From Tritrichomonas foetus (Eukaryota > Parabasalia > Tritrichomonadida > Tritrichomonadidae): a DNA stretch of 64,000 bases. The DNA is taken from contig MLAK01000001.1 in the NCBI GenBank assembly GCA_001839685.1, forward strand, positions 287,433 to 351,432, in the 5' to 3' direction. Positions 1-64,000 of the stretch are shown one piece after another. The notes under the pieces were generated by a model. That model searched no databases and was not told where the DNA came from. It worked only from the letters and a program-made list of their open reading frames with translations. Both the position numbers and the translations under genes were made by a program. Position 1 is the stretch's first letter, and the number at the start of each line of letters is the position of its first letter.

Positions 1-253
1 TGGACATTAAATTTTCGAATGCATCAGGAGTGATGTGAAGTTTTGAGCACATAAAGTTATCAACAAGGTCACTTACTAAATCCATAAATTTGATATATAC
101 CTGGTGTTCTTCTTCTGTAGAATATTCTAGAGAATTCAGGAATTCCTTACAATTGGAATAGATGAACTCAATGATTGGGCGCCACCATGCGTTAGACGAG
201 AAAAACTTGCAGATTCCAAAAAATATATCGCGATCTTTCTGGAATTTCGACAT
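1..253 (-). CDS. BART-domain protein, CFAP36/CCDC104-like (3' part cut by window edge)
   Basis: The minus-strand frame starts at the ATG at 253-251 and runs off the window start, so only the first 84 residues are present. They contain a short leader, then a WWRPIIEF block followed by FIYSNCKEF, an acidic EEEHQ stretch, and the helix ending HITPDAFENLM. This order matches the N-terminal BART-like helical domain of CFAP36 and its relatives, where a tryptophan followed by 'I-x-F' precedes 'C-x-x-F' and an E-rich turn. Family knowledge: these domains bind ARL-type small GTPases and are found in cilium or flagellum proteins. The gene is divergent from the PP2A B''-like gene with only 163 bp between start codons, so the two probably share a bidirectional promoter. 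The assignment to CFAP36 rather than another BART protein is an inference from this one domain. Confidence 0.6.
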   Translation of the reverse strand, partial: MSKFQKDRDIFFGICKFFSSNAWWRPIIEFIYSNCKEFLNSLEYSTEEEHQVYIKFMDLVSDLVDNFMCSKLHITPDAFENLMS

Positions 254-416
254 TTTTTTTATTTCATTAACGTACAATCCAACGTACATTTTGCTAAAAA
301 ATTGTGTGATTCATTGAATTTTCTGACCGGGTTTTGAGCACTTTGTTTAAACTATCTGAGGCGATGAATCCGACTATATAACCGCAGAAAAAGTTGATTA
401 CGTTTAAGATAATGCA

Positions 417-1766
417 ATGAGTGTCTTCTCAGATTCGAAAAGGCTTTCTGCAATTTTACAACAAATGGGATACTCAGAAGTTTTGAAAGAATATTCTGTC
501 ATGGCCCAAAACAAAAAGGAAAAAGAAGAAATTCCTGGCTTTTATATATCCCATAAAACCAAAAGCGAAAATCTTGCAAGCATAATTAATTCATGGGCAA
601 CAACTCAGTCAATATTGAAGATAAAAGAGAAATATCCGACAATGGAAGACGTTGACAAAATCGAAGCAGAATTCAAAAGAATGAGCTCAACGTCGTCATT
701 TCCATCACTTGGCGCAAGAGGTGGAGGAGGAAGAACATTAAGATATCCCCAATACTTGCAACTACGTGAAGTGTGGGATGATGATTTGAAGCCAATTCTA
801 TCATCAAGCCTATTTATTGAAGTAGGAGGTACTTCAATGCATACCTGTAACTATGATGCTCTAATTCAGCATCTAACAATCTTAGCCAGATGTTCTGAAC
901 ACTATTCTTACTTGCAATCACTTGATTTGTCTCGATCAGGATATATCACAAATGATGAATTTAAAGAGTATGTGAAAAAGTATGCATTTCAGTTTTCTTT
1001 TCTGCAATATGATTCTGAAAATGCCAACGATAATTACACCAGCCAAGAAGAGCTCATGAAGCTTTATGTTGAGTTCGCTTCACAGCAATTCCTTGTTGTA
1101 TTGGATCCACTTTCTTCAGGAAAAGTTATGATTGCCAAAATTCTGAATGATGTGCTGTTTATGTTTTTTGTAATGGTTGATGGATGGACAGAAGAAAGAC
1201 AGAATCCATTTTCATTGGAAGTTTTAAATAGCTTTGTGAAAGATTTTAAGAATATTGATTTCAAGAAAACTGGAATTCTTGAACCAGACAGTCTTCTTTA
1301 TATGAACAGATTAAGATTCACACAAGCGTTTGTTAATCGTGCAACTGAAACAATCAGTTTTAACAATGGTGTGATGAATTTTGAATGGTATGTTAGATTT
1401 CGTGTTGCTTGGTTTAGTGTTGGTGAACCATTTGCGAATGCATATTTCTTTGATGCAATTGATATTGATGGAGACGGCTTTATTACACAAAATGAAATGA
1501 ACTACTTCCAAAGAGAAATTGATAAAGCAACAAAAGAACTGTATCCTGAAGAAAAGAATATTCCACCATATGATTTTGTTGTAAGTCAGCATTTTGATAT
1601 GTGCCAGGCCTCGGACCAAAGAATATCGAGAAAAATGTTTGTTGAGGCGAAATCAACAGAAGGCCTCCTTCGACGACTTTGCGATATCCGTGACTTTACA
1701 CAATATGAACTGAGTAAGGATTGTGGATGCCGCCAACTACCTGTTCCTGATGTTTTTTCCTTATAG
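417..1766 (+). CDS. PP2A regulatory subunit B'' family, PPP2R3C-like EF-hand protein
   Basis: 449 residues, ATG start. Two EF-hand loops are readable: DLSRSGYITNDE at about residues 170-181 (imperfect) and DIDGDGFITQNE at about 349-360 (canonical D-x-D-x-DG with a final E). The segment after the first hand contains FLVVLDPLSSGKV, and the segment around the second contains WYVRFRVAW and YFDAIDIDGDG-like order followed by NYFQREI. The end has FDMCQASDQRISR. This layout is that of the B'' (PR72/PPP2R3) family, and the spacing and LDP-x-x-SGK block look closest to PPP2R3C (G5PR). Family role: targets and regulates the PP2A catalytic subunit in a Ca2+-sensitive way. A glycine run (GARGGGG) lies near residues 98-104. 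A TAACCG site lies 33 bp before the ATG, and AATAAA follows the stop within about 30 nt. Confidence 0.75.
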   Translation: MSVFSDSKRLSAILQQMGYSEVLKEYSVMAQNKKEKEEIPGFYISHKTKSENLASIINSWATTQSILKIKEKYPTMEDVDKIEAEFKRMSSTSSFPSLGARGGGGRTLRYPQYLQLREVWDDDLKPILSSSLFIEVGGTSMHTCNYDALIQHLTILARCSEHYSYLQSLDLSRSGYITNDEFKEYVKKYAFQFSFLQYDSENANDNYTSQEELMKLYVEFASQQFLVVLDPLSSGKVMIAKILNDVLFMFFVMVDGWTEERQNPFSLEVLNSFVKDFKNIDFKKTGILEPDSLLYMNRLRFTQAFVNRATETISFNNGVMNFEWYVRFRVAWFSVGEPFANAYFFDAIDIDGDGFITQNEMNYFQREIDKATKELYPEEKNIPPYDFVVSQHFDMCQASDQRISRKMFVEAKSTEGLLRRLCDIRDFTQYELSKDCGCRQLPVPDVFSL

Positions 1767-1994
1767 AACACACATAACTGTTATTTATTATAATAAAATT
1801 TTTTATATTGGATGATCTCATTGCAATTATTTTTATCTAACTATATATTTTCTTTTACATAAAACAATAATAATACAAACCAGAATAATTGATAATTATT
1901 CGAAAAGACCGAATAATAAATGATTAAACGAGAAAAATAGTATGACTGAGTTGTGATTATTCAGACCAATTATACATAGAATTTTCAATATAGC

Positions 1995-3371
1995 ATGTCA
2001 AAGTTGATAATAAATTTGGTCGAACAAAGACCGTCAAACTCTTCATTCATCAACGATTCATTTTTCTCGATGGAGCAAAAGGTTTTAATTTCCGATGTTG
2101 TACGCCAAGTTAATTTTCTCATGAGATCGAATCAAAAAAGGGAAGCACTCAGCGCAATTCAGATATATTTTAATTCACCGCTTCAAGAAAACGTTTCTGA
2201 AGAAAGTTTCAATTTTCTTGTCAGCTTAGCAATAAAATTGTCAACCCAGTTCCTCGTTCATATTCCATCAATTATCAAAGCGATTATTCAATTTTGCGAT
2301 AATGATTCATTAAATACCTTTTTTATGACCTACATTCAAGAGTGCCGCATTATGATTGGAGATAAACAGCAATATTCAGCAGAAGCAAAAGATATTATTA
2401 ATTGTCCAATTTCAAGCACAGTTGTTGATCAATTGCTTGTAAATCCATCCATGAATTTCTCTTTCAAAGTTTATATCTCTATTCTCGAGAACCTCAGACA
2501 AAATAAAGTCATCACCAAATTGTATTTTCAAATCATCAACCAAGGATATCAAACCGCCATGGATTTTGAATCGCAACAACTTCATGATATGATTAGTAAA
2601 GAGCTTGACCATCTTTGCGGAAATCTCAAGCTTAAAAATTCGGTGAGATATCGTGTTGTAGATTCACTTTTTCTGAGGTTCAAAACTGCTCTTGAACTTG
2701 GATTATATAAAAGAGCATTTAAATCTCTCTGTGATGCATCTTTTTTAATATCATCACCTGATGCACCAATTGAACTTCACGAACATGTTGAAGTTCAGAA
2801 AGCAGTCCTTCTTGAAATCCGAGAAAATCGCGTTCCTGCTGCCATTCAGCTATTGAATTTAATTAAATTCTATGAAACTACACCAGTTCCTCCTTCAATG
2901 CCACTTCAATCACTTGCTGATCTTGCATTAATGACTGCATTGGCAGGTGACCTCCATAATCGAACTGACACCAGCTATGAAAAGTTGCTTGGTTGTAAAA
3001 CAATGCCAAGAGATGAAGTGGTATCTGTTCTGATTGAAAAAGTAAAAAGATTATCTTTAAAGAAGTTTGCATTGGTTGCAGAAGAACACAAAAATCCAAC
3101 AGAGATCTGTATGGCATTTAAAAACTTTTTGAGCGAGTATGGAAAAGAATTTCATGTTCCATCACTCTTTAAAGCACTCGGACAATATGCAGCATACAGA
3201 ATTATTCAAGCTGCTCTTTCCCAAAGAAATGAAGTTCCAATAAGTGAATTAGAAACTGCTCTGAAATGGATGACCAATTGGGAAATCCATCGTGCAATCA
3301 TTGATGGAAACAAAAATGGAATATTTAAATGTAAAATAGACATGATGAAAAATTGCATTGTTAATCAATGA
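1995..3371 (+). CDS. Divergent eIF3 subunit a-like protein (N-terminal part only)
   Basis: 458 residues, ATG start, all-helical composition. The N-terminus (RQVNFLMRSNQKREALSAI, residues ~35-53) resembles the eIF3a opening where repeated helices precede 'KKQPALDVL'. Residues ~168-250 read as a run 'LRQNKVITKLYFQII', then an acidic linker and 'DSLFLRFKTALELGLYKRAFKSLCDA'. This parallels the eIF3a block that precedes its PCI domain ('...LYHDIAQQAFKFC... [21 protein letters not shown]'). Family role: eIF3a is the scaffold of the translation initiation factor that joins mRNA to the 40S subunit. It is much shorter than animal or yeast eIF3a (over 900 residues), and the charged C-terminal spectrin-like region is absent. 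Identity is therefore tentative; another PCI-complex subunit is possible. TTTTCA lies 10 nt before the ATG. Confidence 0.45.
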   Translation: MSKLIINLVEQRPSNSSFINDSFFSMEQKVLISDVVRQVNFLMRSNQKREALSAIQIYFNSPLQENVSEESFNFLVSLAIKLSTQFLVHIPSIIKAIIQFCDNDSLNTFFMTYIQECRIMIGDKQQYSAEAKDIINCPISSTVVDQLLVNPSMNFSFKVYISILENLRQNKVITKLYFQIINQGYQTAMDFESQQLHDMISKELDHLCGNLKLKNSVRYRVVDSLFLRFKTALELGLYKRAFKSLCDASFLISSPDAPIELHEHVEVQKAVLLEIRENRVPAAIQLLNLIKFYETTPVPPSMPLQSLADLALMTALAGDLHNRTDTSYEKLLGCKTMPRDEVVSVLIEKVKRLSLKKFALVAEEHKNPTEICMAFKNFLSEYGKEFHVPSLFKALGQYAAYRIIQAALSQRNEVPISELETALKWMTNWEIHRAIIDGNKNGIFKCKIDMMKNCIVNQ

Positions 3372-4333
3372 ATTATGTACATATTTCTATTGACAAACAC
3401 ACAAAAGGTAATATATTTTGTTTGTAAAAAAATATAAATGATCATGCTTATTCACCATTATCCATTATTTTTACTTTTTATCTTTCCTCAATGTGTTATT
3501 TTATAGTGATGCAACAAATTTTTGATAAAAAGAATTTTGGGTTTTCACCTGTTTGCTTAAATCCACATTAAGTTTTTTATTGAAGACTACTTGTTAGTTT
3601 TCGAAGAGGAATAACAGTTTGTCCTGTTGAAACTTTCGTTTAAATCATGATGTGATTTGCTTCACCTCAAATTTGAAAAAAAAAAAAATTCTGTCAATAA
3701 AAATCATTGAATGCCATTGTCTAACGGAATGAAAGAATTCTTCAGAATAGTCGGAAATATCATGAAAACCAAAAAATAAACTTTTACTGTTTCTTTTAAT
3801 TCAGTAGATATCATAGGTTTCGGTTTTTAACGTTTCGTAATCTAAATCCTCATTTTTGCTATTTTTGGTTATCTTTCGATTCTTTCAGAATATTTTATTT
3901 ATCATTCGCCATAAAGTTTGATGGCAACAATATTAACGAGAAGTATGAAGTATCTGATGAATCATGCAAATTGAATAAAAAATTTCGTTTCTGTATTCCG
4001 GAATCCAGAAAGTACAGATGATTATTTCCCGTCATATGTATTATATCTCATAAATTATGGTCAGTTGCGAAGATATCAATCAACATAAATCTCATAATTT
4101 GGATTTTTTTGACCATCCTCAATAGACGATACTTAATACATTATGAGAAGTACAATGAACATATTTCCAGAAAAACCAATTTATTTATCGAAAACTTTGA
4201 CATCCAGATAAACCTCAAAATTTGAATAGGACGCCGTTTATTTTAGAAAGATTTTTTTTTCTTCCAGGAACACATTTCTCACAAAAAGTTGGAATTTTAG
4301 AGGTTTTTGGCCACATCTATTTTTCAGAAGAAA
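3372..4333. other. Intergenic, AT-rich, no gene seen
   Basis: About 960 bp between the eIF3a-like gene and the helicase. No reading frame with protein-like composition was found on either strand. It has a poly-A run near 3678-3689 and CCGTTTA at 4234-4240, 94 bp before the helicase ATG, which matches the half-site seen near other promoters in this window. Nothing else recognised. Confidence 0.6.
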
Positions 4334-5638
4334 ATGTCTTACGACAACAGAGAAAGACGCGGAGGCCGTGGTCGCGGTGGACGTGGACGCGGTGGACGTG
4401 GACACCATTCGTATATGAATCAAGGACCACCTCAAGATAATCCAAATTTCGAAGCCAACTGGAACGAGCGAGTCGACGACTTTGACTCAATGGATCTCAA
4501 ACCAGAACTCCTTCACGGTATCTTTTCATACGGTTTTAAGCATCCATCCGAGATTCAGTCATTAGCAGTTCGTCCAATCATGCTCGGTCGCAACGTCATT
4601 GCTCAAGCCCAGTCTGGTACAGGTAAAACAGGTGCCTTTTCAATCGGTATATTGCAAAACATTGATACCTCTTCACAGACCACCCAGGCGTTAGTTCTTG
4701 CCCCAACTCGTGAACTTGCCGACCAAATCTACACATTCTTCGTCGAAATCGGTGCAAGAATCCCCAACTTACAGATTGTTATTTTCAAGGGTGGTGTCAG
4801 CGTTCAGCACGATCAACAACAAGCTCAAAAGCTCCCACACATCATTATTGCCACTCCAGGACGTTCCCTTTCACTCATCCAAGACGGCTACCTTAGATGC
4901 GAGCACTTGAAGATGGTCTGCCTCGATGAAGCAGATGCCATGCTTGGCGAAGGATTTGTTACACAAGTTCAAGAAATCTTCAGCTTCTTGAACCCAGAAA
5001 TCCAAATCTTGCTCTTCTCAGCCACAATCCCAGTTGAAATTTTCAACTTGATGGAGCAATTCATGAAGGATCCAGTCAAGATTCTCGTCAAAGCTGAACA
5101 ACTCACACTCGAAGGTATCAGACAGTTTTACGTTAACGTAAATAACGACGAATATAAGTTCCCAACACTTCTCGATATCTACGGCCAATTATCCATTCAA
5201 AAAGCCGTTATCTTCGCCAACAAGAAGGACACCGTCGATTTCCTCCAGAACGAACTTTCAAAGGCCAACTTCGAAGTTTCCGCTATTCACGGAGGTCTCG
5301 AACAATCCGAAAGAGAAAGAATCATGCAGCAATTCCGTGTTGGTAATGCACGTGTTCTTGTCGCAACTGACCTCATTGGTCGTGGTATCGATGTCCAACA
5401 AATCACCCTCGTTATCAACTTCGAAGTCCCACCATCACGCGAACTTTACCTCCACCGTATTGGAAGATCCGGAAGATACGGAAGGAAAGGTGTTGCTATA
5501 AATATTTGTAATATGAACGAAATGTCTTCTATCCAAAATATTGAAGAATTTTATAGAACAAAGATCGAAGAATTGCCAAACGACTTTGCACAAATCTTGA
5601 AGGAAGCAAACGACTCAGTTGACGCTGGAGAAAAATGA
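4334..5638 (+). CDS. DEAD-box RNA helicase, eIF4A family, with N-terminal RGG tail
   Basis: 434 residues. The frame is open upstream to a TTG at 4307, but the first ATG is at 4334, so that start is used. Residues ~5-25 are an RGG box. The core has all helicase signatures: Q motif (KHPSEIQ), motif I AQSGTGKTG (Lys98), PTRELA, GG, TPGR, DEAD (198-201), SAT, then domain 2 with TDLIGRGIDV and HRIGRSGRYGRKG. Length and order match eIF4A/eIF4A-III (about 390-410 residues) plus the tail. Family role: ATP-dependent RNA unwinding, in cap-dependent initiation for eIF4A or the exon junction complex for eIF4A-III. Variant residues are DEADAML and IGRGIDV where most eIF4A have DEADEML and LARGIDV. Codon use is richer in C-ending codons than its neighbours, as expected for high expression. 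TTTTTCAG lies just before the ATG. Confidence 0.9.
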   Translation: MSYDNRERRGGRGRGGRGRGGRGHHSYMNQGPPQDNPNFEANWNERVDDFDSMDLKPELLHGIFSYGFKHPSEIQSLAVRPIMLGRNVIAQAQSGTGKTGAFSIGILQNIDTSSQTTQALVLAPTRELADQIYTFFVEIGARIPNLQIVIFKGGVSVQHDQQQAQKLPHIIIATPGRSLSLIQDGYLRCEHLKMVCLDEADAMLGEGFVTQVQEIFSFLNPEIQILLFSATIPVEIFNLMEQFMKDPVKILVKAEQLTLEGIRQFYVNVNNDEYKFPTLLDIYGQLSIQKAVIFANKKDTVDFLQNELSKANFEVSAIHGGLEQSERERIMQQFRVGNARVLVATDLIGRGIDVQQITLVINFEVPPSRELYLHRIGRSGRYGRKGVAINICNMNEMSSIQNIEEFYRTKIEELPNDFAQILKEANDSVDAGEK

Positions 5639-5892
5639 TTGAAAATAAAAAATTACGATTGACAATTTAAAGAGATTTTTATCACCTACTCTTCAAATTT
5701 TTTTTTTCCTTTTTTTTTCCCCTCAATTCTTTATTCTTTCATTAAATAACTTGATTGATTCATGCTAGGAAGTTTCTCTCAATTACATACGGAAGAGATA
5801 AAACCGATTTAAATAAAGAAAATGAACATTTATCACTCGCGATTGAAATAGCATTTACTTAATCGATTTTAGTAATAAGTAATGAATCAAAT

Positions 5893-7230
5893 TCAAAATG
5901 ATTCACTCATTAATTTTTTCGTTTGTTCAACGTCGTTCATCGAGATAATATAAAGTTGAACGATAACTTCAATTTGATCATTAAGATTATTCTCAATCAA
6001 ATATAATGCTAGATCGTCACTATGATCACTCAGCATTCTTTTATGTGCTTGTTGAAAATATTGATTTTCAATACTGATCTTCAATGATGCTAAGAGAGCC
6101 AAATCTTCAGATAGGCTTTTGCTTTCATGGCTGAAATCATCAAGATTAATTTTATTTTCATTAAGTCTGACATCACCATCTCTTGTGAGATTGTCATGAT
6201 CATAATAATTAGTATATACAAAAGAATTTGAACTATTTACTCGATTTACATCATAGCTGCTGAACTTTCGTTTCGTATAAATTTGATTACTATTCCGATT
6301 CTTATTATTGTTTGTATTATTAATCTGATAACTACCTCGATTGGTGGCATTCATAGCATCTAAAAATATATCTTGATCATGATTATCATAATCCAAATAA
6401 TTCATATCTCTTTGCCTGCTTGATGAATATCTTATTTCTTCTCTACTTCTTCTGATTGCTTCCAATAACATTGGATCATCATCATCATCATTATTGATGC
6501 GATTCACATTATTTGCCCGAATCTGATTGTTTCGCCTTGGGCTTGAATGAGTGGGAGGTGGATGATTTCCCCCTTTTGGTGAAATAGAATGCCCTTTATA
6601 TGGTCTTCTTTCTAGTCTTCTGTTTATTCCATTGTTTGGTCTTCTGTCAATTCCTACTTGGCGGCGATTCGCATCATTGTTTCTATTTGATGAACTATTA
6701 GGACTATTTCTTGGCTTTGGTTGAGGTGAATCTTTGTAATAATTAAGTAATAGGTCTGCCGTTTTTTCAACGTCATATTTTGTTGCACGAAGAGCTTCTG
6801 CTGCCTCATCTGCATAATATCCCATTCCTATAAATTGATTTACCATATCATCAAACTTCGCAGGTTGTGATTTCAATATATTCGCATATTCGCGATAGAT
6901 TTTGCGACACTCATCACTGGGTGATCGTCTAATAACTTTGGACCGATCATGAAAAGTTTTGGGAGTTTTGAAAAATGGAGGGGAAGGGGGATGAATCGGC
7001 CTAACTTCATATATTATTGTTTGCTGATTCAAATATCCCAATTTCAATTTACTTCTACAATATGTCTGAGTATCACTATTCGAATCAATGATTCTTATGA
7101 TATCTTTTGATAAATTTAATTTAGTTGATAAATAATTTATAAGATCTGTTATACTATCCTCAGGGTCGAAATCATCTTCAAATTTTTGTCCATTGATTCC
7201 TTTTAGTATAATATGTGAGGTTTCCAGCAT
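5893..7230 (-). CDS. Ubiquitin-receptor-like protein: UBL, UBA and UIM segments
   Basis: 445 residues from the ATG at 7230-7228 (MLETSHIILKG). The frame stays open to an ATG at 7308, but the ubiquitin-like fold begins at 7230, and TCAATTC lies 10-17 nt before it. Residues 1-80 form a ubiquitin-like domain (HIILKGINGQKF ... DSITDLINYLSTKL). Residues ~125-165 are a UBA domain (FDDMVNQFIGMGYYADEAAEAL, cut here to its first motif FIGMGY). A later DDDD-PMLLEAIRRSREE stretch near residue 250 fits the ubiquitin-interacting motif (acidic block, hydrophobic, A-x3-S, E). The C-terminal ~40 residues (LALYLIENNLNDQ ... MNDVEQTKKLM) resemble a second UBA. The middle is disordered and N/R-rich. The layout suggests a RAD23/Dsk2-type shuttle that brings ubiquitinated cargo to the proteasome. 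No one-to-one orthologue is claimed. Confidence 0.65.
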   Translation of the reverse strand: MLETSHIILKGINGQKFEDDFDPEDSITDLINYLSTKLNLSKDIIRIIDSNSDTQTYCRSKLKLGYLNQQTIIYEVRPIHPPSPPFFKTPKTFHDRSKVIRRSPSDECRKIYREYANILKSQPAKFDDMVNQFIGMGYYADEAAEALRATKYDVEKTADLLLNYYKDSPQPKPRNSPNSSSNRNNDANRRQVGIDRRPNNGINRRLERRPYKGHSISPKGGNHPPPTHSSPRRNNQIRANNVNRINNDDDDDPMLLEAIRRSREEIRYSSSRQRDMNYLDYDNHDQDIFLDAMNATNRGSYQINNTNNNKNRNSNQIYTKRKFSSYDVNRVNSSNSFVYTNYYDHDNLTRDGDVRLNENKINLDDFSHESKSLSEDLALLASLKISIENQYFQQAHKRMLSDHSDDLALYLIENNLNDQIEVIVQLYIISMNDVEQTKKLMSESF

Positions 7231-7578
7231 TTTCTTAGAATTGAGGACTATTTTGACTTTGAAAAAAAAGTGGCATACATTTAAAAGATTGAATTTCTTA
7301 TTTGGCATGTCAAATTAACAATTTTCCTCAAAAAGTTATAGACTCAAAATTTTAGCTTGACCAAAATAGCCTTGAAATTGCAGAGTTTCGAAAATTAATT
7401 TGTTTGGCTTCTAGCTTACTTATTTACAATATTTTACAAATTTTTCCCTATGTAAACCAAAATATATAATATATAAATTATAAGAAGTTCATGAGTATAG
7501 CTATATCGACATAACTCATGGAAAGTGATATGATGACATCAATAAACGGTCACCTTCCCTCCGAGAAATATTTGTTTC
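7231..7578. promoter_or_regulatory. Divergent promoter region (UBL-UBA gene / CAND1)
   Basis: 348 bp separate the two divergent start codons. On the CAND1 side, AAACGGT (7544-7550) lies 29 bp before the ATG, and TTTCATG places an initiator-like TCA directly on the start codon. On the other side TCAATTC lies 10-17 nt before the chosen ATG. The sequence is AT-rich and shows no other gene. Function as a promoter is inferred from position and motif similarity only. Confidence 0.4.
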
Positions 7579-10500
7579 ATGTCAGAACCTTTTAATCTTG
7601 CTAAATTTAATAACCAAATCAACAATCCAGACGAAGACTACACTATTATTGCATTCGATGAACTTAAAAATTATCTAAGTAATGTTGAAGAGTTCGATTT
7701 GCCGCCAGATTCAATTCGACTTTGCTTTTTACATCCAGTAATTGACCGAATTACGGACAAGACACCCGATATTTCAACATTAGTCTTTCGTATCATTGTT
7801 CTTCTTGCAGAAAAATTACCAGTTTGCACCATTAAAGATTACTTCGAAGCAATCTTCGAAGTTGTTTACGATATTGAATGCCAAGTTCGAACTCAAACAC
7901 TTTCAGTATTACGCGAAGTTCTTTCAAACTCAGTTTCGTTTTCAACAGAACGTCAGGATACTCTTGTCAAAAATTTAATCCCTCGCCTCGAAAGAGAAAT
8001 CAAGCAAAACCAAAACGTTGATATTTTAGTTTTCACACTTGAACTTTTAACCTCACTTACAGAGTTTCTTGGATTCCATTTCGATCAACAAAATCTCGAA
8101 TTGATTTTCGAAATCATTAAGAATTTGGCTTCAAATTGTGTTCTTGACTTACTTCCATCAGTTGCATCATTGACTAAAATTTGGATGACGCACGCCTTTC
8201 CTGAACAATTCGATGGAATGATTCATTTTTTATTCAAACTTGGTGAAGAAAGCACAAGTGCATTCACAATTCTTTCTTCGATGGTTTGCTACAAGCCAAT
8301 TATTTATAAGAAATTCTCACAAGAAATAATATCTTTATTTATTCAACAAATTGATAAAGAAGAAGAAGAAGTTACTCAACTTTTAGAAGAAAAACCAGAA
8401 ACTGACATTTTTTATGATACCCAGTATATTCCTCACATTACTGAATATGTTTCTTCATTAGCTTCCTTAACAAAAGCATTTCCAGATCAAAATGACGATG
8501 AAACAGTTGACAACTTTATTGGTATTGCATTTAAATACTTAACATATGGTTCTAATAATGTAGGAGAAGAAATTGCAGCCGATGAAGATGATTTTATAAT
8601 GGAAGGTGATGAAGATGTTGATGATGACATGAAACTTGATGATGTTGATGATGAAGTTATTACTGGAGACGATTCATGGAAGATTAGAAAGACAGCAATG
8701 ACCTTCTCAACCATTTTAATACAATTTTATTCTGCCAAATTCTACGAATCACTTAGTTATGTCAATGAGGAAGAAGAAATCAACTGTTTAGCTGTAGTTG
8801 ATACACTTTTGAGGGATTCTGACACTGGTGCACAAAAGGATGCATTTGCTTTCTTGAAAACAGTTGTACAATACTATAAAGATGAACTTGCTGAAGAGAC
8901 AATTAATAGTTGGTATAGCACTTTAAATACCCAACTTGTTCCTTCCAAGCAAGCAATTTCTGGACTTGTTCTTGAGACAATTGGATCTGTTTTGAATAAG
9001 TGTAGAACTATTCCGCTTAATTTATTAACAGAAATACTTGCTGCTATTCCACCAATTCTTAATACCTCAACCATTCCAGCAGCACTTGAATTATTCAATG
9101 TGATTTTCTCAACAACACAAAGTTCTTCTGAAATAATTACACATATCGCTTTAATGATCGCTGATATTGTTAAACAAAACCGTGTGATTGCAGCAGTTCC
9201 ATATTTGCCAACTTCTTCACGACTCTTCATTTATTCACAGTCTTGCACTCTTTCAAATGACGCTATTAATGCAATAGAAGATCTTGCACAAGCAATTATT
9301 ACATTGAGTAAATCAGATCAATCTGAAAAAGTATCACTGGCATTTGAAGCATTAGGAGTATTTTCTGTGACTTGTAATACTAGCCTAGTTGGAACAGCGA
9401 TTGAATCAATTGTTAATGCACTAAATAATGATATTGCTCTTCGTCCAATAACTCGTGCCATTGCCCTTATTGCTGCTTCCCCAGCCTTTGACCGTCTTTC
9501 CAATTATTTTGATACAATATACGAAAAACTTTGCTCTCTGTTTGAAAATGTTGATGGAACATTGGTGTTCTTTTCATTATGGACAATTTGCTTACTCGCT
9601 AAAAAAGGTGCTGTTAATTCCAATGCCATTGAAAGATCATCATCGTCTCTTATTAACATCATCACATCAGGTGATCCAAAGAATAAGCTCCTTTCACTGA
9701 AAGTTTTACAGTTAGTTCCAGGTGGAGCAACAAATGCACTGAATAGCATTAAAAATGCATTTACTGTAAAATTATCTGATGATGTGATTGCAGAAGCTGC
9801 AAAGTTCATCAATGTATGTGCTGAAACCAACATCGAAAAAGTTCGTTTTACAATCACAGAACTTTCTAATTCTAATCCAATGCCAGAAATTTCAGCAGAG
9901 ATTGCTTCAGTTATTGGATATCCAGCAGGAATGCATCCAGAAATTGGAAACGAACTTCTAGCTAAATTTGAAAAAACTATTATTGGCAACAAAGATAGCG
10001 TTTCACCATTTGTTTTACAATGTGTTGGTGAAATTGGAACTCTTATTGATTTAGGAAACCATACAGAATTGGTTGATGCAATTTTCGCTTTGATTTCCCA
10101 CACTGATAGAATGATCTTTAATGCAGCTGCTGAATGCATTGGATTAATGTCTGTTGGTTCAATCCATGTTGTTCTTAAGCGCTTACTTGAACAAGCATCA
10201 ACTGATAATGATCATTTAGCTGTGTGGACTTTAGCAACTTTATCAATGACGAAAAGATTTGCTGTTATGGAAGGATCCTTCAATAAACTTGGATCTTCCT
10301 ATAAACAAATTACAGAATTCCTTATTACTAATGCGGATTTCTCCAAACCAACAGAATTAAGTACTGCCCAATGTTTCTCAAATCTTATTAAAATTAATGA
10401 AAACTTTTTATCAGAATTACTTTCTATTGCCGCAACAAGTGACATCGCTGGACCAGTTGCATCACATGCCATTTCTTTATTCTTCGATGACTCTGGAAAT

Positions 10501-11262
10501 AAAACAATAATGCGACTAATTCCAACTGTTATGCAAGGATTCGATTTAAATAAGCCTCGAATTTCTCAATACATTATCCAATGCTTAAAGACAGCAATAC
10601 AAAGACCGAAAAATGTGAAATCTCTTGTTTCTTATGTTCCTCAAATATGTGATGCTGTAAGTTTCAACAAGGATATTCATTTAATAACAGAAGCATATGG
10701 ATTTAAGCAAGTTCAAGTTGATATTGGTGAACCGCTGCGTTTTAATGCCATTGAATGCCTTCTTTTCATATTTAAAACATCTCCAACAGCCATTCCCGTT
10801 CCAACTTTGATCAAAGCTGTCCGTGATGCCACACAAGTACCCGAAGAAATAAAAGAAGACAAAAACAGAATCATTGGAAAAGGATGTGAATTGTTGAGTT
10901 TAATGGCAATTTCACGCCAAGTTGAAGAAGCACTCATTGAGAAATTGAAAGAAGCTGTTGATATATTAAAAGAATCAGAAAGATATATTTTCGATTCAAC
11001 ACTTGCACACACGGTTGAAAATGAAGAGTTGATTTTTAGATTAATTGCATGTCTCAGAAAACTTACAGAAAAACAGAGAATTAATGATATAGAGCAGCTT
11101 TATGCCAAATACAAAGCAGATCCTCGAATCAAAAAGATTGAATCTGATCTTTCTTATTCAGTTGATCAGCAAGAAATAGCTTCGTCTGTATCCAGTGGGT
11201 CAGCAAGCTTTTCATTAATGGAAAGTTTCAACCCTGAAGCATCTGTCATTTTCACTCTTTAA
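7579..11262 (+). CDS. CAND1: CAND1 (TIP120), cullin-RING ligase substrate-receptor exchange factor
   Basis: 1227 residues, close to the roughly 1230 of animal CAND1, and built of HEAT-like helical pairs along its whole length. The beginning (DYTIIAFDELKNYL ... FRIIVLLAEKL) matches the first HEAT repeats. A long acidic insert of D and E with a few K/M residues (about residues 333-360) is followed by DDSWKIRKTAMTF, which aligns with the acidic loop and 'SWKVRRAAAK' of CAND1. The C-terminal region (DIGEPLRFNAIECLLFIF ... LIKAVRDA) resembles the TIP120 domain. Family role: binds un-neddylated cullin-RBX1 and lets F-box receptors be exchanged, in cytosol and nucleus. The ATG lies within TTTCATG. 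TAA at the end overlaps TAAA, and AATAAA follows about 10 nt later. Confidence 0.85.
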   Translation: MSEPFNLAKFNNQINNPDEDYTIIAFDELKNYLSNVEEFDLPPDSIRLCFLHPVIDRITDKTPDISTLVFRIIVLLAEKLPVCTIKDYFEAIFEVVYDIECQVRTQTLSVLREVLSNSVSFSTERQDTLVKNLIPRLEREIKQNQNVDILVFTLELLTSLTEFLGFHFDQQNLELIFEIIKNLASNCVLDLLPSVASLTKIWMTHAFPEQFDGMIHFLFKLGEESTSAFTILSSMVCYKPIIYKKFSQEIISLFIQQIDKEEEEVTQLLEEKPETDIFYDTQYIPHITEYVSSLASLTKAFPDQNDDETVDNFIGIAFKYLTYGSNNVGEEIAADEDDFIMEGDEDVDDDMKLDDVDDEVITGDDSWKIRKTAMTFSTILIQFYSAKFYESLSYVNEEEEINCLAVVDTLLRDSDTGAQKDAFAFLKTVVQYYKDELAEETINSWYSTLNTQLVPSKQAISGLVLETIGSVLNKCRTIPLNLLTEILAAIPPILNTSTIPAALELFNVIFSTTQSSSEIITHIALMIADIVKQNRVIAAVPYLPTSSRLFIYSQSCTLSNDAINAIEDLAQAIITLSKSDQSEKVSLAFEALGVFSVTCNTSLVGTAIESIVNALNNDIALRPITRAIALIAASPAFDRLSNYFDTIYEKLCSLFENVDGTLVFFSLWTICLLAKKGAVNSNAIERSSSSLINIITSGDPKNKLLSLKVLQLVPGGATNALNSIKNAFTVKLSDDVIAEAAKFINVCAETNIEKVRFTITELSNSNPMPEISAEIASVIGYPAGMHPEIGNELLAKFEKTIIGNKDSVSPFVLQCVGEIGTLIDLGNHTELVDAIFALISHTDRMIFNAAAECIGLMSVGSIHVVLKRLLEQASTDNDHLAVWTLATLSMTKRFAVMEGSFNKLGSSYKQITEFLITNADFSKPTELSTAQCFSNLIKINENFLSELLSIAATSDIAGPVASHAISLFFDDSGNKTIMRLIPTVMQGFDLNKPRISQYIIQCLKTAIQRPKNVKSLVSYVPQICDAVSFNKDIHLITEAYGFKQVQVDIGEPLRFNAIECLLFIFKTSPTAIPVPTLIKAVRDATQVPEEIKEDKNRIIGKGCELLSLMAISRQVEEALIEKLKEAVDILKESERYIFDSTLAHTVENEELIFRLIACLRKLTEKQRINDIEQLYAKYKADPRIKKIESDLSYSVDQQEIASSVSSGSASFSLMESFNPEASVIFTL

Positions 11263-11937
11263 AACGTTTAATAAACAATTATAATAAAGAAATTTGTAAA
11301 GATAAGCGATTTAACAGATTTGTATTTTTGTTTTGTTTATTTGATTAGATTTTTTGTTTGTGATTGAATCGACAATAGAAATAATGGAATAATCTTTTGG
11401 ATTGTTTTAATGTACATTGAAGGAATTTGAGTATATTTCATCTTTTATTTCGTGATTTCCGCTTTTCTTCAATATTCGATTCGAATTGATGCCTGATAAT
11501 GATAATAACAATTTCATGAAAAGAGATGGACAATTATTTGTAATTGTATGTTGAGATTTCTTTCTGAAGAGCAGCTCTTCGAGCGATATGAAAACGATAA
11601 TGTCGACCGTTTATTCTCATATCATTAATTATGATTATTTTTAAACGTCTTTTCTTCACTTGTTTGTTTTTCTTTTCCTCTAACTCAATTTATCTTTCTT
11701 TCCTTTCCAATATTATGTTCCCACTTACCTATTTTAGATAAAGTTTTTTCTATATAGATAATATCTTGAATGATGCGTCACGATTACTTTTCTTCAATTT
11801 TGAATAGATCCACAATCTCTCAATTATTTCCATTTTTATTTGTCATGGTATTGTATTTAATGGCCATATAAATATAGAAAAGTTAATATTTTATCAACAT
11901 ATATTTTTAAACATACGCAAAATTATCTCAAAAATAA
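11263..11937. other. Intergenic, AT-rich, two short inverted repeats
   Basis: 675 bp with no supported gene. It holds a small inverted repeat CAATTA-TTTG-TAATTG near 11531-11546 and an interrupted palindrome GAAGAGCAGCTCTTC at about 11566-11580. AATAAA signals directly after CAND1 probably serve its mRNA. Nothing else recognised. Confidence 0.5.
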
Positions 11938-14079
11938 ATGGAAGAAAGCAGGCGGAAAAAACGCATTAAAAACCGCCAGCCAACTCACCTCTTCTTCTTT
12001 TTTGATAAGGTATTGCACGCTGTCACATTAATCAATAAGCGCCTCACTTTTTCTTTATCTTTGCATCCGACAATTTACCCGATTTTATTTCCGCCTGTTT
12101 ATGCCAAATTCAGTCACGTTAAAATTTCCTATGGGTTTTCCATTCCTTTGTCATCACTTTCTGAATTATCCATCGCTAACTTAAAAATTATTTTATATAT
12201 AAAGGAAAGTGATTCTTCAAAAATCCTTGGAAAATGTTCGATTCCTCTTCAAGATATATCAGTTCCCGAAGATCTAGAACAGCACATGCCTTTTTACTTT
12301 TATAATATGGTGCAATTTCCATTACATGCAAATAACGTCTCAGCGACCAAAGCGCCAACTGAAATTTGTAGAATTATTGGATCTGTTGCACTTGGCATGG
12401 ATTCCCACGAATCTATTATTGCTCCAACTCAACTTTTTCATGTTGAGCAAATCCGATACAAGAAAAGTAAAAAGGCATCACATGTTCAAAAATCAGAAAA
12501 ACTTGCTCTTACTCAAGTAAATTACATTGCCAAAAATTGGCAGAAATTCGCCGAAATGAATGGCTGGATTCCACCATCTGATGAGCAATTTTCAGATGAT
12601 CATCCAAACATCGAATTTAATAAGAATATTGATCAATATTCAAATAATGAGATCATTTTGAATTCTAATCATGAAATCGTTTTGTCACAAAGTCCAAATA
12701 GAAACCAATCCGAAAAGAAAGTTGAAAAGAAAAGAAATTCTAAAATTAATTTATCATCAAAAGATAAAAAAAGTATCACACTGAATCCAAAAAATAATAG
12801 GATACTTCAAAATGCCATTAACAGAAACAGTAAACTCATCAAAAGTAGTAATAACTATCATAATACTCATGGTGTCCAAAATAATGAAATCAAAAACGAA
12901 AATGATGAAAGAAAACCAAAATTTTCCGGTTTGATGGACCGCAAATTATTGAATTTTAATTCACCAATTCCAAAAAATGAAATAAATAACCGAACAGCTT
13001 CATATTTATCTGATGCAAGTTCTACTCTTGCTCGAGGTGATTCAATGGATCATTTAAGTTTTCATAGTTCAAAAAAACCGATTTATACATTAAAAAAGAA
13101 TGCAAGATCATCTTCAATTGGTCCACAAAGAACAACACAGTATCAATTAATGACTGCTTTTGAGCTTGATGATACATTCCCAGATAAAGTCTTGAAAAAC
13201 TTCCAAAGTGATCCACCTCCCAGGTTTTCTGACATGGAAGAAGCCGTTGAAGAGACAATAACATCAAATTATCAAGAGCTTGAGTCACAATATGAAAAAT
13301 CAACTCAATCACTTGGTTTTTTTGAAATTGATACAGTTATCTCTTCAGTGAGTGAAGAATTTCTTTCATCAAATACAGAAGCTCGAGAAAATAAAGATAG
13401 GCGATCACTCATAAAAGAAAAAGAACATAATCATGTTCAAGAAATAAAAAATGAAAAGAATGTCTCTGATCATGATGAAATCCAAATTCAGCCTAATAAA
13501 AATATTCAATCAAATGAAGAAACTTCTCATGTTGATGAAACTCAAAGTCTCAGCGAAGAAATTATTAATCATGATAGTCAAAACGAAAATATGGAAAATA
13601 ATAAATTTGAAGATGGAAATGATTTGCAGTCACATGGGAAATTTCCAACTGAAACAACAGATGAAACTACTTCTACTTTATCAAATCACCCAGAAATAGT
13701 AATTATTGAAAACGATGATACAATTCATGAGAAGAGTCTGGAAAATGATAATATTAGCGATATTAGAAGCAATCAAAGTTTTCAGTCTAATGCCTTTGAC
13801 TCCCTTGAGGCGATGATCAATGCCCCGACTGTACCCAAGCAGTACCAAATTGATCACTATGAAATTTTTGATAGCCAGCCATCATTTATATTCCAACAAA
13901 ATCAAATCATTTCTGTTCATATATTCCGGGTGAAACCAGATCCAAGACAGAGGAAAGTTACTTTGAATTTTAGACCACCGCCAATCATCAAAAGCCCATC
14001 TCTTGAAAAAATTTTGGATGAAGGAATGATGGAGCTGAGTCTCGATTTAGATATGTCTTATAGCGATAGTGCCGAATGA
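11938..14079 (+). CDS. Hypothetical protein with possible N-terminal C2-like domain and long disordered region
   Basis: 713 residues, ATG start with TCTCA 8-12 nt upstream. I do not recognise the family. Residues ~1-170 are hydrophobic and strand-rich, including HVKISYGFSIPL and IANLKIILYIKES followed by LGKCSIPLQDI. That order resembles a C2 beta-sandwich (strand, strand, 'lG...ipL'). Residues ~220-610 are low complexity, rich in N, S, E and K, and look disordered. The last ~80 residues regain hydrophobic periodicity (YQIDHYEIFDSQPSFIFQQ ... SLDLDMSYSDS). The basic opening (MEESRRKKRIKNRQ) could be a nuclear or membrane-binding patch. AATAAA lies 8 nt after the stop. The C2 reading is an inference from strand pattern only. 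Confidence 0.55.
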   Translation: MEESRRKKRIKNRQPTHLFFFFDKVLHAVTLINKRLTFSLSLHPTIYPILFPPVYAKFSHVKISYGFSIPLSSLSELSIANLKIILYIKESDSSKILGKCSIPLQDISVPEDLEQHMPFYFYNMVQFPLHANNVSATKAPTEICRIIGSVALGMDSHESIIAPTQLFHVEQIRYKKSKKASHVQKSEKLALTQVNYIAKNWQKFAEMNGWIPPSDEQFSDDHPNIEFNKNIDQYSNNEIILNSNHEIVLSQSPNRNQSEKKVEKKRNSKINLSSKDKKSITLNPKNNRILQNAINRNSKLIKSSNNYHNTHGVQNNEIKNENDERKPKFSGLMDRKLLNFNSPIPKNEINNRTASYLSDASSTLARGDSMDHLSFHSSKKPIYTLKKNARSSSIGPQRTTQYQLMTAFELDDTFPDKVLKNFQSDPPPRFSDMEEAVEETITSNYQELESQYEKSTQSLGFFEIDTVISSVSEEFLSSNTEARENKDRRSLIKEKEHNHVQEIKNEKNVSDHDEIQIQPNKNIQSNEETSHVDETQSLSEEIINHDSQNENMENNKFEDGNDLQSHGKFPTETTDETTSTLSNHPEIVIIENDDTIHEKSLENDNISDIRSNQSFQSNAFDSLEAMINAPTVPKQYQIDHYEIFDSQPSFIFQQNQIISVHIFRVKPDPRQRKVTLNFRPPPIIKSPSLEKILDEGMMELSLDLDMSYSDSAE

Positions 14080-14297
14080 TTCTTAATAAATGTTTGTATT
14101 TTTTTCTATAATTTTCATATGATAGTATATCTTTATTCATTATATTTTATCATCCATCAAATGGCAATGTTTGACTCACAAGTTGATGAATTTGCTCAAT
14201 TACAATCTCAGGAATTTACTAATCATTCATTCATTCATTAATAAATAAATGAAAAATAGTAAATGAAAATAATTGATTGAAAGATATATTTTAATAT

Positions 14298-17200
14298 TTA
14301 CAACGCAGTAAGTTTGATAAATTGAGTTGATTTGTTGGATTGCTGTTGCAAGACTTTTTTGAATAAATCTTCAGTTAATTCGCGATTTGGTGTATTATCG
14401 AATTCTATAAGTAATGATGTCATCCTTCCAATAGCCATCCTTATTGATTCAATAAATGATACATAAGAACAATTTGTTTTAGTTTTCACAATTTTGGTCA
14501 GATGATGTAAGTCATCAAATACTTTCAATGTGATAAAATCTTGTCCATTCAATTTGGATTCGAGCTTTTTGGCTTTTCCTTCTAATTCTTGATTTGATAA
14601 AATCTTGTTGAATAGTCTCTTCGCCTTAAGTTTAACTGCATTTTGTTCAATTGGGGAAATTTTGGAAATATCGATGTTGAATTGTGCCAAAAAGTCATTG
14701 GGGTGAAATTCTGAGAAAAGTGGTTGTTTCATCAATTCTTGTTGCTGACATTTAGATACAGTTTGCTGTGTTTGCTGTGGTGAATCATCATGGCAAGGAC
14801 TAAGAATTTTGATTGGCTTCTCTTGTTCTGCAGCTTGTCTCATCAAATCAGATCCATGATTTATATCATCGGAATTAGTTTTGGATAAAGCAAGATGATT
14901 ATCATTACTTGGATTATGTTCATTAGCTTTTTCATTTTCTTTTGGTTGAAGGGTCTGGTCCATGGCCAAATTTGGATTTCTTTGGTGATTAATGTTTCGA
15001 TTTTGGATATTATTGTTTCCTTGAGTTGGTCTTATAGGTAAAAGTTTTTGCATCATTTTATTCATTCCTTCTGTTGAAATAGATTTTGTTAGTATATTAA
15101 GTGTTTTGTTTTGTTGAGAAATTTGTGTTTCTCTTTTCATTTGATCTCTTATCAAAACTGCAGCATCAGCAGAAATAGAAGCAGAAGCATTCTTTAATGA
15201 ATTTCGTTCTTGCTGTGTGTATTTAGATAGTTTATCCATTGACACTGTATGACTAAAACGTTTTGTTGGAATACCAATATCTGACGTAGATAAAGAATCA
15301 TTGCTTCTGCTATTTTGTGGCATATCTCTCCTTTCGGAAAATCCTTCTTCCATGTCAATAACCCAAGATGATGCAAAAGGGACTTTTGTGTAACTATCAA
15401 CACCACCAGAAAGAATCGCCCGAAAATCAGCAATTGGTGCAATAGCAAATTTACTGATTCCAATTGGAGTATTTCCGAATTCTTGAAAATTAACTTTCAT
15501 CCATTTTTTGAAATCTATTGCTTCTGAAATTGGGTTTTTATTTTGTAGACCAATTCCACCTAAAACGAAAATATAATGACCTAAAATAATCGATTTATGG
15601 CAATATCTTGGTTGAACTTCACAAGATTTAACTTTCATCCATGTATGTGTATTAAAATCGAAAATAGAAACATTTCCAGTGATACTTTTGCTTGTATGCC
15701 CACCAATTACAATCATTCTATTTTCAACTATTACAGCTGAATGATTAGTTAATGCATCTGGAATATTTTTTGCATCAATTGTGAATGCAACACCTGTCGA
15801 TGGATCGATAATGATTATATCTTTATTTAATGAACCATTTTCAGTCCTTCCTCCATACGCAACAAGTTTATTCTCATAACATACCATTGAATGTCCTGTT
15901 AATCGAATATCAAAAGATAAAATAATGACACGCCATCTTTCACCATCGAATTCCCATATTTCAGAGAAAAATGTATTTTTATCATTACCAAATGCAATAT
16001 ATAATTTAGTTCCGATAGTTGTGACTGAATGCCCTGATCTTGGTTGTACTGGAGAATTAATTGTGTGCCATCTATTTGATTCAGTGTTATAAACAAGCAT
16101 TGTAGAAACAGTACTGAGTGAAGAATTTATTCCACCGAAAAAGTAAACATTTCCATTCAAATAACATGCATCATGATTCATTAATGGATGCAATTGTTCA
16201 CCTAATTCGACATCTGTCCATTTTACAAATTTCGTATTACACATTATGTTTGATAAGCGTGTATTTCTTTGTTGAATTAAAACATCCATGAATGAAACAC
16301 GTTCAAAATAATCTTCAAATGCAATAATATATTCAGTACTGTTAACAACGGTTGTAAAAGTATCATTTGCCGGACGACAATTCGAAAACTTGAATCCTTC
16401 CAAATTGGTGTGAATTATTGGGGTATGTGATTTCTTTCCTTTTGCGATAATCAATACCGAATCATTAAATAAATAGATGATACCGGAAGAACTTTTAGGC
16501 TTCTGAATAGTGATACACTTTTCTAAAATCAGCCGTCGATCGTTTTGAATCAGTCTAATGGAATTCGGAAGTAATTTTTGAATTTCTCCTAAAATAAGAA
16601 GTTGTTTTACTTTTTGTGATGTTTCATCTGTATCTTTATTCAATTTAATTAATTCTTCATAAGCCATTTCGAGATATGGCATATCAGGATGAAAAGATGG
16701 AGTATTTTTGATTAAATCTCGAATAAGAAGGGAATATCGTGGATATCTTTGAACAGGTGTAATATAATACGATGAAAAATCGCGGCCTTTTCCAGGAGAA
16801 AATCCATTATCAATTTCATTGAGTTTATTTTCGTTATATTTAGAGGATTTTCTCTTTTGACGTATCATTTCATCAACATCTTTGAAATTAGTGACAAAAG
16901 GAATCGAAACTTTAAAGCGTTCAACAAAATTCAAAAAGAGTGGGCCCATTTCTGAAGCATACGATATTTTTATACTTTTTAATTCACGAAATAGATCTTT
17001 ATGAGTATTAATCAATGGATCAACTCCGTTAAAAATAGTCCGTATTTGAAATCTGTCAAAAATACCTGAATTTTGATAAGCTGGTTGCCAATAATCATGA
17101 AGTGATCTCACATCCATTAAGAAATTTTCTTCAGAATCAACAATTTCAGCACAGAGTCGAATTCGTTGATTAATCCTTTTCATATTGGATTCTGAAATGT

Positions 17201-17828
17201 TACAGTGAAATATCAAGTGAGAATTTTTTGATGTTTCATAAATCTTGAGAAATGGGATGGAATTGCTTATGACTGTAGAGTTATGAGACAAAATTTGAGG
17301 TTCACTGCATTCAAGGGCCAAAGTCTTCACACACTCCTTTGTAAAGTCTTCTATTGTCCATTTGTTTAATTGTTCGTTGGTAAAATTAATGTCCATTTTG
17401 GGAAATTCGTAATTTAAGTCAGGATACACATTGTTATTAGAATTATTATGAAAATCATTATTAGAATTATTATTACAATTATGATTAGAATTATGATTAG
17501 AATTGTGATTAGATATTCTGTCAAGTTGAGTTTTTATAAGTATTGTTACTGTATAATCTAGGAAAGATGAATCGCATATATGTAATGAGAAAGGAGGCAA
17601 AGGGAATTTTTTGATTTTGTCTTTCGGCAAGTTTAAGATGAGTTGCGGATATTTAACAAATGGTTGATCAGAATAATTCAGCCTCTCTCTGAAAAATGGA
17701 GTTTTAATCGAAAGATAGGATTGATCCAATTTTAACCAACTGCAAAGTTGGCCAACTGTTGCGTTGATATGTGAGCTTACATCTACAATTTCGTTTGGAG
17801 AAAGATGTCTCGAGAAAACAGCATTCAT
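14298..17828 (-). CDS. Rho guanine nucleotide exchange factor with DH, PH and kelch propeller
   Basis: 1176 residues, ATG at 17828-17826 lying in GATCATG. Order: a unique N-terminus (1-130) ending in an Asn/His repeat (~131-155, NHNSNHNSNHN type); a linker; a DH domain at ~218-435 with IRLCAEIVDSEENFLMDV, YYITPVQRYPRYSLLI (the hallmark helix) and YEELIKLNKD; a PH-like domain at ~450-545 (IYLFNDSVLIIAKG, then AFEDYFERVSFMDVL); six kelch-like blades at ~565-850 (CYLNGNVYFFGG, GHSVTTIGTKLYIAFG, GHSMVCYENKLVAYGG, NHSAVIVENRMIVIGG, KSIILGHYIFVLGG, AIADFRAILSGG-type); a disordered Q/N-rich linker; and a helical C-terminus. Family role: activates Rho/Rac GTPases that control actin. A kelch domain directly after DH-PH is unusual among well-known GEFs. 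Confidence 0.85.
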   Translation of the reverse strand: MNAVFSRHLSPNEIVDVSSHINATVGQLCSWLKLDQSYLSIKTPFFRERLNYSDQPFVKYPQLILNLPKDKIKKFPLPPFSLHICDSSFLDYTVTILIKTQLDRISNHNSNHNSNHNCNNNSNNDFHNNSNNNVYPDLNYEFPKMDINFTNEQLNKWTIEDFTKECVKTLALECSEPQILSHNSTVISNSIPFLKIYETSKNSHLIFHCNISESNMKRINQRIRLCAEIVDSEENFLMDVRSLHDYWQPAYQNSGIFDRFQIRTIFNGVDPLINTHKDLFRELKSIKISYASEMGPLFLNFVERFKVSIPFVTNFKDVDEMIRQKRKSSKYNENKLNEIDNGFSPGKGRDFSSYYITPVQRYPRYSLLIRDLIKNTPSFHPDMPYLEMAYEELIKLNKDTDETSQKVKQLLILGEIQKLLPNSIRLIQNDRRLILEKCITIQKPKSSSGIIYLFNDSVLIIAKGKKSHTPIIHTNLEGFKFSNCRPANDTFTTVVNSTEYIIAFEDYFERVSFMDVLIQQRNTRLSNIMCNTKFVKWTDVELGEQLHPLMNHDACYLNGNVYFFGGINSSLSTVSTMLVYNTESNRWHTINSPVQPRSGHSVTTIGTKLYIAFGNDKNTFFSEIWEFDGERWRVIILSFDIRLTGHSMVCYENKLVAYGGRTENGSLNKDIIIIDPSTGVAFTIDAKNIPDALTNHSAVIVENRMIVIGGHTSKSITGNVSIFDFNTHTWMKVKSCEVQPRYCHKSIILGHYIFVLGGIGLQNKNPISEAIDFKKWMKVNFQEFGNTPIGISKFAIAPIADFRAILSGGVDSYTKVPFASSWVIDMEEGFSERRDMPQNSRSNDSLSTSDIGIPTKRFSHTVSMDKLSKYTQQERNSLKNASASISADAAVLIRDQMKRETQISQQNKTLNILTKSISTEGMNKMMQKLLPIRPTQGNNNIQNRNINHQRNPNLAMDQTLQPKENEKANEHNPSNDNHLALSKTNSDDINHGSDLMRQAAEQEKPIKILSPCHDDSPQQTQQTVSKCQQQELMKQPLFSEFHPNDFLAQFNIDISKISPIEQNAVKLKAKRLFNKILSNQELEGKAKKLESKLNGQDFITLKVFDDLHHLTKIVKTKTNCSYVSFIESIRMAIGRMTSLLIEFDNTPNRELTEDLFKKVLQQQSNKSTQFIKLTAL

Positions 17829-18858
17829 GATCGTGGTTATTTGGAGTCAAAGAAATTGAAACAACGCCAGCAACCTTTTTCAATATGATCAACACAAAAT
17901 TGTTACATCGATCAAATCGAAAATAAAATTATTGAAATATTACCATGAAGGTTTTCAAATTTTTTATATTTTTTTATATTTAATTCAAAATTTAATTAAA
18001 ATTAACCATGATCTAAAATTCCAAAATAAATGAGAAAATATTGTTCTTTGGGGAACAATTTTCCGCTTTTATGGATAATAGTATGTATTGTTATTTATTT
18101 TGAGAAAAAATAGCAGATTATATATTAATAAGTCGAGAATTTTTAATTTTAATAATTATATCACTCGATTCAATTTTTTGAAATTTCAATGCATAATTTT
18201 ATTTCATTTCAATTTTTCATAAACTTTTTGAAATGTCGGTTTTTGTCATTTCAACTTTTCTCGATACCAATATTGAATATTTTCATTCAAGTGATCAGGA
18301 AATTTCCGAAGAATTCAAATAAGTCAGTCAATTATTTGTGAGTTATTCGCCTATCAATTATCAAAAGAGATTCATTCCCAGCTTGAATATTAACACATTA
18401 GATATTATGCCCATGATATAATTTTACATGTATAAGTTGATACATTTGTATAATGGGGAAGCGTATATTGTTGCATATTTCTAATGATTGACTATCATTG
18501 ATATTATTCGGTAAACATCTTGCTAAACGAGCAAATCGATGAAATATTTTCATCTGAGATATTTTATCCGTATGAAAGATCACTTTTGATCATATGGGAA
18601 ATGAATATTACTTTCAATAAATATTTTTTGACATGAATACGCTTTTTAGTTATGAAGTGAAAACTGTACGTAATATGCTTTGGTTATATCTTAGATAAGA
18701 AATTCATTTTCCCAACTATTGCAATAATTTTAATTTCTTAGACGTCCTCTTTTACAGTTAATTAAAGTCTTTCAAGAATTTCCAATATATTTAAAATGAT
18801 ATATAATATTTAAAACGGGGAAATTTTGTTTATTACAATTGAATTAAAATGAATGAGA
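17829..18858. other. Intergenic, AT-rich, no gene supported
   Basis: 1030 bp upstream of the Rho-GEF and downstream of the beta-helix membrane protein. A short minus-strand frame at 18398-18583 opens only at GTG, and from its first ATG encodes about 50 residues of no recognisable kind, so I do not call it. The rest is A/T-rich with no repeat or RNA gene that I can see. Confidence 0.5.
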
Positions 18859-20145
18859 TCACTTTTTTCTGTGTTTCCTATGTTTAACCATTGACGATTC
18901 ATCATCGTCTTCATCAAGCTCATCAATATCTTCATCTTCAACTTCTAAATCGCGATCGAGGTGTTTCACATCACCACTGTACCTCATTAAAAAGATAAGT
19001 AATTGACCAAGAGTATATACAATTCCAATGGCAATTAGAATTATTCCGATTAACTCTTCACTGCTGTATTTGCTTAATATGCTATCCTCATCTCCTGTTG
19101 GAAAAGAAAAACCAGCACAATTTGCAGAATTTAAAAACTCCACATTAATGGTAGGTACATAAGAATAAGAATAGCTATTGTTTGAAAAAACAATGTATTT
19201 TTGGTTTGCTATCTCTTCTTCATATAATTTGGTGATTTCTTCTTTCGAACTGGTGAATTGACAATCTGCAATTTTAATTGTGTCTGACGGAGTTTCCGAA
19301 AATGAAACAGAAACAAAAGTTTCGAAATAATTATAAGAAAAGAAGGATAATTGTAGAGTAAATAAACTTTCTGAAAAGAAAAATGCTTCATCACAAGAAT
19401 TATTCAAAAACTGTGAAACTGAGATCGAAGTCTTGCTATCAGAATGAATATAGCAAAAACGAGTAGTGTAGGATTTAAGGGCATTGAAGTAAGTGAAACT
19501 GCATTGAGTGTCATCATCAACTTCGAAAACATTAAGTAATAGATTAGCAGATGTGATATTAATGTTTTTCATTGTGTAGCTACCAGTGGAAACGCATATT
19601 GATGCTGAGCATTTTTCATAGCTGGTGTTCATGAAAGTGCAAAAGGAAATTTCCGCTTTTTTCACATTATCTAAGTGGTTGGCCCATGAACTAGAATAGC
19701 AAGAATCTTGGCAGAAATTCTGGACTTGGCAAGAATTTTTCACATTGGAAATAAATACAACAAAGGAATCATCACTGTCGCGAGCAGCATTGGTGCAGTT
19801 GAACATAAAATTGTTGTTAAATGCTATATTGTAGCCACCAACAATACGAACTACGTCATTGCCATTTCCGGCGATATTTAAAAATGCGGTATCTGAGACT
19901 GTTAAGGATTCACTTTCCGGAATTTCATATGATGTAGATTCATTAAATGTTTTTCTTTCCAAAATGAGAGCTGACGAAAGGCCTTTGGTGAAAACTGATT
20001 GAGATATTTTTCCGTAATTATTGACTAATAGTGGCGAAATAAAGTGAGAAAATCGAGCGTTTTGTATGCGGATATTTTTCTGTCCTATATACAATGGTGA
20101 CATCGCTGTGTAGGCTGCATGAAGGGCAAAAATAGTAAGATTCAT
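18859..20145 (-). CDS. Type I membrane protein with beta-helix-like ectodomain (trichomonad Pmp-like)
   Basis: 428 residues, ATG start. The ectodomain (~20-360) is rich in S, N, C and aromatic residues, with repeated short strands of the 'F-x-N-N-x-F' kind, such as NIAFNNNFMFNC, AEISFCTFMNT, SISVSQFLNNSC and IKIADCQFTSS. This is the pattern of right-handed parallel beta-helix proteins, seen in the Pmp-like families of Trichomonas. Many N-x-S/T sequons and about ten cysteines suit a secreted domain. One membrane segment follows (~364-387, IGIILIAIGIVYTLGQLL). The cytoplasmic tail is about 40 residues: first acidic (DEDIDELDEDDDE), then basic (KHRKHRKK). The N-terminus is only weakly signal-like. 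Likely role: cell-surface or endomembrane protein; the ligand is unknown. Confidence 0.55.
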   Translation of the reverse strand: MNLTIFALHAAYTAMSPLYIGQKNIRIQNARFSHFISPLLVNNYGKISQSVFTKGLSSALILERKTFNESTSYEIPESESLTVSDTAFLNIAGNGNDVVRIVGGYNIAFNNNFMFNCTNAARDSDDSFVVFISNVKNSCQVQNFCQDSCYSSSWANHLDNVKKAEISFCTFMNTSYEKCSASICVSTGSYTMKNINITSANLLLNVFEVDDDTQCSFTYFNALKSYTTRFCYIHSDSKTSISVSQFLNNSCDEAFFFSESLFTLQLSFFSYNYFETFVSVSFSETPSDTIKIADCQFTSSKEEITKLYEEEIANQKYIVFSNNSYSYSYVPTINVEFLNSANCAGFSFPTGDEDSILSKYSSEELIGIILIAIGIVYTLGQLLIFLMRYSGDVKHLDRDLEVEDEDIDELDEDDDESSMVKHRKHRKK

Positions 20146-20570
20146 TTGATTCTGATATCGTTTTGTTAATTATCAAAAAGTTGTCACAATTCAATCAATT
20201 ATTTTCATAAATGTCCCTGAAAAACCTCAGAATCCTTGTAAGAAAATGTGAGAGGAAATAATTAGTTTATCTTCTTCATAGAATGATTTTTCTCTTTTTT
20301 CCAATGGAAAATAAATTTGAAAAGCTTAAATATTGATATTTTCCTACTGTACATCATCTTTACACCATAAAATGTAATGAATAGTGAAGATGCTCGAGGA
20401 ATTCCATCTCCACCATTTTCATTGGCCATAAAATATTAAAAATTTCTTGATAAAAAGGCAGAAAAAAATATCTCAAAAAAATTAAAAAATTCATATTAAA
20501 ACATAATCTATAAATTTACAAAATAATAAGAAATACAACGTAATAGATACAGCAATATTACATATTATAT
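20146..20570. other. Intergenic, AT-rich, no gene seen
   Basis: 425 bp between two minus-strand genes. It must contain the promoter of the beta-helix protein and the 3' end of the CAP-domain gene. No reading frame, repeat or RNA gene recognised. Confidence 0.5.
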
Positions 20571-21899
20571 TCATCCAGTGAGTCTGAACGTTGAATCTTT
20601 TTCAGGTGCTCCTTCATCATCAGAAGAATCAGATGTCATGCTTTCATAAATGAGTTGATCACCAGGGAAGAAATCATAAACATGATAAGGTGCTGTTTCA
20701 CCACCTTTCTTTTCACCAGTTATTAAAGTGGCGAAACAAATTGAATCTTTATGAATTTTCATTCCAAAGCCAACATGCTTCAAATTTGCATCCAATAAAT
20801 AGGCCTTATATTTTGGACTTGATATCCAAATGGCAAATAGCTCTCTCAGTGGGTCGAGGCACATTGGAATTACATAAATTCCACAATTAACAGTCGAGCC
20901 TGGATTATAGTGATTTATTTTCCTGATTAAATAAGAAGTATCGACATCAATGGAATGGTTGATCATTTTGTCACAGAAATCATCAGCTATGTGGCACCAT
21001 TGATGGGAAATATAGACGGTCTTCATCGAATGAATGTACCGATAGTCATTAATCAGCTGTAAAGAATTATAAGCTATTGGGAAATTGCTTTGATAGTAGG
21101 GAAGAGCTCGGTAAGGCGGCTGACAACGAGCAAGGGCTAAAATACACACAATTTCAGTACCAGAACTATTCTTTTTCATAGCAAAGCCCATTTCATTAAA
21201 TTCTTTCTTTAAGAGTTTTGGTTCGTTTGATTCAAGTGCAATGTGTTCGAAAAACTTGCCCATATTATTTTCGCTGGGTGCAAATTTTTCAATAATTACA
21301 TCAGCTTCGTAACAATTTTGGAACATCATTTTTGATGAGGTAACGGTTAAACCAAGAAGATTCTCAATCGAAAGATGAAGGAGACGCGATGAAGCAACAA
21401 AAGATAACGAAAGCTGCTGTACATTTTTCCCTTTTCGTATGCGATTAATGAAGCGGTTCGCGATCAGTAATTCATCTTTTTTCGAATGTCGATTTTTAAA
21501 TATTGCGAAAACCTGGGTAATATAAAAAACGCCCGTATCACTTTCTGCAGCACCCACACCCGTATGTGTGAATGAAGAATTGATTCGCGCAAGCGCCATT
21601 GGCTTTGATACCCATTGCACGATTGCATCATGGCCTGGATCTTTGGAAGTTTCTGGGATAATTGCGATATTTTCACTAAATGCGATTGCAAGAGGAGCTT
21701 GGCACTGACGTTCCAGGAATCCTTCGTGATTTGTAGGGACTTGCTCGAGTGACATTTTAACGGCAAACTCTCCAGCAATAAAGGAGAGCTCTTTGGAGAA
21801 TCCTAGCTGAGGGTGGGAATATTGGGATCGTACTTGGTTGACACCATCAAAGATTCGTTTTAAAATATTCTCAGGAAGAGCCTGTTGGCTCCGAGACAT
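20571..21899 (-). CDS. Tandem CAP (SCP/YkwD-like) domain protein without signal peptide
   Basis: 442 residues from the first ATG at 21899-21897 (MSRSQQALP). The frame is open to a TTG at 21947, but no ATG lies further up. First CAP domain, ~20-155: LGFSKELSFIAGEFAVKM, then NHEGF, SENIAII, VQWVSKPMALARINSSF and HTGVGAAESDTG, matching the 'H...ENIA...W..SP.h..nIl....t..GVG' order of bacterial YkwD-like CAP domains. Second, more degenerate copy, ~285-415: YNSLQLINDYRYIHSM, HIADDFCDKM, LFAIWISSPKYKAYLLDANL and VGFGMKI. The middle linker has no recognised fold. CAP proteins are usually secreted and bind lipids or cleave peptides; here no signal peptide or membrane segment is visible, so the protein may act inside the cell. 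The tail is acidic (SDSSDDEGAPEKD). Confidence 0.7.
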   Translation of the reverse strand: MSRSQQALPENILKRIFDGVNQVRSQYSHPQLGFSKELSFIAGEFAVKMSLEQVPTNHEGFLERQCQAPLAIAFSENIAIIPETSKDPGHDAIVQWVSKPMALARINSSFTHTGVGAAESDTGVFYITQVFAIFKNRHSKKDELLIANRFINRIRKGKNVQQLSLSFVASSRLLHLSIENLLGLTVTSSKMMFQNCYEADVIIEKFAPSENNMGKFFEHIALESNEPKLLKKEFNEMGFAMKKNSSGTEIVCILALARCQPPYRALPYYQSNFPIAYNSLQLINDYRYIHSMKTVYISHQWCHIADDFCDKMINHSIDVDTSYLIRKINHYNPGSTVNCGIYVIPMCLDPLRELFAIWISSPKYKAYLLDANLKHVGFGMKIHKDSICFATLITGEKKGGETAPYHVYDFFPGDQLIYESMTSDSSDDEGAPEKDSTFRLTG

Positions 21900-23204
21900 C
21901 GTTACACTTAAGTTTTCGATTTCGACTTTTTCTAAAAGTGTATTCAAATTAAATCGACTTTTTAAATGATATCTAACTTTTTCAATAAATTATGTTATTA
22001 TTATCCAACCAAAGTTTGCTGCTTTCCACGAATACATGTAGACTTGAAACTATTCATTAGTCCCATTCGCAGCAGATATAAGAACTGGTTACAATAATTT
22101 GTTGATTAACAAAGACACAATTATTAGCAGCGATGAAAGATAATGAATTGGCTTCATCATATTCGTTGCTTTCATTTTATTAGAGTTTGATTCAATTGAG
22201 AATAATTTTTTGAAGTGCTGCATAGAATTCGAAATCTTCAGGTTAATGAAAAAGTTGATATTTTATTCGTAACCATATTAATATTTTATTCAATTATGAT
22301 CAAATATTTCTCAAAATGAAAGCTTCATCGAAAATAGCTGAAGAAAAATGATAGAGGAAAATAATGAACAAAAACAGATTTTTTTTCTTCTTTTTTTCTC
22401 CATGAAATGGAATGATCTGTCTCGTGACTGAGATAAAAGATCAGTCAACTAGAACACTTCAAAAAAAAATTGGATGAAATGAAAAAACAGAAGATGAATC
22501 ATATGATTCATTTGAAAGAGGAAACTTTCAAGCCAAAAACATATGCCATATTTAATATTTCATATTATAAATTTCAAAGGCAGGAAATAGTCAACTTTTT
22601 AAAAAGTTACTGTTTGCATTGGGATGTTTGCATCCATCATGTAAATATAAATCACGTGGTATGACACAGTCTAGAGAACAGCATGAGGATGAGATCAAAA
22701 TGGAAAAGCGAAATGAAAATCATTTCACCATAAATTTTCAGTGTTTATTTGGCTAAGTTTGTTGATTTTGGGGGTACAAGTCTGAAAAAGTTGATTTCAG
22801 GTATCATCAAATTCTACTTTTGAAAAGAAATGATTTTTATAATTAAACAGTGATGATTTTTTTCATTCAATTTCTGATCATAACAGAAAAATGGATTAGT
22901 CAAAATTGAATGCCAAACTCGCAATTATTTGAAGTGTCATAAACAGTTCGGAATATCCGTTAAACGGTTTCGGAAAGCTTTGAAAACAACAAACGACTAT
23001 GATATTTCTGTAGTTAAATCATCACTTACAATGAATTTGTGGCCATATAATAACTGAAAAACTCGATTTTACATCATTATTGTAAATTTTAGAATTTTTG
23101 TTAAGTGTTTGTAAAATTCAATAAAAAGCGTCAACAAGGACCGCCTGTCATACTCATTTCTTTTGAATTTCTATTCTGGCATTTCTGAGAAATATCATAT
23201 TTTC
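21900..23204. promoter_or_regulatory. Long divergent intergenic region (CAP gene / Cyc8-like gene) with Myb-like palindrome
   Basis: About 1.3 kb. The clearest element is the palindrome CCGTTAAACGG at 22957-22967, about 240 bp before the TPR gene; it carries two Myb-type AACGG cores in opposite orientation. A near-identical element occurs before the giant Ser-rich gene. TTTTCATGG at the TPR start codon is initiator-like. A short plus-strand frame around 22470-22664 opens at TTG and is not supported. Regulatory function is inferred. Confidence 0.35.
22957..22967. promoter_or_regulatory. Palindromic Myb-like site CCGTTAAACGG
   Basis: Two inverted AACGG cores, about 240 bp before the Cyc8-like TPR gene. 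Same design as the site at 54694-54704. Function inferred. Confidence 0.35.
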
Positions 23205-24569
23205 ATGGAATTTCCAGTATCTAATGCCACAATAAACAGCAGCTTTCTCGACACCATCAATACGGAATTCGAATTAAGCTTTACAATTGCAGCAAGCATC
23301 TCCAAAGAAATGGACGCGATTGAAGAAAGTCAACTTGCCGCCAAACGTGCCTTTAGCTATAACCCAAACTCCAGAGCTGTGCTTGATCTTTTCCCGCAAT
23401 ACGCACCACTTATTGAAAAGATATCTGAACTTGTCGACAAACATGGCCTTGCATTGAAAACCCCTCCAGCGTCCGAAAATCCTGATCTTTGGTCCATTCT
23501 CGGATACTGTTACCTCGTAATAGGTGATTTCCCAAACGCTTTTGCCGCCTACGCCCACGCAGTCCGACTTATGCCAGATTCTTCCGATTCCACATTTTGG
23601 TACGCCATGGGCATCGTCTACGCCCACTACAAGTACAGCGAGCATGCAGTCAACTGTTTTCAAAAGGTTCTCGACTATGATCCGAAATTCCAATATTCGA
23701 GTGATATTTATTTCCGACTGGCATTAATTCAAAGGGTACTTGGTCGTTACGATAACGCTATAGAGCTCCTTGAGCGCATTAAGAATTACCCGCCAAACGA
23801 TCTTCATCCAGATGATATTCAGCTCCAAATTGCCTACACATACCAACTCAAAGGCAATTCACCTGATCACACACTCACACTTTATTATGAACTTCATAAT
23901 AAATACCCGCAATCACTTGAATTAACTCAACAGTATTGCTGGTACTTCTACCTCGTTTATAAGTCATCTGATATCAAAATTGTTAAGCAAGTTATCAATG
24001 ATGCTCTCAGCACCTGCCCACATGATCCAACACTCCTCCTCATTGCTGCACTTGTCGCCATGAAGCAGGATGAGATGGCCACTGCTTACCAGCACTACCG
24101 CTACTGCATTTCATATTGCAGTGACTCACCTTTCTTCTGGTGCGGACTTGGTGTCCTTTACTATAAGAATGAACAAAAGCAAGATGCGGTAGTTGCCTTT
24201 CAGCGCGCACTCTACCTAAAGAGTGACATGGCTGAAGCCTGGCTCAACATTGGCATCATTTATGAACAAAATAATGAAGCCAAAAATGCTCTCAAAATTT
24301 ACCAAACCGGACTGCAAAGGTGCAGCAAAACTGAAGAATTCACTAAACGTATCAATGCAATCAATAATGGTACAAGCTATAGTCAATCACTCACTATTCT
24401 TGACATTGATGATACAAAGTTCATTCAACAAATCCCTGAGCAATTTGCTGCTGACTACATCTCAGCTGTACCAAAACTTCCGGCAAAATGCTTCGCAATT
24501 GATAATGAACTAGCTTCACAATTCACACAGTTGAATACTTATCCTAAATCCCTCTTCGCTGGCCTCTAA
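23205..24569 (+). CDS. TPR protein of the Cyc8/Ssn6-UTX type (transcriptional corepressor subunit)
   Basis: 454 residues. The frame opens at a TTG (23163), but the first ATG, inside TTTTCATGG, is at 23205. TPR units run from about residue 75 to 395, for example PDLWSILGYCYLVIGDF, TFWYAMGIVYAHYKYSEHA, SSDIYFRLALIQRVLGRYD, DDIQLQIAYTYQLKGN, and near the end FFWCGLGVLYYKNEQKQDA and AEAWLNIGIIYEQNNEAKN. The consecutive pattern 'LW..LG.CYL...D...A..AY..A', 'LWYG.GI.Y...' and 'IYFRL..I....G....AL' is that of yeast Cyc8/Ssn6 and metazoan UTX TPRs. Family role: Cyc8 tethers Tup1 to DNA-binding repressors in the nucleus. The Q-rich tail of yeast Cyc8 is absent. Codon use is C-rich, suggesting good expression. 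A general TPR co-chaperone remains possible. Confidence 0.7.
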   Translation: MEFPVSNATINSSFLDTINTEFELSFTIAASISKEMDAIEESQLAAKRAFSYNPNSRAVLDLFPQYAPLIEKISELVDKHGLALKTPPASENPDLWSILGYCYLVIGDFPNAFAAYAHAVRLMPDSSDSTFWYAMGIVYAHYKYSEHAVNCFQKVLDYDPKFQYSSDIYFRLALIQRVLGRYDNAIELLERIKNYPPNDLHPDDIQLQIAYTYQLKGNSPDHTLTLYYELHNKYPQSLELTQQYCWYFYLVYKSSDIKIVKQVINDALSTCPHDPTLLLIAALVAMKQDEMATAYQHYRYCISYCSDSPFFWCGLGVLYYKNEQKQDAVVAFQRALYLKSDMAEAWLNIGIIYEQNNEAKNALKIYQTGLQRCSKTEEFTKRINAINNGTSYSQSLTILDIDDTKFIQQIPEQFAADYISAVPKLPAKCFAIDNELASQFTQLNTYPKSLFAGL

Positions 24570-24746
24570 ACAGAGGGAGTTTTATTTAATTTAGATGAAA
24601 AATTAGTTTTGAAATATAAATATTATTTTATTTAATAATTAATTTGGTGATGAAATTTGTGCAATAGCTTAATGAATATTAATCGACATTGACGATACTT
24701 TCTTTATTATTATTAAATATGTTGTTCGATTTGTTAAATAGAACTA

Positions 24747-24827
24747 TTTTTTTTTTTTTTTTTTTTTTTTTTTATTTGTTTGTTTTGTTTGTTTGTTTAT
24801 TTGTTTATTTGTTTATTTGTTTATTCT
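24747..24827. repeat. Poly-T run followed by TTTG/TTTA tetranucleotide microsatellite
   Basis: About 26 consecutive T, then alternating TTTG and TTTA units for roughly 55 bp. It lies about 180 bp after the TPR stop codon. This is a simple-sequence tract prone to length change; no coding potential. Confidence 0.85.
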
Positions 24828-25088
24828 TATATGATTGATTACAGTTCATTGTTATGGTCATTTGGTTTATTAATATTGACAACAAGTTGAGATTATTACC
24901 TACAAAAACAAGCGAAAAATCCAGTATATTTTTGGGCAATATACTGATTCATGATGACTATTCATTGGAGAAATAAAGTAAATTTCTTCCAATAATCACA
25001 TCAATAATTGTCCTTTCTATAATATTGTATAATTATGACGTTCAATTATCATATAAATTTTCTTTATTTTTGATAACACGAGTTCGAA

Positions 25089-25320
25089 TCAATCTTGATC
25101 AAATCCCAGCATTCCACTAGCATCATCTTTAAAAGACAAGACTGTTGAATCTCCCGAAGCTTCAATAATTTCTTGTTTTCTATCAAAGGTGCGAACAACT
25201 TTGTAGGGAAAAGTTGATTTGAAAAATTTGTTGGTGAAAAAAAAAGACTTTATTCTGAAAGTGATTCAATCAATTCATTTCGATATGAATCAAAAGATTT
25301 GCACTCACTAACCTGATCAT
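25089..25320 (-). CDS. Possible intron-containing mini-gene, 57 residues, function unknown
   Basis: A minus-strand frame with protein-like composition (PYKVVRTFDRKQEIIEASGD, then STVLSFKDDASGMLGFDQD and a TGA at 25091-25089) has no ATG of its own. Upstream, an ATG at 25320-25318 is followed by ATC AG and then GTTAGT; a 58-nt segment ends in CTTTCAG at 25255, and joining 25313 to 25254 restores the reading frame exactly (exons 25313-25320 and 25089-25254). The start sits in ACATCAAATG, like the PP1-like gene start (TTTCAAATG). Trichomonad introns are known to be rare and short, but the known 5' consensus is GTAYGT and the 3' end is ACTAACACACAG, which this does not match. It could instead be a decayed gene fragment. 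Confidence 0.3.
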
Positions 25321-25770
25321 TTGATGTTTATAAGTGACAATTTATACTTTTTGACCGAGAATAATTATAAAGACGAGATTTTTGATGGATTTTCTAAAAT
25401 TACTATCTGAAAGTTAGGTATTATCATATTGGATGCTACATGATATTTGTCAAAGAAAACAATATATGCAAAACCATTAAGCAAATAATTTATGCCAATT
25501 TTTTTAAGTATCTCATTTCGATGTCAAATTTATTGTTTGGTTCTTTATTTTTGTTAATATGTTTAAAGTTTATAACACTAAACTGGAAAAACAATCGAAG
25601 AAGAAGAGAGAAAATTCGTATATTTTATTTTTTATTTTGATGCAAAAAAAAAAAACGTGAAAAGGAAAAATGTAACACTTCTGAACAAAAATAAATGAAC
25701 ACTAAAATGGCAAAAAGGATCCAGGAAATGTGAAAAGCCTCTTGGATAAGATCAAGGAAAAGCAAGAAAT

Positions 25771-26604
25771 TCAAATCTTTTGAGGAACTTGAATGACTTT
25801 TCGTTTGAGTAAAACATTTGCTGCTGGTTGGATCTTCTTAGGTGAATCTCTTTCCCTTAAAGGGGGAGGATTCATGTAATTTTGGGGTGAAAATGGTGAA
25901 GAATACACTTCATTATTGATTCCATGTGAGTAGCTCATTTTCCCCGAATCAAGCATGCCTGACAAAGGGTTAATTGTGCTGGTGTTTCTGTTGATGCAAT
26001 TTGTATGATTGATATGATGCAGTCCAATAATATTATTATTATTATTAAAATGTGATGAACTTATCTGGAGACTAGGGTCAATTGCTTCGTTCGAAATAAT
26101 GCTGTAATTCAATGAAGCAAGAGTTGGTTCAGAATGATGATTTGAGAAGCCTCCACTATGAATCAAACCGCTCGTTCCATTCAAATTATTGAGAGAATTC
26201 AATGAATTCATCGAATTTTGAGAATTCAAGAAATGATGGATTTCCTCACCTTTGCTGTTACTGAAGTCGATTTGATTATAGCTTTGCTGCATGCTGAGTT
26301 GTTGCACACCTCCCCCTTGTTTGGGCATATTACCGTGATAACTTTTCTTTAATGGCGGCTTGTTTTCGTTGATGAGAGCGCAGTAATTTCGTCGGTTATT
26401 ATTGAACCACAAGCGTACGAGTCGAGCTGACCATCGATCTTCCTTCTGCACAAGCAAATTAAGAACTTCATACACAACGTCAGTTCTTCCTCTTGAGCGT
26501 TCTGGGAATGAAAAGTATTTCTTGATGTAGGCAAGTAGAATTCCTTGCTCGCATGGAGAAGTCGTTTGGCGGGTTCTTCTGAAGGAGCCATGTAGATCGT
26601 TCAT
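25771..26604 (-). CDS. Homeobox-like DNA-binding protein
   Basis: 277 residues, ATG start with GTCAG directly before it. Residues ~9-75 look like a homeodomain: a basic arm (RRTRQTT), helix 1 (CEQGILLAYIKKYF), a longer loop (SFPERSRGRTD), helix 2 (VVYEVLNLLVQKED) and a recognition helix SARLVRLWFNNNRRNY with W66-F67, N69 and R71 in the places of the invariant W48, F49, N51 and R53. The rest is low complexity, rich in N, S and H (HFNNNNNIIGLHHINH), and looks disordered, ending in a basic stretch (LLKRKVIQVPQK). Likely a nuclear transcription factor. Trichomonads are better known for Myb factors, so the homeodomain call rests on the recognition helix. The loop between helices 1 and 2 suggests an atypical (extended) class. 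Confidence 0.6.
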   Translation of the reverse strand: MNDLHGSFRRTRQTTSPCEQGILLAYIKKYFSFPERSRGRTDVVYEVLNLLVQKEDRWSARLVRLWFNNNRRNYCALINENKPPLKKSYHGNMPKQGGGVQQLSMQQSYNQIDFSNSKGEEIHHFLNSQNSMNSLNSLNNLNGTSGLIHSGGFSNHHSEPTLASLNYSIISNEAIDPSLQISSSHFNNNNNIIGLHHINHTNCINRNTSTINPLSGMLDSGKMSYSHGINNEVYSSPFSPQNYMNPPPLRERDSPKKIQPAANVLLKRKVIQVPQKI

Positions 26605-29600
26605 CTGACAAATTAATGAATCTGGCTGTGAATTTTGAAAAGATCCTAATTTAAAACATTGAAAAAGGGAAAAATATTTTATAAAAAACAGTTAAAATTT
26701 GTGAATTTTTACAAATAAAGATTAAATTAAGAAAACATCGAACAGATTATTGAAAAAATGAATTGAAAAGATACAAATAATAAAGTGAAAATTAAAAAGC
26801 TAAAAGAAATGTTGAGAGTATAGAAAAAGAAAAAGAATTTCTTATTAATTGAAAAAAGAAGAAAACTGCTAAAAAATGATTGAAAAAAACTAAGAATTTG
26901 AATTGGCCATAAAATAACAATCTCCAGTGAAAAATGCTTTCAAAAAAAGGACTGAATATTGAAAAAATGAATGGAGTATTGAGAGATTTTAAAAGGGAAT
27001 TAAAATAGGGAATTAATTTATGAGCTCTTAATCTTTCAGAAAATATAATTAATTTCAAAGGAAAAATTGGAAAATGAAAAAAAACTTACTGTATTTTTGA
27101 TAAGTTATGAATTTGAATTGAATATCAAATAGATTTTTACGAAGCAGTCTAAAAAAAGAATAAAATAAAAATTAAGAGATATAGAGTAGTTTTCCAAATA
27201 ACCGAATCCTTCTGCTCTTACTTATGCTTATCATATAAAACTTTATTATGGAAAATGTTTTGAATGAGATGATTAATAATTTCTGAGAATCATAAAGCTC
27301 ACAAATTAAAATCGAGATCTCAAATATATTCTTTGATTGTGCAAAATATTGACATTCAATTTATTCACTAAACAATTGATATAAAAGGAAAATAAACATA
27401 GTATTTATTGCAAATTTAATGTCTAAATAGGAAAAAAATATAACAATAGGAAACTTACGAACAAACAACAGGATAATCCTATAATACATCAATAATCTGA
27501 TGGTTATCAAAATCCCTATTACCATATTGAAATTAATTGTATTTTAATATCACATTCAATATCTCCGATTTTTTAAATAGTTAATTCTGAGCTTTCAAAA
27601 TTCCAAAATAATTCAGAGGAAAAATAAATTATTTTAAATTGCATTAAAAATTGTTTCAGCACACAATTCATTTTATATTTCTCAAAAAGCTATAACTTTT
27701 GTTAAAAAAGTGGTTTTGATATTATAGAATCAATTCAAAAAGTAGATATTGTAGATTTTTTGAAAAGAATATTCTCCAGTTTTAAATAATTCTCAACGGT
27801 TGCTGTCAAAAAATAGAAAAAGGATCATGTCTGCGAATTTTTTCTAGCTTTATCATTACTATGGTAATTAAATCACTAGGAAAGTAGAGATTGGATTCCT
27901 AAAATGATCCGATTGTAATAGATGCATCTCAAATGATGAACAATTATGGAGAATTCGATGACTTTTTTTTTGTACTCATGAAATTTCAGTAAAACATTTA
28001 AATATTTGTAGAAGCCATATACAGCAGAATATTTCTATTTTCATTTTATTGAAAAATTTTAAAAGAATTTCTGTTTCCAAAATTTTGCTTTTTCGATAAT
28101 CTTCACAAACTTCGGCCAATTGGCTTTTGTCTTTCACAAAAAAAATTGACATCACAAACACAAAAGAGGTTTCACAAGAAAGAAATATTCCACAATGAAT
28201 CTAGGAAATCTCATATATGATATTCATACTTTCATCATTTTTTTCTCAGAAATTTCGACAGTTCCTATCAAAATTGTTTCAAAAAATTCAATAGAATGTA
28301 TTCAATTATTTTTGTATTTTGAAAAAAATTATAGTATCTTTTCAAAATAACTTGTTTCTTCCATCCATTCCAGAGAAATTAATTTCTAAAAAGGCTGATG
28401 GATTTTAATTGATAGGAACCCTTCAATCATTATTTCAAGTACAGTTTTAATTCGATATAATCAACCGTTCCATTATCATGACTTTTCGAAAATTCTAAAA
28501 TTTTCCTCTCATTCGGTATTGTAGTATATCAATAGAAAAATTCAATATTGAATAAATTCAAAATTCACACAAACTATCATGAAAGATTGTGTTTTTCTCA
28601 AAGGCAATGTAGACCAATCTATTTGATCTACATCTCGTAATAAGAATAATGTGAATTATTAAGGTGAAAAAAATAATCTATTCGATTTCAACTGTGATTT
28701 TTAATTGAATTTAAAGAATATTTTGAAATTTTGAAAAGACAAGTCATTTGAGGAGTTCCGAATCCCAGTGAAGAGAGAAAATTCCGAATCACAATCTTGC
28801 CATTAATATTTATTTGGGAGAAAGATTAATGTCAAATATGATAAAAAATAGTCTTTTTGACCAGTGTATGAATTATTATTATTTTGTGATCTCACTTTTC
28901 AATGGACATTTCGGAGTTGTTTTTATCAATTGTTTGAATTTTCTAGGAATAAGAATATTTTAGGTGGTGACTATGAAGAAAATGATTTCCAGTTTCGACA
29001 AGATATCATTGGAAATAGATTGTTGAGGAGTTCTTATTGGAATGAGAATTAATTTTTCAAAAAATAAAAAATCTCTCAATAAACGCAAGAATTATGTTAT
29101 TAAACCTTAATTGAAGCATCAATTGTCTTTTTGGAACATTTTCCAGACAATTTATCAATATGAATAATATACTATCAAGTGAATAAAATGGACTTTTAAA
29201 TAATTATTACATCCTTTAATGAGAAGGAAAAATAAACGTCGATGACCAAGGAAAGATAAAGAGAGGAAAAAAAAAAAAAAAAAGAAAATTTATATCAAAA
29301 AAAAGGGGGAATTTACAATCAAAAATATCATGTTTTTCATTCATTTAACTAACAATCAAAGAGAAATCCAAAAGATTTTTTTAAAAAAATCATGAATTGA
29401 ATCCACTTTTAAAAATGAAAATAAAACCCAAAACAATATAAAGAAAAGTTTTCTTCATCAGCAGAATCTGCGTTATTGTAAAAAAACGGTGTAAAAATAT
29501 TAAAAATAAAAATGATCAAAATTTGAAGAGACAATTAGATAACTATGATTGCATCCATGTGGAAAGAATACCTGCTTCAGTTTGATCCATGTTTAGAGGG

Positions 29601-30126
29601 TTTTTTTATATAGTTTATTATATGGCTTGTTTTTATGTTTTGATAGTACAGTCATCGAGTAGGCTAAAAGTTAACAACTTTTGTATATCCTTTTGTTCCA
29701 AATTGGGGAAAATATGGTCGGAAAAAAATTAGCGATATTTATGAGGAAAAAGTTAAGACTCGAATGTTTCTAATTAATGAGGGAAATTGAACTGTATTTC
29801 TTTTGCACCTTCACTATCCATTTGAGATAGAGGAAAGGAGATATCAAATGTGAGATATCTATACTTGAAAAAGCTTGTATGCCAAATTGATTTTATTTCA
29901 AATCCATATTCGTTATTAGAGGTGTTTTTTCTTACTGGAAATATTTGTTCCAATTTGAATAGACTTCACGCCATTTTGAAAAAATTGGTGAAGTTATGTC
30001 ATTCTGTGAATAACCTCAAAAAGTAACATTGTCAATGATGTTTTATTCAGAAAATTATTTGGTCGCAAGTTCACATTTTTCTTTTTGGCGGTTTTGACGA
30101 CTGTTTTCTGTTGAGCCATACAGTTG
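26605..30126. other. 3.5-kb gene-poor region
   Basis: The longest gap in the window. It is strongly A/T-rich on both strands with many stops. Frames at 26792-27058, 27976-28161 and 28864-29052 open at TTG or GTG, not ATG. The second contains a 58-residue stretch from an ATG at 28152 with mixed composition, but nothing supports it. There is a poly-A run near 29266-29282 and a weak hairpin (CTTCACGCCA ... TGGTGAAG) near 29966-29995. No tRNA, rRNA or recognised ncRNA was seen; unrecognised structural RNAs cannot be excluded. Confidence 0.5.
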
Positions 30127-30819
30127 ATGTTTCTTTATTTCATATTAGCACTCGCTTTTGCAGAAGAAAGAGAAGGCGTCTCTGACTTGAGCGGAAATTT
30201 CCTTCCTCTTACTCCAAAAACACAAGTTGACGGTCGTGGACTTCTCCCAGATTATCCAGATTTCCGCATTTCAATGTTACGTCCTTTCCGTTTCGTTAGC
30301 TCATTCGCAGTCACTGGTGAAGAATCATATGGATTTGTTGGTGTTTTCGGTTATGCTACCCCAGTTGGTGACAGTGGCGATTACCGCTCAAATATCACAG
30401 GTTACGGTGCTGGCGGAAGTCTTACAAAGGAAGATTATCCAACATTTGTCCACATTTGTCAATTTGAAGAAACACTCGAACCAGGACCAGTAAATCTCGA
30501 ACTTTGGGGCAAACTTCAAAACAATCAAAATCAAAACGAATCAATTCTCCTTTTCAACGGAACAGTTGAATTCTACGAAGAAACAGACGTTTCACGCTAC
30601 ATTGGTACTGGTTTTCTCTATCTCTTCTTCGTTAGCGTTGTTGGCGGAATTATTTACATCATCTTCTCCAAGGACAAGATCAAGGAATCTAAGCCAGTTT
30701 CCAAGAAGAAGAAGGGACCAAAGGACTACTCACAAATCCACGACCGCTCTCGTTCACCATCCCCAGGTGCCAACAAGAGAAGCCAATCCCCACAAAACCG
30801 CTCAAGCTCTCCAAAATAA
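30127..30819 (+). CDS. ER type I membrane protein, TRAP-alpha (SSR1)-like
   Basis: 230 residues from the ATG at 30127 (a TTG precedes it in frame). Residues 1-13 are a short hydrophobic signal sequence (MFLYFILALAFAEE). The lumenal part (~15-155) is strand-rich with FRFVSSFAVTGEESYGFVGVF, then YPTFVHICQFEETLEPGP and ESILLFNGTVEFYEE. This resembles the end of the TRAP-alpha lumenal domain, where 'F.YSF.P...' is followed by '...FNQTVTVIE' just before the membrane. A single membrane segment is at ~159-181. The tail is basic, then S/P-rich (RSRSPSPGANKRSQSP). Family role: the TRAP complex sits beside the Sec61 channel and helps insertion of some secretory proteins. Codon use is biased toward C-ending codons, as in highly expressed genes. 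Similarity is moderate; it could be another ER type I protein. Confidence 0.5.
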   Translation: MFLYFILALAFAEEREGVSDLSGNFLPLTPKTQVDGRGLLPDYPDFRISMLRPFRFVSSFAVTGEESYGFVGVFGYATPVGDSGDYRSNITGYGAGGSLTKEDYPTFVHICQFEETLEPGPVNLELWGKLQNNQNQNESILLFNGTVEFYEETDVSRYIGTGFLYLFFVSVVGGIIYIIFSKDKIKESKPVSKKKKGPKDYSQIHDRSRSPSPGANKRSQSPQNRSSSPK

Positions 30820-31190
30820 CTCACTAAACAAAACAGTTAAAAAATATACATATATTTATCTATCTATTTATAAAACCACTTCTTTAGGATTCTAATAATA
30901 AATATGGATAAAATAACCGATTATTACATAATTGACTCTATTTTTGGATTTATGATGAGAATTATTGGAAGCACTTCTTACGTTACTTTAAAAGAGGCGG
31001 ACTCTCACTAGGTAATGAGATATAGCAATATTGTCGAAAAGAATAGATTTCGTTTCAACGAATGTTGGAATTGAATGAAATTCAATGGTATGTAAGCTTT
31101 TTCAAATAAAAAAGAAATTGGCATTGATTTTGAACTAAGATGGATTGATATGGTCCTTCTCAAGAGAACGTTTAAAAGTGGTCGTGCAAA
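30820..31190. other. Intergenic, AT-rich
   Basis: 371 bp between the TRAP-alpha-like gene and NOP10. AATAAATA about 80 nt after the upstream stop is a likely polyadenylation signal. The longer frames overlapping the NOP10 gene here are shadows of it or have no recognisable content. Confidence 0.5.
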
Positions 31191-31379
31191 ATGCTTCTTT
31201 ATTTCTGTGATAACTGCAATCAATATACACTCAAACAACAGTGTCCAAACTGCAACAAAGCTACACGCTCTGCTCATCCAGCCAGATTTTCACCACAAGA
31301 TCAAGAATCAGCTCATCGATATGAAGTTAAAAAGAAGTTCGGTCTCCTTCCAACACAAAAACCAGATATACCCCTCTAA
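31191..31379 (+). CDS. NOP10: NOP10, H/ACA snoRNP protein, with four-cysteine zinc site
   Basis: 62 residues, full family length (about 60-64). The core [22 protein letters not shown] (first motif SAHPARFSP) is the signature of NOP10 in all domains of life, followed by FGLLPTQKP. Preceding it, YTLK and four cysteines (C6-x2-C9 and C18-x2-C21) form a zinc ribbon. Family knowledge: archaeal Nop10 has this zinc ribbon, while yeast and human NOP10 have lost the cysteines and use a beta-hairpin. Role: in the nucleolus it binds the pseudouridine synthase Cbf5/dyskerin in H/ACA particles that pseudouridylate rRNA. The stop codon overlaps TAAAA. No TTTCA is seen at the start. Confidence 0.92.
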
Positions 31380-31773
31380 AATATGCCTTAAATTGTTCTA
31401 GGACGATGTCATCGAAACCATTGATATCTATTAATTAAAATATCAGAAAAAAAAATCTTTTTAGTTTTCTACATTTATATAAATTTTTCTTTTTAAAGAA
31501 TCTTTTTTCTCTATGACATTTCTATATGAATAAACTTCTCTATTTTGCTATCTGAAACATCATGGAAACTAAAACTAAAAATGTTTGTATTATTTTTATG
31601 CAATTGTTGATAACTTTTTAAGCAAAGCAAAAAAACATGATGAAGAAAAGAGAGGAGTGGATAAACTCGAAGATATTGAGATGCATGAAATCGGAAATGT
31701 GATGTGAAACAAGAAAAAGATCGATTATTTTCTATTCAATCAATCAGGTATTTAAAAATCCAGTTTTTGAACG
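31380..31773. other. Intergenic, AT-rich
   Basis: 394 bp between NOP10 and the bromodomain gene. Its last part contains TCAGGTATTTAA (near 31745-31756), which recurs before the small frame at 45605; it might be a promoter element. No gene seen. Confidence 0.45.
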
Positions 31774-33042
31774 ATGAGTAACTCAAGTCAAACCCCTAAA
31801 ACCAGAAAACAATACACATTCACATATTATCAAGCGAATGTCCAACCGCCTCCAAAAATCATCCTAAAATACACACCGACAAATAACCCAGTTCCACAGC
31901 GAGTCACATTTACCGCAAAGAAGCCTTCGACGCCAGCGCAACCGAAAAAGCCACCTCCAACCGGACTTGCGAGGATCCTCAACGATATCTGGAAGAAAGT
32001 TTCCCAGCGTGACACCCAGAAAATTTTCGCATATCCAGTCACGGAAGATATTGCTCCGGGTTACTTCAACGTTGTAAAGCATCCAATTGACCTATCTGTC
32101 ATCAAAGCCAAATTACACGACGACGAATACCAAACGTTACAGCAATTCAGGGATGATATGAGATTGATGTTCACCAATTGTCTCACTTACAACCCAAAAA
32201 CCACATATGTGTACCAGCAAGGCGAGATACTCTTCCAGTTCTTCAGGCGCCAAATGAAGCTCGCAAAGAAGCAGCTCCTTGGAAATAACCAGCAAACAAT
32301 GTCCTCACTCACTAGGACCATTTCTGAAGGCGCGCAGGATCAAAGGGAGTCTATTGAATCCATGGACATTCCCGTGGTGATCGATGAAGTCACAAAGCCG
32401 CATTTTGTGAAACCGAGCTTTCCGCCGCAGGCAGATGGAACGATAAGCTGCTACTACATTAACAACCCATCAGGTGCAAGCGCATCATCTGAAAACAGCA
32501 TCACTGATGGCTCAATTGAAAGGTTTGATTCATTCTGTGACATCTTACGCCAAACGCCAAAGCTTCAAAATAAACTTAAAACGCTCAAAGATAGATATCC
32601 TCATGTTATTAATGATGCTGTCCGTCAGATAGCTGGAATAGACGAAACATTCACAATTAACGAAAGTATGGTAAATGCTGCTATTAATGCAGAAATAACA
32701 AATCCAAAGCCAGGTGCAATCGCTATTGGTGAAGCTCCTGTTCCAGACAACTATATAGATCAACTCTCAGCATCAATGCCAGAGCTCCCACTTGATTCAA
32801 TTCGCCCACACGTTGCATCAGTTGATGAATTGAGAGAACAAAATCTCAGACTCATGCTTTTCTACAATAATTCCCTCCAACATTGGAAAGGTGCAGATCT
32901 TGTTCATGGAAAGCAAAAAGTGATGGATAAAATCAAAGAAAATATTACAAAAATAACAATGAGTGTGCCGCCATCAACACTTGTTAAAACTCATGAACAC
33001 AACATCCTCCAACATATCATCTACTCCATTGCAGCAACATGA
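31774..33042 (+). CDS. Bromodomain protein
   Basis: 422 residues, ATG start. The N-terminal 60 residues are proline- and lysine-rich and disordered. A bromodomain occupies ~63-165: LARILNDIWKKVSQRDTQKIF (helix Z, cut to its core ILNDIWKKV), YPVTEDIAPGYFNVVKHPIDL (ZA loop with the P-x-Y-x-x-V/I-x-x-P-I/M-D-L signature), then the helix A region and LMFTNCLTYNPKTTYVY, in which N140 is the conserved acetyl-lysine-binding asparagine. The C-terminal half (~215-420) is helical without a recognised domain. Family role: reads acetylated histones in chromatin. Overall it is closest in style to single-bromodomain factors such as BRD7/9, but the partner complex cannot be read from the sequence. Confidence 0.85.
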   Translation: MSNSSQTPKTRKQYTFTYYQANVQPPPKIILKYTPTNNPVPQRVTFTAKKPSTPAQPKKPPPTGLARILNDIWKKVSQRDTQKIFAYPVTEDIAPGYFNVVKHPIDLSVIKAKLHDDEYQTLQQFRDDMRLMFTNCLTYNPKTTYVYQQGEILFQFFRRQMKLAKKQLLGNNQQTMSSLTRTISEGAQDQRESIESMDIPVVIDEVTKPHFVKPSFPPQADGTISCYYINNPSGASASSENSITDGSIERFDSFCDILRQTPKLQNKLKTLKDRYPHVINDAVRQIAGIDETFTINESMVNAAINAEITNPKPGAIAIGEAPVPDNYIDQLSASMPELPLDSIRPHVASVDELREQNLRLMLFYNNSLQHWKGADLVHGKQKVMDKIKENITKITMSVPPSTLVKTHEHNILQHIIYSIAAT

Positions 33043-33440
33043 AATATGCCATACGCAGAGAGTATCCATTTTGTATGAAATTTCTTTTATATTATTTATA
33101 TGTATAATCAATACTATGTATATTAAAATTTCTCTGGCCTTTATATTTCTTTGATTCATTTTTATTTTATTAACTATATCTTGTGCTCATCCACTCTTTA
33201 TTCCATTATCTAATTTCGAATAAGTGGATGAATTATCTCAGAAGTTTTATGAAATATTTGAAATATGTTCGAATTTGGAAATGATTTCGTCATTTATACA
33301 AGCTCTCAAGCTCTCATTTTTATGTTTAAAAGACGATAAATAAATCAAAAAGAAGAAATATATCTTCTCTTTTTATGAAGAATAATAATAAAGAACAAGA
33401 ATTATTATAAAAAGCTAAAATCAATAGCAAAGAATAAGTA
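33043..33440. other. Intergenic, AT-rich, leads into satellite
   Basis: About 400 bp after the bromodomain gene. No gene supported; A/T-rich with increasing A/G-rich strand bias toward 33440, where the repeat tract begins. Confidence 0.5.
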
Positions 33441-33477
33441 TAAACCATATCAAGAGAGAAAATACAAGGAGAGAAAA

Positions 33478-34075
33478 CTAAGAAAGATAAATGGATAGAT
33501 AAGAAATAGAAAAATAGAAAATAGATAGAAAAGAAATAGAAAGATAAGAAATAGAAAAATAGAAAATAGAAAGACAAGAGATAGAAAGATGAGAAATAAA
33601 TAGAAGATAAATAGAAAGATAAGAATTAACAAGAAAAGAAATAGAAAGATGGGAAATAGATAGAAGATAAATAGAAAGATAAGAATTAAAAAGAAAAGAA
33701 ATAGAAAGATGAGAAATAAGTAGAAGATAAATAGATAGATAAGAAATAAAAAGATAAGAAATAGAAAGATGAGAAATAGAAAGATAAGAAATAGAAAGAG
33801 AGGAAATAGAAAAAAAGGAAATAGATAGATAAGAAATAGAAAGATAAGAAATAGAAAGAGAGGAAATAGAAAGAGAGGAAATAGATAGAAGATAAGTAGA
33901 AAGATGAGAAATAGAAAGATGAGAAATAGAAAAATGAGAAATAGATAGAAGATAAATAGAAAAAGAGGGAATAGATAGACAAGAAATAGAAAGATAGGAA
34001 ATAGAAAAATGAGAAATAGACAGATAAGAAATCGAAAGAGAGGAAATAGGAAGAGAGGAAATAGGAAGATATCAG
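33478..34075. repeat. Degenerate purine-rich satellite (AGAAATAGAAAGAT-type units)
   Basis: About 600 bp made almost entirely of A, G and T with hardly any C on the plus strand. The tract repeats AGAAATAGA, AAGATAAGA and AGAAAGATGAGA in varying order, with a basic step of 10-12 bases and longer units near 33 bases. The long minus-strand open frame across it (runs of F, L, I) is a by-product of the missing stop codons, not a gene. It ends just 30 bp after the stop codon of the MAP2K-like kinase, so it lies in that gene's 3' flank. Confidence 0.9.
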
Positions 34076-34105
34076 AATTCATCAAAAAAACAGGTTTAAA
34101 AACAA

Positions 34106-35131
34106 TTAGCGCGGTCCAGCTCGGATACCTGCGGCACTGAGTGAACTCATCGAATTCAACGATTTTGCTTCGCTTTCCCTTTTCCGCGTGTTTAGCATCA
34201 CCCACTCCTCGAGTGGACCATTTGCGGATTCATCTTTGAATGCAAGTGCCCATGGGTGTTTCACGAGGTCTTCAACTGATGCTCGAGTTCCTTCTTTCAC
34301 TTTCAAGCAAGAAGTTATGAAATCTTCGCACAGCTCCGAATAGTTGCTCGGCAACTTCACTTGAATATCATTTTGGAGGTATTCTTTCAGTTCCCAAAGG
34401 TTTAGAGTATCTGTATCGCCTGGATATGGGAACTTACCAATCGCACATTGGTAGGCGATCATACCAAGTGACCAAATATCGCTTTTGAAAGAATACGAAT
34501 TATTATTAATTCTTTCAGGGGCCATGTAGGAAATGGTTCCGATGTAGCTCTGTGCCTGCTCCATAGATGCCTGCAGGTGCCTGGCCATGCCAAAATCGGC
34601 GATTTTGACTTCGCCCTTTTTGGATAATAAAATATTCGATGGTTTCAAATCCCGGTGGAGGAAATGGTTTCGCCGTAAATATGAAAGACCTTGGAGCGCG
34701 CACCAAACCAGCCTTCCGAGTGCTGGCTCTGGAATGGTCGGAGTCAATCGCAAATAATCGGCCAGACAGAGGCCATCGTTGTATGACATGAGTATTTGAA
34801 TTCGTTCGTCAACATAAAAAGCCGTGTAAATTCTGACGATGTTTGGATGGCGGAGAATATTTAAGCAATGAATATCTGTGACAACTTTTTGAAGGTCTTC
34901 GCTACTTTCGAGCCATCTGATTTTCTTGAGTGCAAAACTTTCGCCTGTGTCTTTCTTCACGACACGAAAAACAGTCGATTGGGAGCCACTACCAAGGCAT
35001 TCTTTTAATTCGTAATCGTCGAGAGAGGAGTTCGTGTAATTGGGAAGCGTCGGAGGAGGAGTATGAACAGTTTGATCTGATTTCGTATTAACAGGCTCTA
35101 AAGAAATTTTTCTTCGTGCTTTGAGTGACAT
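34106..35131 (-). CDS. Ser/Thr protein kinase, MAP2K (STE7/MEK)-like
   Basis: 341 residues from the first ATG at 35131 (the frame is open to a TTG at 35155). Kinase domain ~40-305: glycine loop GSGSQS (47-52), ALK with Lys69, HRDLKPSN (Asp161), DFG (179-181), and the activation loop AQSYIGTISYMAPER (S195, T199). The last block is characteristic of MAP2Ks, in which S/T residues before 'GT.SYM.PER' are phosphorylated by a MAP3K. DIWSLG and the final arginine region are intact. The usual helix-C glutamate appears as Asp86 (VVTDIHCL). The N-terminus is short and basic, with K/R-rich residues that may dock MAPKs (LKARRKISLEP). TAACCGTTT lies 30 bp before the ATG on the coding strand. Role inferred: the middle tier of a MAPK cascade. 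Confidence 0.85.
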   Translation of the reverse strand: MSLKARRKISLEPVNTKSDQTVHTPPPTLPNYTNSSLDDYELKECLGSGSQSTVFRVVKKDTGESFALKKIRWLESSEDLQKVVTDIHCLNILRHPNIVRIYTAFYVDERIQILMSYNDGLCLADYLRLTPTIPEPALGRLVWCALQGLSYLRRNHFLHRDLKPSNILLSKKGEVKIADFGMARHLQASMEQAQSYIGTISYMAPERINNNSYSFKSDIWSLGMIAYQCAIGKFPYPGDTDTLNLWELKEYLQNDIQVKLPSNYSELCEDFITSCLKVKEGTRASVEDLVKHPWALAFKDESANGPLEEWVMLNTRKRESEAKSLNSMSSLSAAGIRAGPR

Positions 35132-35356
35132 AATTAGATGATTATGAGTGACCAAATATAAAACGGTTACATTATATTAGTGTTTTCGTAAAATCGCCAG
35201 TGAGACTGGATTTTTTCTCAAGAAGTTAAATAAAAACATAAATGAATATTACTACGTTTCAGAAATAGATAGATAGAGAAATAATCAATATGAGATTGGA
35301 AAATGGTAATCAAAAATATAAAATTTAAATTATTGATGACGACAATAATAACAGGT

Positions 35357-38300
35357 TTAATGATAAATGTTGGAGTTATTTTGTTTCATCTTCAAATAGT
35401 CTTTTCCAACTTGTGAAACAACATTTTCAAATTCTGGAACATTTATATCTTCACTTTCGAATTGCGACAATTCATTAAAACAATTTAAGACATGAATAAT
35501 TACATGGTCCCTTTCAGTTAAATATTTCGCTTTCATCTTAGCAAGTTCCTCTTGATGACGTGTTTCTTCAGCCATTACACGAAATTCGAATTTAGTATTT
35601 GACATTTGTTCTTCTCGTTTAATTTGATCAGAAAGTGACTCAAGTTTCATTTCTAAAGTCTTCTTAATGATATTCAAATGTGAGATATCACTTAACATTT
35701 TCTGATTCCTTTTCTCACTCTTTTCTACAGACTCTGCAAGTCTTTTGACCAAAATTTCTTTATCATTACAAAGTTTTTTAGAATTCTGAATTGATTCATT
35801 AAGTTTGTTTTCTGCTAGAGCTTGGGCTTGGGCCAAATTCTTGATTTCTTTTTGATAATTTTGGCTATTAGTTTTCATTTTATTCTTCAGTTGCTTTCTC
35901 TTTGATTTATTCTGTTGAATTAGTTCACCAATTTTACTTTCGAGGGCTGATATTTGGTTTTGATGATTTTCGGCATTTTCATCTAAATTTTTCTTGAGTG
36001 TTGCAATAGTTGTGTTTGATAAACTTAATTTATTGACCAGATCACGACATTCTTTTGTTCTTTCTTCCAAAGCTTTTTCTAATTGATCTAATTGATTTCG
36101 ATGATCTTCTCTCTGCTGATTATAGTCTTTTTGTAATTCATTATTATGATGTTCAAAAGCATTCAAATGATGTTTGAGTGCTTGATTTTCTTTCTGTGAC
36201 TTTGATAATTCTTTTTGCATATTATTTATTTCTAATTGCTTTACATGTATATCATTCTGAAGTTCTTCATTTTGGGGAAATATAGACGAGGAGCTCTGAA
36301 TTTCATCTAATAGAGATTTGTTTTGCTGTTTCGCTTTTTTGAGTTTATTAGCCATTTTTTTGATAAGTTTTATAACTTCTTTTGAATTGGTACATTCAAG
36401 GGTATCTTGGATTTGTTCAAAATCATTACACTGTGATTGTAATTTCTTTAATTCTTTATTTAATGCGATATTAGTCAAAAATAAAACGCAAAACAATGAA
36501 AATGTGTCAGAGGATGACCATCCATCCTTTGACATCTTCTCTAATGCATTTTTCCGTGATTCAAATGATCCATTAAATAGAAAGTCCATTGACATGAATT
36601 GAGGTTCCACTAATTCATGATCTTTTAATAAAGATTCAATTTTAGCTGATTCATTTGTTATAAAACTTAACAGTTCATCTTTCCCAAATTTTTGTGTGTC
36701 TGAATTAGTTAATATTGAATGAAATCCATAAAGTAATGATTCTAATATACTATAAAGCTTGTCGTTTTTGGTAATTACTTTTTCTACAATAATTTCTTTT
36801 GGCTGGGTTTGAGGCTCATTAAGATTTTGGATGATAATATTAAATATAGAGCTAATTCTATTAATATATGGGCTTACTTGATCAACAACGATTGCAAGTA
36901 ATTGGTCATGAAGGGAGTCATTGTTTATTCTTTGAATTAAATAATTATTTAACAGATACAAAAACTTTTGTTCAGGGATTTCTTCTTTTTCTTTCAGTTG
37001 TTTTTCAGTTTCATATTTTTTCATTTGATTCTTGAGTGATTTTATTTTTCCTTCTTCATCATGCAAAATTTGATCATATTTATTTAATGCTTGCGTTTGT
37101 TTTCTAATTATTCCAATTAAATTTTGTTTATCATCAATTAATTTGGCTAGTTCGTGTTTTTGCCTCTCTGTTTGTTCTTGGATTAAAGATATTGATTGTT
37201 CATATTGCTGAGAATTATGCCTTACAGAATTATAAGCAGAATTAGCTTCAGCATGAGAGGCACGAGCAGCTTGGAGTTGAGTGATTAATGATTGTCTATC
37301 ATCTTCCAAACTTCGAATTTTGAGTTCACATGCGGATATGGAATTAGTAGCATCAATAAGCTTCGCTTTAAATTCATTTTCAATTTTTGATAATCTAGTT
37401 TTCAGATGCTTTTTACTCTTTGTAACTGATGTAAGTTTTACCATATTTGCATTATAACTTTCTTGGAGTTGTGAAAATAATTGTTTATGTTCATGAATTT
37501 TGTTAAGCAAATCACGTTCAATGCTTTCTTTTTCAGTAATTTCTTTTTTAAGTCGATCTAGTTCGTCAAGTTGGGTTAATTTTTGATTAAGTTCTTCAAT
37601 TTGATTTTCTTTTTTATGAAGATCCCTCTTTAAAAATTCATTTTCCTGGTATGCTCGATTTAATTGCTTTTCAAAGTCAAAATGAGTTAATTTTTCCGTT
37701 TCAAGTTGATTTAAAGTTTCTTGAAGTTGATTTTCTAGTATTTCATTCTCTCTTTTTTCATTATTTTTATGTTGTTGCAATTCTTTTGTTTGTTTTTCGA
37801 GTTGATTGGTCACATTTTTATTCTGAGCTTGAACTTTCTTAATAAGCTCTTTATATTTTTTATTTTTCTCTGTTAGCTTTTGAATTTCTTCTTGAGATAC
37901 ATCAAGATCTTTCTTTTTATTATTATTAATGTGTTTATCATTTTCCATTTTTCCATACACAGTGATCACATCGGAAAGTGTGGAAACATGAATTCCAGAA
38001 AGTGAACTAAAATGATTCAAGAATTGTGTTAATGCTCTTTGTGATTCTTCATTCTTTTCTTTTAATTCTTTAATTTCTTTTGTCATTTGTTCATTCTTTT
38101 TTTGTTGGTCAGCGCATTTTTGCAAAATCACTTCTTTTTCATTTTGAAACACAGAATAGGCACCTTCATTATTTATTATCTTATTTTCCATTTCTTGACA
38201 TTTATTTTGTGAGAGTTTTAATCGATTTTGAAAATTCTCACATCTCTTATTTGATTCCAAAAGCTGTGAAGTTAATTCTCTGTTTTTCAGATGTAACTTT

Positions 38301-38482
38301 TGTAATTCTGGCATTAAATCACTTTCGACTCGAGAAAGCTGCGTTTTCAAAGATTCGATTTCATCTTTTAATAGTAAATTTTCTTCCTTAAGTTGAATAG
38401 TATATAAATCCATCGACTGTGGTGATTTCTTTGGTTGGCGTGTCGGTGAGCCAGAAGCAAAAGAGACTGAGTTTTGGCTCAT
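35357..38482 (-). CDS. Long coiled-coil protein
   Basis: 1041 residues, ATG start. After a 25-residue S/P-rich opening (SPTRQPKKSPQS), heptad-patterned helices run nearly the whole length, rich in E, K, Q, L and N (for example IQLKEENLLLKDEIESL near 30-46, and repeated LKxxL/LExxL spacing). A break of roughly 100 residues near 510-640 is less charged and more globular (LYLLNNYLIQRINNDSL, LLYGFHSILTNSD, MDFLFNGSF). No motor, kinase or membrane segment is seen. Typical roles of such proteins are tethers, basal body or cytoskeletal scaffolds, or golgins; nothing here picks one. The start codon lies about 500 bp from the divergent kelch gene. Confidence 0.7.
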   Translation of the reverse strand: MSQNSVSFASGSPTRQPKKSPQSMDLYTIQLKEENLLLKDEIESLKTQLSRVESDLMPELQKLHLKNRELTSQLLESNKRCENFQNRLKLSQNKCQEMENKIINNEGAYSVFQNEKEVILQKCADQQKKNEQMTKEIKELKEKNEESQRALTQFLNHFSSLSGIHVSTLSDVITVYGKMENDKHINNNKKKDLDVSQEEIQKLTEKNKKYKELIKKVQAQNKNVTNQLEKQTKELQQHKNNEKRENEILENQLQETLNQLETEKLTHFDFEKQLNRAYQENEFLKRDLHKKENQIEELNQKLTQLDELDRLKKEITEKESIERDLLNKIHEHKQLFSQLQESYNANMVKLTSVTKSKKHLKTRLSKIENEFKAKLIDATNSISACELKIRSLEDDRQSLITQLQAARASHAEANSAYNSVRHNSQQYEQSISLIQEQTERQKHELAKLIDDKQNLIGIIRKQTQALNKYDQILHDEEGKIKSLKNQMKKYETEKQLKEKEEIPEQKFLYLLNNYLIQRINNDSLHDQLLAIVVDQVSPYINRISSIFNIIIQNLNEPQTQPKEIIVEKVITKNDKLYSILESLLYGFHSILTNSDTQKFGKDELLSFITNESAKIESLLKDHELVEPQFMSMDFLFNGSFESRKNALEKMSKDGWSSSDTFSLFCVLFLTNIALNKELKKLQSQCNDFEQIQDTLECTNSKEVIKLIKKMANKLKKAKQQNKSLLDEIQSSSSIFPQNEELQNDIHVKQLEINNMQKELSKSQKENQALKHHLNAFEHHNNELQKDYNQQREDHRNQLDQLEKALEERTKECRDLVNKLSLSNTTIATLKKNLDENAENHQNQISALESKIGELIQQNKSKRKQLKNKMKTNSQNYQKEIKNLAQAQALAENKLNESIQNSKKLCNDKEILVKRLAESVEKSEKRNQKMLSDISHLNIIKKTLEMKLESLSDQIKREEQMSNTKFEFRVMAEETRHQEELAKMKAKYLTERDHVIIHVLNCFNELSQFESEDINVPEFENVVSQVGKDYLKMKQNNSNIYH

Positions 38483-38978
38483 TTGGATTTTCTTTTTAAA
38501 CGTCTTTAATTCAATACTTTGAAATGTTTGTAAACTTCACAAATAAAATTTTGCGAAATCATGATTTCATTTGGAAATACTACACTCATTCATATGGTTT
38601 ATACTATGAACCAAGTAATTCCCTAGCTTTCAACTCAAATATTTCATCATTTTTCAGACATCATCCATCAATTCCATCACTTTTTAGGAATTGAGAATTT
38701 ATTAGCAAAATTTTAATAATCAAAATCTATTCTTAAAAAGTTGACAGAATCAACCTTTTCTTTCCATATTTGCTCATTCAGAAAACCGTCAAAGCCCAAA
38801 TGAACGAAGAAAAAATAATCAAAAAGTTTCGTGGGATTTTAAAAATATTCAAATAATTGAAATAGAAAGAATATTAGTTTTATACCAAGGTGTTTTTTTA
38901 ACCTTAACCCTATTTTGAAAGATTGAATGAAAAAACTTCTTCACAAAAACACCCATCATTTTCACCTTAACCGCCCAT
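38483..38978. promoter_or_regulatory. Divergent promoter region (coiled-coil gene / kelch gene)
   Basis: 496 bp. On the kelch side, TCATTT (38956-38961) fits the trichomonad initiator TCA+1-Y-T-T/A, 21 nt before the ATG, and TTAACCG (38967-38973) lies close by. AAACGTC occurs near the coiled-coil start. No gene seen. Confidence 0.4.
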
Positions 38979-40208
38979 ATGTTTCACATAAGAAATCAAC
39001 AGAAAAGGAATAATCTCAGAAAAAAAGATCTGCAAGACATGGGTAACGAAGAAAGCGCAAATGGAACGACGATACGTCAAGTTCCAGCGGAAATGTACCT
39101 TCCAATAGGTGGCATGCGCATGAGCGACGAGAAAGGAAAAGCACCAAGCCCTCAAGATTCGCTTACAGCACGAACACATCAACGCACGCACATAGTTCGA
39201 ACAGCATTTTCGGGAATCTGGTCGCTCGAAGATTCAATTTCTCTCGAGATTCCGTCTAGTCGGACAGGTCAATTTTCCTGTATTTCGAATAATGAAAATC
39301 ATGCAATTATTGGATTCGGCGTTGGCATGGATGGAACTTATTACAACGACATTTGGATTCTCAACGCAATGACCCACGAGTGGTCACTTCTTACTACCAA
39401 CGGAGTTGAAATATCGCCACGATCTGGATCTCGAGCCACAGTTATCGACAATATTCTTTACATATTCGGAGGAAGTCGCGAGCCAATGTTCTACAACGAC
39501 CTTTACGCAGTCGATTTAAACACAGGAAACGCCAGATCTGTCCAAACTTCAGGAAGCCCGCCATCACCACGAACTTCGCCTATTTTCGCGTCATACGGAA
39601 AGGAAATTATCCTCTGGGGAGGGTACGACGGCTCTTGGCCCTCAGAGTTATATGTTTTGAATACAGAAAATATGGAATGGAAATCTTATCCCCAAGATAT
39701 CGGCGGTCGTACAAATGTTGCCTACGCAGTTGTTGAAAATTGCATATATGCATATGGATCATCAAAAACAGGGGGAATCCTGAAAATTAACATGGAAGAT
39801 AAATCCATCTCATTATTACCAACAACTGGACCTGAGCCTCAAGCATCAATCACAGATGCCGGTTTAGTACACTTTGACAGATATCTAATGTTCATTGGCG
39901 GGAAGGCTGCAAGCCAGTCAACTTTGATGTATAGTCTTGACATTGAAAAATTGAGATGGTTTGTTTTCCACATCCTTCCTGATGGTGCAACGGTTTCAGC
40001 AGTTGATGGAACAATTAGTGACTTAGGCCTTTTTATGTTGCCACGTACCTATTCAATGGGAACAATTTATATTAAAGGTACTCGAGAAATTGTTTCTTTT
40101 CTGGGCCATCCAATGAAGGATCCTTCTCCACTTTTCGTATTGAATATTGGAGAGGCAATTGCGGCATTACATTTAAGATCAGACATGCTTGCGACGATAC
40201 AAGTATGA
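38979..40208 (+). CDS. Kelch-repeat beta-propeller protein
   Basis: 409 residues from the ATG at 38979, supported by the initiator-like TCATTT 21 nt upstream. A second in-frame ATG at 39039 would give MGNEES, a fair N-myristoylation site. Kelch blades span ~90-395 with the pattern 'hydrophobic - GG/G - Y - W': HAIIGFGVGMDGTYYNDIW, NILYIFGGSREPMFYNDLY, EIILWGGYDGSWPSELY, NCIYAYGSSKTGG, YLMFIGGKAASQS and a last degenerate blade ending PLFVLNIGEA. The first ~80 residues are charged and disordered. Family role: protein-protein interaction platform; there is no attached BTB, F-box or catalytic domain. It also resembles the kelch half of the Rho-GEF in this window, so a scaffold role near the membrane is possible but unproven. 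Confidence 0.75.
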   Translation: MFHIRNQQKRNNLRKKDLQDMGNEESANGTTIRQVPAEMYLPIGGMRMSDEKGKAPSPQDSLTARTHQRTHIVRTAFSGIWSLEDSISLEIPSSRTGQFSCISNNENHAIIGFGVGMDGTYYNDIWILNAMTHEWSLLTTNGVEISPRSGSRATVIDNILYIFGGSREPMFYNDLYAVDLNTGNARSVQTSGSPPSPRTSPIFASYGKEIILWGGYDGSWPSELYVLNTENMEWKSYPQDIGGRTNVAYAVVENCIYAYGSSKTGGILKINMEDKSISLLPTTGPEPQASITDAGLVHFDRYLMFIGGKAASQSTLMYSLDIEKLRWFVFHILPDGATVSAVDGTISDLGLFMLPRTYSMGTIYIKGTREIVSFLGHPMKDPSPLFVLNIGEAIAALHLRSDMLATIQV

Positions 40209-40769
40209 ATGTATTGTTTACTTTTTTGCTGATTTTTTAAGATCATTCTTCATTTTTTAGAGTTTTTTTTATTTGTGTTAATTTTTATTTATCTATTCGA
40301 ATTTGAAAATTAATAAACTGTTATACAATCAATGAATTTAAATACTCTGTTTTTCTCTTTCATTTTCATAGATTTTGCTTTTTATGAAATTATTTGGAAA
40401 TCTTCAAAAAATCCTTTCCCAAACATTCATATTTCATACTTCTGATATTAAAGGCATTTATAACCAATCATTAATAATATGGTTTTAAATTAATTAAAAT
40501 AACTGTCATTAAATTGTATACTCGATATGACACCAATGATTGATAGAAGATATAAGTTTGACCAGCGAAAAAATTTTCTATGAAGGATTTGATGATAATG
40601 AAAGAGAAAGATTGAACTTTTATTAAGTTTTGGGAAATTAGAGAAAATACTATTTTTAGAATTTAGTCTTTTTTCTAATTACAAGCATGCACGTTTCAAA
40701 ATAACAACCGTTTTTATTTGGTCGTGTTAACGTATATATGAAAGTAAAAAATTTCATTTTTTCCGACAA
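40209..40769. promoter_or_regulatory. Intergenic region with initiator-like motif before MORN gene
   Basis: 561 bp. TTTCATTTTTT, with the TCA at 40754-40756, lies so that the A would be 14 nt before the ATG; this fits the trichomonad initiator well. TTAACG is seen near 40727. AATAAA about 100 nt after the kelch stop is a possible polyadenylation signal. No gene seen. Confidence 0.45.
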
Positions 40770-41882
40770 ATGAGCGACGCTCCGAAACTTCCATGCCATG
40801 GACCTCGTTGCAACTTTGTTTTCCCACCAACCAAAGACGGTGAAGCGATTTATGAATATCAAAACACTTATTTTACATATACAGGTGAATGGAAAAACGG
40901 AAAGAAAGATGGAAATGGCCGCTTCCAAATAGGCCCAAATAGTTATTACGAAGGAGAATTCAAAGATGGCGAGATTACAGGAATTGGTGCGCGATATTTC
41001 GAAAATGGAAATCATTATTTTGGTGATTTTGTGAAAGGCGAATTCAACGGTCGTGGATCATTCATTGATGAAGTCAATGGTGAAGAATACGAAGGCGAAT
41101 GGAAAGACAATCGACGTCACGGCGAAGGAAAATTAACATATTCAGATGGATCTCAATATGTTGGCCACTTTTTGAATCATAAGAGAAACGGACAAGGTGA
41201 ATATAAAGACATTGAAGGAAACCAATACACAGGCGAGTGGAAAAACAATATGATTGAGGGAGAAGGCCAAATGACATTTTCTAACGATGATGTTTATATT
41301 GGCGAATTTAAGAATGGCCAAAGACATGGATGGGGGACAATGAAATGGGCAGATACTGGCATTTCATTCACCGGCGAGTGGGTTGATGATGAATGTGAGT
41401 ATCAACCAAGTGAAATTGTGATTCCAAACATGCCACCAATCATTCCTGGTGCTACTTTGAATAATACTAAAATATTTATCGAAGGAGGAAAAGGAGAAAC
41501 AGGAAGAGTTCTTCGTGCATCAATTGAAGTTGGACAAAGCCATGCTGGTGGGACATCAAAAAGTAAAACAAAGCTCAAGAAAACAGAAAATATTTCTCTT
41601 GAACCAAAACTATTAGTTGTTAATCCATTAACTAACCAAACTTATATTGATCTTGTAGTTAATAATGGAATGGCTATTCTTCAAGATGTTATTATACCAC
41701 CCGATGCAGAACAAACAACATATACTTTACATGTTGTTGATCAGAGTGAAATTGATCCATTACCACCTGTATCAGCGACATTCACGTGGATGACGAGTGT
41801 TGAACGCTCGCATATGAAGACAAGACGTGCTAAGAAAGGAACAAGTCAGTCAGATAGAAGGACAAGTCAACGAGGCGCCTAA
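40770..41882 (+). CDS. MORN-repeat protein with C-terminal beta domain
   Basis: 370 residues, ATG start. Seven full MORN units and a partial eighth run from about residue 36 to 210, each of the form 'Y-x-G-E-W/F-K-x-G-x-x-x-G-x-G', for example YTGEWKNGKKDGNGRF, YYEGEFKDGEITGIG, YEGEWKDNRRHGEGKLTY and YIGEFKNGQRHGWGTM. The C-terminal third (~255-350) is strand-rich (EPKLLVVNPLTNQTYIDLVV ... TYTLHVVDQ), perhaps an Ig-like fold, followed by a basic S/T/R tail. Family role: MORN repeats bind membranes or act as dimerising scaffolds, common in basal bodies, flagella and cortical cytoskeleton of protists. The layout resembles MORN1-type proteins. A cysteine pair (CHGPRC) lies near the start. Confidence 0.85.
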   Translation: MSDAPKLPCHGPRCNFVFPPTKDGEAIYEYQNTYFTYTGEWKNGKKDGNGRFQIGPNSYYEGEFKDGEITGIGARYFENGNHYFGDFVKGEFNGRGSFIDEVNGEEYEGEWKDNRRHGEGKLTYSDGSQYVGHFLNHKRNGQGEYKDIEGNQYTGEWKNNMIEGEGQMTFSNDDVYIGEFKNGQRHGWGTMKWADTGISFTGEWVDDECEYQPSEIVIPNMPPIIPGATLNNTKIFIEGGKGETGRVLRASIEVGQSHAGGTSKSKTKLKKTENISLEPKLLVVNPLTNQTYIDLVVNNGMAILQDVIIPPDAEQTTYTLHVVDQSEIDPLPPVSATFTWMTSVERSHMKTRRAKKGTSQSDRRTSQRGA

Positions 41883-42290
41883 TCACAACACTTCTATTTA
41901 TTTTTCTATTTGAAATAAACTTAGTCAGCTAAATTCGATCTGATTTTTTCAATTGCAATCTATATACATTTGCTTATATATATTAAAAATTCAATCTTCT
42001 TCAAATTTTGATGATCACCAATAATAGCTGAAAGAAGATATACATTACAGCCATAATGCATAAAATTGAAATATTGGTAAAAATAAACTTGAGGTACTGT
42101 GTTATGTGATATTATGATCAACTATCGCAAATGGGCTAGGCATTCTACAGAAAGTGAGGAAAGATTTATAGATTACTAAAAACATTTGTGAGTTGTAACA
42201 AATACGATTAAATCATATATAAGGAATTAATTATCGGATGTAAGTTGGAAAAAAGAAATAAAAAGAAAGATGTAAAATGATAATGACTTT
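41883..42290. other. Intergenic between convergent genes
   Basis: 408 bp between the 3' ends of the MORN and VPS16 genes. AATAAA about 35 nt after the MORN stop is a likely polyadenylation signal. No gene seen. Confidence 0.5.
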
Positions 42291-44855
42291 TTAGTATTCC
42301 ACCACTTTATATTTTTCTTTGAATTCGTTAATTGATAGTTTAACAATTTCATTTGTGCAATTTTGTTCGATTGCTGCAGTAATATCAAATCTACGCTGTC
42401 TAAAGAATTCATTTGTGATGTCAATAAGATGTTTTTCTTTATATTCCTTCAATGTTTTTACAAATAAAGTAGTTCCTTGGCCATTCTGCATCATAGAAAA
42501 TCCAATTTCCAATTTTCTTAATTGTAATTCATCTTCAGAAATATTTAATTTCTTTTTAGCTTCTTTCAAGTTTCCATTCTTCTTAATAACTTCATCAAGT
42601 GCTTCAAGAGGTGTTTCCACATTTTGAATATTCAGTTCTTTACAAATTTGAACCATATCAACAAACCTCTGTGCATTTTTCTGACCAAAACTATCATTTA
42701 GTTTTGATGCTTTCTTTTTTAATGTTGAAACATTTTGAATTGCTGTTGTTGCCTTTTCTGGCTGGAAGCTATGCTGTAAAATTGTCAAAAATTCACGATT
42801 AATTGCAGCTTTCTTGTTTCCACTTTTCGCTAAAAGGTCAGTAATGTTTGGATCTTCAGGATTCAAAAGAATCCAAGCTTCTAAAGCGATTGGATTTTCT
42901 AAAAGAACTTGGTTTACTTTCTTTTGGAGTGTTGCTGAATCCATGATTGTATTTGTTGACTTTTTCGTTGTGTTCAAGTTTAAATTCAGATTCAAATTCG
43001 TGTTATTAGTGTGCGATTTATCATGTGGATTAGCCAATTCATTTCCTCTAGCAACTCGAATTTCTTCTTGAACAACTTTTAATGTATACATTAACAATGA
43101 AGTATCATTTGATTCAACGGCAGCCTTAATTGCCATGTCCCATGCTTTCCACATTATCAAAAGAGGCAATGAACGAGCTTTCACACCATTTAAGTCGATT
43201 AATTTTTTAGCTAATTCTAAATTCACTTCAGGATCGCATTGTTCACGCATATAAGCAGCAGTAGCAAGTTGAACGTAATCAAATGAATGATCTGCAGATT
43301 TCAAAGCTTCTAAAATATCTTGATTTGAAGCAGTAGAAAAGATTAATGAATGTGCCCAATTATTATAAAGCGGTTCATAACTAACATTTAAATAGTCAGC
43401 TACTCGATAGGCAACATAATGTTGATATCGATTACAGAGTCTCATTAATAAATGATCATAACCTAATGCTTTATATTGTGATACTGTAAGTTTCATAAAT
43501 GTTGGTGCTTTAGATAACTGTTCAGTTATTCGCTTAAACATAACAATATCAGAAAATTGTTGAAAATTGAAATCTTTCACGTCAACTTTAAATTTTACAA
43601 TTAAACGAAGAAGCAAGTGAGTAATACTTGGATCTCTAAAGAATTGAACTGCACTTAAACAACCATCAACAGCTTTTCCTAATTCAGGAATCGTTGAAGA
43701 GATATCTGTTGTTGCCGCAGTTAGTTTTTGTGAGCTATCAAAGATTAGTTTTAAGGCAGGATTACTTTTATTCCTTTTAACAAGATCTAAAGCTGTTCCA
43801 TCAATTTTTCGAAGATAAAAAACATTATTTCGAGTGAGTATTCTACAGCCATCTACTTCAGGAACAACAAACACATGATTTGTGCGCCAAAGTGGATCAC
43901 CAGGAATAGGAATAACCACACATTCAGAAGCTGATCCAATCATTATAACTTTATCATTACCAGCTATTAATAATGAAGAATTTCCACACCAACTAACTCT
44001 TTTGAGACCGATTTCTGGAATGTTATAAGATTCCTGACAAGTTGAGAAATTTCTGTCAAAAATGTGAATTTGGTCTGCTGAAATGGCAGCAACACGAGAA
44101 TAATCAGGTGAATATTGTAATGATATGATTCTGACTGGAAATTGAATTGTTTGAATGTCACCTTTTTGAACACAAATTAAAAAGTTCGATTGGCCTTTGG
44201 TTGCAGAAATCCAAAGCATTGGTGCATAGCCTTTTGGCTCACCATCAAGGTAAATACGTGTATCTGCTGGTAATGCTGCACTTCCACGACCAGAAACACT
44301 ATCATATGTATCAATATTGAAAAATGCAAATTTCTCACATTCAAATGTGAGATAGCTTGAAACGTAATAAACATTACCAAGGGTTGTAACAACAAAGAAA
44401 CCAAATTCATGGAAAGATGCAAATTCGAAAAATTCATTTTCTTCAGGTTCGAATAAAATCACATTTTCGATAATTTGTCCTCTTTGATTATAAATGCAAA
44501 CTCTGTTTGTAAAAAGACAGATAAGTAATTCTTCTGGACTGTAGTAATAAGCGCTGAGTGATCCGTACTCTTTTGGTGTGAAAATAGATAAAATGTGCTT
44601 CAAATTGTCGTCGTAAACTTCAATTGGTCGAGGTGTTTCACCAGAAGCTTGATGTTGGCATGCAAATCCTCCTCCATGAGCAGCAGCGCAAATCGTATCT
44701 GTTTCGAAATTCGATATTATGTAGAAAAAATGTCGTGGAAGGAGTTCTTGGTTAATAATCGGCTGCAAAATGTAAGTTGAATCATGAAATGAATATAACT
44801 GATGTTCGTAACTCTTGAGGGTTGCCTTGAGATTCTCAAGAATGTCGTATTCCAT
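42291..44855 (-). CDS. VPS16: VPS16, core subunit of HOPS/CORVET tethering complexes
   Basis: 854 residues from the first ATG at 44855 (the frame is open to a TTG at 44897). The N-terminal half (~1-370) is a beta-propeller with alternating strands (PRPIEVYDDNLKHILSIF, LICLFTNRVCIYNQRG, SPDYSRVAAISADQIHIFD). The junction block HVFVVPEVDGCRILTRNN corresponds to 'YLVPELDGVRIFS' of known VPS16. The C-terminal half is an alpha-solenoid with CNRYQHYVAYRVADYLNV (like 'YPLAIQICEYLRLP'), YVQLATAAYMREQCDPEV-type (like 'YSDIAARAYGCGR') and LPLLIMWKAWDMAIKAAVESND (like '[20 protein letters not shown]'); motifs are shortened here. Length matches the family (about 800-840). Role: binds VPS33 and drives fusion at late endosomes and lysosomes or vacuoles. 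There is an N/L/T-rich insertion (TNLNLNLNLNTT) near residue 625. Confidence 0.88.
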   Translation of the reverse strand: MEYDILENLKATLKSYEHQLYSFHDSTYILQPIINQELLPRHFFYIISNFETDTICAAAHGGGFACQHQASGETPRPIEVYDDNLKHILSIFTPKEYGSLSAYYYSPEELLICLFTNRVCIYNQRGQIIENVILFEPEENEFFEFASFHEFGFFVVTTLGNVYYVSSYLTFECEKFAFFNIDTYDSVSGRGSAALPADTRIYLDGEPKGYAPMLWISATKGQSNFLICVQKGDIQTIQFPVRIISLQYSPDYSRVAAISADQIHIFDRNFSTCQESYNIPEIGLKRVSWCGNSSLLIAGNDKVIMIGSASECVVIPIPGDPLWRTNHVFVVPEVDGCRILTRNNVFYLRKIDGTALDLVKRNKSNPALKLIFDSSQKLTAATTDISSTIPELGKAVDGCLSAVQFFRDPSITHLLLRLIVKFKVDVKDFNFQQFSDIVMFKRITEQLSKAPTFMKLTVSQYKALGYDHLLMRLCNRYQHYVAYRVADYLNVSYEPLYNNWAHSLIFSTASNQDILEALKSADHSFDYVQLATAAYMREQCDPEVNLELAKKLIDLNGVKARSLPLLIMWKAWDMAIKAAVESNDTSLLMYTLKVVQEEIRVARGNELANPHDKSHTNNTNLNLNLNLNTTKKSTNTIMDSATLQKKVNQVLLENPIALEAWILLNPEDPNITDLLAKSGNKKAAINREFLTILQHSFQPEKATTAIQNVSTLKKKASKLNDSFGQKNAQRFVDMVQICKELNIQNVETPLEALDEVIKKNGNLKEAKKKLNISEDELQLRKLEIGFSMMQNGQGTTLFVKTLKEYKEKHLIDITNEFFRQRRFDITAAIEQNCTNEIVKLSINEFKEKYKVVEY

Positions 44856-45361
44856 TTTTAACCTTGTTTCACCAGGTGAAATCGGAAAATCTGTCAAATT
44901 GCAAACTTTTTGATAATCCTTTACAAATGTGAAGAAAAGAAAATAGATATATCTCTTTCTTTCATTTATAAATTTTAATAATTATTATGTAATTAGAAAA
45001 TTTATTATTATTATTATATTATATTCCAATTAAATTATGTAAACTTCAATAGAATCTCTGCTATTGATACATTAAAATCACATCACTTATTTACGATCGG
45101 CGAATTTGACCTTGAATGAAATGAAGGTTAATTAATATTTTGCATATATCTTTCTGATATTTACCAATACTATGGTTAAAGGAATCATAAAACTTCCTTT
45201 GCAGTTTGATAAAACTGGTTAATAAATTTTGCATTTTTATTGAACTGTTATTGGTATCGATCTATCAATGCTCATTCCAACTATAACGCAGATACTAACA
45301 CTCTATTTTTAAGCAAAGAAAAAATTAGGAAAGAAGAAAAATCAAGCTTGAAACAACAAAA
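44856..45361. other. Intergenic upstream of VPS16
   Basis: About 500 bp, strongly A/T-rich (runs of TTATTA near 45002-45020). Must contain the VPS16 promoter on the minus strand; no TTTCA-type element is visible directly before its ATG. No gene seen. Confidence 0.45.
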
Positions 45362-45715
45362 ATGAAAAATGTCAATGATGATTCAAACTCTGAAAATTCG
45401 AGGACTTCTCAAGAAGAAGAAGAAGAAGACCAGGAAGCGAATTTATTCAATAAATTTTTAAAGTATATATAAAAGGGGAGAAATGTTTAGAAATTTGTCT
45501 TTTCCTTTTTCTTTCCAATGAATCATCAATGATATTTTTCCTTTTTCTTGCATTTGTTCCTTGATACATTCTATTTACAATCACTTATTTTCATCAGGTA
45601 TTTAATGTCAAAAAAAAATAAAGAAAGTAGTGTTCGCGCTTGTTCCCAAAGGTTGCAAATATTAAAAACATGGCTTGAGAAAAATCAGAATAAATTAGGC
45701 ATCTTTGAAACTTAA
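45362..45715 (+). CDS. Possible two-exon mini-gene, 72 residues (or two micro-ORFs)
   Basis: Two short frames of protein-like composition lie in line. The first, ATG at 45362 to TAA at 45472, is acidic (TSQEEEEEDQEANLFNKFL). The second, ATG at 45605 to TAA at 45715, is basic and helical (SVRACSQRLQILKTWLEKNQ). Removing a segment 45463-45597, which begins GTATAT and ends TTTTCATCAG, joins them in frame through an AA|G codon to give one 72-residue protein. The alternative is two independent micro-ORFs; TCAGGTATTTA before the second ATG also occurs before the bromodomain gene and may be a promoter element. Known trichomonad introns begin GTAYGT and end ACTAACACACAG, so the intron is non-canonical. 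No homologue recognised. Confidence 0.3.
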
Positions 45716-45800
45716 AAATCCCTCCTCCTAAGTATGCTATAAGTTAAAAGAAAGAAAGAATAAGAAAATAAAAATAAAGCAAATAATATTTTGGATTTAT

Positions 45801-46424
45801 CTAAAGTTTGAGATCGGTGCTTTTCACAAATTTGGCACCTTTTTCTTTCATTAATTTGATTGCACTTTCACAATCTTGTGGAACGCATCCGGCAATTCCG
45901 TCTTCTATCACGTAAACTTCATAGCCGAGCTCGATTGCATCAAGAACAGAGGATTTTACGCAAAAATCCGTTGCAACCCCCAGGAAATAAAGGACACGGG
46001 CTCCTAATTGTTCTATTAGCTCAGCTGCATTGGTTTGACTTGATTTTACAACATCGAAGAAACAACTGTAAGAATCAACATCATTTTTGATCCCTTTCTT
46101 CACATATAAATCCTCATCTTTTCGAATTAAATCTTTGTGTATTTCAACTCCGTCTGTTCCTTGAACGCAGTGTGCTGGAAATAATACTTGCGTGTATTTT
46201 CCTGTATCGATGACTTCAAATGCCTTTTTTCCTGGATGATTCGTGAAAAAACTTATGTGGTCAGCTGGGTGGAAGTCTTGAGTCCATATAACGCGATGGA
46301 AGCGATCACGTATCGAATTGACGATTGGAATTATATTCATCGCGCCCGAAACTGATAGGGAACCTGTTGGTAAAACAAAATCGTTCTGCATATCGACAAC
46401 CATTAACAAAGGATTTTGGCTCAT
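45801..46424 (-). CDS. Nicotinamidase (PncA-like isochorismatase-fold hydrolase)
   Basis: 207 residues, ATG start with TTCAAG about 14-18 nt upstream. The catalytic triad is readable: Asp11 (MVVDMQNDF), Lys110 or 109 (LYVKKG) and Cys155 (GVATDFCVKSS). The metal site Asp50-His52-His56 (QDFHPADH) and the substrate loop FPAHCVQGT are also present. These features separate nicotinamidases from other isochorismatase-like enzymes. Length is typical (about 200-215). Role: hydrolyses nicotinamide to nicotinic acid and ammonia in the cytosol, the first step of the Preiss-Handler NAD salvage route. This is useful in trichomonads, which are thought to rely on NAD salvage. No pathway neighbours are nearby. 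Confidence 0.92.
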   Translation of the reverse strand: MSQNPLLMVVDMQNDFVLPTGSLSVSGAMNIIPIVNSIRDRFHRVIWTQDFHPADHISFFTNHPGKKAFEVIDTGKYTQVLFPAHCVQGTDGVEIHKDLIRKDEDLYVKKGIKNDVDSYSCFFDVVKSSQTNAAELIEQLGARVLYFLGVATDFCVKSSVLDAIELGYEVYVIEDGIAGCVPQDCESAIKLMKEKGAKFVKSTDLKL

Positions 46425-47250
46425 TTTGTCTGCTTGAATGTATATTTCTGTGTTTTGTTGGAAAGAAAAATTTTGTCAGTAAAGCAAACGATCGATTATC
46501 AAAATTTGAATTTATTACATTCAAATACGTGAAAAGAATTGAATTTGTTTGGGAAAAACTCAGAAAGTTTCTGGTTAACTATGCTGGTATACAAAAAGTT
46601 ATTAACAATTTTCTCATGTGAATTAAATTTCTTATCCAACCGTAATTCTGAAAGGCCTATTTTGACCTAGTAGGAAACTTTTGATGTGATGAACTTATCG
46701 TCTTTTGGAGCAGATTAAAAATTTAGCATGATCGAGATTCATATAAACTAATCTATTGAGACAATTCTTTTGTGTTCAATATTAGATATTCAAAATCAAA
46801 AAATATACTCTACATTTGATTAATTAGTATAATATTTTTCGATTTCCTTTATGCTGTGCTTCTAGAGCGATTTCACGGTGTTGTACAAAATTACCCGAGC
46901 AAAAAACGAGAACTAATTCATCTAATCATTGTCTCAATAGAATTTTCCAAAGAAATAGTGACTGTTTAGAATTTAAAATGTCAAAAAAACTCGTTACAAT
47001 GTTTCTCAAAATTGATTTCATTGAATTTAATGGCAAAACATCTTTTCTTTTCATATTCTCAAGTTGTTTATAATATTTCGTTAATGAAATCGTAAAGGAA
47101 CATTTTAAATGTCAGGAAATGTGTAACAAATTAAAATGATAGAAAAACAAAGTAAAAAAACGAGAAAAAATTATTGAGAGTATTTGAATACAATCGATTT
47201 AAAAACGAACTTTTTGAATGTTTTCGTGATTTTTTGAATACAATAATTGA
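46425..47250. other. Divergent intergenic region (nicotinamidase / PPDK-like)
   Basis: 826 bp, A/T-rich. Frames overlapping the nicotinamidase start are shadows. An in-frame TGA directly precedes the PPDK-like ATG, fixing that start. No gene or strong repeat seen. Confidence 0.5.
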
Positions 47251-49905
47251 ATGGGTTTGGGTAAAATAATTCATCGAATGGACGAAAAGATTCTCAGCTT
47301 ACAACGAGTGCATGAGCTTTACAAACAAACAAAGGAATTGAAGCCAGTCCGAGACAACTGTGGTACCAAGGCTCTGAATTTATGCATCGCCAAAGAAACA
47401 GGTCTTGAAATACCACCTGGTTTCGTTATTACCGGCGCTGGATTTGAAGCAATAAGTAAAACAGTTAACAATTCTCTCCCTTCACAATTATGGGATCAAA
47501 TTGTTTCACAGATTCGCGAAATTGAAGATTCCACCAAAACGAAATTTTCAGGTGAAAATCCACTTTTTTTGGCGGTTTCTGGAGTAACCCCAACACCTGG
47601 CGTTGTCTGCGTTGGAATGAACGACTACACTACTCGAATGCTTGAAAAAAAGAGTAATAATCGCGCATTCGCATATTATTGCTATTCAAAATTCATTCGT
47701 TCTTTTGGCGTTTTGGTTTTCAATACCCCAGAATATGAATTTGACGATTTACTTGACAGCTACATCGCTTCTCGAGATATCCAAAATATTTCGAAATGTT
47801 GTGCAACCGACTGGATCCAAATCTCAAAACTATTCAAATCTGTGATAGTTAGATATAGTGGCTCCCCATTCCCACAAGATCCAATGGAGCAGCTGAAGCA
47901 AGTTATTATGGGATCCGTTAATTACTTTGGAAATGAAAATGCTACAAATTATCGAGCTGAAGTTCAAGAAGACTCTACTGTTGGACATTCAATACTGGTT
48001 ACAATGATGCGTTTTGGTGGAATTAACTCAAAATCATGTGCAGGAGCAATTTCTTCACATGATCTCGTTACTGGCGCAGCAAAGATTTCTGGAATTTTTG
48101 GATTAAACGCTCTTGTTGATGATGTCTGCGAAGAGAATTTAGATACCTCTCAAATCGATGAAATGAGTAGTTCATTCGGTGATTGCTATAAAGCTTTGTC
48201 AAATTCATTCAATGCAATCACAAAAATCTTCAAAGAACCAATGACTCTCAAATTTGTTGTTGAAGATGGACACATTTATATAGTATCAATTAAAAGATCA
48301 ACATTTTCTGGGTTTGGCCGTTTTTCTGCCGCTGTTTCACTTGTTGATTCAAAAGTCATCACATCAAATGATGCTTTAACTTCACTTCACCCATCTGATT
48401 TGAAATCGATTCTTGCCCAAAGAGTGAAGAAAGCTCCACATTCATGTTTCTGCAAAGGACATCCTGGAGCTTATGGTGGCAATACAGGAATCATTTCTGT
48501 GAATTCAAGTGACGCCCTAATGAAATCTAAAAGAGGTCAAAAAGTTGTTTTTGTCAGAAAAAGGTTCTGTCACACTGATATGAAAACTTTAATAGTATCT
48601 AATGGCTTGATAACAGTTAAAGGCGGTCCATATTCTGCTGCTGCTTATTATGCAAACGCACTATGTAAGCCAGCTGTGATTGGATGCTCTTCATTATTAA
48701 TTGACGAATCATTAATCACAAGTGAGAATCAAACTTTATCAATTGGCGATGAAATAACTATTTCTAATGGAGTTGCGTATGTTGCTGCCTTACCTCTGAC
48801 TCTTCCTGATTCGATTGATGATAAGGATGTTAAACAGGTAATGAGATGGATTGATGAGACACGATCTGGAAAGATATCTGTTTTCAATGAAGCCAAATCA
48901 ATTGATGAAGTTGTTCTTTCGTTTACTGCTGGTGCTGATGGAGTCGGAATGTTTAAGATTGAAAACTTCATTGTGAATGATGCTGAAGCTATTACTGCAT
49001 TTGCAGAAACAAATGATCAAAGTATTGCTGTTGAAATTGAAAATAGATTAAGTGCTTCATTTTCTGATCTTTTTGCAGCAGCTAAAGACAAACTTGTTAC
49101 TGTTCAATTAATCGCGAATCCATTAGCATCTTTCCTTCCATCTGCTGAAGAATTAACTGAAGAAATTGCTACATTACGTGTACAAAAGGAGCTTTCAAAA
49201 GATTTTGCAAAAGATGATTTGCTTCAATCTAAAATCAACATTCTTAATCGTGTAAAACATCATACAGAGAAAAACCCATTACTAGGATTAAGAGGAGTCA
49301 GACTTGGATTAATTAACCAAGAAATGATTGAGTTACAAATACGATCAATCTTAAAAGGAGCTAAAGTTTCACGAAGGAGAGGAGCTGCCCCAAGAATTAG
49401 AATCATGCTTCCATTGGTTACCGATGCACGAGAAATTGTTAAACTTGAATCAATCACAAATGATGTGATTTTAGAATTCGAAGAAGCCGCTGAACTTGGT
49501 GCAATGATTGATAATCCACGCGCTTGTTATGTATCAGGTAGAATTGCCGAAATTGCCCGAATTTTATGTTTCGATTCTACAAATTTGCACGAAGCAACTT
49601 TTGGAATGAGCTCTAAAGATGATCCAGATATGTTTTTATCGAATTACACAGACAACAGAATCTTTGATGAGAATCCGTTTACCACAATTGACCAAAACGG
49701 AGTTGGTAAACTTATGAAGAAATGCGTGGAAGATGCAAAGAAAGCAAATCCTGATGTTTTGATTTGTATCACTGGCCAGAATTGTTATGATATCAAATCG
49801 GTTAATTTTTGTTATAATATTGGTATTGGTACTATTACATGTGATCCAATGATGACTCCTGTTGCCAGACTTTGTGCAGCACAGGCTGTTTTGACAAAGG
49901 CATGA
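47251..49905 (+). CDS. PPDK-like protein lacking catalytic residues (probable pseudoenzyme)
   Basis: 884 residues, the full length of pyruvate phosphate dikinase (about 875-900). Family features are clear: GTKALNL (Lys40, equivalent to Lys22 of the bacterial enzyme), NPLLGLRGVRLGL, RIMLPLV, DQNGVGKLM and, near the end, TCDPMMTPVARLCAAQA with the acid-base Cys864. But the phosphocarrier motif GG-x-T-S-H-A-A reads GGPYSAAAY at 458-466, so the catalytic His is Ala463 and the regulatory Thr is Tyr461. The ATP-site 'VRSGA' Arg is missing (FLAVSGVTPTPG). 'LQTRNG' reads IVSIKRS. 'GLCRTEHM' reads GMFKIENF (Lys569), and 'FGTNDLTQ' reads LHEATFG. The frame is intact, so it is under selection or recently duplicated. 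The start is fixed by an in-frame TGA just before the ATG. Likely a structural or regulatory relative of active PPDK. Confidence 0.85.
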   Translation: MGLGKIIHRMDEKILSLQRVHELYKQTKELKPVRDNCGTKALNLCIAKETGLEIPPGFVITGAGFEAISKTVNNSLPSQLWDQIVSQIREIEDSTKTKFSGENPLFLAVSGVTPTPGVVCVGMNDYTTRMLEKKSNNRAFAYYCYSKFIRSFGVLVFNTPEYEFDDLLDSYIASRDIQNISKCCATDWIQISKLFKSVIVRYSGSPFPQDPMEQLKQVIMGSVNYFGNENATNYRAEVQEDSTVGHSILVTMMRFGGINSKSCAGAISSHDLVTGAAKISGIFGLNALVDDVCEENLDTSQIDEMSSSFGDCYKALSNSFNAITKIFKEPMTLKFVVEDGHIYIVSIKRSTFSGFGRFSAAVSLVDSKVITSNDALTSLHPSDLKSILAQRVKKAPHSCFCKGHPGAYGGNTGIISVNSSDALMKSKRGQKVVFVRKRFCHTDMKTLIVSNGLITVKGGPYSAAAYYANALCKPAVIGCSSLLIDESLITSENQTLSIGDEITISNGVAYVAALPLTLPDSIDDKDVKQVMRWIDETRSGKISVFNEAKSIDEVVLSFTAGADGVGMFKIENFIVNDAEAITAFAETNDQSIAVEIENRLSASFSDLFAAAKDKLVTVQLIANPLASFLPSAEELTEEIATLRVQKELSKDFAKDDLLQSKINILNRVKHHTEKNPLLGLRGVRLGLINQEMIELQIRSILKGAKVSRRRGAAPRIRIMLPLVTDAREIVKLESITNDVILEFEEAAELGAMIDNPRACYVSGRIAEIARILCFDSTNLHEATFGMSSKDDPDMFLSNYTDNRIFDENPFTTIDQNGVGKLMKKCVEDAKKANPDVLICITGQNCYDIKSVNFCYNIGIGTITCDPMMTPVARLCAAQAVLTKA

Positions 49906-50145
49906 ATTTATTTCCATTTTTTTGATTTTTATATGACAGAAGTGAAATTTTTTTGATGTTCCTAAAGCAAAAACACAAAAAAGAAAATTATTTTGTATTA
50001 TTATTATTATTTCTGGACTGTTATGTTTTTGGGAAAATCGTTAGGGTGAAAAAAAAAATCAACATAATTATGATCAGAAAACATTTTATTAACATAAGAT
50101 ACTATGAAATTTAAAGGTTACCAATAACATATGATATGTGTAATT

Positions 50146-50550
50146 TCAGCATAAACGACCTCTAATTTTATTTAATTCCGACTTCATTTGATTTTGTCTT
50201 GTTGCTAAAGTACTGACTTGCATTCTTAATTCATTAATAATATCCATAATTTGACATAATTCTGCTTTGTTGGCTTCTTTCCTTCCTGAAGATAATTGAT
50301 AATTAATACTTTTACAAGAGCAATTTCTGTTACATTGAGGAAAATCTGTATATTTATCAGGACCAAATGATTTCATTTCTTTAGATGATCCACCACCATT
50401 TTGCTTTAATGCTTCGAGTGTCATTAATTCCTGATCAATCTGAGAGGTTCTTTCGAGGATTGCATTAAGTTTTGCAGATACTTCTGCCAGGCCAGGCGGA
50501 TCTTGGGCTTCGATTTTTCGCATAGGCTGTGGATTATTTGCTTTTCTCAT
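50146..50550 (-). CDS. Small hypothetical helical protein
   Basis: 134 residues, ATG start, not recognised. Three helical segments are visible: GLAEVSAKLNAILERTSQID with LMTLEALKQ at ~20-48, and NKAELCQIMDIINELRMQV with LATRQNQMKSELNKI at ~93-130, both with heptad-like hydrophobic spacing (coiled coil). Between them a cysteine cluster C-x3-C-x-C (CNRNCSC, near residues 73-79) could bind metal. Balanced composition and lack of low-complexity runs argue for a real gene although the region is A/T-rich. It is convergent with the PPDK-like gene, 240 bp from its stop. The Cys-plus-coil layout is reminiscent of small adaptor proteins, but no function is assigned. Confidence 0.5.
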   Translation of the reverse strand: MRKANNPQPMRKIEAQDPPGLAEVSAKLNAILERTSQIDQELMTLEALKQNGGGSSKEMKSFGPDKYTDFPQCNRNCSCKSINYQLSSGRKEANKAELCQIMDIINELRMQVSTLATRQNQMKSELNKIRGRLC

Positions 50551-52864
50551 ATTTTGTAATTATTATAAACGTACATTCATGAATGTCATCAAAATCGATG
50601 TGATAAAAATCCAGTTTTGTAAATTTATATATACTGAAGACACTTCAAATTCGGAAGTATGGACCCTTTTTATACAATTTATACAATGCATATTTATATA
50701 TGAATTCCTTTTCGTCTATCTGAAATATTGATCAATATAAATGACAAGAAAATGATTGTGGATCTGTACTAAGTTTTATATGAAAAACGTTGTGAACATT
50801 ATTTTCAAAAATGACATTTTTTCGATTCCATGATGCATTTTTCCTTTCAAGAAATACAATTGAAGGTAATGAAAATGATGCTTGTGACTTTAATTCACTG
50901 AATATTGGAGATTTTGGTGAATTTCCAAGTCTCAGATTAGAAAATTAGATAAAAATGAATCTTTGTATGATGTGATATACACATTTTGAAATCTTGTAAA
51001 TTATTGAGCATCCATTGATATTCAACTGATGGATAACCTTTTGGTGTAACTGCATGATTCATAGTATTAATCATTGTGATTATATGACTTTTCATTGTTT
51101 TTACATGGATAAAAAGAGAAAGGATGAACTTTTTCGGAATCTTAACTTAAAATCATTTGATTTCTACTATGATGAACTTTGTTATCACTTCATTGAAAAA
51201 AAATAAATTTTCGTAAGTAACATCAATTAACAATCTAATATTCTTATTTTATTTCTCAAATCCAATTTTTGTAGCAGGAATACTCCCAATGAATGAAAAG
51301 CAAAATGGAAATAAAGATATGGTAAAATTGAATATTATTCTGCAAAAATAATATATACAATGAGGACTTAATGATATATGAAATGTGATTTATGAAATTC
51401 CAGTCAATCCTTATTATTCAGAATCAATCAGTTTAATAAAATGACTACGTGATACACAACATTATTTCTCTCCATTGACTTTTTCTCATAAACGACATAC
51501 TGATACCTTTCTTGTTGAAGTTAAAAAGGGTTGAAATGGTTTGTGTTATAAAGCTTTTGTATTTCTTAAATTCATATTGGCAATAAGAAAAAACTATATG
51601 TTTGATTAAGTATGCTTATGCCTCAAAAGTATCTGAAAAGTAGGACAAAATAAGCCTACGTATGTATATTTCATTATATATGCATCAATCGATAATAAAT
51701 GAAAGAACTGATGAACATCTGTTCGATGAAGGACTCTTTTTTTAGAATTTCATATCATTTTGTATATGAATGACAAGTCAAAAGTTTCATAGAAAGACAA
51801 TAATTCATCAAATTTGAAGTATACAATTATTAGGACACAAATGATGAGACAACATTCTATCATAATAAAAGTCATTTACGAAATATAAAAGTTCATTCAT
51901 TACAGCAAGTTGATTCTGATTAACTCCAACAAGAAGGATATGATTATATTGTTTGTGTGAAAATCCTGACAAAAAGAATTTTTTGGACACATGAATCAAT
52001 TAGAGTTATGAAAAACTTGATACCAATCAACATGATATGTCAAGGTCATACCACATGTAACTATGTCGCTTTTAACATCATGATCTTTAAAATATAATCA
52101 CAAATATAAAATCAATCATTTGATTGTGTTGATCATAATAGAAAAGCTTTTTACTTTATTCAAATCAGATTGAATAGAAGATTTTTTTGTGACCATATGT
52201 CTCTGAAAAATTACAACATTTCACATTCGAATGTAATTTAGATTCAATAAAATTGAAAATGCTTCAAATTTTGTGAAAAACGATGATTATTGATAAACAA
52301 CATATCCTGATATTACTAATGTTATGATTGAATATTACTCAAGATATACTTATCTATATAATATTAAAAATGAAAAATACTGTAAATCTCCGTTTAATCA
52401 TAAAGCAAATTGAATAAGGAATGTATGTATACAAAAATTTGAATATATGGTTTTTTTTCTTCATAATTCAATAATGAAATCAAAAAGATGTGATTTTCAT
52501 ATTCAAATTAACCACAATCTAATTCAATATTAAGAAATTTATGAACTTTATCGCTTTGAATTTTGAATGATTTACAAATTTAATTAGTTCAAAATAAATA
52601 CTTCATTGAAAAATTCCATGTTTCAAAGAAACCACATTTTCCTCCTCACATTTTATTTCCAAAATCTATTCAAAATCATGAATCACGATTAAGATGCATT
52701 CAAATTGATGAAAACTATCACAAATTTGACCTCAAATTCCTCGAATTGTACTCATATAGTTTTCCTTCAATCTAATTTAAAAAGTGATCCAGAAGGATAT
52801 CGCATTCAAAAAATTGAAGTGTGAAAATAAAGTTTTGATAAATATCTTTTAAAAAGATTTTTTC
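50551..52864. other. 2.3-kb gene-poor region
   Basis: A/T-rich with stops in all frames. The only longer frame (around 51808-51999, minus) opens at TTG. No tRNA-like cloverleaf, repeat array or mobile element recognised. Short motifs such as ATGATATATG recur, but without clear period. Confidence 0.5.
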
Positions 52865-53275
52865 ATGGCTTTCTTTTGTTCATCATCTTTCGAGGGTGAG
52901 CATAACTTTTACATTGATCCAGAAATATACCATTTAAATAACTCCGCTGGAAACTTCGCTCAAAGTGTCAATCATACTGCAAAAATCTTATCTTTTCCCA
53001 CAAAGGACTGCGGCGCCTACGCCGCATCACTTCCAACAGACGGTGCAATAGCAGATTCAATAACCCCCTTTTCAATCGTTCCATCGTGGATGGAATCTGG
53101 CGATGATATTTACAATTCAAAATCAATGGAATTGAAGAGGCCCATTGTGACAAGTACCATATCGTCAGATCAGGTGAGCAAGTTTTGGGAACTTTATCAG
53201 GCCTATCCCAAATATCTTAAAAATGTTCAGAAAAGACAGAAAAGAAGGAATAAGAAAAAGGCTGTTCAAGCATAA
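52865..53275 (+). CDS. Small hypothetical protein with basic tail
   Basis: 136 residues, ATG in TTTTTCATGG. Not recognised. The opening MAFFCSSSFEGEHNF is followed by a polar, mostly unstructured body and a predicted helix FWELYQAYPKYLKNVQKRQK that runs into KRRNKKKAVQA, a strongly basic end that could be a nuclear localisation or nucleic-acid-binding patch. No repeats, membrane segment or signal peptide. The initiator-like motif, balanced composition and an AATAAA about 35 nt after the stop support it as a real gene. It stands alone between two gene-poor stretches. Confidence 0.5.
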   Translation: MAFFCSSSFEGEHNFYIDPEIYHLNNSAGNFAQSVNHTAKILSFPTKDCGAYAASLPTDGAIADSITPFSIVPSWMESGDDIYNSKSMELKRPIVTSTISSDQVSKFWELYQAYPKYLKNVQKRQKRRNKKKAVQA

Positions 53276-53394
53276 ATATCGTACTTTGATTGCAATCCGT
53301 TGTTATAATAAAAAATTCGCTTTTGTTCGTAAATTTTAATTTTACTTTTTTTATTTATTTTCCAATCACAGAAAAAGAATAATCGCTTTGGAAA

Positions 53395-53465
53395 ATACCA
53401 ATTTCCCAAGAGTCAGTAATGTAAAAGTGGTTGTAAAACATTACTGACTCCCAAGAAATTGATAT
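53395..53465. repeat. Imperfect inverted repeat (28-bp arms, 15-nt loop) with adjacent small hairpin
   Basis: GAGTCAGTAATGT (53410-53422) is the exact reverse complement of ACATTACTGACTC (53438-53450), with a 15-nt loop. Outside it, a 4-base mismatch (CCAA against TTGG on the paired strand) is followed by further pairing of ATACCAATTTC with GAAATTGATAT, one mismatch. About 20 bp downstream, AAAAAGAT ... ATCTTTTT forms a second small hairpin (~53483-53502). This could be a structured RNA, a small MITE-like remnant, or a 3'-end element of the upstream small gene. No transcription evidence is available. Confidence 0.7.
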
Positions 53466-54693
53466 CCATTAATTTGTGATAAAAAAAGATTTTTCATCTT
53501 TTTGAATAAAATTGAGCAATACCATTTTTATTTATATGGCTACGTTTACATTCATGACCAACAATATGATTTTGTGAATCATAAAGAAAGTACAAATTGT
53601 TAAAACGATGTTCAATGTGATCAATTTCTGATCTTGTGGGTGCTGCTTAAGGACATTCTTATGGACACAAAAGTACTTCTTGTGGACAAAAAAAGTGAAG
53701 TGCGAAATTTGGAGGCGCTGAAATCAAAACCATAGAAAAGCCATTTTCTTTTCAGAAAAATCGAAATTTAAAAAAATATTTCCTTCACACTTCATTCGAA
53801 ACTTGATGTAATCTATATATACACGTTATGAAACGAAAAAAGGATTAGGTGTATGCATTCGGTATGAACAAAAATCTATGTAGAACCTTCATTTGATCTT
53901 TTTTTCTTATAATGTTTGAATTCACAAAAGTGCATTTTGGATCTGAAGAAATGTTCATGATCTTACACAACATTTATTCATGATTGATATCATCACAATG
54001 TCATCATCATATGACATTTCATGAAGCTTTTCTCAAAAGAAATGTGATCATCACCTATTTAGGTTGATATTTTGGGGAATCATGCTAAAATAAAGATTCC
54101 ATAAAGTAGAAATCAAGCACATAATATTAAGATATATTTTTCCATTTAGTAGAAAATCATGAAAGTGATCATTATTCATATGATCAGTTTCGTGATGAGT
54201 TATTGCTGCAATCTAGATTTCCCAAAAGATTTCCAATTAAAAGAAATCTACAAAACCTGTTGCCTTTTTTCCATAAAGAAAAATATCAGAATAGAATTAG
54301 ATTTACAGTCGGCAGTTCCATCTTCATCTCGTTAAATCAATCAGAAAGCATTAGAGATTTCCCAGGGATCGAATACACATTAAAAATTTGGTGAATCTTT
54401 AAATAATGTTAATGAATAAAGCACATATTCATTCGATTTCATTATTTATACTTCACAAATTCCAGATAAAATATGTCGTTCAATTATATTCAATGTTTTC
54501 ATTTATATGAGAAATTATGATGATTTTATTTTGATGAACAATCGTTTTATAGAGTAATTTTTCAATTATTTATTTATAACATATTAATTACAGAGTAATA
54601 TTAGAATAAAATTATATTTATACCTAATTATTAACGAGATATTAGATCATATTAGGAGTAATTGTAAATTAAATATTTCAATTCAATTCAGAG

Positions 54694-54704
54694 CCGTTTA
54701 ACGG
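54694..54704. promoter_or_regulatory. Palindromic Myb-like site CCGTTTAACGG
   Basis: The element lies 37 bp before the ATG of the giant Ser-rich gene and carries AACGG cores on both strands. It differs from the element at 22957-22967 (CCGTTAAACGG) only in the central base. Myb-type factors, expanded in trichomonads, recognise YAACNG cores. Function inferred from motif and position. Confidence 0.4.
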
Positions 54705-54741
54705 AAATTTCTTATTCGAATTAGAAAAGGATTAAAAACTT

Positions 54742-57700
54742 ATGCAAGGGGCTAATAAGACTCATGCGCCTCTCGAAATCAATAATTCGCAAATGCAAGA
54801 AGTCAATAGGCAAAACCCTACACTTGAAATTGCACAATCTTCGCAAGCACAAGATTTTAATCAAGAAACGCCAGCTCTCGCCATCTCAAACGTCCAAAGT
54901 AACAGTGCAACGAATACTCCAAACGCAATATATAATTGTGTTATCACTTCGATAGATGGCACCCCCCCAACAACACCAAGTAAAAGTAATGAAACCGCCA
55001 AGCCAGATTTATCTCTATTTACACCAAAAGATGATCCAAGTTCACCAAATAAGATAAAAAGTTTTGTTGTTGCTTCAGAGGACTCTTTCTCTGAGGATTC
55101 CGAAGATCAATCGAAAATTAATAAGAAACGAGTTAAAGTATCAACACCTTTGCAAAGAATGAAAAAAGAACAGCAGGACCATCCAGAAAAAAGACACAAA
55201 CACAAACATCACCAGCGCGGAAGAAGAAATTCTAATAGTGCCAAATCTGATACTGCCGTTTTGATGAATAAAAACGAGCAATCCAAGAATTTAGCGATAT
55301 CGAAAGACAAAAAGGCTGATACTGAAAATGAATCTTCCTCTGGAAAATATAACTCAAGTTCATACAAATCATCAGCATCAAACAAATCAAACAGCTCAAT
55401 GAAATCAGCATCAAGCAAATCATCATCAAAGAACTCAAATGCTGTTATCGAAAGGAATGCTGACATAAAATCAGATAAAAGTGAATCTGAAAAATCACAT
55501 CATTCAAGCTCTTCCAAGAAATCTAACAACGAAAAAGCAGAAACTTTCACCTTAAAGCCAAAAAATTATCAGGGAACATACTCAACTCCATCTGGAGAAA
55601 TTCCAGGTTCATCATCGGACGATGAACCAATTGAAATTAAATTAAATATGAAACTGAAACTTGAATCAAGCAGTTCTGCAAGCCTTCATGAAGATCCAGT
55701 TATTCAAAATAGAGATGCAAACAGCTTGACACTTTCTTCTGGTCACCCTGATTCTGCCGATGACGTAAATGTTGCAGGACAACTCAGCGAAGATAATGAA
55801 AAAGAAAATATTGAAAGTGATAGCGAAAGTGACAGCAGCAGCCTATCTAATGACGAAAAGGAAGATAACGAAAACGTCAATGAAAACGAAGATGAAGAAT
55901 ATGAAGATGAGGATGATGAACCAAAGATGATGTCATCTTCATCTGTCCAAACAGTTGATGAAAATGAAGGTACTTCTGATGCCAACAACGAAGTTGAAAA
56001 GCCAGGAACACCAGCAAAGACATACATCCGAGTCAAGAGGAGGAAGAGATGCAAGAAAGTTGATGTTGGAGTCCAAGTTAAGTATATAATGGTACTTAAA
56101 TCACCAAAAGGACAAGAGCCAGTACAAACTCGCTCAATTGATGACATTGAAGAAGAAAAGCATCACAAGAAGAAGCATGAAAAGAAATCTAAGTCAGATA
56201 AAGATATGAAGCACAAGAACAAGAAAGACACAGGAAAAACAAAGAGGAGATATGACAGCGATGATGAAGACGATGATAAATATCGAAAGAAGCATGATAA
56301 GAAACACGACAAGAAACAAGAAGATAAAAAGAAACATGATAAGAAGAAACACGATAAGAAGAAATCTAAGAAGGAAACTGATGATGAAATTAAACAAAAG
56401 AAATATGATAAGAAGGAACAAGACAAGAAGTCCGAAAAACAGTCTGTAAAATCAGATAAGGTTTCAGCCAAATCAGACAAAGTCTCTGTTAAGTCCGATA
56501 AGCCAGGAAGCAATCCTGCAAGTAAAACACCAAGCGTTAAACCTGTTGAAGCTTCAAAACAAGAAATCGAAAGTGATGTTTCAATGCCACCACATAAACG
56601 TCCAGTTCTAAACAATGCTCAATACATTGAAAAGCCAAAAGCTCAAGAACCAGAAGAAGAGGAAGTCATTGAGGAGACTTCAGATTCTTCTGTTAAATTA
56701 CCACCAAAGAGTGAACCAGTCCGCCTTTTACAATCACCATTAAAGGCCCGAAGAGCAGGCGCACCACTTATTCAAGAAGATGAATTGGAAACAATTAATG
56801 CTTCACCAAAAAGAAAAGTTGTTGAAAGAGCTGCAGAATTATCTGAAGAGTCCTCAACAGCATTTGAATCAGCATTTGATACATTCCGTCCTTCTGCTTA
56901 TGAAAGAAGAATTGATCAATCAATTCAGAAGGCTAGATTGCTTCAAAGGATGAATTCACCGAAATTCACAGATAAACAGAAACAAGAAAAAGGTATCATT
57001 TTGAAGGCAGAAGTTGATAAATCTGATAAATCAGTTCAACTTTCATCCCAATCTAATGAACTTAATGAAGAATCTTTTGATTCATTTGCTTCATTTGAAG
57101 AAAGACTTCATCTTGTTGGAACACCCAAAGAAGATCGTGAACAAGTTTTATCAAGAAATGTTAAAGTTGATCTTCATGACGATGTTACTCCAAGAAAAGT
57201 TGATGTAGATAAATCATCAAACAAGTCAGCATCATCAAACAGAATTCGTTTAATGACACCAAAAGATGCCCTTAAAGCTTCAAAGTCATCATCTTCATCA
57301 TCTGTCCATAAGCTTCAAGAATTAAGCGAATCAGACTCCGAACTCGATTCTGAACCACCAAAGATTAAGGATGGAGCAATTATTCGTAATGATGACAGTG
57401 ATGTTGTGATTCAATTAACACCAGAATCCTTAGATTCGAATAAATTAAGCGAAGATTCAGAACCAGAAGCAGTCCAGGGACAACTTTCTGAGGATGAAGA
57501 AGACGAAAAACCAAAGAAGAGAGAATTGAAAGTTAAGGTTAACAAAGAAAGTTTCAAACAAGTTACTAAGAAGGAACCAGTTAAGGATTCAAAGGTAGTA
57601 CCAAAGAAGGATTCAAAGAAGAAAGGCAAAGCAAAGAAGAACGGCGATGCTTCAAGCAGTGCTACAATGACTGACCAATTCAGTGAAAGCTCACTTAGTT

Positions 57701-60700
57701 CCATTCATTCACCAAGAATTGAAGATGAAAATGAACTTCTTTCTCAAAACGAAGAATTACCAAATCTCGATCAAACATCAACAGAACAAAGAGCAACAAA
57801 TGAAAACCTTTGTGCTGCAATGTCATCAATTGTTTTATATTCTGGCCAAGATACAAAAGATGACGATGAAGACGAAGTTGACGATTTTGACAACATTTCT
57901 AAATCTGAACCATTTGAAAAAGCTCCATCTTCAAACAAATTCAACAGAAATACAGCTAAATTCAACGATTCAGATTCCCAAATCGAAAATGATTCCGAAT
58001 CATCATCATTCAAGTTAACTGAAGGCGATGATTCAAAATCAAGATCATTCAAGAAATCGCCAAACCAATCACTGGACAGCAACAAGATCGACTCATCTTC
58101 ATCTGCAGCTGAAATGGTTCTTGATGTAAGTGAATCAGGTAGTGAGAAGATTGGTGAATCATCATCATCCTCAGCATCTAAGAAGTCGCGTTCTGCTTCA
58201 TTGTCAGAAAAGAGCAGCATACATTCATCATCACACAAATCTGAATCAGATAAACTCAGCAAAAAATCAGAATCCGAAAAAATCTCTAAATCTGAATCAG
58301 AAAAGATCTCTAAGTCCGAATCCGATAAACATAGCAAGAAATGTGAATCTGGAAAAGGACAACAATTGGAAAATAGTAGTATTGTTTCAAGCTCATCATT
58401 TGTTGAATTACATCCAAACAATGATGAGCACAAACATTTATCTTCATCAAGCCATAAGAAGGATAAATTAAGTTCATCTTCTGGATTAGCTAGTCCAAAG
58501 AAGGAATCATCTAAGCTTTCTTCATCTTCACATAAAGGCAAACAAATGTCAAGTTCTTCATCACCAAAGTCTGGTGGAAATTCAGTAAGTGATTTCACTG
58601 AATACTTCTCCAACCTTGACAGCGAAGAAATGATCCACAGAGGCATGCAACAAAGCAAGTTCACTCAAAGAACAAAGAGTCTTGCCTCATCCGATAAAAT
58701 CGATTCAACAACTACTAGTGAGGCTTCTAAATACTCTTCATCAAGTAGCAAAGCATCATCAAAGAAAGGAAGCTCGAATCATGCATCTGAAGCACATGAA
58801 AGCAGTAGCCTTATTCAAGACTCAAAGTTATCAGCAAGCTCATCACATAAATCATCATCAAAGAAGAATTATCTTTCAGAAGAAAATGAACAAGTTGAGT
58901 CCTCCAATCATTCATTAGATAATTCACTTCAAATCTTATCAGATCATTCTTCATCTGAGCACTCTTCATCTAAACATTCTTCAAGCCACGCTAACCAAGC
59001 ATCAGATCACTCATCAAGCAAATCATCTGGTAAAGCATCTTCGAAGCATTCATCGGCTCACGCGTTGGAACCAGAATCTGATTCATTTGATCATCTTTCA
59101 TCTCACCGCTCCGAGAAAGCACCATCTCAACATTCTGAAAAAGTTTTATCACAACATTCTGAGAAACTTTCTTCCCAAAGCTCAGATAAACCCTTATCAC
59201 ATCACTCTTCTGGAAAAGGTGGAAAATCATCATCATCAAAGCCAGAATCAATTCTTAAGTCATCAAGCCACACTGGTTCATCAACTTTTGCTGAAACCAC
59301 TTCCGAATCATCTTTAGTATTCACACAAAAGAGAGGAGTAAGATTTGCACCATCTGAAGATTCAAGCCTTGTTAATGACTTTCCGGGTGATTCATTCCAT
59401 TCCAAAGAATCTGAAGAAGCCATGCTTACACCAGATGAGCAGCTTGTATTCTTAGATGAAAAGCGTCCAGTCATTGATCCAAAGGAACAACCGGTTTTCC
59501 CAATGAAATCAGACAAAAGTGATGAAGAAAACCGTGTTGCCGATCAACTTCGAGAATTAAAGATGACTTCATCTTCAAGCAAAAAGAGTAAATCTTCATC
59601 AAAGAAGTCTAGTACTAAGAATATTGAATCAGAATCATCTTCACTTTCTCACAGCCCGCCAATCAATGAAGATGACGAAGAAAATGAAATCGTTTTGAAT
59701 GCTCCATCACATTCAAGCGATCATCCACCTTCAAGATCTACTTCAGAATCAGGATCAGGATCAAGAAAGAGCTCAGCCAAGCACAGTAGTTCTATTAAAG
59801 AACCAAATTCATTATCAAGCAAAGCTTCAAAATCTACAACACGTTCATACAAATCCGATTCAAGTGTACCACAAACTCAACCACGCGGTGGAATTAGATC
59901 AGGAAGCTCTAGTATCATTGGTGACTTCCCAGGAGATTCTTTCCATTCACGCGAATCAGAAATTTTGATGCTCGAAGAAGGTGAAGAAGAAGAGTCCATT
60001 GATTATGAGAAACCGGTTATTGATCCAAAAGATCAGCCTGTTTTCCCAATGAAAGAAGAATTGAGTGATGAAGATAAGGTCACTAAGCAACTTAAAGGAC
60101 TTAAGATGACAAACAGCTCATCAAAATCACTTAATGAAGATGTTTCATCATCAAGCAAGAAATCAGCTTCTTCAAAACACAGTAAAAAGTCGGTTTCTTC
60201 ACACTCATCAAAGAAAAGTGTATCCAAAACATTAGAAATCCCAGAAGAAGAATTAGAAGAAAACGCAGATGAAGAAGATCTTGTTGACAATATCAACTCT
60301 TCTTCATCATCAAAGAAGAGCACATCAAGTAAGAATTCAACCTCATCTGCTTATGCATCTACCAATAAACGTGGAATCAACATTGTTTCTTCTGAATCTG
60401 ACATTCTCAACGATTTCCCAGGTGACACATTTTCAAGTGCTGTAGTTCCAAACGACAATGATAACTCTGAAGAAATGGTCCTTGAGCCAGACACTGATAT
60501 CATTGTTTACAAAGACCAACCAGTCATTGATCCAAAAGACCAACCAGTCTTTCCAATGAAAGAAGATCATGAAATGTCTGATAAACTTCGTAACTGTAAA
60601 GTTTCAAACAGTTCATCTAAAGACCCTGAGAATATTTCATCATCTTCTTCTAAATCATCAAAGGCTTCATCTAAGGCCTCTTCTACAAAAGCATCCGTAA

Positions 60701-62187
60701 AATCATCATCAAAGGCATCTGCTAAATCATCAGCAAAAGTTTCTGAAAAGGAATCATTTTCATCAAAGGCATCGAAATCTTCATCAAAGAAGATCAGCGA
60801 CCAAGAAGAAGAAACTATTAAGGAAAAGAATATGAGCTCTTCATCATCATCTATTCTTGATGGACCACCAAAGAGCCCAGCAGGAAGTGTCAGTGGAAAA
60901 GGACTATTGAAAGAAGAAATTTCATCAATTTCTGACAGCAACCATCAATCATCAGCCTCTAAAAAGAGTCAATCAAGTAAAAAGAGCGGGAAAAGTGCTA
61001 AATCAAAATCGTCTAACTTAAAAGTTGATCTTGATGAACGTGGAGCAACAATTTCACAAGATCATGCAAATGATGAACCTGATTCTCATTCTTCCAGCAA
61101 GAAGAACAGAAAGAAGTTCGAAATGGGCAGTTCTGGAAGCGATCTTCGAAATTTTGAAGATGGAAGTTCAACAGAACGTGCATTTGAAGAAATCCAAAAG
61201 AAGAACCAGAAACACTCAAGGAATCATGGTGAATTCAATTCACAAGAGGAAATTCCACTAATTGTAAAATACAAGGATACAAATAGCCTAACAAATGAAG
61301 GCACTTCTTTAAATAGAAATAAAATAAATTTGAAACCAAGTGAATCATTATCAATCAATGTTGCTAATGATAAAAATCATAGTACCAGCAGTTCAGCATT
61401 ACAAAGTGATGCAAAATCCAATAAATCTTCAAAATCAAGTAAATCATCGAAATCGAACGCTTCAACCAAATCAGAAAAATCATCAAAATCAAATTCTTCG
61501 AATAAATCATCAAAATCCAACAAATCGAATAATAATAATGTTGAACAACCAATTCAAACAAGAGAATTAGAAGTAATCGAAAAACATGATGAAAACGAAA
61601 ACGCCTCATCTTCTGCAGTTGAACTCGAAGTTGACGCATCAAATGACAAAAAGATGAATTCTGCTTCATCACGATCATCTTCAAAATCCGCAAAATCAGA
61701 TAAATCAAATAAGTCCGTCAAATCCGAAAAATCTACAAAATCTGAAAAATCAACAACTTCCAAGAAATCTGAAAAAGATGAAGAAAAGAGCCTTTCTTCG
61801 GTTGCTTCTTCTTCTTCTTCAGTTAAGAGGAGCACAAGTTCTAAGAAAACAAGTTCTGCAGCAACAAGCTCAGCTATTTCATCAACAGTCATCAAAAATA
61901 TGAGTGAAAGTGATGGAACTATTGATATAAACGACTCTGAAGATCAACAACTCGTTGAAGTCGTCCGCGGAAAAGAAATCTCAAGAGAACCAATCAAAAG
62001 AGAAGCAGTTGTCCGCCACGACACCAGCGAGGAAAATTCACGTGAAAGCTTGCTTGAAATAATTGGTTCATCTTCATTCGAAAAGGAGTCAAAAGAGCCA
62101 ATGAAGAACTTGGGTGAAGACAAGAACAATACTTCGGGAAGTCTACAAGAGAAAATATCGCTTGACATGAGCAGCATTGAAGAGTGA
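54742..62187 (+). CDS. Giant Ser/Lys-rich disordered protein with thrice-repeated PGD/QPVFPMK module
   Basis: 2481 residues in one uninterrupted frame, ATG start. It is dominated by S, K, E and D, with runs such as SSSSKKSKSSSKKSS and a KHDKK-type basic block near residues 505-560, and is almost surely disordered and heavily phosphorylated. Less biased islands exist: TYIRVKRRKRCKKVDVGVQV (~430), and AFDTFRPSAYERRIDQSIQK (~715). A module occurs three times (about 1530-1615, 1715-1790 and 1875-1955): RG-x-x-x, then [DN]FPGD[ST]F, an acidic stretch, PVIDPK[ED]QPVFPMK, and L[RK]xxK[MV][TS]xSSSK. No signal peptide, membrane segment or known domain. Possible roles are nuclear or cytoskeletal scaffold. 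Myb-like palindrome 37 bp upstream; AATAAA about 25 nt after the stop. Confidence 0.75.
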   Translation: MQGANKTHAPLEINNSQMQEVNRQNPTLEIAQSSQAQDFNQETPALAISNVQSNSATNTPNAIYNCVITSIDGTPPTTPSKSNETAKPDLSLFTPKDDPSSPNKIKSFVVASEDSFSEDSEDQSKINKKRVKVSTPLQRMKKEQQDHPEKRHKHKHHQRGRRNSNSAKSDTAVLMNKNEQSKNLAISKDKKADTENESSSGKYNSSSYKSSASNKSNSSMKSASSKSSSKNSNAVIERNADIKSDKSESEKSHHSSSSKKSNNEKAETFTLKPKNYQGTYSTPSGEIPGSSSDDEPIEIKLNMKLKLESSSSASLHEDPVIQNRDANSLTLSSGHPDSADDVNVAGQLSEDNEKENIESDSESDSSSLSNDEKEDNENVNENEDEEYEDEDDEPKMMSSSSVQTVDENEGTSDANNEVEKPGTPAKTYIRVKRRKRCKKVDVGVQVKYIMVLKSPKGQEPVQTRSIDDIEEEKHHKKKHEKKSKSDKDMKHKNKKDTGKTKRRYDSDDEDDDKYRKKHDKKHDKKQEDKKKHDKKKHDKKKSKKETDDEIKQKKYDKKEQDKKSEKQSVKSDKVSAKSDKVSVKSDKPGSNPASKTPSVKPVEASKQEIESDVSMPPHKRPVLNNAQYIEKPKAQEPEEEEVIEETSDSSVKLPPKSEPVRLLQSPLKARRAGAPLIQEDELETINASPKRKVVERAAELSEESSTAFESAFDTFRPSAYERRIDQSIQKARLLQRMNSPKFTDKQKQEKGIILKAEVDKSDKSVQLSSQSNELNEESFDSFASFEERLHLVGTPKEDREQVLSRNVKVDLHDDVTPRKVDVDKSSNKSASSNRIRLMTPKDALKASKSSSSSSVHKLQELSESDSELDSEPPKIKDGAIIRNDDSDVVIQLTPESLDSNKLSEDSEPEAVQGQLSEDEEDEKPKKRELKVKVNKESFKQVTKKEPVKDSKVVPKKDSKKKGKAKKNGDASSSATMTDQFSESSLSSIHSPRIEDENELLSQNEELPNLDQTSTEQRATNENLCAAMSSIVLYSGQDTKDDDEDEVDDFDNISKSEPFEKAPSSNKFNRNTAKFNDSDSQIENDSESSSFKLTEGDDSKSRSFKKSPNQSLDSNKIDSSSSAAEMVLDVSESGSEKIGESSSSSASKKSRSASLSEKSSIHSSSHKSESDKLSKKSESEKISKSESEKISKSESDKHSKKCESGKGQQLENSSIVSSSSFVELHPNNDEHKHLSSSSHKKDKLSSSSGLASPKKESSKLSSSSHKGKQMSSSSSPKSGGNSVSDFTEYFSNLDSEEMIHRGMQQSKFTQRTKSLASSDKIDSTTTSEASKYSSSSSKASSKKGSSNHASEAHESSSLIQDSKLSASSSHKSSSKKNYLSEENEQVESSNHSLDNSLQILSDHSSSEHSSSKHSSSHANQASDHSSSKSSGKASSKHSSAHALEPESDSFDHLSSHRSEKAPSQHSEKVLSQHSEKLSSQSSDKPLSHHSSGKGGKSSSSKPESILKSSSHTGSSTFAETTSESSLVFTQKRGVRFAPSEDSSLVNDFPGDSFHSKESEEAMLTPDEQLVFLDEKRPVIDPKEQPVFPMKSDKSDEENRVADQLRELKMTSSSSKKSKSSSKKSSTKNIESESSSLSHSPPINEDDEENEIVLNAPSHSSDHPPSRSTSESGSGSRKSSAKHSSSIKEPNSLSSKASKSTTRSYKSDSSVPQTQPRGGIRSGSSSIIGDFPGDSFHSRESEILMLEEGEEEESIDYEKPVIDPKDQPVFPMKEELSDEDKVTKQLKGLKMTNSSSKSLNEDVSSSSKKSASSKHSKKSVSSHSSKKSVSKTLEIPEEELEENADEEDLVDNINSSSSSKKSTSSKNSTSSAYASTNKRGINIVSSESDILNDFPGDTFSSAVVPNDNDNSEEMVLEPDTDIIVYKDQPVIDPKDQPVFPMKEDHEMSDKLRNCKVSNSSSKDPENISSSSSKSSKASSKASSTKASVKSSSKASAKSSAKVSEKESFSSKASKSSSKKISDQEEETIKEKNMSSSSSSILDGPPKSPAGSVSGKGLLKEEISSISDSNHQSSASKKSQSSKKSGKSAKSKSSNLKVDLDERGATISQDHANDEPDSHSSSKKNRKKFEMGSSGSDLRNFEDGSSTERAFEEIQKKNQKHSRNHGEFNSQEEIPLIVKYKDTNSLTNEGTSLNRNKINLKPSESLSINVANDKNHSTSSSALQSDAKSNKSSKSSKSSKSNASTKSEKSSKSNSSNKSSKSNKSNNNNVEQPIQTRELEVIEKHDENENASSSAVELEVDASNDKKMNSASSRSSSKSAKSDKSNKSVKSEKSTKSEKSTTSKKSEKDEEKSLSSVASSSSSVKRSTSSKKTSSAATSSAISSTVIKNMSESDGTIDINDSEDQQLVEVVRGKEISREPIKREAVVRHDTSEENSRESLLEIIGSSSFEKESKEPMKNLGEDKNNTSGSLQEKISLDMSSIEE

Positions 62188-62842
62188 TTTTATGTAATTT
62201 ACAAAAAAATAATAAACATTGAATCTTCAGGATAATTTTATGTTATAATTTATTTTGTTTTTATTCTTACAGACAAATTCTTACCTAGCATTATGTTTTC
62301 TAGCGCCAAATAGATATTCAATATATTTGATGAACAATTGTTTTATTGGATTTATTTTTTGTGATAATTTTTTATATAGAATTTTCTAAATATGAATTTA
62401 AAGAAGGTAAACTTATCGATGCGAATGTTTTTGTGAAAATGTGAAATTTTAAACCAAACGTTTGTCAAAATTTCGCACTCTTCCATATCGTCAAAAATGA
62501 AATGGGTTCTACAAATAATATTAATTATCGAAAATACAACCTCATCATTTTATGACAAAATATTTCTTTCAGAGATGATATGTAGCAAAAAAAAAAAATC
62601 GTCAAAATTCTATACAAATTCATCATTTGCATTCAATTTTATTCAATTTCTTTTATATATTTCAAAGAAAAAGTTTTAAATTCATTTCAAACAACTCACC
62701 CAATTTTAAATATCTGAATATTTGCAAAATTCGTCTCTTATTTATCACAATTTTTTTGCGAATTTTGTTTTTGCCGTCTTAAAATTCAAATATGATGTTG
62801 AATTTTTGAGAGCTGCACGATTAAAATTCCAGGAAATTTCAA
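62188..62842. other. Intergenic, AT-rich
   Basis: 655 bp. Contains the palindrome CAAACGTTTG near 62456-62465 and a 60-residue frame from an ATG at 62497 that I do not support (A/T-driven composition). No RNA gene or repeat recognised. Confidence 0.5.
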
Positions 62843-64000
62843 ATGAACCAGACAGACCTCCTCTCCGTCATGGAGTTTTATAAAAGCGTTATTAAAACAG
62901 ACCTATCAGACTACGAAAACAATATCCGACAATTAACCCTCCCGATCGTTCCAACTCAAATTGTGATAAATTTATGCAATTCAATCGCCAAAATCTGCCA
63001 AACGGAACCGAACATTTTACACCTTTCTTCGAATTATATCGTAGTTGGAGACCTCCACGGCCATATTTTAGATCTCCTCAGAATATTCAAAAGATTCATG
63101 CTTCCACCTCAACAGAATTACATTTTCTTAGGTGATTTGGTCGACCGCGGCGAATTTTCTACAGAAGTCGTTATTTTGATATATATCCTAAAATCGCTAT
63201 TTCCGCGGAATGTTTACGTAATTCGCGGCAATCACGAATTCTCTCAAATTTGTCAACGCGGCGGTTTTTCCTGCGAGCTTTATTCGGTCTATCCGGATTC
63301 AAATGTCGAGGCGGCCTTTTTCAGGTCTTTCGCCTATCTTCCGCTTGGCGCAATTGTTGGAAATTCACAGATGAGCTACTTGCTCGTTCATGGCGGTATC
63401 GGGCCAAATGTTCATTCTCTGTCAGATATCGAATCCATTCAGAGGCCACTTACAGCGAGTGATGATGACATAGCGAATTCTATTCTTTGGTCTGATCCGA
63501 ATCCGCATATTACTGACTTTAAACCGTCAAGTCGCGGATCAGGATATTTTTATGGTAAAGATGCCCTTTCGAAATTTTTGGCAGATAACAACCTGAAGTT
63601 GTTGGTACGTGGTCACGAATGCGTTCAAAACGGAATTGAACGACAAATTGATGGAATGATTACCGTTTTTTCTGCGTCTTATTATTGCGGGATTTCTCCA
63701 AACAAAGCAGGGGTTCTTTTAATGAGAAATAATGGAAAAATTGAAGAGTTCATCATGCCACCACTGAAGTATTTAAAAAGAGATCAGGTTTGCTTTTTAG
63801 GAAACGAAAGTGATTATGCTTTTCGGGTTTCCCCTTCATTCAGCGCATCAATGACACCACCGAAAATGAAAAGAGAAGAAATTATTCCTAAAGTCACACT
63901 TCTACCAAATTTAGAGGCAAGGCCGCGTGGGCAAAGAATTCGATCATCATCTGAATTAAATATGACAACGGCTAGAAAAAAAGTATCATCAATGCACTGC
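62843..64000 (+). CDS. PPP-family Ser/Thr phosphatase, PP1-like (3' end cut by window edge)
   Basis: 386 codons from the ATG at 62843 (in TTTCAAATG) to the window end, still open. The catalytic core (~25-300) has the PPP signatures: VGDLHGH (~67-73), GDLVDRG (~97-103), IRGNHE (~127-132), VHGGIGP (~183-189), LWSDP and RGHE (~256-259). These supply the metal ligands and phosphate-binding arginines, so it should be active. The usual SAPNYC near the end of the core reads SASYYC. After the core comes a basic S/T-P tail (MTPPKMKREE ... RIRSSSELNMTTARKK), unlike plain PP1. Role: phosphoserine/threonine dephosphorylation; the tail may target or inhibit it. Subfamily is PP1-like by LWSDP and general similarity; PP2A/PP4 relatives are less likely. 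Confidence 0.88.
   Translation, partial: MNQTDLLSVMEFYKSVIKTDLSDYENNIRQLTLPIVPTQIVINLCNSIAKICQTEPNILHLSSNYIVVGDLHGHILDLLRIFKRFMLPPQQNYIFLGDLVDRGEFSTEVVILIYILKSLFPRNVYVIRGNHEFSQICQRGGFSCELYSVYPDSNVEAAFFRSFAYLPLGAIVGNSQMSYLLVHGGIGPNVHSLSDIESIQRPLTASDDDIANSILWSDPNPHITDFKPSSRGSGYFYGKDALSKFLADNNLKLLVRGHECVQNGIERQIDGMITVFSASYYCGISPNKAGVLLMRNNGKIEEFIMPPLKYLKRDQVCFLGNESDYAFRVSPSFSASMTPPKMKREEIIPKVTLLPNLEARPRGQRIRSSSELNMTTARKKVSSMHC

Follow-up and report, generated by a model that had tools for sequence, protein, structure and literature searches.

A probable pyruvate phosphate dikinase pseudoenzyme, intact over its full length, in Tritrichomonas foetus

Among the systems described so far, the closest to the protein reported here is pyruvate phosphate dikinase (PPDK; TIGR01828; Clostridium symbiosum structure 1kbl), from which it differs in lacking the phosphocarrier His and in having ATP-site and PEP-site residues replaced, including Cys831. 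For trichomonads, a passage in a 2006 paper (PMC1665464) mentions two very similar PPDK genes of Trichomonas vaginalis, one of which was speculated to be losing function, and an extract of the T. gallinae membrane proteome (PMC6812828) includes both a ‘pyruvate, phosphate dikinase family protein’ and, separately, a ‘PEP-utilizing enzyme, TIM barrel domain’ protein. The nearest analogy that we have seen may be the testis-specific carbohydrate-metabolism pseudoenzymes of Drosophila: according to excerpts of that work (PMC11836677), one canonical enzyme is likewise accompanied by paralogues predicted to be inactive and suggested to be regulatory, but the enzymes are different, the organism is an animal and the paralogues are tissue-restricted. 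No description of PPDK pseudoenzymes in trichomonads was found in the titles and abstracts searched. Pseudoenzymes are well known as a class; an old, multi-paralogue parabasalid family derived from PPDK appears to be new within this literature.

Reading frame, predicted fold and active-site residues

In the window, by which we mean the whole stretch of 64,000 nucleotides of T. foetus DNA that was analysed, an open frame of 884 codons and a stop codon is found at 47251..49905 on the + strand, and its integrity is as originally predicted. The first ATG is probably not the true start: the coding sequence is more plausibly 47278..49905 (+), because all six homologues begin, in the alignment, at the tenth residue of the frame, Met10, and residues 1–10 of the structural model have a low mean pLDDT of 53. 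Other long ORFs of the window include two without a Pfam match at E 0.001, at 54742-62187 (2481 aa) and 7579-11262 (1227 aa), and one of 1176 aa at 14298-17828 (–) with kelch repeats and a RhoGEF domain.

The Pfam domains PEP-utilizers_C (109.3 bits) and PEP-utilizers (29.1 bits) were both detected above cut-off in the window protein, and the ATP-binding domain PPDK_N scored 23.6 bits, slightly below its cut-off of 27. When compared to solved structures using phmmer, residues 31–880 were matched by the PPDKs of plants and Clostridium, the ten top rows having E-values between 4.6e-92 and 4.8e-88. AlphaFold predicted a complete fold (pLDDT 89.9, pTM 0.85) from an alignment that included canonical PPDKs and thereby favours the PPDK fold; together with the structure comparison, this model gives the full-length domain order of ATP-grasp, phosphohistidine and PEP barrel. 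The score against the PPDK equivalog TIGR01828 is 496.9 bits, below the cut-off of 843.45, and the protein is neither a PEP synthase (PEP_synth, 62.9 against a cut-off of 739.75) nor a PTS enzyme I (PTS_I_fam, 47.7 against 341.7) by these models.

Residues were mapped onto C. symbiosum PPDK numbering (1kbl) by aligning the window protein with its relatives, with seven paralogues, with the C. symbiosum enzyme and with four PPDKs presumed to be bacterial. The 15 sites compared are those that we take, from work on the C. symbiosum enzyme, to be catalytic or ligand-binding: besides the phosphocarrier H455, a presumed ATP-site set (K22, R92, R135, D280, D321, E323, Q335, R337) and a presumed PEP/pyruvate-site set (R561, R617, E745, N768, D769, C831). 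The window protein replaces 13 of them, four conservatively (R135K, R337K, R561K, E745D), and keeps K22 and D280 only, besides E563.

In the ATP-grasp-like nucleotide domain (residues ~31–349; 47341..48297, +), two of eight ATP-site residues are identical, Lys40 (K22) and Asp291 (D280), and the changes are R92S (Ser110), R135K, D321T, E323K, Q335S and R337K. The swivelling phosphohistidine domain (residues ~398–502; 48442..48756, +) contains the former catalytic motif, aligned as GGPYSAAAY (residues 458–466; 48622..48648, +), in which Tyr461 stands for T453 and Ala463 for H455, the phosphocarrier histidine that the PPDK enzyme requires. None of the six PEP/pyruvate-site residues is retained in the TIM-barrel domain that corresponds to the PEP/pyruvate-binding domain (residues ~529–880; 48835..49890, +), where R561K (Lys569), R617Q, E745D, N768T (Thr777), D769N (Asn778) and C831T were found.

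The alignment bears out the motif changes first noticed by eye in the letters, namely His to Ala463, Thr to Tyr461, the missing VRSGA arginine and the altered GLCRTEHM and NDLTQ motifs. It does not bear out the accompanying statement that the C-terminal Cys stays: Cys864 (TCDP) aligns with C854 of the SCSP motif, while the catalytic Cys831 of GICGEHGG is Thr841, and the loss is therefore larger than was reported. A mere displacement of the catalytic residues is ruled out for R92 and His455, since the nearby stretches LFLAVSGVTPTPG and VKGGPYSAAAYYANALCKPAV contain no Arg and no His, respectively; at the place of R337, Lys348 is adjoined by Arg349. The window protein very probably cannot run the PPDK reaction, judging from these residues.

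Conservation, paralogues and ancestry

Six homologues of the window protein were found, all of them full length (864–898 aa), intact and without the His. Five share 51–57% identity with it, among them Tritrichomonas musculus M9Y10_029181 (P0004), and the sixth, a metagenomic protein, shares 42%. Across the seven-member clade that they form with the window protein, the H455 position varies freely (A, S, S, S, K, L, R), position 453 is Tyr and position 454 Ser in every member (Tyr461 and Ser462), and R617 has become Gln in six (Gln619 in the window protein). There are also 18 positions at which the clade has one residue throughout and the nine canonical sequences compared have another throughout. 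The 15 former catalytic columns hold a mean of 2.93 distinct residues among the seven members, versus 2.71 over all columns, which indicates that they are no longer under any particular constraint. Individual members still have some of the lost residues: R337 is still Arg in four of the seven (P0002–P0005), P0007 retains Cys831, Glu323 and Arg135, and R561 is Arg in P0002–P0004 and Lys or Ser in the other four. The losses were therefore not all fixed in the ancestor and, because R561 varies inside the clade, its loss alone proves little.

As a neutral control, substitution on the window frame was simulated 200 times (substitutions only, a control distinct from dN/dS). At 55% identity the simulated frames had acquired 30.1 stops on average (range 13 to 46), and at 42% identity 39.1. 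Because the homologues are intact where neutral decay would give about 30 stops, a decaying pseudogene is excluded for practical purposes. The original suggestion of a whole-length pseudoenzyme, taken as an enzyme homologue that is intact and conserved with its essential residues replaced, is thus strongly supported: the predicted fold is complete, only two of the 15 sites are unchanged, the His is absent from all six homologues, each of them intact, and the TIGR01828 score is 496.9 against 843.45.

The genome (G000; 63.7 Mb, 1064 contigs) encodes two IMP dehydrogenases, one of which (L054) matches the T. foetus enzyme of PDB 1ak5 at each of its 503 residues, in agreement with T. foetus as the source. 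It was searched in three ways, which agreed on the same eight PPDK-like loci, with frames of 884–930 aa and no stops. Only C842 keeps all 15 sites and passes the equivalog cut-off (1189.1 bits), and is the active-looking paralogue for which a search had been advised. The other seven, the window gene included, are altered to different degrees: C258 keeps 9 sites (640.7 bits), C537 8 (837.4, slightly below the cut-off), C253 7 (628.8), C666 6 (549.8), C115 4 (555.7), and C470 (289.6) and the window gene 2 each. In C253 (L019:2161-4893, –) the entire phosphohistidine domain is gone from an intact frame, which has acidic insertions and an acidic C-terminal tail.

C115 and C253, the proteins of which are only 28–29% identical over 375–394 aligned residues, have in common an upstream 16-mer, AAACGGACGAAAAGTG. 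It occurs exactly twice in the 63.7 Mb, and both copies start 39–40 bases upstream of the ATG, at G000:C115:108843-108858 for the C115 gene and at G000:C253:38916-38931 for the C253 gene. No wider regulon of this box was seen among sites with up to two mismatches (39 + 36, versus 40 + 40 for the reversed control).

A tree was constructed from 40 rows chosen from the proteins fetched. Eighteen of them, namely the window protein, C470, C666, C258 and 14 public proteins, group in a single clade (support 100/100), C115 pairs with C253 (96/89), and C537 falls in an unresolved fork with the canonical parabasalid-type and bacterial enzymes. The canonical parabasalid-type PPDKs (C842, P0100, P0104, P0101) all contain a linker insert of ~15 residues, which is also full in C537 and C253 and partial in C115, but is absent from the window protein and all other members of the 18-member clade. 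The clade and the canonical parabasalid-type enzymes have in common a longer loop in the barrel domain, of 75–82 residues in the latter and 76 in the window protein, compared to 62–70 in the presumed bacterial PPDKs (four rows) and that of C. symbiosum. On account of the tree, the missing insert and the common loop, the window clade is judged to be old, as opposed to a recent duplicate of the active gene. We are unsure of its exact placement and its relation to bacterial PPDKs because of the long branches (C470, 1.95; C115, 1.55). The path in the tree from the window protein to P0004 is ~0.67, versus ~0.28 from C842 to P0100 (which need not be of the same species as P0004), and the window gene may evolve ~2.4 times faster than the canonical gene.

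The sister group of C258 (P0087, P0094–P0099, P0102, P0103; C258 itself being L002) belongs to the same 100/100 clade and, like the window protein, has its PEP-site residues replaced, with R561 as Pro in 9/9. Unlike the window protein, its members retain most of the ATP site and, in 7/9, also His455 (Phe in P0096 and Arg in P0103), and they may still bind nucleotide. By these residues the C258 group has either taken a different course from the window group or lost less, and it is possibly a nucleotide-binding intermediate stage.

Prokaryotic members of the window subfamily were sought in genome contigs with two peptide patterns only, a weak scan, and none of the 60 pattern-matched stretches was a relative by tblastn. 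The homologue searches, in which most rows are nameless and which require shared 5-residue words, listed 86 and 84 proteins; none of these carries the name of T. vaginalis, which does not imply absence from that species.

A broad expansion of the glycolytic families can be rejected for this genome: the searches gave one locus for phosphoglycerate kinase and two for pyruvate kinase, each above its cut-off. The two pyruvate kinase loci (G000:C231:49757-50725 and G000:C897:5145-6113; Pfam 417 and 391 bits) contrast with a passage in a review (PMC8100219) that places T. foetus among organisms without pyruvate kinase. Enolase is an exception, with two divergent copies among eight. In L046 (C209) and L047 (C835), the motif SHRSGET, which we take to be canonical for enolase together with GDEGGFAP and LDAAASEF, reads ARRSGET and ATSERET; GDEGGFAP is replaced in both, and L047 is without the LDAAASEF stretch. 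These two are likely, from their motifs, to be enolase pseudoenzymes in parallel to the PPDK family.

Expression and possible roles

Codon adaptation was computed against 22 tubulin, enolase and EF1A genes (12 of 18 tubulin, 6 of 8 enolase and 4 of 6 EF1A-type loci), some of which are themselves poorly adapted, down to 0.379. The index is 0.716 for C842, versus 0.389 for the window gene and 0.382–0.476 for the other six paralogues. The background is 0.383 ± 0.066, obtained from 19 ORFs out of the 24 listed in the window, after exclusion of the PPDK gene itself and of four short ones (210–291 aa). Codon use thus suggests, as indirect evidence, that expression of the window gene is ordinary and not abundant. 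The word ‘dikinase’ is absent from the main text of a T. foetus transcriptome paper (PMC9203502) and of two T. musculus papers (PMC10944700, PMC11978803).

On balance, we favour the reading that the window protein is a stable, full-length PPDK fold with a non-catalytic job, as a subunit or scaffold or as a ligand-responsive switch. It would have been kept for this job, with residues replaced in each of the two active sites and at the phosphocarrier position. PPDK dimerises through its C-terminal barrel, and the window protein could likewise be a protein-binding subunit, dimeric through this domain; we propose such a subunit because the scaffold is kept, most active-site and carrier residues are lost and expression is probably modest. 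Its partner may be itself or another pseudo-PPDK of the same cell and is less likely to be the active PPDK. In such a switch the central swivelling domain would move without passing phosphate, and modest expression would fit a regulator more than a bulk enzyme.

The original prediction had raised mixed dimers with active PPDK, through which the window protein would regulate the enzyme directly. The two proteins have the same fold, including the C-terminal barrel, and the intact, active-looking C842 is present in the genome. However, they share only 29% identity and the window protein is without the C842 linker insert, so that matching interfaces are not to be expected; it is also placed in a separate, old clade and is no recent copy of the active gene. 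The very unequal codon adaptation of the two genes points the same way: at background level, the window protein is unlikely to equal PPDK in amount, which speaks against one-to-one pairing. The mixed-dimer idea is thus somewhat weakened, and we consider it unlikely. The same codon use argues against a bulk structural protein, for instance of the trichomonad cytoskeleton, as ten of the 12 tubulin genes used have indices of 0.74–0.89, and the literature searched on dikinase with costa or trichomonads gave no supporting passage. A complete, stable fold without chemistry, present in several paralogues, is what such a protein might look like, but this role seems very improbable to us.

The remodelled pockets might instead carry out another reaction, or Tyr461-Ser462 might be a new phosphate acceptor. 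The invariance of these two residues in all seven members, the Gln in six of seven at R617 and the 18 differently fixed positions are consistent with this, and a changed activity is conceivable because Tyr461 and Gln619 are fixed or nearly so. Since both PPDK ligand sets are depleted and the former catalytic columns vary like the average column, we regard a new enzymatic function as quite improbable. An ordinary pseudogene in early decay would account for the missing catalytic residues and perhaps for the faster evolution, but is hardly credible when seven of seven members are intact at up to 58% divergence, when neutral simulation predicts about 30 stops at 55% identity and when the remaining paralogues are old and likewise intact.

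More speculatively, and with considerable doubt, we hypothesize that PPDK gave rise, in parabasalids, to a family of proteins without catalysis, which would join one another in a complex shaped like PPDK, with a regulatory or sensory role and no part in pyruvate metabolism. The basis for this is the presence in one genome of four or more paralogues from a single old clade together with further altered copies, one of them without the phosphocarrier domain.

Several altered proteins are named pyruvate, phosphate dikinase in public records, namely P0004 (UniRef) and P0007, P0098 and P0099 (JGI). Because of such names, as many as eight PPDKs may be entered in reconstructions of how trichomonads obtain energy, when a single one possesses every residue for the reaction. 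The presence of clades at different stages of loss, with most of the ATP site and the His kept in the C258 group and neither in the window group, makes the order of loss testable. A glycolytic pseudoenzyme of such a size, with residues of two active sites and of a swivelling carrier gone and the three-domain fold kept, would show to what use the body of a dynamic, multi-domain enzyme can be put.
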